Assembly: GCA_001464455.1 (NCBI GenBank)
Contig: LNEI01000016.1
Location: 124,001-188,000 of the forward strand
Reading direction: 5' to 3'
DNA: 64,000 bases
Origin: Acidobacteria bacterium Ga0077534
GTDB lineage: Bacteria; Acidobacteriota; Blastocatellia; Pyrinomonadales; Pyrinomonadaceae
The notes beneath the pieces were generated by a model that saw nothing but the letters and a program-made list of their open reading frames with translations, was not told the origin of the DNA and did not search any database. Position numbers and translations under genes: made by a program. Positions within the stretch are counted from its first letter, which is position 1, and each line of letters begins with the position of its first letter. Positions 1-64,000 of the stretch are shown here, one piece after another.

Positions 1-1586
1 CGTGCCTGGGCGGCTTTTACTACGCCGAAGGTGTACTTCTGGCCGGGTACGGGAAGGTCGATCGCGTCGTCCGATGTTATTTGCAGAAATACGCCGTTGT
101 TGGCCCCGCCCTTGTATGCCTGGCCGGTTGAGTGAAGAAAACGCGGGCCGAAGCCGAGACAGGTAGCTGCACCCGTACGGTTTAGGATCGATATGCGGAT
201 CACGGAAAGTTGTTTCTCCGTTTCCTCATTCATTTCAACGTACCCGAGCAATCCGAAATAGTCACCTGTTTTGATATTTTCGACGTGAGCATTGAGCAGG
301 TTAGCGAGTGACACCTCGCCGACTGCTGAAAGGAGTTCCGCCGCGTATTTCTCGCCGGTAAAGAACGACACGCCGTCTTCTGAATAGAACGATTTCTCCT
401 CGGGCAGTGAACCCGTTCGTTCGTATTCGTCGGTTATTTTGCGGGCCTCGATCTTGGCAGACTCGACGTCGGGCTGGTCGAAAGGGTTGATGCCCATGAC
501 CGCTCCGGCGACGGCGGTAGCAAATTCCCAGCGGAAAAATTCCTGACCGAGATCGCCGATAGAATTCAGCTCGATCCGCACGGCCGGGTGCCCGGCTGCG
601 GTCACCGAGTCGTATTGCTCGTCAAGGCCACTGTTTCCCGCGACGGAGACAAATGCGAATATGCGATCGTCGCCGTATTTATCAGCGGGCAGAGCCGGCT
701 CGCGGTCGACTGGGATGATCGCAACGCCATTTTTACCGGTCGATTCGGCGACGAGCTGTTCGAGCCAAGCCCCTACATCGCGGATCTCGGCGGTCGTGAA
801 TATCGTCAGCTTATCGCGGCCGCTTGCGTGACAGGCACCAAGGATCAGGCCGAGGTGGGCGGCGTCGTTCGCTGCCGGATCTTCGTTGCGGCACGCGTCG
901 ACCATTTTCGCGGCGCTTTGCAGAAAGGCTTCAACATCGATGCCCATCGCCGCGGCGGCGGTCATTCCAAATGCCGAAAGTGCCGAAAAGCGGCCGCCGA
1001 TCTCGGGTTTGCCGTAGATGATGTGGCGAAATCCGTCGGCTTTGGCGACCTGCTCCATCCTGGAGCCAGGATCGGTGATCGCGATGAACTGCCGGCCGGC
1101 ATTTTCGCCGCCCACTTTTTGCGAAAGCCGATCGAAGAAATACTGCTTGAAGCAGTTGGGTTCAAGTGTTGAGCCGGACTTGCTTGCGACGATGAAGAGC
1201 GTCTTTTCGAGGTCGAGTTTGTCTTCGACGGCCTTGACCTGAGCAGGAACGGTCGAGTCGAGGATGTGAAAATTCGGTTTGCCGAATGTCATCGCCAAAA
1301 CCTCTGGACACAGCGACGATCCGCCCATTCCCATTAGCAGAACATCCGTAAAGCCAGCCGAAGCTATATCAGCTTGCAAGTCGCGATAGCTTTCGACGAG
1401 CGCAAGTTGTTCCTCGACGACGTGTAGCCATCCGAGCCATTGCGCCTCGTCGGCGTTGGTCCAGACCGAAGCGTCCTTTGCCCAAAGTCTCGACACTTTG
1501 CCCTCGGACCGCCAATCGTCGATCTTGGCTTTTACGGAATCCCCGATCGCCGTAGGAAGATGGTATTCGAACGTGTTTATACTCAT
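1..1586 (-). CDS. pgi: glucose-6-phosphate isomerase, partial (runs off left edge); resembles the Pgi part of transaldolase/Pgi proteins
   Basis: Manual reverse-strand translation from ATG at 1586 (MSINTFEYHLPTAIGDSVKAKIDDW...) stays open to position 1. Contains VLLMGMGGSSLCPEVL, SKSGSTLEPN and LGFGPRFLHSTGQAYKGG. An in-frame TGA lies immediately upstream of the ATG. Absent from the ORF track because it is truncated. Confidence 0.85.
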   Translation of the reverse strand, partial: MSINTFEYHLPTAIGDSVKAKIDDWRSEGKVSRLWAKDASVWTNADEAQWLGWLHVVEEQLALVESYRDLQADIASAGFTDVLLMGMGGSSLCPEVLAMTFGKPNFHILDSTVPAQVKAVEDKLDLEKTLFIVASKSGSTLEPNCFKQYFFDRLSQKVGGENAGRQFIAITDPGSRMEQVAKADGFRHIIYGKPEIGGRFSALSAFGMTAAAAMGIDVEAFLQSAAKMVDACRNEDPAANDAAHLGLILGACHASGRDKLTIFTTAEIRDVGAWLEQLVAESTGKNGVAIIPVDREPALPADKYGDDRIFAFVSVAGNSGLDEQYDSVTAAGHPAVRIELNSIGDLGQEFFRWEFATAVAGAVMGINPFDQPDVESAKIEARKITDEYERTGSLPEEKSFYSEDGVSFFTGEKYAAELLSAVGEVSLANLLNAHVENIKTGDYFGLLGYVEMNEETEKQLSVIRISILNRTGAATCLGFGPRFLHSTGQAYKGGANNGVFLQITSDDAIDLPVPGQKYTFGVVKAAQA

Positions 1587-2103
1587 TCAACAATTCTCAC
1601 GCAAACCGAAATGCAAATCAATGGGTGGGACGCAGCAACAGGCGGCAACTGAGATAAGTCTATTAAATCCAATGAAATACCGAAATCATTACGCCCTTCG
1701 TCCCAGAAGTGTCCCACGGGTGTCCCACGCCTTTCGTGGGACAAATAACTTCTGTGATATGAACAGTTTACCGCCGTAAATCGGCTGAAAATCATGACTT
1801 TTCAAAAACTTTTTCTAGCCATTGTTTCACAGATCCAAAATCGCCTTTTTGACCCTCCATCAAACCTGCTACCACGCTAGTTGTCATTTACGCCGATTAT
1901 CATCAAGGCGAATGTGCAACGCGGTTGCAAGGATAGCACAAACTTCAGGATAAGTCAAGCGAAAATGTGCCTCAGGGAAAACTGCCTCGTGGGCAAGATG
2001 GAGTCCACGCAGAGTTCACTGAGAAGACGCAGATTCCGCGGAGACGGGCCGTGTTCGGGGGGGTAAGAGGAAACCCGTGAGCATTTCTGTTAAAATCCGG
2101 GTC

Positions 2104-3003
2104 ATGAGATATGCAAGCTTGATCGCGGGTTTAGTGTTGGTTTTGTCCGTTCATGTTTCTGGCCAGTCGTGTGCGGATAGGGCGAAAGAGGTTGCTCCGG
2201 TGATGACGAACGCGGTCGGGTTCGAGCATTCGAAGAATCTCGAGATCGCGGCGCGGAATTATGTCGCGGAGTCCACCGCCGATAATCTGATCTGGTATGC
2301 GCGGCGAAAGGGTTATCTTGGCAAATACAAGGACGCGATCGATTCGCTGACGATCGGGATGACCAAGTTTCCGAATGACGCACGGCTCTACCGCCATCGT
2401 GGGCATCGGTATCTGACACTTCGATGTTTTGACGATGCGATCAAAGACTTTGAAAAAGCCGCGAAGTTGGTGAAAGGAAAACCCGATGAGATCGAACCGG
2501 ACGGTATGCCCAACCCGAGGAATATTCCGACCAGTACGCTGCAATCGAACATCTGGTACCACCTCGGACTCGCTTACTACGTGAAAGGCAATTTTAAGAA
2601 AGCCATCGATGCCTACAAAGAGGCGATGAAGGTCTCGAAGAATAATGACATGCTGGCTGCGACGACGCACTGGTACTATATGACGCTGCGGCGAAGTCAG
2701 AAGCCGGTCGACGCGGGACGGCTGCTCGAACCGATCAATGGCGATTTTGAGGTGATCGAGAATGAAGATTATCTAAAACTCCTCCGCCTCTATCGCGGCG
2801 AAGTTAAGCCTGAGATGCTGGTCGAGGCTCTAGGAGAGCAAGCAGAAACGCTCGGTAACGCATCGCTCGGATACGGCCTCGGAGCGTGGTATCTCTACAA
2901 CGGCGACAGCGTTCGGGCGAAGAATATTTTCCGCAAGATCACAAGCGGAAACCAATGGGCCAGCTTCGGCTACATCGCGGCCGAGGCTGAGCTGAATCGA
3001 TAG
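2104..3003 (+). CDS. secreted TPR-repeat protein
   Basis: ORF 2077..3003; likely start MRYASLIAGLVLVLSVHVSGQS (signal peptide). TPR-like helices (YKDAIDSLTIGMTKFPNDARLYRHRGHRYL; GNFKKAIDAYKEAMKV). Confidence 0.7.
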   Translation: MRYASLIAGLVLVLSVHVSGQSCADRAKEVAPVMTNAVGFEHSKNLEIAARNYVAESTADNLIWYARRKGYLGKYKDAIDSLTIGMTKFPNDARLYRHRGHRYLTLRCFDDAIKDFEKAAKLVKGKPDEIEPDGMPNPRNIPTSTLQSNIWYHLGLAYYVKGNFKKAIDAYKEAMKVSKNNDMLAATTHWYYMTLRRSQKPVDAGRLLEPINGDFEVIENEDYLKLLRLYRGEVKPEMLVEALGEQAETLGNASLGYGLGAWYLYNGDSVRAKNIFRKITSGNQWASFGYIAAEAELNR

Positions 3004-3075
3004 GATTTCAATTTCAAATTCCCGAAAAGATCGATCTTGAACAAGTCGCCGGGCACCGGTAAAAAGATCTCTACT

Positions 3076-4275
3076 ATGTTAAGACTCTTAGTTTCGCTAT
3101 CTGCCGCGATCATTTTTGCGGGATCTGCTTTCAGCCAGAACGCTGCTCAGCTGCTCGCTCAGTGCTCTGCCGAATATGGCGCGGGAAGATTTTCCGAGGC
3201 GGTGTCGCGATGTACCGAGGTTTTGAAGGCCAGTCCGGGTTCGGTCGCGGCGTTGCAGATCCGAGCCGCGGCGAATGAGAAACGTGCATGGTATAGCGCA
3301 GCGATAGCGGACTATTCGACGCTGATCCGCCTGACCAATGGTTCACCGGTCTATCTATTTTTCCGGGCGGAGCTTCATCGCAAAACGATCGCTCATCAAA
3401 AAGCGATCGCGGATTACACCGACCTGGTAACGCGTGAACCTAACGGGTCTCTTGCAGCAAAGGCTTTTTTCGGGCGCGGCCTCTCGAACGACCAGATCGG
3501 CCGGAAAGATCAGGCTCAGGATGATTATCGAAGGGCAGTAGGACTTGATCCGCAGTTGAGCGAGGCTCGGGCAAAGATCGTCTACCCGTTTGGCGATATG
3601 ACCATTACCGAGGCGGCGGATAACATCATACCCGGCATACCGCCATCGGCAACGCCGTCAACGCGAGCCTCACAGCCAAAAGTCGTGCCGATGCCAGCTC
3701 CGGCTACCCGGAATCGGCCAGTAACACCGCTGCCGCTAACCGTCGCTAAGACGCCGCCGGCTAAGAAATTGCTACCCGAACGGCAGCCGACGAAGCCCGA
3801 AGATGAGCGGTTCGAACAGGTCGTAACGTGGCGGGAGAGACGCGTGAAACCAACTCCTGACGATATCGTTTGGGCGTCAGCGTATATTTTTCAACAAGTA
3901 AATTACTGGAAGAATCGAGACACGGGCGATGCGCAGACCGCCGAGGCTATCGGCCGCCTATATAGCGAACATAGCCGAGTTCGGCTTGCTCTTTCCGATT
4001 TCAAGGGTGCAGTTGCAGACCTGACGACATGTCTGCAGTACGCTCCGGGGAATTTGTACTGTATGGTCTATCGCGTTTACGCAAACCTAAACGCTCGAAA
4101 CGATGCGGCGGCGCTAGCGGAGGCGAACAGGATCGTCGAATTGGAGCCGAAATGGCCGTTCGGTTTCATGGCACGGGCGAAGGTCCATTGCCTGATGGGC
4201 AACAAGTTGCTGGCGGCAGCCGACGAGAAAAGATCGCTTTCGTTCGGCGGAGCCGTCGCTGAACCCTGCAAGTAA
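3076..4275 (+). CDS. secreted TPR-repeat protein
   Basis: ORF 3037..4275; signal peptide MLRLLVSLSAAIIFAGSAFSQ; TPR repeats at both ends with a Pro-rich linker. Confidence 0.7.
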   Translation: MLRLLVSLSAAIIFAGSAFSQNAAQLLAQCSAEYGAGRFSEAVSRCTEVLKASPGSVAALQIRAAANEKRAWYSAAIADYSTLIRLTNGSPVYLFFRAELHRKTIAHQKAIADYTDLVTREPNGSLAAKAFFGRGLSNDQIGRKDQAQDDYRRAVGLDPQLSEARAKIVYPFGDMTITEAADNIIPGIPPSATPSTRASQPKVVPMPAPATRNRPVTPLPLTVAKTPPAKKLLPERQPTKPEDERFEQVVTWRERRVKPTPDDIVWASAYIFQQVNYWKNRDTGDAQTAEAIGRLYSEHSRVRLALSDFKGAVADLTTCLQYAPGNLYCMVYRVYANLNARNDAAALAEANRIVELEPKWPFGFMARAKVHCLMGNKLLAAADEKRSLSFGGAVAEPCK

Positions 4276-4313
4276 GCCGAGGCTGAGTTTTCACGGTAGA
4301 GCCAGCGAGACGG

Positions 4314-6692
4314 TTATTGCTGTTTGACATCCACTTTGTCAGTAATTATCCATTTTTGAGGATCGATCTCGACCTTGCTTGGCTTACGGGGCAGCTTGAT
4401 CTGAAACGCCGTTTTCGGCCCGAAAGCGGCGATCGAACCGTTTGCGACCGCATCTCCGCCAAAACCGAACGAGATTGGTACCGGCATGAACCATTTATCG
4501 TCGACCCCTTCCTGAAATACATTCCCTGCGATCATAACCGATCCATCGGGATTGTTCGTGAACGAATACTCGACCCGATAGGACGGCATTTCCGTGCCCT
4601 GTACCCATTGCCTGAAAAACCAGTCGAGATTTTTCATCTGATACTTTTGCCCTATCGGCGAGCGGGCAAAGTATTCGCCCGCGACCTGTCGAAAATCGTC
4701 GGTCGACGCCGACTTGTTGCGGTAACGGTCGGTAAAGTCCCGCATCATTGCCTTGAACGCCTTGTCATCGCCGGTGGCCGGATCGCTCAGTAGGTAATGG
4801 ACCATTCTGAGGACCAGCGCACCCTTGCTGTAAATGAGAGCCTGATAAGCACCGATGGTCTTGGTCGTCGAAACTCTGTGCCCCAGAACCAGCGGCCCGA
4901 CGTCATTGAGCCTTCCGGTTCCAACACCGGTGATCGTTCGCGGCGGTTGCTTCAGCGAACTACGCATCTCGTCGAGCAGCTCACGGCCGGAACCCTTTCC
5001 GTCTCGCAGAGACGTGTACATCAGGCCCGAGTATTCGGCAAACCCCTCGCTCAGCCATTGATCGCGGTACGATCGCCACGAAACGATATTTCCCCACCAC
5101 TGATGAGCAGTTTCGTGCGAGATGAATGCAAAGGTATATTTGCTGCTCCGGTCCGTCGGCGGGATCATGAGCATCGAGGGAAACCCCTGTCCGAAACCGT
5201 ATGGGTGAAATGTCGCACTATAGCTGTCGTACGGATACGCTCCGAACAGCGCATTAAAATACCGGACGCTATTGTTAAGCTCGGCGAGGATAAAGTCCTC
5301 TTTGATCGCCGCGACTGCACCTGAGATCGAGTTGAACTCCAACGGTATCGCCTTGTCGGAATTTTCGAATTTGACCGTCTCGGAATGTCGCTGCCAGGGG
5401 CCGAGGGCGAACGTTATAAGCGCGACAGGGTGCGACATCGAGTATTTTGTCTGTCGAACATTCTTGTCCTCAGGAAAGTCCGTTTCAGCGGTCCGGACGC
5501 CGATGCTTGCTACCTTAAGGTTTTTAGGGTGCAGATAAGTCAGTGAATAGGTAGAGCGGTCTAGATAGCCGTGACGCGGGTACCAGGCTTGATTACTTCG
5601 CGGGTATGAAGTGCCGTTGATGCCTTCGCCCTGACGCAGGAAATCGCCTTCGGCATCTATCTCAAGTTCGAGTGACTGGCCCTTGGCGGCTGGCTTTGGT
5701 AGGAACACGGTAAATCCGCCTTCTCTTTCTTCCTGTACATGCTCGATGGTGGCTCCACCCAAGCGCACGGCCTGCACCCGCATCTGTTTTTTCTGACGGT
5801 CTTCGGCGGACAGCGATTCTCCGATAGAGAAAGATATCGCGGTGAGGTCATTCGACAGCGGCAGCATCCGCATGCGTGTACGGATAGACAATTTGTCCTT
5901 TGGCGAGCGGAGGTCGACGGTCATGTCGTGATGCTCGACGTCAACCTGATCGTGTGCGTCGGAGTACGCTGCCACCCCTTTGGCATAATCGTCCTCGCCG
6001 TAAAACGCCATCAAGACCTCAGGGCCATACATCCCTTCGCGATAGAGCAGTCCTCTCTCACCGCCGTTGATAGTGAAGTACAAAGTCGGCAGGCGGTAGT
6101 GAGGATCGAAAATATATTCGAGATCGTCGATCTTTCCGCCATCGAAATAGGCGTAGAAAAATCCCCGATCTTCTCGGTTTACAACGGACATCATGAGGCG
6201 CGAAGCAAGGTTTGCTCCGGTTGCCCTGAGCAAGCGGTCATTGATCTCGCCAGCAAGTTTTACGGCTTGCGGCGGAGCCTGGCCCTTTTGTATCTGCGAC
6301 CCGATCAATGCGGCGGTGTCGTCAGTAAAGCGCAGCGTCGCCGTCGAAAAATCTGTGGTGACCGAATCGGCTTTGATCAGTCGCCGCAGGTTTGCCCGCT
6401 CGAAATCACTCGGCGGCACCTCGGCTTTCATAGTTCCATTGCCGACAAAGATGGCTCCGGTTATCTTGCCGTCGATGGGCGCCGCCAGATGAAACGTGCC
6501 GTTAAAGGTCATTACGACGCGGTCACGCTTGATCGTGAGATCGGACACAGTGACGGTATCGCCGCCCAGTTCGAAGGCCTTTAGCTTGTTGTAGAGTGCT
6601 AGCCCGGATGACTGAGCGTGGGTGAGCGACGAAGCAAGGATAATGAAAAAGATCGCGGCAAGTGAGCGGACGAAAACTGCGGAAGAAAACAT
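4314..6692 (-). CDS. M1 family metallopeptidase (aminopeptidase N-like), secreted
   Basis: 792 aa; HETAHQWWGN zinc motif with downstream E (LSEGFAEYSGL); signal peptide. Confidence 0.88.
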   Translation of the reverse strand: MFSSAVFVRSLAAIFFIILASSLTHAQSSGLALYNKLKAFELGGDTVTVSDLTIKRDRVVMTFNGTFHLAAPIDGKITGAIFVGNGTMKAEVPPSDFERANLRRLIKADSVTTDFSTATLRFTDDTAALIGSQIQKGQAPPQAVKLAGEINDRLLRATGANLASRLMMSVVNREDRGFFYAYFDGGKIDDLEYIFDPHYRLPTLYFTINGGERGLLYREGMYGPEVLMAFYGEDDYAKGVAAYSDAHDQVDVEHHDMTVDLRSPKDKLSIRTRMRMLPLSNDLTAISFSIGESLSAEDRQKKQMRVQAVRLGGATIEHVQEEREGGFTVFLPKPAAKGQSLELEIDAEGDFLRQGEGINGTSYPRSNQAWYPRHGYLDRSTYSLTYLHPKNLKVASIGVRTAETDFPEDKNVRQTKYSMSHPVALITFALGPWQRHSETVKFENSDKAIPLEFNSISGAVAAIKEDFILAELNNSVRYFNALFGAYPYDSYSATFHPYGFGQGFPSMLMIPPTDRSSKYTFAFISHETAHQWWGNIVSWRSYRDQWLSEGFAEYSGLMYTSLRDGKGSGRELLDEMRSSLKQPPRTITGVGTGRLNDVGPLVLGHRVSTTKTIGAYQALIYSKGALVLRMVHYLLSDPATGDDKAFKAMMRDFTDRYRNKSASTDDFRQVAGEYFARSPIGQKYQMKNLDWFFRQWVQGTEMPSYRVEYSFTNNPDGSVMIAGNVFQEGVDDKWFMPVPISFGFGGDAVANGSIAAFGPKTAFQIKLPRKPSKVEIDPQKWIITDKVDVKQQ

Positions 6693-6827
6693 TTCGTATA
6701 ACCTCTTTTGCTAAATGTTACTACAGACGAAAGCCGCGAAGCTATTGTTTTTTCTAAGGATCCGCAAGCGAGTCGGCTTTCGCTAAAACTTGGTTCGATG
6801 GTAACCTGACCTCCGAGGCTTATTAAC

Positions 6828-8411
6828 ATGAAAAAGTTCTTCAGATCCGTACTCGTCGCGGTGTCTTTAGCGGCTACGATTGCTGCTCAGCACGCTGATC
6901 ACAAAGCACCCGAAACGTCACCTGCTGCAAAGCCCATCGAACTCGTAAAGACCGATGCGATCAGCCATCGGAAGGTGGCGACGTCGAATAAGCAGGCACA
7001 GGCCTTTTTTGACCAGGGATTGACGCTGTATTACGCGTTCAATGACGGTGATGCTGTTCGGTCATTTCGGCGGGCGGCGGAGCTTGATCCGAAGCTGGCG
7101 ATGGCCCATTGGGGAATTGCTCTCGCGGCGTATCCGCGTGGGACGGGCGGCGGAAATCCTGGCGATGCGAAACGAATGAAAGAGGCACGCGATGCCTTAA
7201 AGATGGCGATGTCGCTGCCTGCTCCGCCATCAGATCGGGTCTACATCGAGGCGCTCGCAAAACTGCTGCCCGACGAAGCCGGTTACAACAGAAAGAACGC
7301 CGAGGATGCCTATCGCGAGGCGATGAAGCCGATCTACGAGGCTTCGCCGCGGGATGCGGACGCTGCCGCTCTTTATGCGCTGAGCATATTTTACTCGGCC
7401 GGGTATTCGAACTGGACTCGGGATGGCGAGCCGGTCGGACGATGGCCCGAGATGCTGGCCGTGATCGAGGCCGGACTGAAGATTCATCCGAAACACGTCG
7501 GCCTGACGCACACATATATTCACGGAGTCGAAGAATCGTGGCAGCCTGAGCGGGCGTTGGCGGCGGCCGATACCCTTCGCGGGCAAAAGATATTTATTCC
7601 GTCGTTTGGCCATCTTGTTCACATGCCCGCACATATCTATGTGCGAACGGGGAATTTCCAAAAGTCGGTCGAATCCAATGAAGAAACGGCCACGATGCCG
7701 ACCGACACTCTGTCGGAGGAATTCAAGATCTGGCATTACAATCATGTGCTGAATTTCCTGCTGTTTTCGTACGCGATGCAGGGGAATTCCAAGATGGTGT
7801 CGAACACGCTCGACAGGAAGTTTGGGTTTTATACCCCTCGATACTCTGACCAGCGGCCGCGGTATTGGGTCAGGTTCAAGCGTTGGAATGACATTTTAAC
7901 GGCTCCCGCTCCACCGGACGACAGTCGTCCCGAGACAAAAAGGGCCTGGACGTGGGCACGAGCCATGGCTTTGGCTGCGACCGGCGATGTTGCGAAAGCC
8001 GAGGCCGAAAGGTCGAAAGATCGAACCGACCCGAATCCATTGCGAAAAATAGATGACGCACGTATCGACGCGGCGATAGCTCGTAGCAAGGGCGAGAAGG
8101 CGAAGGAGATCGATCATTTAATGGATGCGGTCGATGCCGAAGACACCCTGCCATATTCCGAACCCCCGCTGTCGATCTCGCCCGTTAGGGAAAACCTCGG
8201 CGGGGCGTTGCTCAGAAATGGGGAGTACGTTCAAGCTGAAAAGGCGTTTCGCGAAGACCTTCGCCGAAATCCGGGTAGCGGACGTTCGCTGTTTGGCCTC
8301 GCGACCGCTCTTGAGAAACAAGGCAGGACTGCGGAAGCGGAGAAGGTGCGAAAACAGTTTGTCGAAGCGTGGAAATATGCTGACATCAAACTTACGATCG
8401 AGGATCTTTGA
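6828..8411 (+). CDS. TPR-repeat protein, secreted
   Basis: 527 aa; signal peptide; FFDQGLTLYYAFNDGDAVRSFRRAAELDPKLAMAHWGIALA and C-terminal TPR. Confidence 0.75.
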   Translation: MKKFFRSVLVAVSLAATIAAQHADHKAPETSPAAKPIELVKTDAISHRKVATSNKQAQAFFDQGLTLYYAFNDGDAVRSFRRAAELDPKLAMAHWGIALAAYPRGTGGGNPGDAKRMKEARDALKMAMSLPAPPSDRVYIEALAKLLPDEAGYNRKNAEDAYREAMKPIYEASPRDADAAALYALSIFYSAGYSNWTRDGEPVGRWPEMLAVIEAGLKIHPKHVGLTHTYIHGVEESWQPERALAAADTLRGQKIFIPSFGHLVHMPAHIYVRTGNFQKSVESNEETATMPTDTLSEEFKIWHYNHVLNFLLFSYAMQGNSKMVSNTLDRKFGFYTPRYSDQRPRYWVRFKRWNDILTAPAPPDDSRPETKRAWTWARAMALAATGDVAKAEAERSKDRTDPNPLRKIDDARIDAAIARSKGEKAKEIDHLMDAVDAEDTLPYSEPPLSISPVRENLGGALLRNGEYVQAEKAFREDLRRNPGSGRSLFGLATALEKQGRTAEAEKVRKQFVEAWKYADIKLTIEDL

Positions 8412-8453
8412 TCTTGGTGGTGGGGTCAGTAATTCTTTAGTTTAATAACGCTT

Positions 8454-9029
8454 ATGATCAGATCTCGCATTTTAAGATCACTGGGAATATTCGCGGTCGC
8501 TTTCGTCGTTTCTACCTCTGTCTACGGGCAGGTTATGAACGCTGTCGAACTCGCTTCGCATGCCCGGGCGGCGGCACGTTCGTTATCGGACAACGGCGAA
8601 TATGAAGCGGCATTAAAGCTGCTAAATTCACTCGAGGCCGGTAGATATGAAGTCGGTGACGCCGCGATGCAGACGGCGGCGGCTAAGATACAGGGCGTAC
8701 TTACCGACAAGGGGCGTATCCTTATAAAACTCGGCCGATACACCGATGCGGATGCCGAGTTTTACCGGGCATTTGACGCAAACCTAGCTCTAGCAGAAAA
8801 AGATCTCAAGTATGTGCAGCAAAACGGCACGGGTGAAACGCCTGCCGCAGGCACGCGGTTGTGGGACGCATTTGTCTCCGCCTCAGGATCGGTGACCCGG
8901 GCCAAGGCCGTCATCGACCTCCGCGACGCTACGTTCATATTGTCGGGAGTCGCGCCAAAGCCCTTCGACGCCGCGAGAGTGGCAAAGTACGAGTCGTTGA
9001 AAAAGGGCGTGGCGAGGTTTATGCCGTGA
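8454..9029 (+). CDS. hypothetical secreted protein, possibly TPR-like
   Basis: 191 aa ORF with signal peptide; helical repeats (NGEYEAALKLLNSL; GRYTDADAEFYRAFDANLAL). Confidence 0.55.
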   Translation: MIRSRILRSLGIFAVAFVVSTSVYGQVMNAVELASHARAAARSLSDNGEYEAALKLLNSLEAGRYEVGDAAMQTAAAKIQGVLTDKGRILIKLGRYTDADAEFYRAFDANLALAEKDLKYVQQNGTGETPAAGTRLWDAFVSASGSVTRAKAVIDLRDATFILSGVAPKPFDAARVAKYESLKKGVARFMP

Positions 9030-9063
9030 TCGAAACGTTTAAGAGACGTGAATTTAAAAAAAG

Positions 9064-10377
9064 GTGAGAAATATGAATCCAGCCGAGCAGAGATCTGAGT
9101 TGAAAAGCGCTATCGAGAAGCACAAAGAATTTCTTTTTCCCGCAGTCACCAATTACTATCAGCAACCGATCGAACTCGTTCGAGGCGAGGGTGAGAAGGT
9201 TTGGGATCACGAGGGCAACGAGTATCTCGACTGCTTCGGCGGGGTGCTGACCGTTTCGCTTGGCCACGCAAATCCGCGAATAAACAAGGCTTGGATCGAT
9301 CAGGTCAACGCGATCGCTCACACATCGACGCTTTACGCCAACGGGCCGCAGAGCGATCTGGCTGAAAAACTTGCTGAGATCACGCCGGGCAAGTTGAAGA
9401 AGTCGTTCTTTTCGAACAGCGGTACCGAGGCGGACGATACCGCGATCCTGGCCGCGAAACTTGCGACGGGGAATCAAGAGATCATCGTATTGCGGCATAG
9501 CTACGCGGGACGTTCGGCGACAGCTCTGTCGTCAGTCGGGCATAAGACCTGGCGGCCGATCGCTTCGCAGGTTCCGGGCATAGTTCACGCTCCGGCGCCC
9601 TACTGCTACCGATGTCCGCTTAAGCTCGAATATCCGACGTGCGGGGTCGCCTGCGCGGATGATGTCGAGGACATCATCAATACGACGACGACCGGAAACA
9701 TTGCGGCGTTCATGGCCGAAACGATCCTCGGCGTTGGCGGGTTTATTATTCCGCCGCCCGAGTATTTTTCACGCGTTGCCGAGATCGCAAGGCGTCACGG
9801 CGGCCTGTTCATCTCCGACGAGGTCCAAGCCGCGTGGGGCCGAACGGGCGACAAATGGTTCGGCATTGAGCATTGGGGTGTCGAACCGGACATCATCACC
9901 TCGGCAAAAGGCATGGGCAACGGCGTGCCGATCGGCTGGACGATCGCAACGCCCGAGGTTGCCGACGCTTTTCCCGGTCTGACCTTCTCAACCTTTGGCG
10001 GCAATCCCGTCTCATCCGCAGTCGGCCTCGCCGTGATCAAAGTCATCGAAGAAGACAACCTCCTATCAAACGCCCGCGTTGTCGGCGACTATCTGCTCCA
10101 GCGAATGCTCGGGCTCCAGGAAAAGCACGCCATCATCGGCGACGTCCGAGGCAAAGGCCTTATGCTCGGCATCGAACTCGTCAAAGACCGCAAAACAAAA
10201 GAGCCAAACCCAGAAGCCGTTTTACGCGTATTTGAAGAAACAAAGCGACAAGGGGTTCTGATCGGCAAAGGCGGGCTGTATGGCAACGTCATTCGCACGG
10301 GAATGATGCTAAATACGACGACGGATACGGTGGACCGGCTGGTCGATGCACTCGATAGAGGCCTGACGTCGATATGA
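9064..10377 (+). CDS. class III PLP-dependent aminotransferase, AGXT2-like (candidate beta-alanine/3-aminoisobutyrate:pyruvate transaminase)
   Basis: 437 aa; SNSGTEADDTAI, FISDEVQAAWGRTG, TSAKGMGNGVPIGW; Cys-rich YCYRCPLKLEYPTCGVAC insert typical of AGXT2-like proteins. Confidence 0.82.
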   Translation: MRNMNPAEQRSELKSAIEKHKEFLFPAVTNYYQQPIELVRGEGEKVWDHEGNEYLDCFGGVLTVSLGHANPRINKAWIDQVNAIAHTSTLYANGPQSDLAEKLAEITPGKLKKSFFSNSGTEADDTAILAAKLATGNQEIIVLRHSYAGRSATALSSVGHKTWRPIASQVPGIVHAPAPYCYRCPLKLEYPTCGVACADDVEDIINTTTTGNIAAFMAETILGVGGFIIPPPEYFSRVAEIARRHGGLFISDEVQAAWGRTGDKWFGIEHWGVEPDIITSAKGMGNGVPIGWTIATPEVADAFPGLTFSTFGGNPVSSAVGLAVIKVIEEDNLLSNARVVGDYLLQRMLGLQEKHAIIGDVRGKGLMLGIELVKDRKTKEPNPEAVLRVFEETKRQGVLIGKGGLYGNVIRTGMMLNTTTDTVDRLVDALDRGLTSI

Positions 10378-10388
10378 TTCAAGAAATG

Positions 10389-10492
10389 CACCACAGAGGC
10401 ACAGAGGGCGCTGAGAGAAATCGGCTTTGGAAATTTTTGTACAGGTGTGTTGTTGTTGAAAGAACCTCCATGTTCTCTGTGCCTCTGTGGTG
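10389..10492. repeat. intergenic inverted repeat with perfect 18-bp arms (CACCACAGAGGCACAGAG ... CTCTGTGCCTCTGTGGTG)
   Basis: Arms at 10389-10406 and 10475-10492 are exact reverse complements. Confidence 0.9.
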
Positions 10493-10574
10493 ATAAATCC
10501 TAAGACGCTATGTTCGAAGCCTTATTTGATGAGTCGATTGAGGAACTGAACCGATTGAGTGAGGCGATAATCGG

Positions 10575-12230
10575 GTGCTCTATATTATGAGAAAACTGCT
10601 CAATTTTATCGGAGTTACAGTGGTGACAGCGGGGTTGTCCCTTGCCCAGGTTCCTGACAAGGAAAAGGCTGTTGCGGGTGCGGAGCGGGCTTTTGACAAG
10701 GTCGCGAAAGCGGTGACGATGCCGGCTCCGGGATGTGCGGTCGGGGTTTCGCTGAATGGCGAAGCGGTTTTCGAAAAAGCGTTTGGACTTGCTGAGATGG
10801 AGCATAATGTTCCGAACACGCCGCAGACGATTTTCGAATCCGGGTCCGTGGCGAAACAATTCACGGCTTCGGCTCTTGTTTTGCTTCAGCAGGACGGGAA
10901 GCTGAACATTGATGATCCGGTTAAGAAATATATATCCGAGTTGCCGGATTATGGTTCGCCGTTGACGATCCGGCACATGCTCAATCACACGTCTGGACTT
11001 CGCGACTGGTTCGCGGTTCGTGCGTTGAGCGGGGAAGGTGCGGGTCAGCATATTGTTACGCAGCAGATGATCTTCGACACAGCGGTTCGGCAGAAAGGGC
11101 TGGATTTTAAGCCCGGTGCTGAGTATTCGTACTCCAACAGCGGCTATCAACTCGCAGCAATGATCGTCGAACGTGTGTCGAAGCAGAAGTTTGCTGATTT
11201 TGTCGCCGAGCGCATTTTGAAACCCGTCGGGATGAAAAACACGGGCTATCGTGACGATTTCCAGCGGATAACACCTGGTCGGGCACAGGCGTATTCGAAG
11301 AGCGGCGACGGCCCTTGGCGGTTGAATATGCCGATGATGACTGCCCATGGCGGTGGCGGAATGCTGACTACGGTTAGCGACTGGCTTAAATGGAACGCAG
11401 TGCTCGACGCCAAAACGTGGAACGCGAGTCTCGTCGATTCGCTCGAAACGCAGGGCGTCCTGAACAGCGGGCAAAAGATCAGCTACGCACTCGGCCTGAG
11501 CGTCGGTTCGTACAAAGGCAGCAAGCAGATCGCCCATAGCGGAGCGACCGCCGGGTATCGAACATTTCTCGTTCGCTATCCAGAAAAAAGGCTTTCAATC
11601 GCAGTGCTTTGTAATGGGACAGCGCCGGATTCGACCGGATTGGCGAACAGTATTGCCGACGAGATACTCGGGCCGTTTCCTGCTCCTCCCGCCGCGACAA
11701 ATGTTGGAACGCTTTCAGTTCAACAGCCTGAGAAATACGTCGGCATCTGGAAGAACGAGAGAAACAGGACAGCGACACGAATAAGCGTGGCGAATGGAGA
11801 ACTGCGTTTTGGCAGTGCTCCGGTGCGCGAGATGCCGGACGGTTCAATGATGGTCGGAGCGACCAAGATCGTGTTCAGGAACGATAGTTCCGGAAAACCA
11901 GTCTCGTTCGATTCAACTGCGAACAGCGACACCATTCGCTTTACCGCAGTGTCCGAATGGCAGCCCGCGGCGGCTGATCTGCCCGCATTTGGCGGAGATT
12001 GGTACAGCGATGATGCCGAGGCAAAGGCCAAAATTTTCGTCGAGGATCAGAGGGTGTACCTGTTGCTCAAGAATTCGCCGAGAATGGAGATCAAGCCGCT
12101 CTACAAGGATGCCTTCACTGACGGTTCAGGCCAGATGATCTGGTTTGACCGCGACAGCGCGGGCAAGGTTGTCGGCATGCACATCGGCGGTGGACGAATG
12201 CGCGATATGCCATTTGTTCGACTTAAATAA
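10575..12230 (+). CDS. serine hydrolase, beta-lactamase (class C/S12)-like
   Basis: 551 aa; SxxK motif (ESGSVAKQFTA), YSYSNSGYQ, HSGATAGYRTF. Confidence 0.85.
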   Translation: MLYIMRKLLNFIGVTVVTAGLSLAQVPDKEKAVAGAERAFDKVAKAVTMPAPGCAVGVSLNGEAVFEKAFGLAEMEHNVPNTPQTIFESGSVAKQFTASALVLLQQDGKLNIDDPVKKYISELPDYGSPLTIRHMLNHTSGLRDWFAVRALSGEGAGQHIVTQQMIFDTAVRQKGLDFKPGAEYSYSNSGYQLAAMIVERVSKQKFADFVAERILKPVGMKNTGYRDDFQRITPGRAQAYSKSGDGPWRLNMPMMTAHGGGGMLTTVSDWLKWNAVLDAKTWNASLVDSLETQGVLNSGQKISYALGLSVGSYKGSKQIAHSGATAGYRTFLVRYPEKRLSIAVLCNGTAPDSTGLANSIADEILGPFPAPPAATNVGTLSVQQPEKYVGIWKNERNRTATRISVANGELRFGSAPVREMPDGSMMVGATKIVFRNDSSGKPVSFDSTANSDTIRFTAVSEWQPAAADLPAFGGDWYSDDAEAKAKIFVEDQRVYLLLKNSPRMEIKPLYKDAFTDGSGQMIWFDRDSAGKVVGMHIGGGRMRDMPFVRLK

Positions 12231-12242
12231 GGGACTAATACT

Positions 12243-13883
12243 ATGAAATTCAGGATCGTCTTCGGGGTTTTCTCGCTTGCCGTATGCTCTCTCGGGTTGG
12301 TCGCTCAGGTGCCTGACAAGGCAAAGGTCATCGCAGGTGCGGAGCGGGCTTTTGAAAAGACCGCGAAAACTAATCCGATGCCCGCTCCGGGCTGTGCGGT
12401 CGGCGTTTCGCTGAATGGCGAGAGCGTTTTTGAGAAGGCATTTGGGATGGCCGAAATGGAGCATGGTATCGCCAATACGCCGCAGACGATCTTTGAATCA
12501 GGGTCCGTTGCTAAGCAATTTACTGCGGCGGCGCTCATTTTGCTTCAGCAGGACGGGAAGCTCAATATCGACGATCCTGTCCGTAAATACATCCCCGAAT
12601 TGCCTGAATATGAAAAACCGGTAACGATACGTCACATCCTGACGCATACAGCGGGTTTGCGTGATTGGGGATCGGTGATGGCCTTGACGGGCGTGGGGCG
12701 TGGTGACCGTGTGGTTAGTCAGGCTATCGCCCTGGATGTCATCTATCGGCAGAAATATCTCGATTTCGCTCCGGGAGCCGAGTATTCATATTCGAACAGC
12801 GGTTATCAACTCGCGGCGGAGATCGTCGAGCGTGTGTCGAAGCAAAAGTTTGGCGAATTTGTCGGGGGGCGGATATTTAAACCGCTCGGGATGACAAAAA
12901 GCTCCTGGCGCGACAATTATCAGCGAATTGTGCCGGGACGTGCTCAGGGCTACGCGAAAGCCGGGTCGACCGCTCCGTGGATGTTGAACATGCCGTTCAT
13001 GAACGTCGTCGGCAACGGCGGTATGCTGACGACCGTCGGCGATTGGTTGAAATGGAACGCCGCCCTCGATGCGAAGACCTTCGGCGAGCCTTTTGTGAAA
13101 GCTCTCGAAACGCAAGCTATCCTGAATGACGGCCGCAAGATCAGTTATGCTCTCGGTGTCGTGGTAGATAACTACAATGGAATCAAGGAAGTAACGCATA
13201 GTGGCGGAACTGCGGGATATCAGACATATCTCGCTAGATTCCCTGAGAAGAAAGTATCCGTGGCCGCTCTTTGTAACGGGTTTCCGCCTTCATCGGGCGA
13301 GATCGTTTATAGCGTGGTTGATGAGATATTTGGACCGTTTCCCGAGCCCGCTAAGGTGGATGGTGTGTCCGTACCTGAGGATCGGCTTAAAAAATACGCG
13401 GGCATCTGGAAAAACGATGTTACCAGGAACGTAAACCCGATCACGCTCGACAAAGGCGAGCTAAAGCTTGGCAACACGGCGTTAAAACCTGTGGCTGACG
13501 GATCTTTCATGCTCGGGGACCGCAAGATGAAATTTGTCGACGGCAGTCCGGCGACTGCGGTCATTAACAACCCAGACGGTTCCGTCACTCGCCTTACTCT
13601 CGTAACCGACTGGACGCCATCCGCTGCTGACCTAGCCATTTTCGCAGGTGATTGGTGCAGTGAAGAAGCTCAGGCTACGATGACCTTTTCGGTTGAAGGC
13701 GACAAGGCGTTTATCGTTCAGCGACCGATCACACGTCTCGCGCTCAGGCCGATCTACAAAGACCATTTCGCGACCCAGGGCTTCGTGGTCTGGGTCACCC
13801 GTGATGCAAAAGGCAACATAGCCAAACTTCACGTGGGCGGCTCACGCATGCGGGACATGATGTTTGAGCGGGTCAAGAAGTGA
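12243..13883 (+). CDS. serine hydrolase, beta-lactamase (class C/S12)-like; tandem paralogue of the preceding gene
   Basis: 546 aa; GSVAKQFTA, YSYSNSGYQ, HSGGTAGYQTY; extensive similarity to 10575..12230. Confidence 0.85.
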   Translation: MKFRIVFGVFSLAVCSLGLVAQVPDKAKVIAGAERAFEKTAKTNPMPAPGCAVGVSLNGESVFEKAFGMAEMEHGIANTPQTIFESGSVAKQFTAAALILLQQDGKLNIDDPVRKYIPELPEYEKPVTIRHILTHTAGLRDWGSVMALTGVGRGDRVVSQAIALDVIYRQKYLDFAPGAEYSYSNSGYQLAAEIVERVSKQKFGEFVGGRIFKPLGMTKSSWRDNYQRIVPGRAQGYAKAGSTAPWMLNMPFMNVVGNGGMLTTVGDWLKWNAALDAKTFGEPFVKALETQAILNDGRKISYALGVVVDNYNGIKEVTHSGGTAGYQTYLARFPEKKVSVAALCNGFPPSSGEIVYSVVDEIFGPFPEPAKVDGVSVPEDRLKKYAGIWKNDVTRNVNPITLDKGELKLGNTALKPVADGSFMLGDRKMKFVDGSPATAVINNPDGSVTRLTLVTDWTPSAADLAIFAGDWCSEEAQATMTFSVEGDKAFIVQRPITRLALRPIYKDHFATQGFVVWVTRDAKGNIAKLHVGGSRMRDMMFERVKK

Positions 13884-13932
13884 TTCACCGCGTAGACACC
13901 CTAGCCCAGGGTTCTCTGTGACTCTGTGGTGA
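13884..13932. repeat. degenerate copy of the CACCACAGAGGCACAGAG-type inverted repeat
   Basis: TTCACCGCGTAGACACC ... CTCTGTGACTCTGTGGTGAA in an intergenic gap. Confidence 0.6.
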
Positions 13933-13941
13933 ATATTTCTT

Positions 13942-16548
13942 ATGGAAGACCCGACAAAACTAGGCACGTCCGGTAACGAGAACCGGACCGAGATCAAGGG
14001 CAACACGACCGGTGGAACACTGAAGGGGGATTTTGTCGCGGGCACTGTTCTCGCGAGCCGCTATCGCATCATCAGCCTTGTCGGCAAAGGCGGGATGGGT
14101 GAGGTCTATAAGGCTGAGGATATTAAGCTCTCGCAGACGGTCGCACTCAAGTTCCTACCAGACCATTACCAAAACGACAGCGAGGCTCTCGAACGCTTTC
14201 ACGGCGAGGTCCGCAACGCCCGGCAGGTTTCGCATGTGAATGTGTGCCGGGTTTTCGATATCGGCGAGATCGACGGGCGGCATTTTTTGTCCATGGAGTT
14301 TGTCGATGGGGATGACCTGTCTGAGCTGTTGACCCGCGTCGGACGATTTACGCACGAAAGGGCGATCGAGATCTCGCGGCAGCTTTGCGTCGGGATGGAG
14401 GCGATACACAAGGCGGGAATTCTCCACCGCGATTTTAAACCGGCGAACATCATCATCGACAAAAAAGGGGTCGTCCGCATCACGGATTTCGGCATCGCGG
14501 GGATCGAATCTGAGATCGCGAAAGACGGCATTCGAGCCGGGACGCCTGCCTACATGGCTCCCGAACAGATCAGCGGAAAGGAAATCTCAACTCGCAGCGA
14601 TATTTACGCTCTCGGGCTGGTGATCTACGAGATATTCACCGGCAAACAGGCATTCATCGCGGACACGTTCCACGAGATGCTCAAAAAGCAGCAGACCGAG
14701 ACGCCCACGAACCCATCCCAGATCGTCAAAGGCATCGATCCGCTGGTCGAAAGCGTGATCGATCAGTGCCTGGCAAAAAATCCAAACGACAGGCCGCAAA
14801 CGGCTTTGCACGTGGCTATGGCATTGCCGGGCGGCAATCCGATGCAGATCGCTCTCGATGCCGGTCAGACGCCGAGTCCTGAAATGGTCGCGGCCTCGCC
14901 GAAGAAAGGCTCGCTTCGCCCGGGGGTTGCTTTTGCGATGCTCGCCGTGGTCATTTTTTGCATTGGCTTTGGCACGTTGACGGCGAAGTACACTCAGATG
15001 TACGGCTATATTCCGCTCGATAAATCGGGCGAGGTCCTGCAGGAGCGCGGCCGCGAACTGGTCGAGAAATACGGTTATCGCCAGAGCGATTCTTATTCCA
15101 GCTTTAACGGAAACTACGAGTTTCTGAATCATACCGAAAAAAAAGAGCAGTCGCCTAACCGATGGGAGCAACTTGCGACGGGGCAGCCTGCGGGCGTGTA
15201 CTTTTGGTATCGGGCCAGTCCCTGGTCACTAGTTCCCAGCGGAGACTGGGAGGTGTCCGAGCAGAATCCACCGCAAACCGAGTCGGGTATGGCACGGCTC
15301 CGTCTCGATACAAAAGGGCGGCTGATGTATTTTAGCGGCGTTCCGCCCAGAGTTGATGAGCCAGCGGCACAGAAAGGAGAGGTTGACTGGGCCGGCGTTT
15401 TCAGGGATGCGGGGTTTGACCTCGCGGCTTTTGAACCGGTCGAGCCGCAGTGGACGCCGCCGGATGCATTTGACGATCGGCGTGCATTCTCCGGCACGTA
15501 TCCCGATAACAGCGGGGTCGCGATCCGCGTCGAAGCCGCGGCCTATCGCGGCAAACTTGTCAGCTTTGAGATCGTAGAACCATGGACCAAGCCGCCGGGG
15601 CAATCGCCCAGCGGCCCTCAAGGTGCCGCAGAAATGAGCGTGATCGTCGTAATGTTTTCGCTGTATTTCGGAGTTCTTTTCATCAGCGGATGGCTGGCTG
15701 TCAAGAATGTTCGAGCAGGCCGCAGCGATGTCAGGGGCGCATTTCGCATAATGCTATTCCTCTTCGTTGTGCGTATGCTCTTCTGGGCATTTACTACGCA
15801 CCACGTCGCAGGCTTCGAAGAGACCAATTTGATCATCACCGGACTCCAAAGCGCTCTCTATTGGTCGGTCTTCCCGGGCTTGATGTATCTCGCCTTTGAA
15901 CCGTACATGCGTAAGAGCGTGCCCGAACGCGTCATTTCGTGGAACCGGCTGCTTGCCGGCGATTGGCGCGACCCGCTGGTCGGGCGTGATGTGCTGATCG
16001 GGGCTGTTGCAGGTTCGGTCCTTATTTTGGCAGATAGACTGTTGACGTATCTCGTTCCTTTTTGGCTGGGCGAACCGACCAGGGCTCCGTCCATTCGGAT
16101 ATCGGCCCTCGCAGGCGTAAGTGGGTTTCCCGGAAATCTCCTGGAGCAGCTTAGCCTTGGCCTATTCGCGGCCTTTATTGTTTCATTTCTGATATTGTTC
16201 TCTGGCCTGCTGCTGAGGCGAAAGTGGCTCGGAACGGCGGTGGTACTGTTGATATTTTCGGGCATTATGCTGGTAGATTCAGTAACCTATGGCGGTGGCA
16301 CGCCGCGAATTGTTTCGGACCTGCTTTTTGCGGCTGTCGTGATCCTGTTGCCGGCTCGATTCGGCGTGCTCGCTATGATCACTTTCTGGCTGTTCTTGTT
16401 TGATGGAGCCCTTCCATTTGGGACATGGTACACAGGCGGCTACGCTGCATGGGTACTGACCCTGCTCGGCCTCGCCGTTTTCGGCTTCTACACCTCGACC
16501 GCCGGGCAGAAGCTATGGCAAGGTAAACTCCTCGGGGACGGGGATTGA
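13942..16548 (+). CDS. Ser/Thr protein kinase with polytopic membrane C-terminus
   Basis: 868 aa; GKGGMGEVYKAED, VALKFLP, HRDFKPANI, DFGIAG, GTPAYMAPEQ; several hydrophobic segments after residue ~540. Confidence 0.88.
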   Translation: MEDPTKLGTSGNENRTEIKGNTTGGTLKGDFVAGTVLASRYRIISLVGKGGMGEVYKAEDIKLSQTVALKFLPDHYQNDSEALERFHGEVRNARQVSHVNVCRVFDIGEIDGRHFLSMEFVDGDDLSELLTRVGRFTHERAIEISRQLCVGMEAIHKAGILHRDFKPANIIIDKKGVVRITDFGIAGIESEIAKDGIRAGTPAYMAPEQISGKEISTRSDIYALGLVIYEIFTGKQAFIADTFHEMLKKQQTETPTNPSQIVKGIDPLVESVIDQCLAKNPNDRPQTALHVAMALPGGNPMQIALDAGQTPSPEMVAASPKKGSLRPGVAFAMLAVVIFCIGFGTLTAKYTQMYGYIPLDKSGEVLQERGRELVEKYGYRQSDSYSSFNGNYEFLNHTEKKEQSPNRWEQLATGQPAGVYFWYRASPWSLVPSGDWEVSEQNPPQTESGMARLRLDTKGRLMYFSGVPPRVDEPAAQKGEVDWAGVFRDAGFDLAAFEPVEPQWTPPDAFDDRRAFSGTYPDNSGVAIRVEAAAYRGKLVSFEIVEPWTKPPGQSPSGPQGAAEMSVIVVMFSLYFGVLFISGWLAVKNVRAGRSDVRGAFRIMLFLFVVRMLFWAFTTHHVAGFEETNLIITGLQSALYWSVFPGLMYLAFEPYMRKSVPERVISWNRLLAGDWRDPLVGRDVLIGAVAGSVLILADRLLTYLVPFWLGEPTRAPSIRISALAGVSGFPGNLLEQLSLGLFAAFIVSFLILFSGLLLRRKWLGTAVVLLIFSGIMLVDSVTYGGGTPRIVSDLLFAAVVILLPARFGVLAMITFWLFLFDGALPFGTWYTGGYAAWVLTLLGLAVFGFYTSTAGQKLWQGKLLGDGD

Positions 16549-16564
16549 GCGAGGTGCATCCATC

Positions 16565-16579
16565 GCAGGCTTCGCCTGC
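16565..16579. repeat. short hairpin GCAGGC-TTC-GCCTGC (reverse strand: GCAGGC-GAA-GCCTGC)
   Basis: Perfect 6-bp stem with 3-nt loop, just downstream of the kinase gene. Confidence 0.6.
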
Positions 16580-16622
16580 CTTTCATCGCTTCATATATGC
16601 GATCTTGGGTTAGAATATAGCT

Positions 16623-16838
16623 ATGAGAACGCCCGAAGAAAAGCTGCTAAATCCGCGTCCGGGAAGCAAGATCGCCGAGGCTGCTCGATACGGACTCGAT
16701 TTAACGCTTGTCGTAAGTAATTTGCGGCGTTCTCCTCAGCAGCGATTAGAAAATCTTCAGGGTGCGATGGACAGCGTCGAGAAATTGCGGCTGGCGATGG
16801 AAGCGGCGAAAGCAAAAAAGCGAGTGGAAAGTAAATGA
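16623..16838 (+). CDS. small hypothetical protein, candidate partner of the downstream nucleotidyltransferase
   Basis: 71 aa, helical and charged; overlaps the next gene by ATGA. Confidence 0.55.
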   Translation: MRTPEEKLLNPRPGSKIAEAARYGLDLTLVVSNLRRSPQQRLENLQGAMDSVEKLRLAMEAAKAKKRVESK

Positions 16839-17323
16839 TCGACATCGAAAAGGCGATAGTTGCGATGGCTTCGAACGATGTAGATTTCGTCGTCATCGGC
16901 GGTGTTGCTCTTTCTATACATGCAACGGCATATATCACGTTCGACATCGATTTTGCTTATTCAAGATCGAAGGAAAATTTGATAAAGATCGCCCAAGCTT
17001 TCGCACCATACGAGCCGAGGCCTCGAGGCTTTCCAAAAGAATTACCGTTTATTTGGGATGCGTCGACTTTATCGAACGGATCTGTCTTTACTCTGGAGAC
17101 TTCAATCGGCGATATCGATCTCCTGTCAGAGGTAAAAGGGCTTGGCGATTTTGCCGATGTCCGGGCGAGTTCTGAAAAGTTTGAACTCTGGGGCTTTAAC
17201 GTAAACGTGCTGTCGATTGACGGGCTTATCGCGGCAAAGACCGCAGCGGGGCGTGAAAAGGATATTCCTGGATTGAAGCATCTTGAAGCTCTTCGGGAGG
17301 CTGTTTCGGCTGATGAGAATTAG
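16835..17323 (+). CDS. nucleotidyltransferase-fold protein (AbiEii/MNT-like)
   Basis: 162 aa; GG-x13-DID pattern (VVIGGVALSIHATAYITFDIDFAYSR). Confidence 0.65.
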   Translation: MIDIEKAIVAMASNDVDFVVIGGVALSIHATAYITFDIDFAYSRSKENLIKIAQAFAPYEPRPRGFPKELPFIWDASTLSNGSVFTLETSIGDIDLLSEVKGLGDFADVRASSEKFELWGFNVNVLSIDGLIAAKTAAGREKDIPGLKHLEALREAVSADEN

Positions 17324-17795
17324 TGCCGTTCCTACTTGTTTACTGTTTGTTCTTATAGGGCTTTCTGGTTGTTATCTGGTTCCCGGAACGCCTGATGCGG
17401 CTTTTCATGAATTTCAAACCACTGAGCACAAGGAGTCTTTCATAGTTGCACCGCTTTGTACTGCGGGAGAATTGGTCGTTCCCCTGGTAATAGAGAAAAT
17501 AAAAGATCGGAATCTTGAGCGAAGAATATATGCTATTGGATTTCTTGGAACCACTGAGAGCCGGTCCGGAGCCGATGCACTTGAAACAATCGCCCGGGAT
17601 GAGACGGAAAGTGAGAGCGTGCGTCATATAGCTCTTCAGTCGTTATTCATGGCAGACGAGAATAGAGGTCTGCAGGCAGCAAAGGAGTTTCAGGCTCGAA
17701 CTGGTTATGTCGGTAGAATGGCAAAGGAGATTCTCGCAATCGACAATCATTCCTTGTACAGAAACCAGAGCTCGCCCTGTAACATCACCGATTAA
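17313..17795 (+). CDS. putative lipoprotein with HEAT-like repeats
   Basis: ORF 17283..17795; likely start MRISAVPTCLLFVLIGLSGC with lipobox LSGC; repeat-like helices. Confidence 0.5.
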   Translation: MRISAVPTCLLFVLIGLSGCYLVPGTPDAAFHEFQTTEHKESFIVAPLCTAGELVVPLVIEKIKDRNLERRIYAIGFLGTTESRSGADALETIARDETESESVRHIALQSLFMADENRGLQAAKEFQARTGYVGRMAKEILAIDNHSLYRNQSSPCNITD

Positions 17796-17804
17796 TCAAA
17801 TTTT

Positions 17805-19184
17805 ATGAAAACTCTTGTTAAAAACGGTCGAATTATAACCGCAGTGGACGATTACACGGCAGACATTTTCATAGACGGCGAGACAGTGACGACTATCGGC
17901 AAAACGCTCGATATGGAGGCGGATGTGGTTATCGACGCCGCAGGCAAGCTTGTGATTCCCGGCGGGATCGATCCGCATACGCATATGGAGCTGCCGTTTG
18001 GGGGGACTTCGTCGAGCGATGATTTCTTTACCGGGACGCGGGCGGCGGCGTTTGGGGGGACGACGACGATCATTGATTTCGCGGTGCAGACGAAGGGCGA
18101 ATCGATGACCTCGGGCGTTGACGCATGGCACAAAAAGGCCGAGGGCAAGACGGTGATCGACTACGGGTTTCATCTCATCACGACTGAGTTTGAGGACGGC
18201 GATGAGAAAGAAATGTACAAGCTGATGGACGAGGGTATTACGTCGTTCAAGCTGTTCATGGCGTATCCGGGCGTGTTTTTGGCGGACGACGCGACGATCT
18301 TTCGTGCGATGTCGGCGGCAGGCAAACGCGGCGGGCTGATCTGTATGCATGCGGAGAACGGCATTGTCATCAACGAGATCATCAAACGTTTTCTTGCCGA
18401 CGGGCGAACAGCTCCGAAGTATCACGCTCTGACGAGGCCGACCATCGCTGAGGCCGAGGGGGTTCATCGGGCCATCGCTATTGCGGAAATGGCCGAGTCG
18501 CCGGTTTACATTGTTCACCTCTCTTGCACCGATGCATTGAATCAGGTGCGACAGGCAAGGGATCGCGGAATCTCAGCCTTTGCGGAGACTTGCCCGCAGT
18601 ATTTGTTTCATTCTATCGACGATTACGGCGACGGCTGGGAAGGGGCGAAATACGTAATGACGCCTCCGCTGCGTGAGAAACACAATTGTGCGGAGCTCTG
18701 GAAAGGCCTCAAGATGGACGACCTGCAAGTCATTTCGACCGACCATTGCCCGTTCTGTATGAAAGAGCAAAAGGAACTCGGGCTCGGCGATTTCACCAAG
18801 ATCCCGAACGGAGCTCCCGGCGTAGAAAATCGCCTCGCCCTGATCTACAACGGCGGCGTTGTCGAAAATCGTATTTCGCTCAACCGCTTTGTCGAACTAA
18901 CATCAACTGCCGCAGCGAAAATGTTCGGTATGTTTCCGAAAAAAGGAACTATCGCGGTGGGCTCGGACGCCGACATCGTCATCTTTGATCCGAACGGCGA
19001 AACAACATTCGGCGTCGAAAACGAACACATGAACGTCGATTACTCTTCCTACGAAGGCTGGAATATCAAGGGTAAAGTCGAGACCGTTCTGTCACGCGGT
19101 CGCGTGGTTATTCAGAACGGTGAACACGCCGGAAAACAAGGCGACGGTCAATTCATCAAACGCGGAACCTGTGTTAACTTGTAG
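17805..19184 (+). CDS. hydA: dihydropyrimidinase
   Basis: 459 aa; GGIDPHTHMELPFGGTSSSDDFFTGTRAAAFGGTTTIIDF, MHAENG, VHLSCTDALNQ, STDHCPF; typical of the D-hydantoinase/dihydropyrimidinase family. Confidence 0.92.
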   Translation: MKTLVKNGRIITAVDDYTADIFIDGETVTTIGKTLDMEADVVIDAAGKLVIPGGIDPHTHMELPFGGTSSSDDFFTGTRAAAFGGTTTIIDFAVQTKGESMTSGVDAWHKKAEGKTVIDYGFHLITTEFEDGDEKEMYKLMDEGITSFKLFMAYPGVFLADDATIFRAMSAAGKRGGLICMHAENGIVINEIIKRFLADGRTAPKYHALTRPTIAEAEGVHRAIAIAEMAESPVYIVHLSCTDALNQVRQARDRGISAFAETCPQYLFHSIDDYGDGWEGAKYVMTPPLREKHNCAELWKGLKMDDLQVISTDHCPFCMKEQKELGLGDFTKIPNGAPGVENRLALIYNGGVVENRISLNRFVELTSTAAAKMFGMFPKKGTIAVGSDADIVIFDPNGETTFGVENEHMNVDYSSYEGWNIKGKVETVLSRGRVVIQNGEHAGKQGDGQFIKRGTCVNL

Positions 19185-19205
19185 CAACTGAGGCGACTAG
19201 AAAAC

Positions 19206-21887
19206 ATGGGCGAAGGAATAGAGATCGGCTCTTCGATCGGGCACTATCGGATTGTTTCCAAGATCGGAGCGGGTGGAATGGGCGAGGTTTACCTTGCCCA
19301 CGACGCACGCCTCGATCGTAATGTGGCTGTCAAAATGCTGCCGGCGGATTTCGCAAACGACGAGGACCGTCTGCGCCGGTTCGAGCAGGAAGCTAAGGCA
19401 ACGTCCGCGCTAAATCACCCAAACATTCTGACCGTTTACGACATCGGCGAACACGACGGCTCGCCGTTCATCGTCGCCGAACTGCTTGATGGAATGGAAC
19501 TGCGCGAGCGTCTAGACGAGGGATCTATCCCGCTCAGAAAAGTCACAGACTACGCCCAGCAGATCGTCAGCGGATTATCAGCGGCGCATGAGAAAGGGAT
19601 CGTTCACCGCGATCTGAAGCCGGAGAATCTCTTCATCACAAAAGACGACCGCGTTAAGATACTCGATTTTGGCCTCGCGAAGCTGTCAGAACCGGGAGCG
19701 ACAGCGACTGGATCAGAGGATCACACTCGAAAAGCCCTCACTAACCCCGGCGTCGTGATGGGTACGGTCGGATATATGTCGCCCGAGCAGGTTCGGGGGC
19801 AGATGACCGATCATCGTTCGGATATTTTCTCGTTTGGTTTGATCCTTTACGAAATGATCACGGGCAGGCGGGCGTTTCAGGAGGAATCGCTGGCTGAGAC
19901 GATGTCGGCGATCGTCAAGGAAGAGCCGCCGGAGATGACCGAGTCGAACCCGAACATCAGCCCGTCACTTGAGCGGATCGTGCGGCGTTGTCTGGAAAAG
20001 AAACCCGAGCGTCGGTTTCACTCGGCACATGATCTTGGGTTCGCATTGGAGTCGCTGTCTGCACCGACGAGTTCGTCGGGCGCCAATATGACGACGACGG
20101 TCAGTGCGATCGGTCTTGAAACTGAGCGTTCGACTTGGAGCTCCCGCATTCCATGGATGGTTGCGGCTGCTGCGGTTTTGATAGCATTGGTGATCCCCAC
20201 TGTGATGTATATTCGGCGGCCGTCGCCGGATGAGCGGCCGGTGAGCTTCATTGTAGCTCCGCCGGCATCCTCAGCTAATTTGGGCAGCCCGGTTATTTCC
20301 CCCGATGGACGTACGCTCGCCTTTGCAGCGATCGTTGACGGCAAGTCGAATATTTACGTTCGGGAACTCGGGTCGTTGACAGAACAAAGCCTTAACGGTA
20401 CCGAAGATGCTTCTTCTTCGATGTTTTGGGCGCCGGACAGCCGAACCATTGCGTTTTTTGCGAATGGCAAACTAAAAAAGGTCGACATAGCCGGCGGGCC
20501 TGCACAAGTGATCTGCAATGCTCCGGACGCAGTGGCCGGGACCTGGAACCGCGACGGTGTGATATTGGTCGGCTCGTCCAACCGCGGCATTCGACGGGTA
20601 TCGGCGGCGGGCGGCGAGTTGACCGAACTGCTTCCGCTTGATGAGTCGCGCAAAGAAATTCGACACATGTTTCCCCGCTTCCTCCCGGATGGTCGTCACT
20701 TTCTCTATAGGAGCAACAGTAGCAGCCCGAGCGATCCACCAGAGATATTTGTCGCTTCGATCGACGGGAAAGAGCGAAAGCCGCTATTCAAGAATTACTC
20801 TGACTTTTACTACGCTGCTCCGGGATATTTGTTGTTTTCCCGCGATACGACGGTAATGGCACAGCCGTTTGACGCCTCCAGGCTGGAGCTCACCGGAGAT
20901 CCCGTGCCGGTCCTGGAGAACGTGAATTTCACTACGTTCGCTGGCCGCTCGTTCTTTTCGGTATCCGAAAACGGGACCATTGTGTGCCTGAGTGGGAGTA
21001 GTAGCGGGAATCGCCAATTAACGTGGTATGACCGGGAGGGAAAGGAGATCTCGAAGGTTGGCCAACCGGGGAATTACATGGACTTAGTTCTCTCACCTGA
21101 CGGTAAACAAGCTGCTGCCTCACGAATTGTTGACGGTAACGCGGATATTTGGGTTATCGACCTCGAGCGGGGGCTGCCGACACGATTTACCTTTAATGCG
21201 GCAGCGGATGATGACCCGGCATGGTCAGCCGATGGCGGCAGCATTCTTTTTACTTCGAACAGGGACAATGACATACGAAAGCTCTATCGAAAGCTGGCGA
21301 GCGGTGCGGGAAATGAGGAGCTGATAAGCGACACCGTTAGGGTCCATAACACTGGGATCGATTGGTCGCCCGACGGCAAAAATATCCTGTTTGCGAGCCG
21401 TGGCGAGAAGACGGGCTTTGATATCTGGGTATTGCCTCTCGGCGGAGATGCAAAACCCTATCCTTTGCTGCAGTCCGAGTTTACTGAAGAACACGTGCGT
21501 TTTTCGCCGGACGGGCGTTTCTTTGCCTACAAGTCGAACGAGAGCGGACAAGAAGAGGTTTACGTTCAGAACTTCCCGCCCGCAGGGGGGAAATGGCAGG
21601 TTTCGACAGGCGGCGGTTCTCAGCCTCACTGGCGGCGGGATGGTCAGGAACTCTATTATGTCGCCCCTGATAGAAAACTTATGGTCGTCAGCGTAAAGCC
21701 CGGCGAAAGTTTTCAAAATGGAACGCCAGCCGTTTTGTTTCAGACCGAGGTATCCAGCTTTGCTAATTCCAATCGTTATGCCGTTACGGCAGACGGGCAA
21801 CGGTTTCTCGTCAACTCACCCGTCGATGCAAACACACTGAATCCGTACACCGTGATCCTTAACTGGACCTCGACGCTGAAGAAATAA
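19206..21887 (+). CDS. Ser/Thr protein kinase with C-terminal TolB/PD40-like beta-propeller
   Basis: 893 aa; [41 protein letters not shown] segment; repeated SPDGRT..., WSADGGSI.. blades. Confidence 0.9.
19685..19711 (+). repeat. GTCAGAACC-type intragenic element (copy G)
   Basis: GTCAGAACCGGGAGCGACAGCGACTGG inside a kinase gene; 26/27 identical to copy F. Confidence 0.65.
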
Positions 21888-21889
21888 CT

Positions 21890-22120
21890 ATGACCTTGCC
21901 AACAGGAACAAAGCTCGGAAGATACGAGGTCCGCTCGCTCATCGGCGTCGGCGGAATGGGTGAGGTCTATCGGGCCAGCGACCCAAAGATCGGGCGTGAC
22001 GTTTCGATCAAAGTCCTGCCGGCCGATATCTCGGCGGACAAGGAACGCGTCGCCCGTTTTGAGCAGGAAGCTCAGGCCGCCGGTGCTTTGAATCATCCGA
22101 ATAGCGCAGTGAGTGTGTGA
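21890..22120 (+). pseudogene. truncated Ser/Thr kinase N-lobe relic
   Basis: 76 aa: LGRYEVRSLIGVGGMGEVYRASDPKIGRDVSIKVLP...EQEAQAAGALNHPN then SAVSV*; similarity to neighbouring kinases stops abruptly and no catalytic loop follows. Confidence 0.8.
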
Positions 22121-22162
22121 AGATCTGATCTGATTGCTGAGACTAGTTTAGTAATTTTCGTC

Positions 22163-22768
22163 TTGAAAAAGTTCATCTCAAATTTCAGCTGGTATTCGAT
22201 ATTGGGCATTTTTGTAGTGCCGTTTTCGATAGTTTCACATGAGCTAGGGCATTACCTTGCCTACGTTGGCTTTGGGGTCGAGGGAGTCATTTTGCGTTCG
22301 GCCTCGGTTGCGGCAGATAAATCGGTATTGAGCTCCGGCCAGATCGCTTTCGCAACTGCTATCGGGCCGCTGATCACATACGTTACGATCTTGTCAGCAG
22401 GTGTTTTACTCAGATATCGATATTTGGCATTTTTGATCTTGCTGGGACTGGCAGCACCGCTCGGCCGTATTGTGAATTTTGTTTATATTTTTTTGCGAGC
22501 CGCCGGTTATCAGCCAAATCCTAATTTTGACGAATTTAACTTTGCCCGGGCCGTCGGATTTGACCCGCTCTTGGTCGCGATCCCCACGGGGATTGCCGTC
22601 ATCGCGACTTTAATATATTTTAGCCGTGAGGCGTGGAAGCAAGGTGGGTTTAAGGAGTTCGCGGCCGCTAGTATAGGTTGTGGCTGTTGGGCTTGCTGTC
22701 TGGTTTTTTATCGGGCCGCTTTTGTTGCCGTGATCGTGGCCAGAAAATTGGCAGTGATCTCAGGCTAA
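22163..22768 (+). CDS. membrane protein with HExxH motif (M50-like)
   Basis: 201 aa; hydrophobic, VSHELGHYLAYVGFG; NPNFDEFN later. Confidence 0.55.
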   Translation: MKKFISNFSWYSILGIFVVPFSIVSHELGHYLAYVGFGVEGVILRSASVAADKSVLSSGQIAFATAIGPLITYVTILSAGVLLRYRYLAFLILLGLAAPLGRIVNFVYIFLRAAGYQPNPNFDEFNFARAVGFDPLLVAIPTGIAVIATLIYFSREAWKQGGFKEFAAASIGCGCWACCLVFYRAAFVAVIVARKLAVISG

Positions 22769-22779
22769 AGGAGTAATTT

Positions 22780-23406
22780 ATGAAATATTCAGTTATCAGT
22801 TGCATCGTATTTTTTCTGTTGTCTTTGGCGGTCAGTGTCGAGAATGCGGCGGCAAAACCCGTCACTAAGGAAGAGCGCAAGGCTGGGGTCAAATACTTGA
22901 AGCACACCCAAAAACTTTTCCTCGATTCGGTCAAAGGGCTAAGTGAGGAGCAGTTGAAATGGAAGGCGGCTCCGGACAAATGGTCTGTGTTTGAGGTTTC
23001 AGAACACATTGCGCTGGCCGAGTCGTTTATCTTTGATCTGATCGCAGGTCAGATAATGAAAGCGCCGGCGAATTCAGGCAAAACATCGGATATCACTATG
23101 GAGCAGATCATGACAATGGTTCCGGACCGAACCAACAAATTTCAGGCTCCCGAGCCGATCCGCCCTGATAAGGCGCCTTGGATGTCGATGACTGATGCTA
23201 TGGCTGAGTTCAAACAGAGGCGTGCGACGACGATCAGTTTCATGGAAAAAGGCAACGACGACATGCGTGAGCGGTTTTTCATGAACCCGGCATTTCAGAA
23301 AGAGATCGACGCTTATCTTTGGATCGCCTTTCTTTCGGCGCATACCGAACGGCACGTTAAGCAGATACTCGAAGTAAAAGCGAATCCCGGATTTCCGAAA
23401 AAATAG
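22780..23406 (+). CDS. DinB-family protein, secreted
   Basis: 208 aa; signal peptide; VKGLSEEQLKWKAAPDKWSVFEVSEHIALAE and HTERHVKQI. Confidence 0.75.
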   Translation: MKYSVISCIVFFLLSLAVSVENAAAKPVTKEERKAGVKYLKHTQKLFLDSVKGLSEEQLKWKAAPDKWSVFEVSEHIALAESFIFDLIAGQIMKAPANSGKTSDITMEQIMTMVPDRTNKFQAPEPIRPDKAPWMSMTDAMAEFKQRRATTISFMEKGNDDMRERFFMNPAFQKEIDAYLWIAFLSAHTERHVKQILEVKANPGFPKK

Positions 23407-23502
23407 CTTTACGACAACCCAAAATAGGCGCTTCCACGCGTTAAATGTTAAAGTGCTGAAAGTCATAATCTGATCATTCGCAAAAATCAGGAGGAACTTT
23501 TC

Positions 23503-26202
23503 ATGCAGCTTCGACGTGGATGTACGCTCTTTGTCCGCCAACTCTTTTGTCTGGGTGTTTTGGCGACATTATTTGTGTCCGGCATTCCGGCACAAGACAA
23601 GAGCGCGAAGCCGGAAACGGACAATAGGATCCAAAAGGCAAATTATGAGCTGGCCTCGCGGTGGACGTCCGCGAAGGTTGGCAAAATGCTTTTTGACACA
23701 GCGGTCACGCCGCGTTGGCTCGAGACGGGTGATAAATTTTGGTACAGCTACGAGACCAACTCAGGGAAGCGGTTTGTTTTGGTCGATCCGGTAAGGAAGA
23801 CCAAGACGCCGGTGTTCGATGCCGCAAAAATGGCCGCGTTATTGACCACGTTGACCCGCATCCCGTATGACTCGCTTCACCTGCCGATCACTACGATCCA
23901 CTTTATAAAGAACGACACAGCGATAAGACTTGACGTTTCGGTTCCACGCGATGCCGTCATACCGGGGCTGAAGGCGGAAACGCCTCCAGCAAGAACGGCG
24001 GCCGGAGCTGGTGCGGGCCAGACCGGCGAACAGGCTGCCGGGGCGACACCTGCGGGCGGCCGAAACAGGACGATCTATTTTGAATACGATCTGGCAAGCG
24101 CACAGTTAAAGCTTTTGCCAGATTACACACCTCCGCAAAAGGCACGATGGGCTTCGGTCTCGCCAGACGAAAAGACGATCATATTCGCACGCGGCCAGAA
24201 TCTCTTCATGATGGACGCGGAAAATTACGCCAAGGCGCTCAAGAAAGACGACGATCCCAGCATCGTCGAAACTCAGCTTACGACGGAAGGCGAAGAGTTC
24301 TATGGCTACGCCCGACGCCTGACCGAGGCTGAAAAAGGCCCATATCGATTTAGCGAAAAAAACAAAACACCCCGCGTGCCGTCGATCCGCGTGATCTGGT
24401 CAAAAGATTCGAAAAAGATCTCGCTCGTTAAGGTTGACCAGCGAAAGGTTGCCGATCTATGGGTAATAAATTCGCTCGCTAATCCGCGTCCTAAGCTCGA
24501 AACCTATCGCTACGGCATGCCGGGCGAGGCAAATCAGCCTCAGTCTGAGATCGAGGTTTTTGATCTGGCAACGAAGGCACGGGTTAAGGTGAAGAGCGAC
24601 CAGTTTAAGGACCAGACGGTGTCGATCTATACAGCTCCGATCACGAATATCGAACGCGAACGAGCCCGAGCTGTTCAGATCGATCGATCGGGCGATCAAC
24701 AGGACCAACAGCAGCAACAGCAGGGCGGCGGGCCACAGGCCGCAGGCATCGAGCCTAAATGGCTCAGCGACACGGGCGATAAGCTTTACTTCAACCGGAC
24801 CAGTCGGGACATGCACCGCGTGGACGTCTGCGTCGCTGACACGACAACCGGCGAGGTCAAGGTGCTGATCGAGGAGCGTCTGAACACGTATATTGAATTC
24901 AAACCGCTTGTGCTGATCAACAACGGCCAGGAGCTGGTTCACTGGTCGGAGCGAGATGGCTGGGGCCATTACTATTTGTTCGATGGCAACGGAAGGCTCA
25001 AGAATCAGATAACTTCGGGCGAGTTTTACGCGGATGCAGTCGAAAGCATTGATGAAAAGACACGCACACTTTACCTGACGGCGAATGGCCGAGAAGCCGG
25101 CGAGGACCCATATTACGAACATGCCTACCGCGTCGGCCTCGATGGCAGCGGGATGAAACTGCTTGATCCGGGCGACGCTTCGCACACCGTGTCGATGTCA
25201 GATTCGGGCAAGTACTTTGTCAACAATTCGTCGCGGGTGAATACTGCTCCGGAAGCGGTGCTTTACGACAATTTGGGTACCAGATTGATGTCGCTCGAAA
25301 CAACGGATCTGTCCGCTATGATGGAATCCGGTTACAAGTTCCCCGAGCCGTTCAAGGTTAAGGCTGACGACGGTATGACCGACCTTTTCGGCGTAATGTA
25401 CAAGCCGTTTGACTTCGACCCGAACAAGAAATATCCGATCATCGCGTTCGTTTATCCCGGACCGCAAACCGAGAGCGTAACTAAAACATTTACGCCCCGA
25501 AACGACCGCATGACGCTCGCCCAGCTCGGTTTTATCGTCATCGAAGTTGGTAATCGCGGCGGCCATCCGCAGCGGTCGAAGTGGTATCACAATTACGGTT
25601 ACGGAAATCTTCGCGATTATGGACTTGCGGATAAAAAGGTCGCGATCGAGCAGCTCGCTCGCCGAATGCCGTTCATTGACATTGATAAGGTTGGTATCTA
25701 CGGGCATTCGGGTGGTGGATTTATGTCCACCGCAGCGATGCTTGTCTATCCTGACTTTTTCAAGGTGGCTGTCTCGTCGGCGGGCAATCACGAGAACAAT
25801 ATCTACAACCGTGCGTGGAGCGAGAAACACGACGGCGTCAAAGAGGTCACGGACAAGGACGGCAATATCAAGTTCGAGTACGACATCGATAAAAACTCCG
25901 ACCTTGCCAAGAATCTAAAGGGCCGACTGCTGCTTGCGACCGGGGATATGGACGACAACGTGCATCCCGCGAACACGCTGCGAATGGCCGACGCGCTGAT
26001 CAGAGCGAACAAGCGCTTCGATACGATCATATTTCCGGGAAAGCGCCACGGCTTCGGCGATGCGAATAACTACTTTTTCTGGATCCGGGCCGATTATTTT
26101 GCCAAACACCTGATCGGCGACTACTCGTCGAGCGTCGACATGGTCGAGTTGAATAGGGAAAGGGAGCAGTCCGGCGATAAGGGCACCGCTCGCAGGCCGT
26201 AA
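23503..26202 (+). CDS. S9 family peptidase (DPP IV/prolyl oligopeptidase-like)
   Basis: 899 aa; GIYGHSGGGFMS nucleophile motif; TGDMDDNVHPANT; KRHGFGDANNYF. Confidence 0.9.
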   Translation: MQLRRGCTLFVRQLFCLGVLATLFVSGIPAQDKSAKPETDNRIQKANYELASRWTSAKVGKMLFDTAVTPRWLETGDKFWYSYETNSGKRFVLVDPVRKTKTPVFDAAKMAALLTTLTRIPYDSLHLPITTIHFIKNDTAIRLDVSVPRDAVIPGLKAETPPARTAAGAGAGQTGEQAAGATPAGGRNRTIYFEYDLASAQLKLLPDYTPPQKARWASVSPDEKTIIFARGQNLFMMDAENYAKALKKDDDPSIVETQLTTEGEEFYGYARRLTEAEKGPYRFSEKNKTPRVPSIRVIWSKDSKKISLVKVDQRKVADLWVINSLANPRPKLETYRYGMPGEANQPQSEIEVFDLATKARVKVKSDQFKDQTVSIYTAPITNIERERARAVQIDRSGDQQDQQQQQQGGGPQAAGIEPKWLSDTGDKLYFNRTSRDMHRVDVCVADTTTGEVKVLIEERLNTYIEFKPLVLINNGQELVHWSERDGWGHYYLFDGNGRLKNQITSGEFYADAVESIDEKTRTLYLTANGREAGEDPYYEHAYRVGLDGSGMKLLDPGDASHTVSMSDSGKYFVNNSSRVNTAPEAVLYDNLGTRLMSLETTDLSAMMESGYKFPEPFKVKADDGMTDLFGVMYKPFDFDPNKKYPIIAFVYPGPQTESVTKTFTPRNDRMTLAQLGFIVIEVGNRGGHPQRSKWYHNYGYGNLRDYGLADKKVAIEQLARRMPFIDIDKVGIYGHSGGGFMSTAAMLVYPDFFKVAVSSAGNHENNIYNRAWSEKHDGVKEVTDKDGNIKFEYDIDKNSDLAKNLKGRLLLATGDMDDNVHPANTLRMADALIRANKRFDTIIFPGKRHGFGDANNYFFWIRADYFAKHLIGDYSSSVDMVELNREREQSGDKGTARRP

Positions 26203-26207
26203 ACTCG

Positions 26208-26630
26208 ATGGAGAATGAATCGATCAAATCCGTTTGGTTGTCGCCGCTGGTTCTCGACCAGGGCTTCAGTGTCCAATTTCGCGACGACCACGTCCATATT
26301 CAGCTTGGCAAGGATTTCAAAGTAGATCAGGAACGTCGCGCTGCATTGTGGAACGTTATCCGCGAAGCGTGTGAAAAGCATGGTTCGCGGCGGGTGCTGG
26401 TTGAGGGCTTTCTGCCTTCGGGTGAGCGTGAGACTTCGGACGTAATAGATGCGGGTAAGAAGACCGCCGCTGTTCCAAAACTCTGGCTCGCATTCGCCAT
26501 TCCCGATTTTCAACCGACTGCACAAACCGAACTATACGAGGTCATCGCAGCGTCGCAAGGCGTGCGGGTCAAGTTTTTCACGAGCAACGAGCGGGCTTTG
26601 AGTTGGCTGAGAAATAATACGGAGGCGTAA
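26208..26630 (+). CDS. hypothetical protein (possible STAS-like fold)
   Basis: 140 aa ORF in a short intergenic spacing; no confident family. Confidence 0.5.
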   Translation: MENESIKSVWLSPLVLDQGFSVQFRDDHVHIQLGKDFKVDQERRAALWNVIREACEKHGSRRVLVEGFLPSGERETSDVIDAGKKTAAVPKLWLAFAIPDFQPTAQTELYEVIAASQGVRVKFFTSNERALSWLRNNTEA

Positions 26631-26645
26631 GCAGACGTTGACTAG

Positions 26646-27458
26646 ATGATCTTCTCGGATCAAACACTGTCCCAGAAACTCGAACGAACCGAAGCACGTG
26701 TTAACGCGGATTTTGTCGAAACACGTGCAAGGCTCGATCCGGCTTGCGGGGCTGCCTGGATAGAGGTCGGCGGAGCGTACGCGATGTTTGACGGTGTCGA
26801 ATCACCGCTGACTCAGACGTTTGGGTTGGGGTTGTTTGACGAAACGACGCCGGAGCATCTCGATGAGATCGAGGCGTTTTTTCGTAAACGCGAAGCTCCG
26901 ATCTTCCACGAGGTCAGCCCGATGGCCGATCCATCATTGATGGGTTTGCTGAGCGAGCGCGGTTATCGCCCCATCGAACTGACGAGCGTTATGTATCGCG
27001 AGCTCGAGACTTCCATCCAGAAACGTGACCGAATGCCGGGCTTAACAACACGTGTAATTGACGCGGAAGAAGTTGAGCTGTGGGCGAGAACATCTGCCGA
27101 CGCGTGGACAGCCGAGCATAAAGAGCTTGGCGAATTTATGTTCAACTTCGGTTCGGTCAGCGCCTCTTGTAGCGGTTCGTACCCCTACATTGCCGAACTC
27201 CATGGCCAGGCGATCGCGACGGGAATGCTGTTCATTTACGACAGGATATCAATGTTAGCCGGAGCGAGCACGATCGTTAGTGGCCGCAATCGCGGTGCAC
27301 AGACCGCGCTTCTTGAAGACCGCCTCGAACTCGCCGCCGCACGGGGATGTGATCTCGCTATAATGGGTGCCGCTCCCGGCAGCCAATCACAGAAGAACGC
27401 CCAGAAAAACGGCTTCCACATCGCATATACCCGCACTAAATGGCAATTAATAGGTTAG
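26646..27458 (+). CDS. GNAT-family N-acetyltransferase
   Basis: 270 aa; C-terminal ATGMLFIYDRISMLAGASTIVSGRNRGAQTALLEDRLELAAARGCDLAIMGAAPGSQSQKNAQKNGF. Confidence 0.75.
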   Translation: MIFSDQTLSQKLERTEARVNADFVETRARLDPACGAAWIEVGGAYAMFDGVESPLTQTFGLGLFDETTPEHLDEIEAFFRKREAPIFHEVSPMADPSLMGLLSERGYRPIELTSVMYRELETSIQKRDRMPGLTTRVIDAEEVELWARTSADAWTAEHKELGEFMFNFGSVSASCSGSYPYIAELHGQAIATGMLFIYDRISMLAGASTIVSGRNRGAQTALLEDRLELAAARGCDLAIMGAAPGSQSQKNAQKNGFHIAYTRTKWQLIG

Positions 27459-27489
27459 AATAGAGTACGAAAATCCGTACCTACAACCT

Positions 27490-29211
27490 ATGAAACGATG
27501 CCCAGAATGCCGACGGGATTATTTCGACGATACGCTGCTGTATTGTCTCGATGACGGCAATGCTCTTCTCGAAGGGCCAGCGACGGCTTCGTCGGGTGAC
27601 GATCCGGCAACGGCTATTCTGCACTCGATGGCTGCGCCGGGCGAGGCTCCGACTCGTGCGCAGATTCAGATGACAGACCAGACGGCGGTCTTGCCGACAA
27701 GCACGGGGGACATTTTTCCGCAGCCTCGTGGATTTGATAAGCGATTGCTCCTTGCTCCAATCGCGCTTGTGGCCATTATCCTCGGCGGATTCTTTGGTTA
27801 CCGATATTTCAATGCCGCTGACTCCGAACAGGTGAATTCGATCGCGGTGCTCCCCTTTGAAAACCGCAGTGGGGATGCCGACACCGATTATCTTTCGGAC
27901 GGGCTGGCGGATTCTTTGATCTATCGTCTTTCGCAGTTGCCGAATTTGAAGGTCAGCCCGACGAGCTCGGTCATGCGGTACAAGGGCAAGGAAACGGATG
28001 TTGCGAAGATAGCTAAGGAACTCGAGGTCGACGCGGTGATGTCGGGGCGTTTGTCACAGCGCGGCGATGACCTGTCGATAAGTGTGCAGTTGATCGACGC
28101 ACGGACAAAAAAGCTGATCTGGGCGGAGCAGTATGACCGTAAAATGGCCGATCTGCTGGCGACTCAGCGTGAGATCGCGACGACCATCACGCAAAAGCTT
28201 GAACTGAAACTGTCGGGCAATGAAACGGGCATAAGCAAAAAATACACAGACAATAATGAGGCCTACCAGCTTTACTTGCGCGGACGCCACAGCTTTGCCA
28301 AGCGGACAAAGGAAGACATGCTCCGCTCTATCGAATTCTTCAAACAGGCTGTCAAGCTCGATCCAAAATTCGCATTGGCATATGCTCGGCTCTCCGAAGT
28401 CTATGGCACGATGCCGGCCTATCCCTACCTTTCTCCAAAGGAGGCCTTTCCTGAAGCAAAAGCCGCGGCCGAAAAAGCATTGGAAATTGACCCGACGCTC
28501 TCCGAGGCCCACACTTTTCTCGCTTATGTACAGGTCATCTATGACTGGAACTGGGCTGAGGGCGAACGATCGTTCAAACGAGCACTCGAACTCGATCCGA
28601 ACAATTTTTCGGCCCATTTTCGTTACGGACAGATATATCTGCTCTCGACGGGCAGAATTGACGAAGGCATCAGCGAGATCAAACAAGGACTCAAAGCAGA
28701 ACCCTTGGATGTGAATATGGGGGTTACTGTCGCCTGGGCGGAGCTTATACGAGGACAAAATGAGGAAGCTCTTGAGGTGGCGCGTAAAATTCACGATCTT
28801 GAACCGAACCACCTACTTTCGCGATGGATGCTTGCATCGGTCCTCACCGAAATGCGCAGGCACGATGAGGCAATAGCTATATGTGAGAAATGGCTGCAAG
28901 ATGATCCAAATAGCCAAATGGCCATTCGTGATGCGGGATTTGCCTATGCCAAAGCCGGACGCCGCGACAAAGCGGAGGAAATGATCGCCCGGTATCGGGA
29001 ACTCGCAAAAACTGAATGGGTGGCGGCGGCCCGAATCGCTGCGATCTATGGCGCTTTGGGTGAGAAGGACGAAGCGTTCGCTGAGCTGGAAAAGGCATTA
29101 GAGGCACGTGATTGGGAAATGCATCGGCTCAACGTCGAGTTATATATGCGGCCCCTGCGTGATGATCCGCGATTTAAGGCAATCCTCACACGCCTAAATC
29201 TACCGGAATAG
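27490..29211 (+). CDS. zinc-ribbon-like / TM / TolB-like / TPR protein, array copy 1
   Basis: 573 aa; MKRCPECRRDYFDDTLLYCLDDG; GEAPTRAQI; TM; NSIAVLPFENRSGDADTDYLSDGLADSLIYRLSQ; TPRs; ends DDPRFKAILTRLNLPE. Confidence 0.85.
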   Translation: MKRCPECRRDYFDDTLLYCLDDGNALLEGPATASSGDDPATAILHSMAAPGEAPTRAQIQMTDQTAVLPTSTGDIFPQPRGFDKRLLLAPIALVAIILGGFFGYRYFNAADSEQVNSIAVLPFENRSGDADTDYLSDGLADSLIYRLSQLPNLKVSPTSSVMRYKGKETDVAKIAKELEVDAVMSGRLSQRGDDLSISVQLIDARTKKLIWAEQYDRKMADLLATQREIATTITQKLELKLSGNETGISKKYTDNNEAYQLYLRGRHSFAKRTKEDMLRSIEFFKQAVKLDPKFALAYARLSEVYGTMPAYPYLSPKEAFPEAKAAAEKALEIDPTLSEAHTFLAYVQVIYDWNWAEGERSFKRALELDPNNFSAHFRYGQIYLLSTGRIDEGISEIKQGLKAEPLDVNMGVTVAWAELIRGQNEEALEVARKIHDLEPNHLLSRWMLASVLTEMRRHDEAIAICEKWLQDDPNSQMAIRDAGFAYAKAGRRDKAEEMIARYRELAKTEWVAAARIAAIYGALGEKDEAFAELEKALEARDWEMHRLNVELYMRPLRDDPRFKAILTRLNLPE

Positions 29212-29217
29212 AATTTT

Positions 29218-30936
29218 ATGAAACGATGCCCAGAATGTAGACGCGATTATTACGACGACACTCTGCTTTATTGTCTAGACGATGGCAATGCTCTGCTCGA
29301 AGGGCCGGCAAGTCTCTCTGGTGCGAGCGATGGACCGCAGACCGCGATCCTGCACTCGACCGCTGCTCCGGGCGAGGCTCCGACTCGTGCGCAGATTCAG
29401 ATGACAGACCAGACGGCGGTCTTGCCGACAAGAACGGGGGACATTTTTCCGCAGCCTCGTGGATTTGATAAGCGATTGCTGGCACTACCGGTCCTCCTCG
29501 CGATCATCGTTCTTGGCGGATTTCTTGGTTATCGATATTTCAAACCTGCCAGTGGCGGGCCGATCAATTCAATTGCCGTTTTGCCTTTTCAGAACAGGAG
29601 CGGTGATCCGAATTCGGAGTATCTTTCGGATGGCTTGGCCGAATCGTTGATCTATCGGCTTTCGCAATTGCCGGAACTGAAGGTCAGCCCGACGAGTTCG
29701 GTTATTCAGTACAAAGGCAAAGATACCAAGGTTGCGACCATTGCGAGCGAATTGGGTGTCGATGCGGTGATGACGGGGCGGCTGGCGCAGATCGGCGACA
29801 ATTTGACGATCAGCGTTGAGCTGGTCGATGTGCGAAACAACAAACTGCTTTGGGGCGAGCAGTATGAACGCAAGATGTCGGAACTGTTGGCCACGCAGCG
29901 TGAGATCGCGGCGACGATAACGCAAAAGCTGCAGTTAAAGCTTTCCGGCGAAGAGACCGGCCTCACAAAGAAGTACACAAATAACAACGAAGCGTACCAG
30001 CTTTATCTGAAAGGCCGCTTTGCCTGGAATAAGCGGAACGCCGAGTCACTCAAACAAGCGGTGGAGTTTTACAAGCAAGCGATCGAAAAAGACCCCGGTT
30101 TTGCCCTCGCCTATTCAGGCCTCGCTGAAACGTATGTGTTGTTTCCGACTTATCTGGCGGGCGTGCCAAAGGAGAGCATGCCGAAGGCAAAAGTGGCGGC
30201 CCTGCGGGCTCTGGAATTGGACGATTCGTTGGCGGAGGCCCACGCTGCACTTGGACGCTGTTTGAATGATTACGAGTTTGATTCTGCCGGTGGCGAGAAG
30301 GAGCTTCGCAGGGCTATCGAACTGAATCCAAAATACGCGACCGCCCACTCATGGCTCGGACTTGTTCTTTCGTGGCAAAAGCGGTTTGATGAGGCGATCG
30401 CTGAAGCAAAGATCGCGAGTGACCTAGATCCGTTATCGCTAATTTCAAGCGCCGAGGTCGGAAACACGTTTGCTGCTGCTGGGCGATATGATGAGGCGGT
30501 CGCCCAATTGAACGAAACTCTAAAACTCGATCCGAATTTCTCCGCCGCTCATTTTTATTTGGGCCGGGTGTATTTATATAAGGGCATGGAACAAGAAGCT
30601 ATTGCCCAATTTCGCAAAGCAGCTACACCGGCCGAACGTCAGCGGGTAATGGGCTACCTGGCTGTTGCCCTGATCAGATCAGGTCAGCGGGCTGAGGCAC
30701 TGGAGATCCTCGGCGAGCTTAAGGCTGAGGCGGCAGATGGGAATGTTCCGGCTTTCTCGGTAGCTCAGGTTTATGCTGCACTCGGCGACAAGGAAGAGGC
30801 TTTGACCTGGATGGAAAGAACCATTGCCGATCGTTGGCATTTATCCTATCGATTTGCGCTCAATTCGGACTTTGACGCCCTCCGCGGCGACCCGCGATTT
30901 AAGGCGATCCTGAAACGAGCGAATCTGCCGGAGTAG
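29218..30936 (+). CDS. zinc-ribbon-like / TM / TolB-like / TPR protein, array copy 2
   Basis: 572 aa; same architecture; 6-bp gap from the previous gene. Confidence 0.85.
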   Translation: MKRCPECRRDYYDDTLLYCLDDGNALLEGPASLSGASDGPQTAILHSTAAPGEAPTRAQIQMTDQTAVLPTRTGDIFPQPRGFDKRLLALPVLLAIIVLGGFLGYRYFKPASGGPINSIAVLPFQNRSGDPNSEYLSDGLAESLIYRLSQLPELKVSPTSSVIQYKGKDTKVATIASELGVDAVMTGRLAQIGDNLTISVELVDVRNNKLLWGEQYERKMSELLATQREIAATITQKLQLKLSGEETGLTKKYTNNNEAYQLYLKGRFAWNKRNAESLKQAVEFYKQAIEKDPGFALAYSGLAETYVLFPTYLAGVPKESMPKAKVAALRALELDDSLAEAHAALGRCLNDYEFDSAGGEKELRRAIELNPKYATAHSWLGLVLSWQKRFDEAIAEAKIASDLDPLSLISSAEVGNTFAAAGRYDEAVAQLNETLKLDPNFSAAHFYLGRVYLYKGMEQEAIAQFRKAATPAERQRVMGYLAVALIRSGQRAEALEILGELKAEAADGNVPAFSVAQVYAALGDKEEALTWMERTIADRWHLSYRFALNSDFDALRGDPRFKAILKRANLPE

Positions 30937-30946
30937 AAAAATAGAA

Positions 30947-33769
30947 ATGAAAACCGGAACAATAATCAATCACTACAAGATCATCTCTGCGGTCGGTAAA
31001 GGCGGAATGGGTGAGGTATATCAAGCGCAAGATTCAAAACTTGGGCGCAAGGTTGCGCTAAAGATACTGCCGTCCGAGTTTGCTGAGGACCAAGCTCGAA
31101 TGAGCAGATTTGTGCAGGAGGCTCAAGCAGCGGCCGCACTGAACCACCCGCACATCGCGCACGTTTATGAAATTGGCGAAGCGGACAATATTCACTATAT
31201 CGCAATGGAGTTTGTCGATGGCATAACCCTGCGCGATGCGATGCACAAAAATAGGACCGACCTGAAACGGCTTTTGAAATACCTCGCCCAATCTGCCGAG
31301 GGTTTGGCAAAGGCACATGCTGCGGGTATCGTCCATCGCGACCTGAAGCCGGAAAACATCATGGTCTCGCGTGATGGATATGCAAAGATACTCGATTTTG
31401 GGCTGGCCAAGTTGGTTGAATCGAAGGAGTTTAAGCCGCTCGCCGAAACGCCGGAAACCGAGCCTGACACCGCCATCATCAATCAGCATTCAGAGCCGGG
31501 GATGATCATGGGCACGGTCGGCTATATGTCGCCAGAGCAGGCTGAGGGCAAGATCCATGAAATAGACAACCGTTCGGACATTTTCTCTTTCGGCTGCATT
31601 CTTTTTGAGGCCGTAACGGGAGAGCAGCCATTTAAGGGCGTTTCGGTGATTAAGTCCCTGCACAAGATCATCTATGAACCCGCTCCGCCGATAAAGGATC
31701 TTTGCCCTGCGGCTCCCAGCGACTTGCAACGCATCGTGCGCCGCTGCCTGGCTAAGGACCCTGAGGAACGCTATCAGTCGATCAAGGATGTGGCCATCGA
31801 ATTAAAAGAAATCAGGCGTGAAATGGAAGGGGGAGCCGAGCTTGACGCCACCGCTGCGCCAAACCGTAGCGAAACACTTTTGATGCATGCTACGGAAAGT
31901 GCGGACAGCCAGCCGACCCAGATAGTCAGCACACAACCGCCTGCGGCACCGACACAAATATCCAGTGCGGAATATCTGATCTCTGGGATCAGGCAGAACA
32001 GAAAGATGGCGTTTCTTGCGCTCGGTGTGGTTGGGCTGATCGGCGTTGCCGTTGCGTTTGGGCTTTATCGTATGATGAGCGGAACCAATACAACTACCGG
32101 GCCGCTATTTGAGAAAACAAAGATCACCAAACTTACAAAGAATGGGCGGGTGATCCATACGGCTATCTCGCCGGATGGCAAATATATCGCCCACGTCAAA
32201 AGCGATGCCGGAAAACAGACTCTGCTGGTTAGACAGGCTAGCGCAAATAACGACATTGTCGCAGTACCGGAAGGGCCTGCTGAATATTGGGGTATCACTT
32301 TTACCCCAGACAGCAACGATCTTTTCTATATAACGCGTGAGCTAAATCAGGCCAGCGTCCTTTACCGGATACCGGCACTTGGCGGCACTCCGCAAAAACT
32401 GATGGAGCGTTTAGACAGCGCCGTCTCTTTTTCGCCTGACGGCAAACAAGTTGCCTTTGTGCGCGGAGAGTTTCCTGAAAAGAATGAGAGCGTATTGATG
32501 GTGGCAAACTCGGATGGTACCGGGGAAAAGGTATTAGCCTCGCGCAAATTGCCGGAACGATTCTATCCAATTTATTTTACAGGTCCGTCATGGTCACCCG
32601 ATGGAAAAACCATTGCCGTATCGCTTAGCGGGTTTGAGAATGGAAGCAAATTTAAGGTCCTCGGCGTAAATGTAAGCGACGGTAAAGAACGCGATCTCAC
32701 ACGGGAAAGCTGGGAATACATTGGAAAAGTCGGGTGGTTAAAGGACGGCCAGGACATTTTGATGATCGCTCGCGAAGAGGCATCTGCTTATAGACAGGTG
32801 TGGAAAATTTCACTTACGGGCGGCAAACCGCGACAGATCACTAGTGGGTTTACGGAGCATCGCAGCCTTAGTCTTACGAGTGATTCAACCCGCTTCGTTA
32901 CGGCGCTGTCCGACCGTATGGCAAGCGTATGGGTCGCGCCCGTTTCGAACATCGACCAGGCACAACAGATATCAACCGCGGCCTCGGAAGGCATCATCGA
33001 CACAAGCTGGACGCCGGATGGCAGGCTGGTCTATTCACTTGATATCAGGGGAGGAAAATCTGATATGGGCATCATGAATGCCGACGGCAGCCAGCAAAAG
33101 CCATTGATATCAAATGCGGGACTCAACATCTCGCCGCAGGTTTCGGCAAGTGGAAAGTACGTAGTCTATGGTTCAACACAAAGTGGGGCATACAGGATCT
33201 GGATCGCCGCGATTGACGGCAGCAACTCTAAACAACTTACGGATCGCGGTAGAGATGACCACCCCGTTATTACCCCGGATGAACGGTGGGTGGTCTATGC
33301 TTCTTTTGGTCCGGAAACGCGGGGGCTGTGGAAAGTTTCGGTCGATGGCGGCGCACCGATCCGCCTGACGGAGGGCTATTATAACAAGCCTGTCGTTTCA
33401 CCCGACGGCAAGTCAATTGCCGCACTTTTTCTGGAGTCTGCCAGTTCACCGGATGCGCGTCCCGATAAGATCGCTATTCTCCCGATCGAAGGCGGGGTGC
33501 CGCTAAAGACTTTTAGTATTCAGGATAGTCCTACGGCCGGAACCTTTGTCAGATGGTCACGAGACGGAAGATCGATCGTTTACAATCAGGTAAAAGACAA
33601 CATTGCAAACCTCTGGAGCCAACCGATAGCAGGCGGGAAGCCAAGTCAGATCTCTAATCTTAAAGAGGGCTATATTTACTCGTTTTCATTTTCGACTGAC
33701 GGCAAGCAGATCGCCATTTCACGCGGAAACTATACTCGCGATGCAGTATTGGTGACCAGCGGGGATTAA
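30947..33769 (+). CDS. Ser/Thr protein kinase with TolB/PD40-like beta-propeller
   Basis: 940 aa; [42 protein letters not shown]; propeller repeats (ISPDGKYIAHV, FSPDGKQVAFV). Confidence 0.9.
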   Translation: MKTGTIINHYKIISAVGKGGMGEVYQAQDSKLGRKVALKILPSEFAEDQARMSRFVQEAQAAAALNHPHIAHVYEIGEADNIHYIAMEFVDGITLRDAMHKNRTDLKRLLKYLAQSAEGLAKAHAAGIVHRDLKPENIMVSRDGYAKILDFGLAKLVESKEFKPLAETPETEPDTAIINQHSEPGMIMGTVGYMSPEQAEGKIHEIDNRSDIFSFGCILFEAVTGEQPFKGVSVIKSLHKIIYEPAPPIKDLCPAAPSDLQRIVRRCLAKDPEERYQSIKDVAIELKEIRREMEGGAELDATAAPNRSETLLMHATESADSQPTQIVSTQPPAAPTQISSAEYLISGIRQNRKMAFLALGVVGLIGVAVAFGLYRMMSGTNTTTGPLFEKTKITKLTKNGRVIHTAISPDGKYIAHVKSDAGKQTLLVRQASANNDIVAVPEGPAEYWGITFTPDSNDLFYITRELNQASVLYRIPALGGTPQKLMERLDSAVSFSPDGKQVAFVRGEFPEKNESVLMVANSDGTGEKVLASRKLPERFYPIYFTGPSWSPDGKTIAVSLSGFENGSKFKVLGVNVSDGKERDLTRESWEYIGKVGWLKDGQDILMIAREEASAYRQVWKISLTGGKPRQITSGFTEHRSLSLTSDSTRFVTALSDRMASVWVAPVSNIDQAQQISTAASEGIIDTSWTPDGRLVYSLDIRGGKSDMGIMNADGSQQKPLISNAGLNISPQVSASGKYVVYGSTQSGAYRIWIAAIDGSNSKQLTDRGRDDHPVITPDERWVVYASFGPETRGLWKVSVDGGAPIRLTEGYYNKPVVSPDGKSIAALFLESASSPDARPDKIAILPIEGGVPLKTFSIQDSPTAGTFVRWSRDGRSIVYNQVKDNIANLWSQPIAGGKPSQISNLKEGYIYSFSFSTDGKQIAISRGNYTRDAVLVTSGD

Positions 33770-33789
33770 CGATCCGCTCTGGAAAAATT

Positions 33790-35562
33790 ATGAAACGATG
33801 CCCTGAATGCGGTCGCGAATACGACAATACGATGATGTTCTGTCTCGATGACGGAACGGAGTTGCTCTATGGCCCGGCGAGGTCAGTACCACCTGCGGTT
33901 TCGGGTGGGGCTTTGTCCTCTGACGACGAGCCACAAACCGCGATCTTGCACTCGACAGCCGCCCCGGGTGAAGCTCCGACTCGTGCGCAGATTCATACTA
34001 CTGAGCAGACTGCTGTTTTGCCTCGTGGAGCGGAGGCGGAGCCTCGGGAATCTTTGGGTGGCCGGTCCGAGAAGCATAGCTTCTCCGCAAATAGAGCGGC
34101 GAAGCCGCTGGTGGTAGTCGTCGCAGCCGTGATTCTTCTTGTCGGAGGGTTCTTTGGCTATCGATATTTTTCATCGGCCAATTCGAAACAGATCGAATCG
34201 ATCGCCGTCATGCCGTTTCTCAATGAGAGCGGCAATTCCGACGTTGAGTATCTGTCAGATGGCCTGACTGAGACGATCATCAAGAACCTTTCACAGTTAG
34301 CAAACCTGAAAGTTAAGCCGCGTTCGTCCGTGTTTCGTTACAAGGGCCGTGAGGCTGATATGCAGGTTATTGGTCGCGAGCTACAGGTACAAGCCATTTT
34401 AACCGGCCGGGTTATTCAGCGTGGACCGGACATTTCTCTTTTTGTGGAGCTGATAGACATTGGGTCGGACAGGGTGGTATGGAGCGAGCAATACAGCCGA
34501 AGACAAACCGACCTGGTTTCCCTCGAGCACGATGTCGCCCGCGACGTCACGGGCAAACTGAGCCTCAAATTATCAGGTGCCGAGGAGCAAAAGCTGCTGA
34601 AGAAATATACGTTAAATCCCGAGGCATATCAGCTATATCTCCGAGGTCGACATGAATGGAACAAGTTTTCACTCGAAGGTCTAACGAGAAGCATCACTTT
34701 TTTCGAACGCGCCATCCAGATAGACCCGAACTATGCTCTGGCTTACTCGGGGCTTGCGGATTCGTATGTAAATTTAGGCGTCGACTTCGTATCACCGAAA
34801 GAGACGATGCCCAAGGCAAGGAACGCGGCTCTAAAAGCCATTTCATTGGACGATTCGCTCGCGGAGGCTCATAGTTCGCTAGGGTCTTATAAGCTGTTCT
34901 ACGAATGGGACACGCAGGGAGCCGAGCAAGATTATCGTAAGGCGATAGCTCTTGACCCCAATTACGCGAACGCACGTCATTTCTATAGCCATTGCCTTCA
35001 GTTCTCGGGCCGGGAAGCCGAAGCATTAGTCGAGATGAAAATGGCGGTGGAGTTAGAGCCACTTTCTACCCTGAACAACGCAGAGCTTGGCTGGGCCTAC
35101 TACCTCGCCCGAAAGTACGACATGTCCATTGAGCAATCCCAGAAGACGCTCGATCTGGACCCAGGATTTGCCTACGGCCATTTTGTGCTCGGACTGGCGT
35201 ACAACGCAAAAGGTATGTATCCGGAAGCACGTACCTCGCTTGAGAAGGGGCTAGTGTTGGCACCGGATTGGCTTGAGATGCAAGGTTTGTTGGCGTACAC
35301 CAATGCCGCCGAAGGGGAACGTACGAAAGCCCAGGACATTCTATCGAAAGCTCTAAAGGCGTCTGAAGGCCGCTATATAAATGAGGTCATCGTCGCGTCG
35401 GTATACTCGGCACTTAATGATCAAGAGCAGGCCATGGTTTGGTTGGAACGGGGGTATCAGAACCGGTGTTCGTGGATGAAATGGATCGGGATCGAGCCGG
35501 CGCTGGATAAACTACGCCCAGACCCAAGGTTTCAAGCTTTGGCCCGGCGGGTAGGAACCTGA
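33790..35562 (+). CDS. zinc-ribbon-like / TM / TolB-like / TPR protein, array copy 3
   Basis: 590 aa; MKRCPECGREYDNTMMFCLDDG; SVPPAVSGGA insert; GEAPTRAQI; SEKHSFSANRAAKP insert; TolB-like; TPR. Confidence 0.85.
   Translation: MKRCPECGREYDNTMMFCLDDGTELLYGPARSVPPAVSGGALSSDDEPQTAILHSTAAPGEAPTRAQIHTTEQTAVLPRGAEAEPRESLGGRSEKHSFSANRAAKPLVVVVAAVILLVGGFFGYRYFSSANSKQIESIAVMPFLNESGNSDVEYLSDGLTETIIKNLSQLANLKVKPRSSVFRYKGREADMQVIGRELQVQAILTGRVIQRGPDISLFVELIDIGSDRVVWSEQYSRRQTDLVSLEHDVARDVTGKLSLKLSGAEEQKLLKKYTLNPEAYQLYLRGRHEWNKFSLEGLTRSITFFERAIQIDPNYALAYSGLADSYVNLGVDFVSPKETMPKARNAALKAISLDDSLAEAHSSLGSYKLFYEWDTQGAEQDYRKAIALDPNYANARHFYSHCLQFSGREAEALVEMKMAVELEPLSTLNNAELGWAYYLARKYDMSIEQSQKTLDLDPGFAYGHFVLGLAYNAKGMYPEARTSLEKGLVLAPDWLEMQGLLAYTNAAEGERTKAQDILSKALKASEGRYINEVIVASVYSALNDQEQAMVWLERGYQNRCSWMKWIGIEPALDKLRPDPRFQALARRVGT
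33881..33913 (+). repeat. GTCAGTACC-type intragenic element (copy A)
   Basis: GGTCAGTACCACCTGCGGTTTCGGGTGGGGC inside array copy 3. Confidence 0.75.
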
Positions 35563-35625
35563 TCGCGGACGCTTATTGCCTGGTGCTGATGCGCAGGGAT
35601 GGACGCGGGCAACCGCGGTAATATT

Positions 35626-37365
35626 ATGAAACGATGTCCTGAATGTAGGCGGGATTATTACGACGATACACTGCTGTACTGTCTCGACGATGGCAATGCC
35701 CTGCTCGAAGGGCCGGCTGTGTCGGTACCACCTGCGGTAGCGGGTGGGGCTTTGTCCGGTGACGACGAACCGGCGACGGCGATCTTGCACTCGACGGCTG
35801 CTCCAGGCGAGGCTCCGACCCGGGCGCAGATACAGATGACAGACCAGACGGCGGTCTTGCCGACTGGCACGGGCGATGTTAGAGCGAACAGGAGTTTTGA
35901 TAAACGGCTGCTGTTTGCTCCAGTGGTTATCGCGGTCATCATACTCGGAGGATTCTTTGGCTATCGGTATATCACTCAGGCAAAACAGATCGACTCGATC
36001 GCTGTGATGCCGTTTGTCAACGAGAGCAACAATGAAGATGTCGAATATTTGAGCGATGGAATGACCGAGACGCTCATCAATAGTCTGTCGAAAATTCCAA
36101 ATCTGAATGTTAAGCCGCGCTCATCCGTCTTTCGGTACAAAGGTAAAGAGACCAGTCAGCAGACTATCGCCAAAGAGTTGAACGTCCAAGCCATTTTGAG
36201 CGGGCGTGTGGTTCAGCGTGGTGAGCAGCTGATCTTGAGTTTGGAACTCGTCGATCCACAAAGAGACGTCTTGCTTTGGTCTGAGCAGTATACACGCAAA
36301 CAATCAGACCTTATTTCGTTACAAAGCGAGATCGCCCGCGATGTTTCTACTAAACTGCGATCGAAATTGTCAGGTGCCGACGTTGCCAGAGTTGAAAAAA
36401 GCTATACCGCCGATCCTGAAGCCTACCAACTTTATTTGAAAGGCCGCTATGCATGGAATAAGCGAACCGGTCCCGCGATCAAGCAGGCATCTGAACTTTT
36501 CAGACAGGCAATTGAGAGGGACCCGAACTATGCACTCGCCTATTCAGGATTAGCTGAGGCCTACGTTATTTTTTCGAGCTATGGCGTGGCATTGGCGAAC
36601 GACAGCATGCCGCAGGCAAAGGCGTCGGCTTTACGGGCGTTAGAACTGGACGAAAGCCTTGCGGAAGCTCACACCGCCCTCGCTGAGTATCTTGTCCACT
36701 ATGAATGTGACCGCGTCGGGTCGGAACGTGAGTTTCGTCGTGCGATCGAGCTAAATCCGAAGTATCCGACTGCCCGTCAGTGGCTGGGGAATTTGCTCGC
36801 GTCCGTCAAGCGGTTTGATGATGGCCTGATCGAGCTGAAACGTGCCGAGGAACTTGATCCGCTTTCGGCAATCATTGCCTTAAATGTAGGAGATACGTTA
36901 GTCGCCGGTCGGCGTTACGATGAAGGAATAGCCGCTTATAAACGTGTGCTTTCTACCAATCCCGATTTTGCATTAGGGCACTCGACTCTGGGATTGGTCT
37001 ACGGCCTAAAAGGTATGTATCGCGAGGCATTAGACGAAACGCGCAGAGCTTTCGAATTGGATCCTGACCCGTCAACAAAAGGATACATAGGACTATGGTT
37101 GGCACGATCAGGCGACCGTGACGGTGCGAGGAAATTGCTCGAAGAGATGAAGCAGGATTCTACCTCCCGTTACGTTCAGAGTTTTTCGATCGGTATGATA
37201 CATATCGGGCTTGGCGAAAAAGCTAACGCATTAGACTGGCTTGAAAAAGAGGTTGCGGAACGCGGCGCAGCCACCCGTTACTACGCTACAGCGGGCGAGC
37301 TCGACGATCTGCGATCCGAGCCGAGATTCAAAGCAATGCTGAAACAGCTAAATTTGCCGGAATAG
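35626..37365 (+). CDS. zinc-ribbon-like / TM / TolB-like / TPR protein, array copy 4
   Basis: ORF 35599..37365; conserved start MKRCPECRRDYYDD at 35626; same architecture. Confidence 0.85.
   Translation: MKRCPECRRDYYDDTLLYCLDDGNALLEGPAVSVPPAVAGGALSGDDEPATAILHSTAAPGEAPTRAQIQMTDQTAVLPTGTGDVRANRSFDKRLLFAPVVIAVIILGGFFGYRYITQAKQIDSIAVMPFVNESNNEDVEYLSDGMTETLINSLSKIPNLNVKPRSSVFRYKGKETSQQTIAKELNVQAILSGRVVQRGEQLILSLELVDPQRDVLLWSEQYTRKQSDLISLQSEIARDVSTKLRSKLSGADVARVEKSYTADPEAYQLYLKGRYAWNKRTGPAIKQASELFRQAIERDPNYALAYSGLAEAYVIFSSYGVALANDSMPQAKASALRALELDESLAEAHTALAEYLVHYECDRVGSEREFRRAIELNPKYPTARQWLGNLLASVKRFDDGLIELKRAEELDPLSAIIALNVGDTLVAGRRYDEGIAAYKRVLSTNPDFALGHSTLGLVYGLKGMYREALDETRRAFELDPDPSTKGYIGLWLARSGDRDGARKLLEEMKQDSTSRYVQSFSIGMIHIGLGEKANALDWLEKEVAERGAATRYYATAGELDDLRSEPRFKAMLKQLNLPE
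35721..35750 (+). repeat. GTCAGTACC-type intragenic element (copy B)
   Basis: GTCGGTACCACCTGCGGTAGCGGGTGGGGC inside array copy 4. Confidence 0.75.
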
Positions 37366-37371
37366 AATGTT

Positions 37372-39171
37372 ATGAAACGATGCCCTGAATGTGGTCGGGA
37401 TTACAATGACGATTCGATGAGCTTCTGTCTGGATGACGGCTCCGAACTGCTCTTTGGCCCGGCATCCGGGTCAGAACCGGGAGCGATAGCGACTGGGTTC
37501 CCCGGCGACGAGCCGCAAACCGCGATATTGCACTCGACCGCTGCTCCTGGCGAAGCTCCGACTCGTGCACAGATCCTTACTACGGAACAGACTGCTGTTT
37601 TGCCTCGCGGAGTGGAGACGGAGCCTCGGGAGAGTTTAAGTGGGCTTTCGGAAAAGCACAGCTTTTCCGTACATCGAGCGGCAAAGCCGCTGATCGCGGT
37701 TGCCGTCGCAGTTGTTGTTTTGATCGGCGGATTCTTCGGCTACAAATATTTCGCTCCAACGAAACAAATCGAATCGATCGCCGTGATGCCGTTTGTGAAT
37801 GAGAGCGGGAATTCGGATGTTGAGTACTTGAGCGATGGAATGACGGAGACGCTAATAAGTAGTTTGTCGAATATTCCTAATTTGTCGGTCAAGGCAAGAA
37901 GCACGGTCTTTTATTACAAGGGCAAAGAGGCTTCGCCGAAGAAGATCGGGGAAGAATTGAAGGTGCAAGCGGTCTTACTGGGCAGAGTTTCCCAACGCGG
38001 CGATGATCTGAAATTGAGCCTGGAACTCGTCAACACCGAGACTCAAGACGTCATCTGGAGCGAGCAGTATAATCGCAAACAATCCGACCTCGTTTCATTG
38101 CAGAGCGAGATCGCCAAAACCGTTTCGGATAAACTTCATTCGAAACTAACGGCGACCGAACAGGAGCGAGTCAGCAAAACTAACACGACCAGCTCCGAGG
38201 CACAGCAGCTTTACCTAAAAGGGCGTTTTCATTGGAACAAACGAAAGACCGAAGACTTTCAAAAAGCCAGAGAGTATTTCCAGCAAGCGATCGCTGCTGA
38301 CCCGAGGTACGCACTCGCATACGCAGGACTCTCCGACACTTTGGCATTGATGCCCTATTACGGTGCATTCAGGCCAAGCGAATATATGCCGCTTGCAAAA
38401 CAGGCGGTACAAAAAGCCCTCGAAATTGACCCAAATCTAGCAGAAGCACATGCTTCGCTCGGTCAGATCTTGACCAACTATGATTATGATCTCAAAGGTG
38501 CTGAGAGAGAGCTAAAGAGAGCGATCGAACTCAACCCAAAGTATCCGTCTGCTTATCAGTGGCTTGCAGAGGTATACCATTTTTCGGGAAATGGCGACCA
38601 AGCGCTATCGGAGATAAATAAAGCTATTGAACTTGACCCGTTGTCGATGGTCATAAATAACCAAAAAGGTAGAGTGATTGAACTTGGAGGCAAGCGGGAC
38701 GAAGCAATTGCTCAGTTTAAGAAAACCATTGAGTTGTTTCCGGACGCACCGAGTCCTCGCAATAACCTCGCCGACGTTTATGAAGCCAAGGGCATGTATT
38801 CCGAGGCCGTTGAGCAACGCCTTATCCAGATCAAACTACTCTTTGGCGTTAGCCCGGAAAACCTTAAAGACCTCCAGCTAGCTTATGAAAAAGACGGTTA
38901 TAAGGGCTTTGTGCAAAAGCAAATAGACATTCAACTGGACAGTCAGAGATCAAGTCTGGAGAAGGATAAAAATGCTTATCTACCGGCCTTTCGAATTGCG
39001 GAAACCTATGCCCGTGGTCAGGACAAAGATAAAACGTTTGAATACCTAAACAAAGCGTATGATCAACGCGAACCACAGATCGCAGAACTCAAAATTCGAT
39101 TACCATTTGTTTTTCTGCGAGACGACCCGCGATTTAAGGAATTGGTCAGGAAAGTTGGATTTCCAGAATAG
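37372..39171 (+). CDS. zinc-ribbon-like / TM / TolB-like / TPR protein, array copy 5
   Basis: 599 aa; MKRCPECGRDYNDDSMSFCLDDG; same architecture; ends DDPRFKELVRKVGFPE. Confidence 0.85.
   Translation: MKRCPECGRDYNDDSMSFCLDDGSELLFGPASGSEPGAIATGFPGDEPQTAILHSTAAPGEAPTRAQILTTEQTAVLPRGVETEPRESLSGLSEKHSFSVHRAAKPLIAVAVAVVVLIGGFFGYKYFAPTKQIESIAVMPFVNESGNSDVEYLSDGMTETLISSLSNIPNLSVKARSTVFYYKGKEASPKKIGEELKVQAVLLGRVSQRGDDLKLSLELVNTETQDVIWSEQYNRKQSDLVSLQSEIAKTVSDKLHSKLTATEQERVSKTNTTSSEAQQLYLKGRFHWNKRKTEDFQKAREYFQQAIAADPRYALAYAGLSDTLALMPYYGAFRPSEYMPLAKQAVQKALEIDPNLAEAHASLGQILTNYDYDLKGAERELKRAIELNPKYPSAYQWLAEVYHFSGNGDQALSEINKAIELDPLSMVINNQKGRVIELGGKRDEAIAQFKKTIELFPDAPSPRNNLADVYEAKGMYSEAVEQRLIQIKLLFGVSPENLKDLQLAYEKDGYKGFVQKQIDIQLDSQRSSLEKDKNAYLPAFRIAETYARGQDKDKTFEYLNKAYDQREPQIAELKIRLPFVFLRDDPRFKELVRKVGFPE
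37470..37498 (+). repeat. GTCAGAACC-type intragenic element (copy F)
   Basis: GTCAGAACCGGGAGCGATAGCGACTGGGT inside array copy 5. Confidence 0.65.
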
Positions 39172-39181
39172 AATTTAGCCT

Positions 39182-40960
39182 ATGAAACGATGCCCTGAAT
39201 GCGGGAGAGACTACAACGACGATTCGATGAGCTTCTGTCTCGACGACGGCTCCGAATTGCTCTTCGGCCCGGCCGTGTCAGTACCACCTGCGGTAGCGGG
39301 TGGGGCTTTGTCTGGCGACTACGAACCGGCTACGGCGATCCTGCACTCGACGGCTGCTCCGGGCGAAACTCCGACTCGTGCTCAGATTCTGACTACACAG
39401 GAGACGGCGATTTTGCCGCGTGGAGCGGAGGCGGAGCCTCGGGGATCTTTGGGTGGCCTCCCGGAGAAGCAGAGCTTCTCCGCAAATAGGGCGGCCAAGC
39501 CGCTGACGGCGTTGGTTGTGGCGGTTTTAATTCTCGTTGGCGGGTTCTTTGGTTATCGATATATCGGCATTGGCGGATCGGGGGCGATCAATTCCATCGC
39601 CGTGATGCCGTTTGAGAATAGGAATTCGGATGCCGACACGGATTATTTGTCTGACGGTTTGGCGGAATCGGTGATCTTTCGGCTGACGCAGATCCCTGAT
39701 CTGCGTGTCAGCCCGACGAGTTCGGTGATGCGTTACAAGGGGAAGGAGACTGATATTGCCAAGATCGCCTCCGAACTTGGCGTAGATGCGGTGATGACCG
39801 GACGCCTCACCAAGCGGGGCGACAATCTGAATATCACGGTCGAGCTGGTGGATGCCCGAACCAACAAGTCGCTGTGGGGCGAACAGTATGAACGGAAGCT
39901 TTCGGAATTGCTGACCACCCAACGCGAGATGGTCGCCGAGATCGTGGGCAAACTGCAGCTAAAACTGTCGGGTGAAAGCGAGCAAAAGCTGGCGAAAAAA
40001 TACACCAACAATGACGAGGCCTATCAGCTTTATCTTAGGGGCCAGTATCATCTAGCCAAACGAACAAAAGACGACATTTACAAGGCCATTGATTACTACG
40101 AGCAGTCGATAAAGCTTGATCCCAACTTTGCCCTGGCCTACGCTGGTCTGAGCTATGCATACCAATTAGGGATGGGAAATTCCTTCTTTTTATTTTCCAT
40201 GGAAGAGGGTCTAAAGAGGGCAAAGGATGCCGCCGTCAGGGCGGCAGTGATAGACCCGAATCTGGCCGAGGCACGCACAGTCATCGGAATATCGCTTTCG
40301 AAGGAATTGAAATGGCCCGAAGCTGAGCGTGAATACAGGAAGGCTCTAGAGATCGATCCAAAAAACGCAGGCTCACATTACCAGTACGGCATTTTCCTCC
40401 AGTACTTCGGCCGCACCGGTGACTCGATCCGTGAGATCAAAACTGCCGTCGAATTGGATCCCCAATCTTTGATAATGCAGGCAAACCTCGCCGGGGCGCA
40501 TCTCTTTGACAGGCAAAGCGAATTGGGATTGGACTTGGCAAAGAAAGCTTTCGACCTAGATCCTAACTTTATTTTGTGCCGGTCTTGGCTTGCTTATGCC
40601 TACTGTGTGAATAAGAAATATGCCGAAGCGATCGAGCTTATAGACGCAGCGCCTCGAGACGAGGTTTCTCAGCGATTATTTGCTCGTCTTCGTGGATACG
40701 CCTTAGCAAAAAGCGGACGCCGTAGTGAGGCTGAATCGATTCTCGCAAAATACAGTTCAGATCCGACTTTCTCAGACTCGTCAAATGCCGCCACGATTTT
40801 TGGAGCACTTGGCGACAAGGACAAGGCATTTGCCGCGCTAGAGAAAGGTTTTGCCGCGAAAGAGCAATTGTCGCGAATAAAGGTCGATCCGCTTTTCGAC
40901 GATCTCCGTGACGACCCGCGATTTAAGGATCTCCTGAGACGGATGAATCTGACGGAGTAG
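39182..40960 (+). CDS. zinc-ribbon-like / TM / TolB-like / TPR protein, array copy 6
   Basis: 592 aa; same architecture; ends DDPRFKDLLRRMNLTE. Confidence 0.85.
   Translation: MKRCPECGRDYNDDSMSFCLDDGSELLFGPAVSVPPAVAGGALSGDYEPATAILHSTAAPGETPTRAQILTTQETAILPRGAEAEPRGSLGGLPEKQSFSANRAAKPLTALVVAVLILVGGFFGYRYIGIGGSGAINSIAVMPFENRNSDADTDYLSDGLAESVIFRLTQIPDLRVSPTSSVMRYKGKETDIAKIASELGVDAVMTGRLTKRGDNLNITVELVDARTNKSLWGEQYERKLSELLTTQREMVAEIVGKLQLKLSGESEQKLAKKYTNNDEAYQLYLRGQYHLAKRTKDDIYKAIDYYEQSIKLDPNFALAYAGLSYAYQLGMGNSFFLFSMEEGLKRAKDAAVRAAVIDPNLAEARTVIGISLSKELKWPEAEREYRKALEIDPKNAGSHYQYGIFLQYFGRTGDSIREIKTAVELDPQSLIMQANLAGAHLFDRQSELGLDLAKKAFDLDPNFILCRSWLAYAYCVNKKYAEAIELIDAAPRDEVSQRLFARLRGYALAKSGRRSEAESILAKYSSDPTFSDSSNAATIFGALGDKDKAFAALEKGFAAKEQLSRIKVDPLFDDLRDDPRFKDLLRRMNLTE
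39277..39306 (+). repeat. GTCAGTACC-type intragenic element (copy C)
   Basis: GTCAGTACCACCTGCGGTAGCGGGTGGGGC inside array copy 6. Confidence 0.75.
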
Positions 40961-40966
40961 AACCTT

Positions 40967-41133
40967 ATGAAAAAGCCTGGAGCAGAGACAAAGATAAGAC
41001 GATCGAATATCTGAACAAAGCGTATGACGAGCGTGAAAGACAGTTGCTCCTGCTAAAGATCGATAAAACCTGGACTTTGTGCGAGACGACCCGCGTTTTA
41101 GGGAATGGTTAAACGAGTCGGGATCCCGGAATA
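40967..41133 (+). pseudogene. decayed 3' remnant of a seventh array copy
   Basis: Manual translation gives SRDKDKTIEYLNKAYDERERQLLLLKI, then VRDDPRFRE and VKRVGIPE* in shifted frames, matching the copy 5 C-terminus GQDKDKTFEYLNKAYDQREPQIAELKI...LRDDPRFKELVRKVGFPE. Confidence 0.8.
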
Positions 41134-41173
41134 GGCTTTTTGTTTTTGCTGTCGCGGAGGGAGGCGAGTTTGA

Positions 41174-42690
<1,517 letters not shown>

Positions 42691-42694
<4 letters not shown>

Positions 42695-44148
42695 AATACG
42701 GACGAATAAAGAATTTTTATAACGGAAAGTTTGTTGAGAGCTTGGGTGTTCAGACCGACGAGGTGGTTTCGCCGATCGACGGCTCTCAACTCTCCTCGAT
42801 CCCGATGTCGACAGCGGAGGAACTGAACGCTGCCGTCGCGTCGGCAAAGGCAGCTTTTCCCGCGTGGAGCGGTACGCCGATAAAGGAGCGTGTTCAGGTA
42901 TTTTTTAGGTATCGAGCCTTGCTCGAATCTCACTTGGACGAGTTAGCTTATCTCGTGTCTGAAGAGAACGGCAAAACGTGGGACGAGGCAAAGGCGGAGG
43001 TAGAAAAATCTATTGAGTTGACAGAATTTGCATGCTCGATGCCGCAGCTTGTGAGCGGTGAGATCCTTGAGGTGTCAAAGGGTGTTGAGTGCCGGACGGA
43101 TCATTTCCCGCTCGGTGTTGTTGCGTCGATCGTGCCGTTCAACTTCCCGCTGATGGTGCCGAACTGGACGATGCCGAATGCACTTGTGCTCGGCAACACG
43201 ATGATAATGAAGCCGAGCGAACTCGTGCCGTTATCGTGCCAGCGAATGGCGGAATTGCTTAAAGAGGCCGGATTGCCTGATGGGGTTTTTAACATCATTA
43301 ACGGCGGCAAAGAGATCGTCGAGGGCATCTGTGCTCATCCGGATATTGAGGCAGTCAGCTTTGTTGGTTCGACCAAGGTTGCCAAGCTTGTTTATCAACA
43401 AAGCACGCATAATCTCAAACGTTGCGTTGCCCTCGGCGGTGCGAAAAATCATCTCTTTGTTCTGCCCGATGCCAATCCGGCGATGACGGCAAGCAACGTT
43501 ACGGCGTCGATGTCTGGCTGTGCAGGGCAGCGATGTATGGCAGCATCAGCGATGCTGGCAGTTGGGAATGTCGATCCGATAATCGCGTCTATTTGTGACG
43601 AGGCCCGTAAGGTCATGCCGGGCAAGAACCTGGGTGCGGTTATCTCGAAAGCCGCAAAGGATCGGATCGAAGATTACATCTCGCAGGCCGAGCGTGACGG
43701 AGCAAAGATCCTTGTTGACGGCCGTGGAGCTATGGTTGAAGGCAAAGAAGGCGGCACGTACGTCGGGCCCACCGTCATCGACTACGTAACGCCGGACATG
43801 TCGGTAGCGACCGAAGAAATATTCGGCCCGGTTATCTCGATCATGCGAACAGAGACAGTCGATGAGGCCTTAAAGATCGAGAATGCCAATCCGTATGGCA
43901 ACGCCGCCTCGGTTTTTACTCAGAGCGGAGGCACTGCCCGTTACATCATGGAACACGCGTCTGCCGGTATGATCGGCGTCAACATCGGCGTGCCCGTGCC
44001 GCGTGAACCGTTTTCGTTTGGCGGGTGGAACGATTCGCGTTTCGGGGCGAATGACATCACGGGAAAGAGCTCGATCGAATTTTGGACGAAGATCAAAAAG
44101 ACCACGACTAAGTGGAATCCCGAGGCGGGCGTTAATTGGATGAGCTGA
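42691..44148 (+). CDS. mmsA: CoA-acylating methylmalonate-semialdehyde dehydrogenase
   Basis: 485 aa, GTG start; FNFPLMVPNWTMPNALVLGNTMIMKPSE, GGAKNHLFVLPDA, GCAGQRCMA; overlaps the transporter by 4 bp. Confidence 0.92.
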
Positions 44149-44165
44149 CGGTTTGGAACTCAAAC

Positions 44166-44612
44166 ATGAATGAACTAAAGGTCAATACGAGTAAATTGCA
44201 AATGGTGTTAGTCATTGGCCTTGGGCTGTTTTTTGTCCCGATCGGCATTTGGATGTTGGTGTCGGGGGTAACCGGAGGCAAGGTGGTTCCGCTAGGTATT
44301 GGCTCGATGCTGCTCGTGCTTTTTGCAGTACTGCTATTTATTATCGTCAGAGCCTATCGACGCAGTGTCGGTTATTTTTCAGCCCGAGGGGTCGGACGGA
44401 ATGATGGAGCGGAGATACCTTGGTCGATGCTGAGTCGCACGGTAGATAAGATGGCTACGCGCGACAACGGCCAACCTATGCTTTGGAGAACCGAGATACA
44501 ATTCAACGACGGCACGAGCCTTTGGCTAATACCCTCCAAAATATCTAATTGGCAGGAAGTTCGTGCGTATGTGCAGGCATTGCCGTGTGAGCATACGGTT
44601 GAAGCGGCGTGA
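44166..44612 (+). CDS. hypothetical membrane protein
   Basis: ORF 44136..44612; start likely MNELKVNTSKLQ; two TM helices. Confidence 0.55.
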   Translation: MNELKVNTSKLQMVLVIGLGLFFVPIGIWMLVSGVTGGKVVPLGIGSMLLVLFAVLLFIIVRAYRRSVGYFSARGVGRNDGAEIPWSMLSRTVDKMATRDNGQPMLWRTEIQFNDGTSLWLIPSKISNWQEVRAYVQALPCEHTVEAA

Positions 44613-45706
44613 GCCAGGCTATGATGACGAAGACTAACTGGCTAAAGAGCGCGATCATCTTTTGTTTTGTAGTGATAGCACTGCTTGGAGGTCGCCTATC
44701 CACTGCGCAGAAGGCGCAGGTAGAAACCGCGGGGCAAAAATTTAAGAGCATCAAGGTGCTCAACGACATGCCTGCCGACCAGATGGGTAAGGTGATGAAC
44801 ATGTTTTCGGCGAGCCTCGGCGTCGACTGCAAATTCTGCCACACATCGAACGACGGGGACTATGAAAAAGAGGGGATCGAGCACAAGGAAACAGCGCGGA
44901 AGATGATCAAGATGGTCTTCGACCTTAATAAGTCGCAGTTCAATGGCCGGCCCGAGATCAATTGCAACACATGTCATCAAGGTATTTCGCACCCGCAGCC
45001 GAGCTTTCCGCTGGGGGAAGCGAAACCAGCCGCCCGTCGGCCATCGCAGCCCGAAAAAGGCCCGACCGCCGATGCGATCGTCGCTAAATACGAAGCCGCG
45101 ATCGGGGGCCGGTCCAACATCGACAAAGCGGCCTCGCGTAAGATCACATCAAAGCGGGTTGAGCCCGACGGGAAAACGTCCGAGCCTGAGACGATCTGGC
45201 TAAAGGCGGGCAAATATCGTGCGGATCTTGCGTACGGGAAATACGTCGTGACCGAGCTGTTTGACGGAACTATCGGCCGGAAGTTTGGTAACGGAAGCCC
45301 AATAGAACTTAAGGCCGACGAGGCAGAGCAGATAAAACGCGAGGCGGAATTAATGTCCGGCGTTCCGCTCAAAACGATATATCCCCGATTGGAATTCCGT
45401 ACGGTCGAGCGGATCGATGGAAAGGAAGTCAATTACTTCATTGGAACGACGACAGGCAATGTGCGTGAACGACTGTATTTCGATGTGGCCAGCGGGCTGC
45501 TGGTGAGGCGGACGGTTTCGACGCCGACAGTATTTGGCGGATTTCTCTATCAAGTCGATTATGCCGACTATAAAGATATCGGCGGCGTGAATTTGCCGAC
45601 GACCATTCATTACGCAGTTCCGAATATGAGTTGGACACGCAGGATATCTAACGTAAGTACTTCGGATGTTGATGATGCTATATTTGTTTTACCCGTAAAG
45701 AAATAA
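44609..45706 (+). CDS. c-type cytochrome with two CxxCH motifs and C-terminal lipoprotein-sorting-like domain
   Basis: 365 aa; signal anchor; VDCKFCHTSNDGDYEKEG...INCNTCHQGISHPQP. Confidence 0.8.
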   Translation: MSQAMMTKTNWLKSAIIFCFVVIALLGGRLSTAQKAQVETAGQKFKSIKVLNDMPADQMGKVMNMFSASLGVDCKFCHTSNDGDYEKEGIEHKETARKMIKMVFDLNKSQFNGRPEINCNTCHQGISHPQPSFPLGEAKPAARRPSQPEKGPTADAIVAKYEAAIGGRSNIDKAASRKITSKRVEPDGKTSEPETIWLKAGKYRADLAYGKYVVTELFDGTIGRKFGNGSPIELKADEAEQIKREAELMSGVPLKTIYPRLEFRTVERIDGKEVNYFIGTTTGNVRERLYFDVASGLLVRRTVSTPTVFGGFLYQVDYADYKDIGGVNLPTTIHYAVPNMSWTRRISNVSTSDVDDAIFVLPVKK

Positions 45707-45723
45707 AAGGAAAGGACAACCAA

Positions 45724-46593
45724 ATGGCGCGAATTGTGAAAGGCGGTTTGATACAGGCCCATAATCAAAAAGAGGCTGATGCACCGATCGACGAGATCAA
45801 GAAAGCGAATATCGATCACCAGATGAAGTTTGTCGAGGAAGCGGCACGGCAGGGTGTGAAGGTGTTGTGTTTTCAAGAGATCTTTACCACGCCTTATTTC
45901 TGTGCCGAACAGACTACGCGTTGGTACGATGCGGTTGAGAGCATCCCCGATGGCCCGACTGTTAAGCTGATGCAGGACGTGGCGAAGCAATTTGGCATGG
46001 TGCTCGTCGTGCCGATATATGAGGAAGAGCAGACGGGAATTTACTACAATTCTGCAGCCGTCATCGATGCGGACGGGAAATATTTAGGGAAATATCGCAA
46101 GACGCACATACCGCACGTTGCACCGGGATTTTGGGAGAAGTTCTACTTTCGGCCGGGCAATCTCGGGTATCCGTGCTTTGATACGGCGGTCGGCCGGATC
46201 GGCGTTTACATTTGTTACGATCGGCATTTTCCGGAAGGAGCTCGCTGCCTCGGTTTGAACGGGGCCGAGATAATTTTCAATCCATCGGCTACTGTTGCCG
46301 GCCTTAGTGAATATCTCTGGCGACTAGAACAGCCAGCTCACGCGGTGGCGAACGGCTACTTTGTCGGAGCGATAAACCGCGTAGGCACTGAAGCCCCGTG
46401 GAATATCGGAGAATTCTACGGCCAAAGCTATTTCTGCGATCCGCGAGGCCAGATGCTTGCGGTCGGAACTCGGGATCAGGACGAGCTAATAGTTGCCGAT
46501 CTGGAAATGGACAAGATCCGCGAGGTAAGAAACACGTGGCAGTTTTTCCGAGACCGTAGGCCAGATACTTATGGGCAGATCGTGGCAGATTGA
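45724..46593 (+). CDS. nitrilase-superfamily amidohydrolase, beta-ureidopropionase-like
   Basis: 289 aa; CFQEIFTTPYFC, GKYRKTHIPH, GVYICYDRHFPEGARCLGLNGAEIIFNPSAT (Glu-Lys-Cys triad). Confidence 0.87.
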   Translation: MARIVKGGLIQAHNQKEADAPIDEIKKANIDHQMKFVEEAARQGVKVLCFQEIFTTPYFCAEQTTRWYDAVESIPDGPTVKLMQDVAKQFGMVLVVPIYEEEQTGIYYNSAAVIDADGKYLGKYRKTHIPHVAPGFWEKFYFRPGNLGYPCFDTAVGRIGVYICYDRHFPEGARCLGLNGAEIIFNPSATVAGLSEYLWRLEQPAHAVANGYFVGAINRVGTEAPWNIGEFYGQSYFCDPRGQMLAVGTRDQDELIVADLEMDKIREVRNTWQFFRDRRPDTYGQIVAD

Positions 46594-46597
46594 TCTT

Positions 46598-47389
46598 ATG
46601 TTGTTAGTAAGTTTCCCCGGAAAAATTCGATTATTCGCGATCATTCTGATCGCGGCAGTCGCGGTTTCTGCTCAGTCGGAAACCGTGATCGAAAAGAATC
46701 TGCTCGGCCACCTGGAAACGATCTCGAAAAATGCTGGCAGGACAGAACTGCTCGACAACGAGAACAAACTGCTGAAGCAGAAACTGCTCAGGTATGCCAA
46801 AAGCCCTGCATCGCTGCGGTATCAGTTTCAGGGGCTCGCTGGAAAGCTGTACATAACGACATCGAAGGATGGTAAGTTCCGCATCTACTCGTGGGATACG
46901 AATACCGGCGGGACGATGAAATTCTTCGATGGCGTTTATCAGTACAAGACAAAACGCGGTAGGGTTTCCGCGAAAGCATTTCCGCAATCACAGGGATCTG
47001 CCCGAGGATTTTACTATCAGATCTTCCAGCTCGATGCAGCAGGGAAAACGATTTATCTGGCGAACTCAACCAGCATTTTATCCACTTCGCAAACCCGTCA
47101 GGATCTCGAAATTTACGCGATCGAAGGCGAGCGGCTTAATGACGATATCCGATTGATCAGGACATCGACGGCATTTCGAAATTCAGTTGGGTTCGATTAC
47201 GATTTTTTCTCGGTGGTCGATCGTCGAGAGCGGCCGGTGAAGTTGTTTTGGTGGGATGAAGCGAAGAAACAGTTTCGATTTCCGGTTGTCTTGAAAGACG
47301 AAAAATTTCCAAACGGCGGCCGAGTCACAAACCGGTTTATTACCTATCGATTTAATGGGAAAGCATTTGTGCGTGTCAGTGACCGTTAG
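46598..47389 (+). CDS. hypothetical secreted protein
   Basis: ORF 46571..47389; signal peptide MLLVSFPGKIRLFAIILIAAVAVSAQS. Confidence 0.55.
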   Translation: MLLVSFPGKIRLFAIILIAAVAVSAQSETVIEKNLLGHLETISKNAGRTELLDNENKLLKQKLLRYAKSPASLRYQFQGLAGKLYITTSKDGKFRIYSWDTNTGGTMKFFDGVYQYKTKRGRVSAKAFPQSQGSARGFYYQIFQLDAAGKTIYLANSTSILSTSQTRQDLEIYAIEGERLNDDIRLIRTSTAFRNSVGFDYDFFSVVDRRERPVKLFWWDEAKKQFRFPVVLKDEKFPNGGRVTNRFITYRFNGKAFVRVSDR

Positions 47390-47419
47390 GTTTTTTGCAG
47401 ATTTCAGGAGGTTAGGTTA

Positions 47420-48427
47420 ATGCGTTCTCTTGCGAGAGTGATCTTGTTATCGATCATCATTTTGGGGACCGGAAGTATGCTTCACGGTCGGTCGGCTTCG
47501 CCAATGGCCGATGCCTGGGAATTGGGGAGTAAGCTGAGCCTCGCGGGGGCCGTGCTCGCACAGGGAAATCAGGCTATAGCTGACCGGCAATTCGCCGCAG
47601 CTAATACCGCTGCTACGGCGTTAGGTATTAGATTACCCCCGTTGCCGAAGCCGAAAGGCAATAAGGTCGAAGACACAGCGACCGTCCTTAACTACCTTCT
47701 GAATTCGACCGGCAGTCCTATCATGGCGCTTTTGACTCGAAATTTCAGTGCTGAGCACAGCCATGTGTTCGAAGCCGCTCTGAAATCGAATATTTTGCTA
47801 ATGCTATACGCTCCCGGCGACTCGACATCGGCCACGGTCGCATCGGTATTGCGGGATCGTGCGGCGAAATCGAACGTAGTGACCATAATGGCCGCACAGT
47901 TGGTCGTGCTGATCGATCGGAAAGCGACGTTCGACGCCGTAAAGAACGAAGTTTTTGCAATGAACGACAAGGCTCCGAGCATAGTGGCACGCATCGATCT
48001 CGCTCGCCAGGGCGAGTCGAAGTATCAGGCCAATGATTTCACCGGCTCGGCCGATGCTTTTACCAAAGCTCTGGGCATCGATCCAACATCGGCCGAGTAT
48101 TATTTTGGCCGCGCCAGGGCATACGGAAAACTGAGCAAGAACGTCGAGGCTATCGCGGATTATACTAAAGCGATCCAGATCGAAAAGACGGCTGGTAATC
48201 GGGCGTCAAACCTTGTCGTGATGCATCACAATCGAGGGTTGCTCTATGGAATGACAAAGCAAAACGCAGTAGCCTTAGCCGATCTGACCGAGGCTATCCG
48301 TTTGAAACCGGATTACGCCAGTGCTTATCGCGTGCGGGGCTTGGTCCATCGTCAAATGGGAAACGCAAAGGCCGCAGCGGCGGATCTAGCGAAGGCGGAA
48401 CAACTGCAGCCCGGCATAACGAAATAA
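47420..48427 (+). CDS. secreted TPR-repeat protein
   Basis: 335 aa; signal peptide; three C-terminal TPRs (DFTGSADAFTKALGIDPTSAEYYFGRARAYGKL...). Confidence 0.75.
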   Translation: MRSLARVILLSIIILGTGSMLHGRSASPMADAWELGSKLSLAGAVLAQGNQAIADRQFAAANTAATALGIRLPPLPKPKGNKVEDTATVLNYLLNSTGSPIMALLTRNFSAEHSHVFEAALKSNILLMLYAPGDSTSATVASVLRDRAAKSNVVTIMAAQLVVLIDRKATFDAVKNEVFAMNDKAPSIVARIDLARQGESKYQANDFTGSADAFTKALGIDPTSAEYYFGRARAYGKLSKNVEAIADYTKAIQIEKTAGNRASNLVVMHHNRGLLYGMTKQNAVALADLTEAIRLKPDYASAYRVRGLVHRQMGNAKAAAADLAKAEQLQPGITK

Positions 48428-48569
48428 GGCGGCTTAGTTACCACGCATTTATACTTTGGCCGACGAAGTGTCGTTGCGTGGAAGGCAAACAGTGAATTCC
48501 TGACCGGTAGAATAGGATCGCAGGTAGTTTTCTAGGACGCAATAGTGAAATTGGTGTAACATTCGATTC

Positions 48570-49943
48570 ATGTCAGGATACTGTACTCCGCTGGACATCA
48601 CTCAGATCGAGCAAAATTTTGCCGACATCAATCCCGCGATGTCGACACCCGAAGCAATGCAGGAAGCGAACCGCTGCCTTTATTGTTTCGATGCTCCGTG
48701 CACGCGGGCATGTCCAACGCATATTGACGTGCCCTCTTTCATTAAGAAGATCGCGAGCGGTAATGTAACAGGGGCCGCAAGGGTCATCTTTGATGCCAAT
48801 CCTATCGGAGCCTCGTGTGCACGGGTTTGTCCGGTCGAGGTGCTTTGCGAGGGCGCTTGTGTCGAGAAAACACTGATCAATAAGCCTATCGAGATCGGAC
48901 GTCTGCAGCGATATGCGACGGACCACGTGTTTCGCAGCGGGAAGCAGCTTTTTACAAAAGGAGAGCCGAACGGCAGGTCGGTGGGGATCATTGGTTCCGG
49001 TCCGGCGGGCCTTTCGTGCGCGAGCTATCTGGCCCGCCTCGGATATGCCGTGACTGTATACGAACGTCGCGAACAGCCGGGCGGGCTCGATACCTACGGA
49101 ATGGCGGAGTACAAGATGAGCAAAAGCGTCTCGCTTGCCGAGGTCGAGCAGGTCGCAGAGATGGGCGTTAGATTTTTGACCAGAACTCAAGTTGGTGAAG
49201 GCGGTGGCCCGAATGAGATCGCGTTCGAAGAACTGAAAGCCAAACACGACGCTATCTTTCTCGCCACGGGCCTCGGATCGACTAACAAGTTGAACATTCC
49301 TGGCGAGAACCTTGCAGGCGTCATCGATGCTCTTGCGTTTATCGAGCAGGTCAAAACGCGTGACTGGCAAAATATCGAACTTGGCAAGAATGTCATTGTT
49401 ATTGGTGCCGGCAATACTGCTGTTGACGCCGTTACGCAGGCAAAACGGCTGGGAGCCGAAAAGGTGACGATGCTTTATCGCCGAAGCGAAAGAGACGCTC
49501 CGGCCTACGAGTACGAAATGGAACTCGCCCGGAAAGACGGCATCGAGTTCATGTGGCATACAACGCCGGTCGAGATAATAGGTAATTCCCGTGTTAGTGG
49601 CATACGAGTCAGGCAGGGCGATCGGGAGCAAGTTGTCGATTGCGATATGGTGATAAAGGCTATCGGGCAGACCAAGATGACATCGTTTTTCGCCGACGTT
49701 TGCGGCGTAGACATCGATGAGAAGGGCCGTGTGGCTGTCAATGAGAAGATGCAGACATCTGACTCGAAAGTGTTCGCTGGCGGCGATTGTGTCAATGGCG
49801 GTGCAGAAGCGGTCGATGCATCGCAGATGGGTAAGCTGGGGGCGATGGGTATCCACGATGCTTTGACGGGGGAAGTGATCGAGTTTGCAGGAGCGATACT
49901 GCGTGACCCGCCGAAAGCTCCGGTCGATCCAAACCCGCATTGA
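48570..49943 (+). CDS. preT: NAD(P)-dependent oxidoreductase, dihydropyrimidine dehydrogenase PreT-type subunit
   Basis: 457 aa; CLYCFDAPCTRACPTHIDVPSFIKKI, CARVCPVEVLCEGACV, GSGPAGLSCASYLARLG, GAGNTAVDAV, GGDCVNGGAEAVDA. Confidence 0.88.
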   Translation: MSGYCTPLDITQIEQNFADINPAMSTPEAMQEANRCLYCFDAPCTRACPTHIDVPSFIKKIASGNVTGAARVIFDANPIGASCARVCPVEVLCEGACVEKTLINKPIEIGRLQRYATDHVFRSGKQLFTKGEPNGRSVGIIGSGPAGLSCASYLARLGYAVTVYERREQPGGLDTYGMAEYKMSKSVSLAEVEQVAEMGVRFLTRTQVGEGGGPNEIAFEELKAKHDAIFLATGLGSTNKLNIPGENLAGVIDALAFIEQVKTRDWQNIELGKNVIVIGAGNTAVDAVTQAKRLGAEKVTMLYRRSERDAPAYEYEMELARKDGIEFMWHTTPVEIIGNSRVSGIRVRQGDREQVVDCDMVIKAIGQTKMTSFFADVCGVDIDEKGRVAVNEKMQTSDSKVFAGGDCVNGGAEAVDASQMGKLGAMGIHDALTGEVIEFAGAILRDPPKAPVDPNPH

Positions 49944-49949
49944 GGAAAT

Positions 49950-50351
49950 ATGAAGAAGAGCAAACGAATAATTCTTGCGATAGCACCGGTTTTAGGTGCC
50001 ACTTTAGCGTGCGGCGGAAGCGACGGGCCGCAGGACCGTGACGTTTACGCGACCAAAGAAGAGTGCGTCAAGGATTGGAGCGAGGGCGACCTGTGCGAAA
50101 AGATGGACGAGAACGATGAGCGTGCTTATCGCGGAACCTCGGGCGGTTATTTCTGGGGACCGGTCTACTATCGCGGCAATCGTTCGGTTAACTATAACGG
50201 CCGAACCATAAGCGGATCGAATAGCGGCAAGGCGATGAAGCCATTTACTCTAAGTTCCTCATCATCAACCGCTTCGCGAAGCAGCAAGAGCTCGCCGAGC
50301 TATAGCGGATTCAGCGGAAGCCGGTCTTCGGGCCCGAGCAGCAGCAGTTAA
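49950..50351 (+). CDS. YgiB/YjfM-like (DUF1190-type) lipoprotein with Ser-rich tail
   Basis: 133 aa; YATKEECVKDWSEGDLCEK resembles E. coli YgiB YATREDCVAEFGEGQCQ as recalled; genetic linkage to a YgiC-like gene. Confidence 0.7.
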   Translation: MKKSKRIILAIAPVLGATLACGGSDGPQDRDVYATKEECVKDWSEGDLCEKMDENDERAYRGTSGGYFWGPVYYRGNRSVNYNGRTISGSNSGKAMKPFTLSSSSSTASRSSKSSPSYSGFSGSRSSGPSSSS

Positions 50352-51493
50352 TGCAGAGAAAGTTGTTTCCGGGGCGGCCGAATGCCGTCGAACGTCACGA
50401 GGAGATCGGCTTTCGCTACCACGACGAAAAGTCGACCGACGGCGAACCTTACTGGACAGAAACGGCTGCTTACGAATTTACATTGGCTGAGGTAGAAGCC
50501 ATCGAGGAAGCGACCGAGGAACTACATTATCTATGTCTCGCCCTTGTCGATGACATTGTCGGTTCGGGTGATTATCCTGATGAGTTTTGCTTGACCGATG
50601 TTGGCAAAACGCTCATCGAGCAGTCGTGGCGGGAACGACGTGCGGCGGTTTACGGTCGATTTGATCTGCTCTTTGAATCTGTAGAGCGAATAAAGCTTTA
50701 CGAATACAACGCCGACACGCCGACCTCGCTTCTCGAAGCCTCGGTCGCTCAATGGCTGTGGGTCGAAGAAACGCCGGTGCCGAACCACGACCAGTTCAAC
50801 AGCATTCACGAGAAGCTGGTCGAGCGATGGCGGTACGCACTGAGAGAACCGGGCGATGTTTTGCATCTTTTCGCAATGCGTGAGGCACCGGCTGAGGATT
50901 GGGGAAATGTTTCGTACATGGCCGACGTTGCTCTCCAGGCCGGATGGGAGATTTTTGTTGACGACATGGAAAATGTCGGACATGACGAATACGGCTTTGT
51001 TGATATTAACGGCGATCCGATCCGGTACGCATTCAAACTGTATCCGTGGGAATGGATGATGGAGGACCCGTTCGGGGAATTTGTTGTAGAGTCGGATACG
51101 CAATGGTTTGAGCCGCCCTGGAAGATGCTGTTGTCAAACAAAGCGATCCTGCCGCTTCTGTGGGCTAAAGAGCCGGATCATCCGAACCTTTTGCCGGCGT
51201 TTTTCGAAGAAGTAAACGGTTTCGTCAAAAAGCCGATACTCGGCCGCGAGGGAGCGGCGATATACCGAGACGGCCGCTTGATGGAAGGTTCGCGTCAGGT
51301 TGTGGAATACGAGACGACGTTTGTTTATCAGGAATTCGCCCCGCTGCCGGATTTTGACGGTCGCCATCCCGTGATCGGGTCGTGGATGATAGGGAATCAG
51401 GCGGCGGGAATGGGCATTCGCGAAGACCGGACACTTATCAGCGGCAACGGATCGCATTTCGTTCCGCATTATTTTGTCGAGGAGAATCTATGA
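50351..51493 (+). CDS. glutathionylspermidine synthase-like ATP-grasp (YgiC/YjfC-like)
   Basis: 380 aa; ERIKLYEYNADTPTSLLEASVAQW, KPILGREGAAIY, VIGSWMIGNQAAGMGIREDRTLISGNGSHFVPH. Confidence 0.88.
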   Translation: MQRKLFPGRPNAVERHEEIGFRYHDEKSTDGEPYWTETAAYEFTLAEVEAIEEATEELHYLCLALVDDIVGSGDYPDEFCLTDVGKTLIEQSWRERRAAVYGRFDLLFESVERIKLYEYNADTPTSLLEASVAQWLWVEETPVPNHDQFNSIHEKLVERWRYALREPGDVLHLFAMREAPAEDWGNVSYMADVALQAGWEIFVDDMENVGHDEYGFVDINGDPIRYAFKLYPWEWMMEDPFGEFVVESDTQWFEPPWKMLLSNKAILPLLWAKEPDHPNLLPAFFEEVNGFVKKPILGREGAAIYRDGRLMEGSRQVVEYETTFVYQEFAPLPDFDGRHPVIGSWMIGNQAAGMGIREDRTLISGNGSHFVPHYFVEENL

Positions 51494-51888
51494 AATACAT
51501 AACACTGGACGCGTTTCTAAACTTTCTGCTCTACGCATTTTCAAGCATCGGCTTGCTGGGGATATTTGGATTGCTGTACCAACTGACCACACCGTATCAC
51601 GAAATGTCGCAGATCCGCGAAGGCAAAACGGCCCCCGCGATCGCTATGGGCGGAGCACTTCTTGGGTTTACGTTTCCGCTCCTGTCGGTTTCTTATCACG
51701 GCACCAACTACATAGATTTCCTGATCTGGGCTGGAGTCGCAGGATCGATTCAGATCGTCACGTTCAAGATCTTGTACTGGATCATCCCGATGCAGATCGA
51801 GGAAAACAACTGCGCCATCGCCACGCTTTATGCCTTTCTTGCTGTCTGTGTGGGGCTGATAAACGCCTTCTCGCTGATCCCTGCTTGA
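51490..51888 (+). CDS. DUF350-like membrane protein (YjfL-like)
   Basis: Start MKYITLDAFLNFLLYAFSSIGLLG at 51490 (ATGA overlap); four TM helices; ORF track gives 51382..51888. Confidence 0.72.
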   Translation: MKYITLDAFLNFLLYAFSSIGLLGIFGLLYQLTTPYHEMSQIREGKTAPAIAMGGALLGFTFPLLSVSYHGTNYIDFLIWAGVAGSIQIVTFKILYWIIPMQIEENNCAIATLYAFLAVCVGLINAFSLIPA

Positions 51889-51978
51889 GCTGCTTAACGA
51901 GGCGGTGTTGCCGAAAGACATTGGTCGGAAGTAAAATTATCAAAACTTTCCCCTAAACAGCCCTGAAGAATCGCTCTT

Positions 51979-53739
51979 ATGGAAAACGAAACTAGCGTAT
52001 CAACCGTTTCGGAGTCAACAGGTTTCTTTAACCGTGCTCTAAACATCATCGAAACGGTCGGCAACAAACTGCCTGATCCGGCGGTACTTTTTCTTGTCCT
52101 GATGGTTGTCGTCTGGGTTGCTTCGGCGATCCTTTCTACGATGACTTTTGCCGAGATCGACCCGCGAAGCGGAAAGCCATTGGTTATTAATAACCAGCTT
52201 TCCGGCACCGCGATCGCCGCCTTTCTTTCGACGATGGTGACTACGTTTACTTCGTTTCCGCCGCTCGGGGTCGTGCTGGTCGCATTGTTGGGCGTCGGCG
52301 TGGCTGAACACACAGGTTTTATCAACGCGGCTCTCAAGGCCCTTTTGAATTTTACCGCTCCGTTCCTGCTCACGCCGATGGTCGTATTCGTCGCGATCAT
52401 TAGCCACACGGCTGTTGATGCGGGTTATGTCCTTGTCATTCCGCTCGGCGGCGTTATCTTTTACACAGCAGGCAGGCATCCGTTGGCTGGAATTGCAGCA
52501 GCCTTTGCGGGGGTCTCGGGCGGATTCAGCGCTAACTTTATCCCTTCGAGCCTCGACCCGCTTCTCGCAGGCTTGACCCAATCGGGAGCGCAGATAATCG
52601 ATGCCTCGCGTATCGTCAATCCGCTTTCGAACTGGTATTTCACAGCTGCGTCGACGATCCTTCTAGTGCTCCTCGGATGGTTCATCACGGACAAGATCGT
52701 TGAGCCACGGCTAAAGAAAACGGCAGAGATCGACGGTGATCCGGCTGACATGCCGGCGATGGAAACTCTCGGGCCGAAAGAGAAAAAGGGCCTGATCGCA
52801 GGTCTTGCGGCGATGTTGATCGGGATCGGCATTCTCGTTGCTCTCGCCCTTCCGGCCAATTCGATGTTCCGCTCGGCTCCCGGTTTTCAGGTGACGACGG
52901 AATCGGTCGACAAGATGAAGGCCGCCGGTTTACCCGAAGATGTCGCGGCAAAACTCGGGCCGATCCTTGGCCAGGAGTTATTCGGCAAAACGGCTTTTGA
53001 CAATGCTCTGAAAACCCGACTCGGTGAAGAAAACGCCAAGAAATATGGCGAGCTGGTTACGCAGAATGCTGTACAGGTTGCACCGCAACTAACAGCAAAT
53101 TCGGCTCCGCTGATGCTGTCGATCGTGCCGCTGATATTCCTGCTGTTCATCATCCCGGGCATCGTCTACGGCTATGTCGCCGGAACGGTTAAATCGCACA
53201 AAGATGTGATAGCCGGAATGAGCAAGTCGATGAGCACAATGGGTTATTACATCGTGCTGGCATTTTTTGCCTCGTTGTTCATTGCGGCGTTTGGCAATTC
53301 CAACATCGGTGCTTTGCTAGCGCTCAAAGGGGCAAATGGCCTCCAAGCCCTCGCCCTGCCGCCGCAGGTAACGATCATTGGCATCATTTTCCTTACCGCT
53401 TTGGTCAACCTGCTGATCGGATCAGCGTCGGCTAAATGGGCGCTGCTCGCCCCGATCTTCGTGCCGCTCCTAATGCAACTCGGCCTCTCGCCGGAGTTAG
53501 CTCAAGCCGCGTATCGCATCGGAGACTCGACAACGAATATCATCACGCCGCTCATGCCGTACTTTCCGCTCGTAGTGGTCTTTGCACAACGATATGTGAA
53601 AAATACCGGCATCGGTACAATGATCTCGCTGATGATCCCGTATACGGTGATCTTCCTGGTTGTTTGGATCGCATTTTTGCTTATCTACTGGGCTCTGGGC
53701 ATTCCGCTCGGGCTTCAGGCTCCGTATACGTATCCGTAA
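51979..53739 (+). CDS. AbgT family transporter
   Basis: 586 aa; NKLPDPAVLFLVLMVVVWVAS, SHTAVDAGYVLVIPLGGVIFYTAGRHPLAGIAAAFAGVSGGFSANF, GSASAKWALLAPIFVPLLMQLG. Confidence 0.92.
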   Translation: MENETSVSTVSESTGFFNRALNIIETVGNKLPDPAVLFLVLMVVVWVASAILSTMTFAEIDPRSGKPLVINNQLSGTAIAAFLSTMVTTFTSFPPLGVVLVALLGVGVAEHTGFINAALKALLNFTAPFLLTPMVVFVAIISHTAVDAGYVLVIPLGGVIFYTAGRHPLAGIAAAFAGVSGGFSANFIPSSLDPLLAGLTQSGAQIIDASRIVNPLSNWYFTAASTILLVLLGWFITDKIVEPRLKKTAEIDGDPADMPAMETLGPKEKKGLIAGLAAMLIGIGILVALALPANSMFRSAPGFQVTTESVDKMKAAGLPEDVAAKLGPILGQELFGKTAFDNALKTRLGEENAKKYGELVTQNAVQVAPQLTANSAPLMLSIVPLIFLLFIIPGIVYGYVAGTVKSHKDVIAGMSKSMSTMGYYIVLAFFASLFIAAFGNSNIGALLALKGANGLQALALPPQVTIIGIIFLTALVNLLIGSASAKWALLAPIFVPLLMQLGLSPELAQAAYRIGDSTTNIITPLMPYFPLVVVFAQRYVKNTGIGTMISLMIPYTVIFLVVWIAFLLIYWALGIPLGLQAPYTYP

Positions 53740-53744
53740 AAATT

Positions 53745-54989
53745 ATGGCTGATCTGACAACAAATTTTGCAGGCATAAGATCGCCAAATCCATTCTGGCT
53801 CGCTAGTGCTCCGCCGACGAATATGGGGTCGATGGTGGAGCGAGCTTTTGACGCGGGTTGGGGCGGGGCGGTTTGGAAGACGCTTGGCGAGCCGATCACT
53901 AATGTTTCTTCGCGGCTGGCCGGGCTTGATCAGGGACCGATGCGGCTTTTGGGGTTGAATAATATAGAGCTTATTACCGACCGCCCGCTCGAGATGAACC
54001 TGCGTGAGGTTTACGAATGTAAGAAGAAATATCCGAACAACGCGGTGATCGTTTCGCTGATGGTCGAGTCAAAACGCGAGGCGTGGCATGAGATTGTCAA
54101 GCGTTCGCAGGACACGGGCTGCGACGGGTTTGAGCTGAATTTCGGCTGTCCGCATGGCATGTCGGAACGCGGGATGGGCTCGGCGATGGGCCAGGTGCCG
54201 GAATATACATGCATGGTCACGGAATGGGTCAAGGAAATTTCCGAGATCCCGGTCATCGTCAAGCTAACGCCGAATGTATCTCACATAGTTCCGCCGGGCC
54301 GTGCTGCTCAAAAGGGCGGGGCCGACGCGGTCTCGTTGATCAACACGATCAACTCGGTAATGGGTGTCGATATCGACACACTGATCCCGTATCCAAACGT
54401 CAACGGCAAAGCTGCTCACGGCGGTTATTGCGGAACTGCTGTCAAACCGATCGCCCTCAACATGGTTTCGGAACTCGCACGCGATGCCGAGTTTAACATT
54501 CCGATCTCAGGCATCGGCGGCATCAGCACTTGGCGCGATGCGGTCGAATTTATGCTGCTCGGTGCCGGAAATGTCCAGGTCTGCACGGCGGTAATGCATT
54601 ACGGCTACCGCATCGTCGAAGACATGATCGACGGCCTGAACACCTACCTCGACACAAAAGGCTACGCATCCGTCAATGACATCGTTGGTTTGTCCGTAAA
54701 CCGCGTGACTGACTGGAGCGATCTCGACCTGAACTACGTCGTCAAAGCCCACGTTAACGAAGAACACTGCATCCGCTGCAATCTCTGCTACGTCGCCTGC
54801 GAAGACGGCGCCCACCAATCTTTTGAATTCGTTGAATCAAACGGCCATCGCTATCCCCGCGTGATCGAAGCCGAATGCGTCGGCTGCAACCTCTGCGCCC
54901 TCATCTGCCCAGCCCCCGGAGCGATAACGATGGAACGCCGCGATGACGGCGCGAACCCGCAGACGTGGCGGGAGAGAACGGCGATTTAA
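53745..54989 (+). CDS. preA: NAD-dependent dihydropyrimidine dehydrogenase PreA-type subunit
   Basis: Start MADLTTNFAGIRSPNPFWLASAPPTN; ELNFGCPHGMSERGMGSAMGQ; two 4Fe-4S motifs CIRCNLCYVAC and CVGCNLCALICP. The ORF track start (53436) lies inside AbgT. Confidence 0.92.
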   Translation: MADLTTNFAGIRSPNPFWLASAPPTNMGSMVERAFDAGWGGAVWKTLGEPITNVSSRLAGLDQGPMRLLGLNNIELITDRPLEMNLREVYECKKKYPNNAVIVSLMVESKREAWHEIVKRSQDTGCDGFELNFGCPHGMSERGMGSAMGQVPEYTCMVTEWVKEISEIPVIVKLTPNVSHIVPPGRAAQKGGADAVSLINTINSVMGVDIDTLIPYPNVNGKAAHGGYCGTAVKPIALNMVSELARDAEFNIPISGIGGISTWRDAVEFMLLGAGNVQVCTAVMHYGYRIVEDMIDGLNTYLDTKGYASVNDIVGLSVNRVTDWSDLDLNYVVKAHVNEEHCIRCNLCYVACEDGAHQSFEFVESNGHRYPRVIEAECVGCNLCALICPAPGAITMERRDDGANPQTWRERTAI

Positions 54990-55029
54990 GTAGTACGTTG
55001 TGTTTGTCGTAGCTATGCGTAGATAAATC

Positions 55030-56496
55030 TCACTCGTTCCGTCGAATTCGTGCGTGAAGCTTTTTTAGCAAATCTTCCGAGGCGAACACAATTAGGATGG
55101 TCATCAAAATTAAGAATACCGCTATGGCGTGCTCTCGAAGTTTTGCGACTAGCTCGTTCGCGGCGGGAAACGCTAGAGTGATAAGCCATATCAATATTGC
55201 GGCCACCAGGAGTTTAGCTGTAAGGAGAAGTATTTTTCGCAGCTTTGTTTCCCGCGTAGATTCTCTTTCCCGAACCAGTCCATTTACTAGTTTTGCGACC
55301 GATGTGGTCTTTGCGAGATTGTTCTCGTGAAAAAACGCTTTTGGGGTCTTTTTGTAATTGCTGTATCCGTAGTTACTCAGACGGTCTTTCAATAAATCAA
55401 CTTTGCGTAAATATACTGAAGTACGCTCTCCGTCTTTCGTTTTCCTATTTTGTCCGAATTGCAGGATCGTGTCGTCGGACACATCCGAACAGTTTGTTTC
55501 GATGAGGAAGACTTCCTTAACCTGCTTTTCATCGCTTTTCTCTCCGTATTTGGCGTTCTTGAGCCGAGCCAAGACGTCTGAAAAGAACTTTTCCTTATTA
55601 GCACTGATATCAATCAACCCGTACCAATGTGCCGTTTCTTTTTGCATCTGTTGATGGCTGTAACTTGCCAAAATATTGAAACCGAAACCGTCAACGAGAA
55701 TCTCTGTAAATGTTGCAATGGCTCCGTAAACATCCTCATGAAAAATGTCGATGAAGGCGACGGATTGATTCGGATCGAAGAAAAGCAACTTAATATACTT
55801 TTCTTCGGTATCCGAAAACATAGTGTAGTGAAAGGCCTCTTTCAGCTTAAGGGCAGACGTGATTCTAGGCTCCAATCTGATTTGAGCATTGTTTATTCGG
55901 ATTTTTTGATTGCTCGAGTTTTGAAACTGTGAGTCGGGGAACCCGGTCACTAGGGAACGAGCGGTTGTATTTGAGTGAGACTCTAAGAATGAAAGTTCGC
56001 GGATGCTAATATTTGCGTTTTGAAATGGCAACGTACCGCTTGAGGCATGCTTCAGTTGACGTAATTCGTTTTCAATCTCTTTGATTGCTTCTTCTGGTAT
56101 TCGATCTCCAAAATTATAGCCCTTCGGGTGGTGCAATATAAACATGCTGAGATCCACGATAAGGGAAATATTAAACCCCGCACCAATTTGAGTAGTAATT
56201 GCTTCTTCAATATTTACATTTATTTTCAAGTCCCTGAGCTTCGACGCGATGGTGTAGATTATCCCGGGACTGTCGGAAGCATCGACTGTGATTTTTCGAA
56301 TGTGGTGCCATATTTCCGGCTTTATGGGAGTTAGAACTAGTTCGCCTATTTCGAACTTACCCGCTGAATACGTTCGGAAAAGATAATAGACTTCGGTTCC
56401 ATTGAAGAAGGAAATACTAGTGCGATGATATATAGGAACGCGAATCTCCAATTCCGGACGTAACTTGTCCTTCTTAATTCCACTGATGAATTTCAT
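55030..56496 (-). CDS. orphan membrane protein with ACT-like regulatory domains
   Basis: 488 aa; HHIRKITVDASDSPGIIYTIASKLRDLKINVNIEEAITTQ is ACT-like; a second similar segment around FIDIFHEDVYGAIATFTEILVDGFGFNILAS; two C-terminal TM helices. Confidence 0.6.
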   Translation of the reverse strand: MKFISGIKKDKLRPELEIRVPIYHRTSISFFNGTEVYYLFRTYSAGKFEIGELVLTPIKPEIWHHIRKITVDASDSPGIIYTIASKLRDLKINVNIEEAITTQIGAGFNISLIVDLSMFILHHPKGYNFGDRIPEEAIKEIENELRQLKHASSGTLPFQNANISIRELSFLESHSNTTARSLVTGFPDSQFQNSSNQKIRINNAQIRLEPRITSALKLKEAFHYTMFSDTEEKYIKLLFFDPNQSVAFIDIFHEDVYGAIATFTEILVDGFGFNILASYSHQQMQKETAHWYGLIDISANKEKFFSDVLARLKNAKYGEKSDEKQVKEVFLIETNCSDVSDDTILQFGQNRKTKDGERTSVYLRKVDLLKDRLSNYGYSNYKKTPKAFFHENNLAKTTSVAKLVNGLVRERESTRETKLRKILLLTAKLLVAAILIWLITLAFPAANELVAKLREHAIAVFLILMTILIVFASEDLLKKLHARIRRNE

Positions 56497-56672
56497 TAAA
56501 TGAGTTGGGACCGATCAAACGGTTCCGCTAATGATACGCCACGCAGCGAAGATTATCTACTTCGAACTTGTACATCGTCATAAAAAAGGCTTAAAGACGG
56601 AGTGCGTCGGGTTACTAAACTTCGAAGGTTTAGAATACGAAGATAGCTTCCTCTGGTGAGTGTTGCTTTCTG

Positions 56673-56757
56673 GCGGCGGTTTCACCGCCGCGATTCGTTG
56701 TTGAAACGAGTCCAGAGGCTTCACCTCTGGCTATTTTCTGTTGGCGGCGTTGCCGCC
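56673..56757. repeat. array of three short hairpins
   Basis: GCGGCGGT-TTC-ACCGCCGC (56673-56691), CCAGAGG-CTTCA-CCTCTGG (56712-56730), GGCGGC-GTT-GCCGCC (56743-56757). Confidence 0.85.
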
Positions 56758-56790
56758 CAAAATGCCACGGAAACCCCATGAGCGATCAAT

Positions 56791-58101
56791 CTAAACGGTG
56801 CCTCTTGCGGTAGCGTTTTCTGCAATGTGTCCCAAAGCCTCCACAAACTTATTAAACCCTGCGAACCGCTCATCCTTGGTAAATCCTCTGACGTATCTTG
56901 CGTAGATCTGCTGGGCGATGACGGCGATCTTGAAGGTGCCGAAGGTGTAGTAGAAGAGCATGTCCGGCAGTTTGCGTCCCAAGATTTCTTCGTACATTTC
57001 GACGAGTTCGGCCCGTGAAATATTTTCCATCAGCACTCGCGGGTTGAAGGGCATATTTAGCATTTCCTCGCCTGCGTCGTTATCCATCCAGTAGCCGAGC
57101 GTGGTGCCCAGGTCCATTAGCGGGTCGCCGATGGTGACCATTTCCCAATCGAGCACGGCGGTTATGCGTCCCAGATCGTTTGGGTCGAGCATGACGTTGT
57201 CGAATTTGTAATCGTTGTGGATCAGCGACGCGCCCGATTCCGGCGGGATGTTCGCGTTTAGCCAGATGATCGATTTTTCGAGTGCGTCGTGATCGTGGGT
57301 CTTGGCGGCGAAGTAGCGTTTCGTCCAGCCTTCGACCTGTCGGCGGTTGTAGCCTTCGATGCGTCCCAAAGTTTCGAGGCCCGCTTTTGGGAGATCTAGG
57401 GTGTGGAGTTTCACTAGGTTGTTGATGAAAGTTTGGCAGATGCTCCGACGCGCTGTTTGTGAGGTTTCGAGGTCGTGCGGCTTGACTGCCCCACCCGCTA
57501 CAGAAGCCGGTACTGACGCGTCTTGCGTCCCAGAACTGATTGTTGAATCTGGCGCGTCGGAGCCCTTACTATGTGCGGGCTTCTGCATCGATGCGGGATC
57601 GTGCGTCCCAGGAATGCGGCCGCGGATGATCAGGCCGTGGCGGCGCTCCATTAGGTAGAATTCGGAACCGATGACCGCGTCGTTGTCGCAGAATAGCAGC
57701 GGCTTTGGTGCGGGTGCGTAGACTTTCGACAGTTTAGTTAGCACGTCGAATTCGCGACGCATGTCGTGGGCCGACTTGACTGTGTTGCCAAACGGCGGTC
57801 GGCGGAGCACGTATTCTTGCGTCTCAGGGTGCGGGTTGGGCGTATCGCCATTGCTTACGAGCGTGCTTTCGTATTTGGTTCGCACAGGGCACTCGTCCGC
57901 ACCTTCACGATCCCCGGTCACTACCGTTCCCGGTACTGACTCGGGGCGTCCGATCCGCACGAGGTACGTCAGATTTGAGCTGCCGCCGGGGAATTGTTCG
58001 ATCTCGATCTGGCCGTGCGTTCCAAGCTCGCCTTCCAGGAAAGCACGCAGCCGTTCGATATCGATCTCTTCACCCTTTCTTACCAGTTTCGTTTCACCCA
58101 T
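56791..58101 (-). CDS. phosphotransferase family protein (APH/ACAD10-like)
   Basis: Likely start MGETKLVRKGEEIDIERL at 58101; EQFPGGSSNLTYLVRIG, LIHNDYKFDNVMLDP, AVLDWEMVTIGDPLMDLG; contains two unusual low-complexity insertions. Confidence 0.85.
   Translation of the reverse strand: MGETKLVRKGEEIDIERLRAFLEGELGTHGQIEIEQFPGGSSNLTYLVRIGRPESVPGTVVTGDREGADECPVRTKYESTLVSNGDTPNPHPETQEYVLRRPPFGNTVKSAHDMRREFDVLTKLSKVYAPAPKPLLFCDNDAVIGSEFYLMERRHGLIIRGRIPGTHDPASMQKPAHSKGSDAPDSTISSGTQDASVPASVAGGAVKPHDLETSQTARRSICQTFINNLVKLHTLDLPKAGLETLGRIEGYNRRQVEGWTKRYFAAKTHDHDALEKSIIWLNANIPPESGASLIHNDYKFDNVMLDPNDLGRITAVLDWEMVTIGDPLMDLGTTLGYWMDNDAGEEMLNMPFNPRVLMENISRAELVEMYEEILGRKLPDMLFYYTFGTFKIAVIAQQIYARYVRGFTKDERFAGFNKFVEALGHIAENATARGTV
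57488..57517 (-). repeat. GTCAGTACC-type intragenic element (copy D)
   Basis: Reverse strand GTCAGTACCGGCTTCTGTAGCGGGTGGGGC; 26/30 identical to copy C. Confidence 0.75.
57914..57940 (-). repeat. GTCAGTACC-type intragenic element (copy E)
   Basis: Reverse strand GTCAGTACCGGGAACGGTAGTGACCGG. Confidence 0.7.
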
Positions 58102-58241
58102 ATCATCGCCCGCCGTCCCCCGCCAATAGCAAACCGATAATGCCAGAAGATAACCCGCTTCCGCAAACGCCTGAAAACACCACGATCTCGCCCCCGAAAG
58201 ACCGCCGCTGAACCTATAGATAAAATGCCAAATATCCACTC

Positions 58242-58260
58242 TGTGAGAAAGTGTCTCACA
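58242..58260. promoter_or_regulatory. operator-like inverted repeat TGTGAGA-N5-TCTCACA between divergent genes
   Basis: TGTGAGA AAGTG TCTCACA, perfect 7-bp arms, between starts at 58101 (-) and 58342 (+). Confidence 0.55.
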
Positions 58261-58341
58261 AATAAAACAAAATGTCAAGTCCCGAAATCACTTTTTCTGC
58301 CCGATTTCTTACATTTAGCATCTCGTGGTAATTTTACAGTC

Positions 58342-59529
58342 ATGAATTTCGAAAATTCGGCCAGATCGGCCGAGGTCGCGGGGCGACTTTCGGCTTTTAT
58401 GGATGAGTTTATTTATCCGAACGAGGCCGCGTACGCGGCTGAGATCGGAACGGGTGATCGCTGGGCTCCGCTTGAGCTGGTGGAACGGCTGAAGAGTGAA
58501 GCGAAGGCGGCGGGGCTTTGGAATCTGTTTCTTCCATCGGAGTCGGGTTTATCGAATCTCGAATATGCCCCGCTCGCCGAGATCATGGGCCGCGTGACTT
58601 GGGCAAGCGAGGTTTTTAACTGCTCGGCTCCGGATACGGGGAACATGGAGGTGCTGCATCTTTATGGCACTGATGAGCAGAAAGCGAAATGGCTGCGCCC
58701 GTTGTTGGACGGTGAGATTCGCTCGTGTTTCTCGATGACCGAGCCAAACGTGGCTTCGTCGGATGCGACGAATATTCAGTCGTCGATCGTCAGCGACGGC
58801 GACGATTATGTCTTAAACGGCGAGAAATGGTGGTCGACCGGCGGCGGTGACGCGCGGTGTAAGCTGTCGATATTTATGGGCAAAACTGACGAGTCTGCCG
58901 CGAAGCATTTGCAGCAGTCGATGATCCTAGTCCCGATGGACACGCCCGGCGTTATCGTTCAGCGGCAGCTCGATGTGTTTGGTTTCGACGATGCTCCGAA
59001 CGGGCATTCACAGATATCGTTTATTAATGTACGCGTTCCAAAATCAAACATCCTACTCGGCGAAGGCCGTGGCTTTGAGATAGCGCAGGGAAGGCTCGGG
59101 CCGGGGCGTGTGCATCATTGTATGCGGCTGATCGGCGTGGCTGAGCGTTCGTTGGAGTTGATGTGTGCCAGGGCGAAAAGGCGCGTTGCGTTTGGCAAGC
59201 CCGTCGCTGACCAAGGCGTCGTCCGTCAGTGGATCGCCGAAGCTCGCTGTGCCATCGACCAGGCACGGTTGCTCGTTCTCAAAACCGCCTGGATCATGGA
59301 CACCGCCGGCAACAAAGCCGCCCGCCGCGAGATCGCCATGATAAAAGCCGTCGCCCCAAAGATGGCGCTCAAGATCATCGACCGAGCCATCCAGGTTCAC
59401 GGCGGAGGCGGCGTTTCGCAGGATTATCCGCTGACTCAGGCTTGGATTTATGCGCGATCGCTGCGTTTAGCCGACGGGCCCGACGAGGTTCATTTAGAGT
59501 CGGTGGCTCGGATGGAGATCTCGCGGTAA
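58342..59529 (+). CDS. acyl-CoA dehydrogenase (ACAD10/11-like)
   Basis: Start [14 protein letters not shown] at 58342; [47 protein letters not shown]. Confidence 0.9.
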
Positions 59530-59575
59530 AAACAATAATAGCTGGTAGCTAGTAGCAATTTAGCTATAAAAACAT

Positions 59576-61105
59576 ATGCCAAGTATCGAAGAATCGATCC
59601 ACCCGCCTGAGACGATCAGTGAAGGGGAAGCTAAGTTTGAGGCTTTTCGGAAGAAGCTTGGGTATTTTCTTGCCCCGGCGGTTTTTCTGGCGATCTTCTT
59701 TTTTCCATTTGACGATCTGAAGCCCGAGGCACATCGGCTTGCGGCGATCATGGCGGCTGTTATCGTGCTTTGGCTGTGTGAAACGCTGCCGATGACGGCG
59801 ACGGCACTGCTGGGAGCGGCTGCGGCGGTTGTCCTGCAGGTGGCGGATGCGAAGTCGGTTTTTGCACCGTTTGCCGACCCGCTGATATTTCTGTTTATCG
59901 GTTCGTTTATTCTGGCGAGGGCTCTGTTTGTCAGAAATCTGGACAAACGCGTCGCTTTTGCGGTGCTCTCGCTCAAGATAATTGGCGGGCGGCCTTCGCG
60001 GATATTATTTGCGTTTGGCGCCGTAACGGCGTTTATGTCCGGCTGGATGTCGAACACGGCGACGACGGCGATGATGTTCGCTATCGGCCTGTCGATCATC
60101 TCGTTTCTGATGCGGCAGGAGAAAGAGACTGGCATCAAGATAAACCCGAGCTACGCGACCGCACTGATGCTGATGACTTCCTTTTCGGCGTCGATCGGCG
60201 GCGTCGCGACACCGATCGGGACTCCGCCGAATGTTATCGGTATCGGTTTTATCCGCAGTCTCGCGGGGACGGACATTTCGTTTTTCAAATGGATGCTGAT
60301 CGGCGTGCCGGTCGTTATCATTTTGTTTCTGTTCCTTTGGCTGTACCTAAATTACCTTGCTCCGGCCGGCGTCAAGGTGATTGCTGGCAGCGGGGAGATG
60401 ATCGATGCCGAGCGCAAGAAGCTCGGTCCGTGGACGCGCGGTCAACGCTCTGTCGCAATTGCATTTGCGGTAACTGTAGTTTTTTGGATCGTGCCGGGAA
60501 TTGTCGCACTAATTCTGGGCGAGCAGAGTCAGCAGTATAAAGTCCTCAACGGCCGCCTTCCCGAATCGGTAGGAGCTCTTCTCGGGGCGATGCTACTGTT
60601 TATTCTTCCCGGTGACGAGCCGGGCGAAAAAGCGATAAGTTGGGACGACGCGGTCAAGATCGACTGGGGGGTTGTTTTCCTATACGGAGGCGGCTTTGCT
60701 CTTGGCGTTCTTTCATTCCAAACCGGCCTTGCTGAGGCGGTTGGCCGAGGCCTGACTGAGATACTTCCATTCTCGGGCGGTTTTGGACTGCTCGTTGCGT
60801 CGGTAATAGTTGCGGTCATCGTTTCCGAGACCACCTCGAATACGGCATCGGCGAACATGGTGGTACCGGTCGTCATTGCCATCGCTCAGTCGCAAGGCGC
60901 CGATCCGTTTATTCCCGCCTTAGGAGCGACGCTCGCGGCGAGCCTCGGATTTATGCTTCCGGTCTCGACTCCGTGCAATGCGATCGTCTACGGTTCGGGC
61001 TATATTCCGCTAATGAAGATGGTTCGGTACGGAATATTGCTCGATATTGTCGGAGCAATCGTGATAATTGCACTGGTCTGGACACTCGGCGGATTTCTTC
61101 GTTAA
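59576..61105 (+). CDS. DASS/SLC13 family anion:sodium symporter
   Basis: 509 aa; SFSASIGGVATPIGTPPNVIGIGF; SETTSNTASANMVVPVVIAIAQ; LPVSTPCNAIVYGSGYIPLMKMVRYG. Confidence 0.92.
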   Translation: MPSIEESIHPPETISEGEAKFEAFRKKLGYFLAPAVFLAIFFFPFDDLKPEAHRLAAIMAAVIVLWLCETLPMTATALLGAAAAVVLQVADAKSVFAPFADPLIFLFIGSFILARALFVRNLDKRVAFAVLSLKIIGGRPSRILFAFGAVTAFMSGWMSNTATTAMMFAIGLSIISFLMRQEKETGIKINPSYATALMLMTSFSASIGGVATPIGTPPNVIGIGFIRSLAGTDISFFKWMLIGVPVVIILFLFLWLYLNYLAPAGVKVIAGSGEMIDAERKKLGPWTRGQRSVAIAFAVTVVFWIVPGIVALILGEQSQQYKVLNGRLPESVGALLGAMLLFILPGDEPGEKAISWDDAVKIDWGVVFLYGGGFALGVLSFQTGLAEAVGRGLTEILPFSGGFGLLVASVIVAVIVSETTSNTASANMVVPVVIAIAQSQGADPFIPALGATLAASLGFMLPVSTPCNAIVYGSGYIPLMKMVRYGILLDIVGAIVIIALVWTLGGFLR

Positions 61106-61151
61106 GACCCCGATCGAAGCCCTTTTTTTACCCTAAAACTCTTTACTTCGA

Positions 61152-61195
61152 TCACTCTGAACGACCCACATCGTTCAGAGTGAAGTATTTTCTTT
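61152..61195 (+). terminator. intrinsic terminator downstream of SLC13 gene
   Basis: Perfect 13-bp stem TCACTCTGAACGA-CCCACA-TCGTTCAGAGTGA followed by AGTATTTTCTTTC. Confidence 0.75.
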
Positions 61196-61224
61196 CATTC
61201 TGCGTTAAACAGTGCAAAAAAGTG

Positions 61225-61253
61225 TTGACAGATATTTTGCATTACTGTAATTT
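61225..61253 (+). promoter_or_regulatory. possible sigma70-like promoter upstream of pilM
   Basis: TTGACA, 17 nt, TAATTT in an AT-rich intergenic stretch; the -10 is weak. Confidence 0.3.
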
Positions 61254-61543
61254 TTATAGAGTGATGGTCATATCCACCATCGCACCTTCGCCACCAGGAA
61301 CGGCAAAGTTTTCTGAAGTTAGGTTCCGTGAGGTCGCATCCGCGATCGAAAACATCCGACAAATGTGGGTTTTAGGCAAATCTCTAGTGTCCTGCCGACT
61401 GTGAACATTCCTTACTTTTCGGTCTATCGGCTGGTGGCAAAACCTTCAGAATCAAAACACGCATTTGATCGGTTGGGAACAAAAGAAAACTTTTCGAAGA
61501 AAGACAGCTTCGGTCGCGAAGCTAACTCAAGGAGCAAAAAATA

Positions 61544-62593
61544 ATGTTCGGTAAAAAGAAAAGCGTTGCCGGTTTGGACATCGGTTCCAGCTCGATCAAG
61601 ATGGTCGAACTCGAAGGCAAGCTGAATAACTTAAATCTAGTAAGCCTCGGATTCGAGAATCTGCCGGGCGACACGATCATCGACGGTCAGATCATGGAGC
61701 TGAACGTCGTTTCCGACGTTATCCAGAGTGTTTGCAACAACCATCAGGTCACGGCGACGAATGTCGTTACCGGCGTTAGCGGACACTCGGTCATTCTTAA
61801 GAACATTGTGCTTCCGCCGATGACCCGCGAAGAACTTGAAGAATCGATCGACTGGCACGCTGAGGAACATATCCCATACGATCTCGCTGATGTCAGCCTC
61901 GATTATCAGGTGACCGCCGAAACGCCTGACTCGACACACGTCCTGATCGCAGCTTGCAAACGCGAGCGCATCGACAATATCAAACAGGCGATCCAGTTGG
62001 CCGGAAAGACACCGGTCGTGATCGATGTTGACACTTTTGCCCTTCAGAACTGCTACGAAGTCAATTACAACCCGACAGACGATCAGGTCGTGACGCTCCT
62101 TAATATAGGTGCTTCCACGATGAACGTGAACATCGTCAAGGGAACGCGTTCGCTCTTTACGCGTGACATTACTGTTGGCGGCAGCCAGTTCACCGACGTG
62201 CTTCAGAGAAGCCTCGGACTCAATTTTCAGCAGGCCGAAGCCGTTAAACGCGGCGTGGTCGATGCGGTTGACGGCATCGAGGAAAAGTCAATCGAGCCGC
62301 TAATGAACAACGTGACCGAGGTCGTAGCGATGGAGATCCAGAAAACGTTCGATTTCTATCGGGCAACGACCGAGGACAATGAAACGGTTGTGCAAAAGAT
62401 ACTTATTTCGGGCGGCGGATCGAAGCTGGTTGGCCTTGCCCAGGAGCTTTCGCATCGGCTGGAACTGCCAGTCGAGATCTTAGACCCGTTTCGCAACATT
62501 AAGGTCGATGGAAAGAAATTCGACCCCGACTATCTTGCTGAGATCGTGCCCGAAATGGCCGTAGCCGTCGGTTTGGCAGTAAGGGGAGTGTAA
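61544..62593 (+). CDS. pilM: type IV pilus assembly protein PilM
   Basis: 349 aa; VAGLDIGSSSIKMVEL; IDWHAEEHIPYDLADVSLDYQV; ISGGGSKLVGLAQELSHRLELPVEILDPF. Confidence 0.93.
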   Translation: MFGKKKSVAGLDIGSSSIKMVELEGKLNNLNLVSLGFENLPGDTIIDGQIMELNVVSDVIQSVCNNHQVTATNVVTGVSGHSVILKNIVLPPMTREELEESIDWHAEEHIPYDLADVSLDYQVTAETPDSTHVLIAACKRERIDNIKQAIQLAGKTPVVIDVDTFALQNCYEVNYNPTDDQVVTLLNIGASTMNVNIVKGTRSLFTRDITVGGSQFTDVLQRSLGLNFQQAEAVKRGVVDAVDGIEEKSIEPLMNNVTEVVAMEIQKTFDFYRATTEDNETVVQKILISGGGSKLVGLAQELSHRLELPVEILDPFRNIKVDGKKFDPDYLAEIVPEMAVAVGLAVRGV

Positions 62594-62598
62594 CCAAC

Positions 62599-63333
62599 AT
62601 GATCAAGATCAACCTACTCAATTCCGTAACCGAGAGACAGAACGGCACCGTCGTTGCGGTGGATCGCACCATCTCAAGCCCGAATTCACGCCTGGCGCTC
62701 ATGTCGGTCGTCGTAATGGTACTGCTTGCCGCGGTAGTCGGATGGGACGTTATTAGTTCGCAGATGGCAAAGACCGAGGCCGAACGCCAGCTCGCCGAGC
62801 AGAAGACGATCGAAGCCGAACTGGCCGTCGTTATTGCCGAGCAGAAAGAGCTTGAAGGCAAGATCGCCGGCATCGATGCCCGAATCGAGGCGATCAAAAA
62901 ACTGAGAGCCTCACAGGCCGGGCCGCAGGCGGTACTCGACGCGATGCGTGAACGCATCGCGATGTTCCCGGGCCTATATCTGGAGAGCATCGAACAAGGA
63001 AAAGACGGTATCGTCGTTTCGGGAAGTTCCCCGGATGAAGCCCAGGTGACCCAGTTCGGCCGCAGCTTGGAATTCTCGAATGGCCTCTTCACAAATCTTA
63101 GTATCGAAACGACTCGAAACGAGATCACCAACGAGAACGCCCCAGAGCCCAAACCTGGCGAAAATGGCGAGCGTCCGAAGGTGGCGATCGTGAATTTCAA
63201 GGTTCGCACTGCATACACGCCTGAGAAAGCGGCGGGCGCCAACAACGGTACAAACCCGACGACAGCCTCGGCATCCGGGCCGGCCGCCGGCGGAGCTCCG
63301 CAAGGTGCACCACCGCAAGTCGCAAAGAACTGA
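62599..63333 (+). CDS. pilN: type IV pilus assembly protein PilN
   Basis: MIKINLLNSV start, TM, coiled coil; follows pilM. Confidence 0.85.
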   Translation: MIKINLLNSVTERQNGTVVAVDRTISSPNSRLALMSVVVMVLLAAVVGWDVISSQMAKTEAERQLAEQKTIEAELAVVIAEQKELEGKIAGIDARIEAIKKLRASQAGPQAVLDAMRERIAMFPGLYLESIEQGKDGIVVSGSSPDEAQVTQFGRSLEFSNGLFTNLSIETTRNEITNENAPEPKPGENGERPKVAIVNFKVRTAYTPEKAAGANNGTNPTTASASGPAAGGAPQGAPPQVAKN

Positions 63334-63365
63334 TCGGCAGATAAGCAAAATTAAAGGAAAACGAA

Positions 63366-64000
63366 ATGTTAGAGAAAATCAAAAATCTAAAGTGGCACTT
63401 CCAGTTGATGTTGCTCGTCACCGTTGCGGCCCTGCTCTATACGTCTGTGTGGTATTTCTACACGGCCGACATTCGCACCGAAACGGCAGCCATCTCGGAC
63501 CAGGTAGCGCAGCTGCAGGCAAAAAATGAAGCGGCTCGTGTCGCGACGCAGCGAATAAATGAGTTTCGTGCTCTTTACGCCAGCAAGTCGGAGGAATATG
63601 AAGAACTGAAGGTTCTCCTGCCTGAACAGCGAGAGATCACTAACGTTCTTCAGGGCCTGCAGGACACCGCGAACAGCTCCCGCCTGACGGTCATGCGTTT
63701 CAACCCGCGTGATGAAACGAATCAGGATTCGATCATGGCCAAGCCGGTCGAGGTCGAGGTGGACAGTAATTTTACAAATCTGCGAGCCTTCTTTGACGCC
63801 ATGGCCAAGCTGCCGCGTATCGTTTCGATCACTGATTTCAAGATAAATCAGCTGCCGAAGCAGACGGACGCGAAGACGATCCGGGCACAGTTTCTGCTGA
63901 CCGCGTATTATGCCGGGCCAAATGACCTGAATCCGAAACCGCCGGTTCCTGGAGCACCCGGAGCACCTGCGGTGCCCGGACAGCCCGCGGTTCCAGGAGC
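63366..64000 (+). CDS. pilO: type IV pilus assembly protein PilO, partial (runs off right edge)
   Basis: Manual translation MLEKIKNLKWHFQLMLLVTVAALLYTSVWYFY...YEELKVLLPEQREITNVLQGLQDTANSSRLTVMRFNP...; absent from ORF track because truncated. Confidence 0.85.
   Translation, partial: MLEKIKNLKWHFQLMLLVTVAALLYTSVWYFYTADIRTETAAISDQVAQLQAKNEAARVATQRINEFRALYASKSEEYEELKVLLPEQREITNVLQGLQDTANSSRLTVMRFNPRDETNQDSIMAKPVEVEVDSNFTNLRAFFDAMAKLPRIVSITDFKINQLPKQTDAKTIRAQFLLTAYYAGPNDLNPKPPVPGAPGAPAVPGQPAVPG

Follow-up and report, generated by a model that had tools for sequence, protein, structure and literature searches.

The window considered here, a stretch of 64,000 nucleotides from Acidobacteria bacterium Ga0077534, carries an array of paralogous genes, three of which (copies 3, 5 and 6) contain a block of three hairpins (H1, H2 and H3) in the region that encodes a juxtamembrane linker. 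The features are:

33790–35562, + strand: host gene, array copy 3, encoding 590 aa, with a Cys-rich N-terminus followed by a linker, a single hydrophobic (membrane) segment and TPR repeats
33889–33908, + strand: copy-3 linker repeat of the CCACCTGCGGTAGCGGGTGG type, a palindromic family unrelated to the three-hairpin element; reads PPAVSGG
34033–34109, + strand: full three-hairpin palindromic element of copy 3, in-frame insert in the juxtamembrane linker
34033–34045, + strand: H1 of copy 3, GAGGC-GGA-GCCTC, reads EAEP; the same stem and loop lies beside the stop codon of a transposase (RAYT) gene on contig C19 of the same genome
34069–34085, + strand: H2 of copy 3, GAGAAGC-ATA-GCTTCTC, reads EKHSFS; dispersed genus-wide
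34096–34108, + strand: H3 of copy 3, GCGGC-GAA-GCCGC, reads RAAKP; the extended form AGCGGC...GCCGCT spans 34095–34109
35728–35747, + strand: CCACCTGCGGTAGCGGGTGG-type repeat in the linker of array copy 4, reads PPAVAGG
37372–39171, + strand: host gene, array copy 5
37615–37690, + strand: element of copy 5 (H1 37615–37627, broken; H2 37650–37668; H3 37678–37690)
39182–40960, + strand: host gene, array copy 6
39284–39303, + strand: CCACCTGCGGTAGCGGGTGG-type repeat in the linker of copy 6, reads PPAVAGG
39428–39503, + strand: element of copy 6 (H1 39428–39440; H2 39463–39481; H3 39491–39503)

Direct reading confirmed the three hairpins that the first-pass annotation had reported in copy 3, their recurrence in copies 5 and 6, and the absence of the block from copies 1, 2 and 4, which have a different linker. 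H2 is GGAAAAGC-ACA-GCTTTTCC in copy 5 and GGAGAAGC-AGA-GCTTCTCC in copy 6. The description needs two corrections: H1, intact in copy 6, is mispaired in copy 5 (GAGAC/GCCTC, a single A.C mismatch), and the outermost H2 pair of copy 3 is broken (C.C). The reported alteration of both arms of the copy-5 H2 with pairing kept is genuine: GAG is changed to GAA and TTC to TTT, both at the third codon position and both synonymous. The element is translated into approximately 26 residues (EAEP...SEKHSFSANRAAKP), the reading frame is identical across all array copies, and in these copies the H1–H2 distance is 22 nt and the loops are 3 nt, without exception.

The CCACCTGCGGTAGCGGGTGG family, which reads SVPPAVAGG, has approximately 60 matches in the source genome, frequently in inverted or tandem groups. 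A phosphotransferase-like gene on the opposite strand of the window (56791–58278) contains degenerate SVPASVAGG and SVPGTVVTG peptides (at 57430–57560 and approximately 57850–57950), which are possibly old insertions of the CCACCTGCGGTAGCGGGTGG-like kind. The array-protein linkers of relatives (loci L128–L161) contain the recurrent peptides SEPGAIATGF, SEPPASAGGQF and GVPPSGG, a recurrence which suggests that more palindromic families may have landed in the same linker. In six genomes (G000, G005, G007, G008, G010 and G020) the domain that follows the membrane helix is near-identical between some cross-species paralogues with differing linkers; such near-identity between species suggests that domains may be exchanged among array genes. 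Tandem pairs of the three-hairpin element with differing H2 variants occur in the linker of an array protein (L150 on G012:C18, position 2185, reverse strand) and in a DnaE2 (L203 on G012:C14).

Searched with the linker, the source genome yielded the array copies, a paralogue from a different contig, and short hits that cover only H2 and H3 in intergenic-looking stretches. The genome search for the hairpin triplet proposed in the first-pass annotation proved fruitful: H2, H3 and the 9 nt between them are present at four further, apparently intergenic sites of the source genome (C9:73536, reverse strand; C9:73662, forward strand; C18:590376; C10:139354, reverse strand), and the full unit was found in approximately 105 distinct copies in the genus, counted outside the array genes at sampled loci. 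Among 40 genomes of the same class, 15 contain a strict pattern (H2 and the 9 nt that join it to H3), every one of them inside the genus (0/15 outside it), and a broader pattern for the H2 core matches 23 of the 25 genomes of the genus, with one match for a reversed-pattern control. Recurrence on this scale exceeds what chance would give. The named relatives of the host protein carry the taxonomy labels Acidobacteria, Chloracidobacterium sp. or Pyrinomonadaceae, which places the genus within Acidobacteriota.

The order of the unit is H1, approximately 21 nt, H2, 9 nt, H3, with an H1-type G+C-rich hairpin no more than 60 nt upstream in 95 of the 105 non-array copies, mostly 19–23 nt away. H2 takes the form of GGAAAAGC, GGAGAAGC, GGAAAGGC or GGCGAAGC with its complement, the commonest variant outside the array being GGAAAAGC, that of array copy 5, and H3 is typically GCGGC-nnn-GCCGC. 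As the same three-hairpin anatomy is found outside genes, the block in the window represents a complete unit. Loops of 2 nt occur in 15/105 non-array copies, whereas all array copies have 3-nt loops; the constancy of these loops and of the 22-nt spacing is what a need to preserve the reading frame would produce. Most relatives are metagenome assemblies. The 105 copies were gathered by a pattern that demands a perfect H2 and are therefore unusable as a measure of decay. H1 alone is not dispersed in the source genome (up to 2 mismatches, outside the array genes), save for one weak match; we rejected it as an independent repeat, since it is nearly confined to the array genes there and elsewhere is a component of the composite unit. 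Two other candidate identities were dismissed: a known structured RNA, as Rfam gave no family match for the block up to E = 1, and a phage origin, as the block has no match in the phage collection.

The element is also read through in frame inside proteins unrelated to the array. These are DnaE2 of four relatives (G012, G015, G016 and G004), PriA and a RluA/RluD-type pseudouridine synthase (both in G024), a GltD-type oxidoreductase (G020) and a DNA methylase (G006), and in most of these non-array cases family matches lie on either side of the insert. Element-free linkers exist among the DnaE2 orthologues (e.g. in G022), and the DnaE2 of the source genome has an inverted pair of the CCACCTGCGGTAGCGGGTGG palindromic family in place of the element. 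Inside these other proteins the element is found in both orientations and in more than one frame, which indicates that the inserted unit is DNA and not a protein domain. One could argue that the peptide alone is selected and that codon usage happens to produce hairpins, as the single reading frame in all array copies would allow. Such incidental palindromes are refuted by the intergenic copies, and neither the use of other frames and the other orientation within other proteins nor the special constraint on synonymous sites of the stems (see below) agrees with them, so that we give this explanation practically no credence. The first-pass suggestion that the block was inserted is thus borne out, the block being a mobile palindromic element dispersed in the genus, with neither a target-site duplication nor a fresh insertion seen.

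In three relatives (G009, G017 and G012) inverted three-hairpin copies lie on both sides of a gene for a Y1/HUH transposase of the REP-associated tyrosine type (RAYT). The cognate RAYT family was traced via these inverted copies and then located in the source genome, at C19:211896–212432, where it is again flanked by hairpins; the downstream H1 (TGAGGC-GGA-GCCTCA) has the stem and loop of array copy 3, and the H2 variants around this intact gene, GGAAAGGC and GGAAGGGC, differ from the in-gene variant. A decayed RAYT end lies approximately 40 nt ahead of the intergenic element at C18:590376. Seven RAYTs of the element-flanked family passed the cut-off of the NCBIfam model REP_Tyr_transpos (NF047646; 2 and 5 in two scans), and a PDB search with the RAYT gave a single weak, irrelevant match. 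The Y-motif of the element-linked transposases is YIH(L/Q/N)NP, which is class 2-like. Ten matches to Y1 transposases were counted across the source genome, and other palindromes border several of them; loci L025, L027, L028, L030 and L031, for instance, have different flanking palindromes such as CCCACGGCCATAGCCGTGGG and CCGTTGCCTTTAGGCAACGG. The first eight transposase loci were rejected as the cognate RAYT because their flanks bear other palindromes. No GTAG/GTGG or CGTC tag was found at the hairpin feet, and GTAG or CGTC occurs near the hairpins in just 8/105 copies; the feet are TAGA, TCGG or TCGA ahead of H3 and mostly xxxC ahead of H2.

Short palindromic repeats in frame within proteins, with dnaE2 and other genes of DNA replication and repair as notable hosts, were described by Di Nocera et al. 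2013 (PMC3733652), where GTAG REP families are linked to RAYTs, Acidobacteria transposases are set apart as TIR-associated (TIRYT), and the Rickettsia palindromic elements (RPE) RPE-4 and RPE-6 are filed with CGTC-type repeats that are not transposase-linked. The element resembles those intragenic REPs in its in-frame location within proteins, DnaE2 included, but they are tagged with GTAG or CGTC and come as lone hairpins, as dimers or in clusters, whereas the element is tagless and a fixed set of three. With REP/RAYT systems (REPtrons, TnpA_REP; PMC2817692, PMC8266576, PMC3116915) it shares dispersed, mostly extragenic, non-autonomous palindromes with inverted copies around a Y1/HUH transposase; it differs in being a three-hairpin composite that lacks the GTAG guide at the hairpin foot, and its cleavage by the RAYT is putative. 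Given the missing GTAG tag, we class it as a variant within the RAYT-REP group and not as a canonical REP. The likeness to RPE, by description, lies in palindromic DNA inserted in frame and translated in many unrelated proteins, here the array proteins, DnaE2, PriA and the RluA/RluD-type, GltD-type and DNA methylase proteins, but RPE belong to unrelated bacteria, and here a RAYT sits between element copies. Class 3 TnpA_Y1 elements of Acidobacteria and Planctomycetes have the Y-motif Y....Q and a CnGA foot (PMC6006769), from which the YIH(L/Q/N)NP transposases and the feet found here differ. REPs in genes including dnaE2, RPE-type coding insertions and RAYT-REP systems are thus already published; the tagless three-hairpin version with stems still paired after insertion is new, and the literature searched yielded no description of such a unit.

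Among 26 in-gene copies, synonymous diversity is 0.14 in the stems (8 sites) vs 0.54 in the flanks (80 sites; p 1.5e-4), and loops and spacers, at 0.55, drift like the flanks, in agreement with the early remark that loops vary while stems persist. The low value of the stems relative to loops and flanks indicates that something beyond the protein keeps them. In the larger alignment on which covariation was to be checked (32 in-gene copies found by protein similarity), H1 and H2 exceeded all 300 shuffles, but H3 showed no covariation in the same test. At pair 4 of H2, 8 copies have G-C and 22 have A-T; at pair 6, A-T is seen in 16 and G-C in 14; and at pair 2 of H1, 21 of 30 copies have A-T and 6 have C-G. 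The covarying pair 6 of H2 alters the encoded amino acid at each arm (K to R together with F to L). On a gene tree of the downstream domain, in which many forks are weakly supported, pair 4 of H2 has six changes per arm, and the independent pairs agree with none discordant, although they are too few for significance. About a third of the in-gene copies have an imperfect H2 stem. The RNA fold of the block is ordinary compared with shuffled sequence (z -0.27) and its minimum-energy structure differs from the three hairpins, whereas the single-stranded DNA fold is better than shuffled and forms hairpins (z -2.1). The first-pass claim of structure beyond protein-level selection therefore stands as regards the constrained synonymous sites and the covariation of H1 and H2, and falls as regards H3, a special RNA fold and specificity for the array; an array-specific RNA element is ruled out by the dispersal and the unremarkable RNA fold.

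These data could mean that the paired state is actively maintained in situ at both synonymous and amino-acid-changing sites, because the folded juxtamembrane coding strand has a function, with the mRNA (or single-stranded DNA) structure doing a job such as slowing translation before the membrane helix and the element being only its source. The quiet stems between drifting loops, the covariation of H1 and H2, the concordant changes of pair 4 and the two-armed amino-acid changes at pair 6 are compatible with such co-option, which we nonetheless consider unlikely: the RNA folding energy is ordinary, H3 does not covary, many H2 stems are imperfect, the block is absent from half the paralogues, identical stem variants exist in mobile copies, and the sign tests are too small for 0.05. 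The fact that GGAAAAGC is the commonest H2 outside the array argues that pairing comes mainly from the element's own hairpins and not from an mRNA function of the host gene.

A process with a somewhat better claim, although we would not favor it at even odds, is exchange, in which gene conversion or renewed insertion brings whole H2–spacer–H3 variants from mobile copies into genes. It is allowed by the H2 variants GGAAAAGC, GGAGAAGC, GGAAAGGC and GGCGAAGC being common to in-gene and mobile copies and by the H2 variant being tied to the type of the 9-nt spacer (mobile copies p 5e-8; genes weakly, p 0.08), and differing H2 variants in array genes with near-identical downstream domains fit it as well. 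Many in-gene copies, however, have a related H1–H2 spacer of the GGGAATCTTTGGGTGGGCTTTC type whereas mobile spacers are varied, which makes replacement of the whole element unlikely for those copies, and spacer GCTCGGCGA is nearly gene-confined, yet one copy with it has a two-armed H2 change. Such changes in situ, amino-acid-changing ones included, could instead arise by quasipalindrome-associated template switching, a process known in bacteria (PMC7202029), in which a hairpin strand templates itself during replication, so that a mutation in either arm is carried over to its partner. The folding of the block as single-stranded DNA is in line with this; broken stems persist in several copies and H3 shows no such pattern, and we regard template switching as conceivable but rather doubtful.

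Whatever maintains the stems, the dispersal of the unit and the inverted copies that flank RAYT genes lead us to conclude, with high confidence, that the block is an in-frame insertion of a RAYT-associated, non-autonomous palindromic three-hairpin element of approximately 77 nt. On the other side stand the missing tag, the lack of any observed target-site duplication or fresh insertion, the near-absence of lone H1 outside the array genes of the source genome and the differing H2 variants around its intact RAYT gene. The dispersal, the same anatomy outside genes, the RAYT-flanking copies and the in-frame insertions in unrelated proteins are direct observations. The element would belong to those that REP-associated tyrosine transposases (RAYT/TnpA_REP, HUH-type Y1) mobilize in single-stranded form, and the RAYT presumably moves it. 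An ancestral copy would have inserted without a frameshift into the flexible linker of one paralogue, directly ahead of the membrane helix, and gene duplication would then have spread it among the array paralogues, so that insertion into the array was probably for the most part one ancestral event and the encoded peptide is probably a tolerated passenger. Stem pairing in the gene copies would derive primarily from the element. That the stems have stayed paired since insertion calls for an additional cause, which may be exchange, hairpin-templated mutation or selection.

How palindromic elements enter genes in frame is a matter of debate, and these observations connect such insertions with a transposase family that can be identified in the genomes that carry them, a single element being seen between genes, flanking its transposase and within at least six kinds of protein. 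Its in-gene copies make it possible to ask what keeps stems paired in translated DNA, be it selection, copying between repeats or hairpin-templated mutation. They also call for caution, as covariation in coding regions can be due to mobile palindromes and not to a functional structure of the mRNA.
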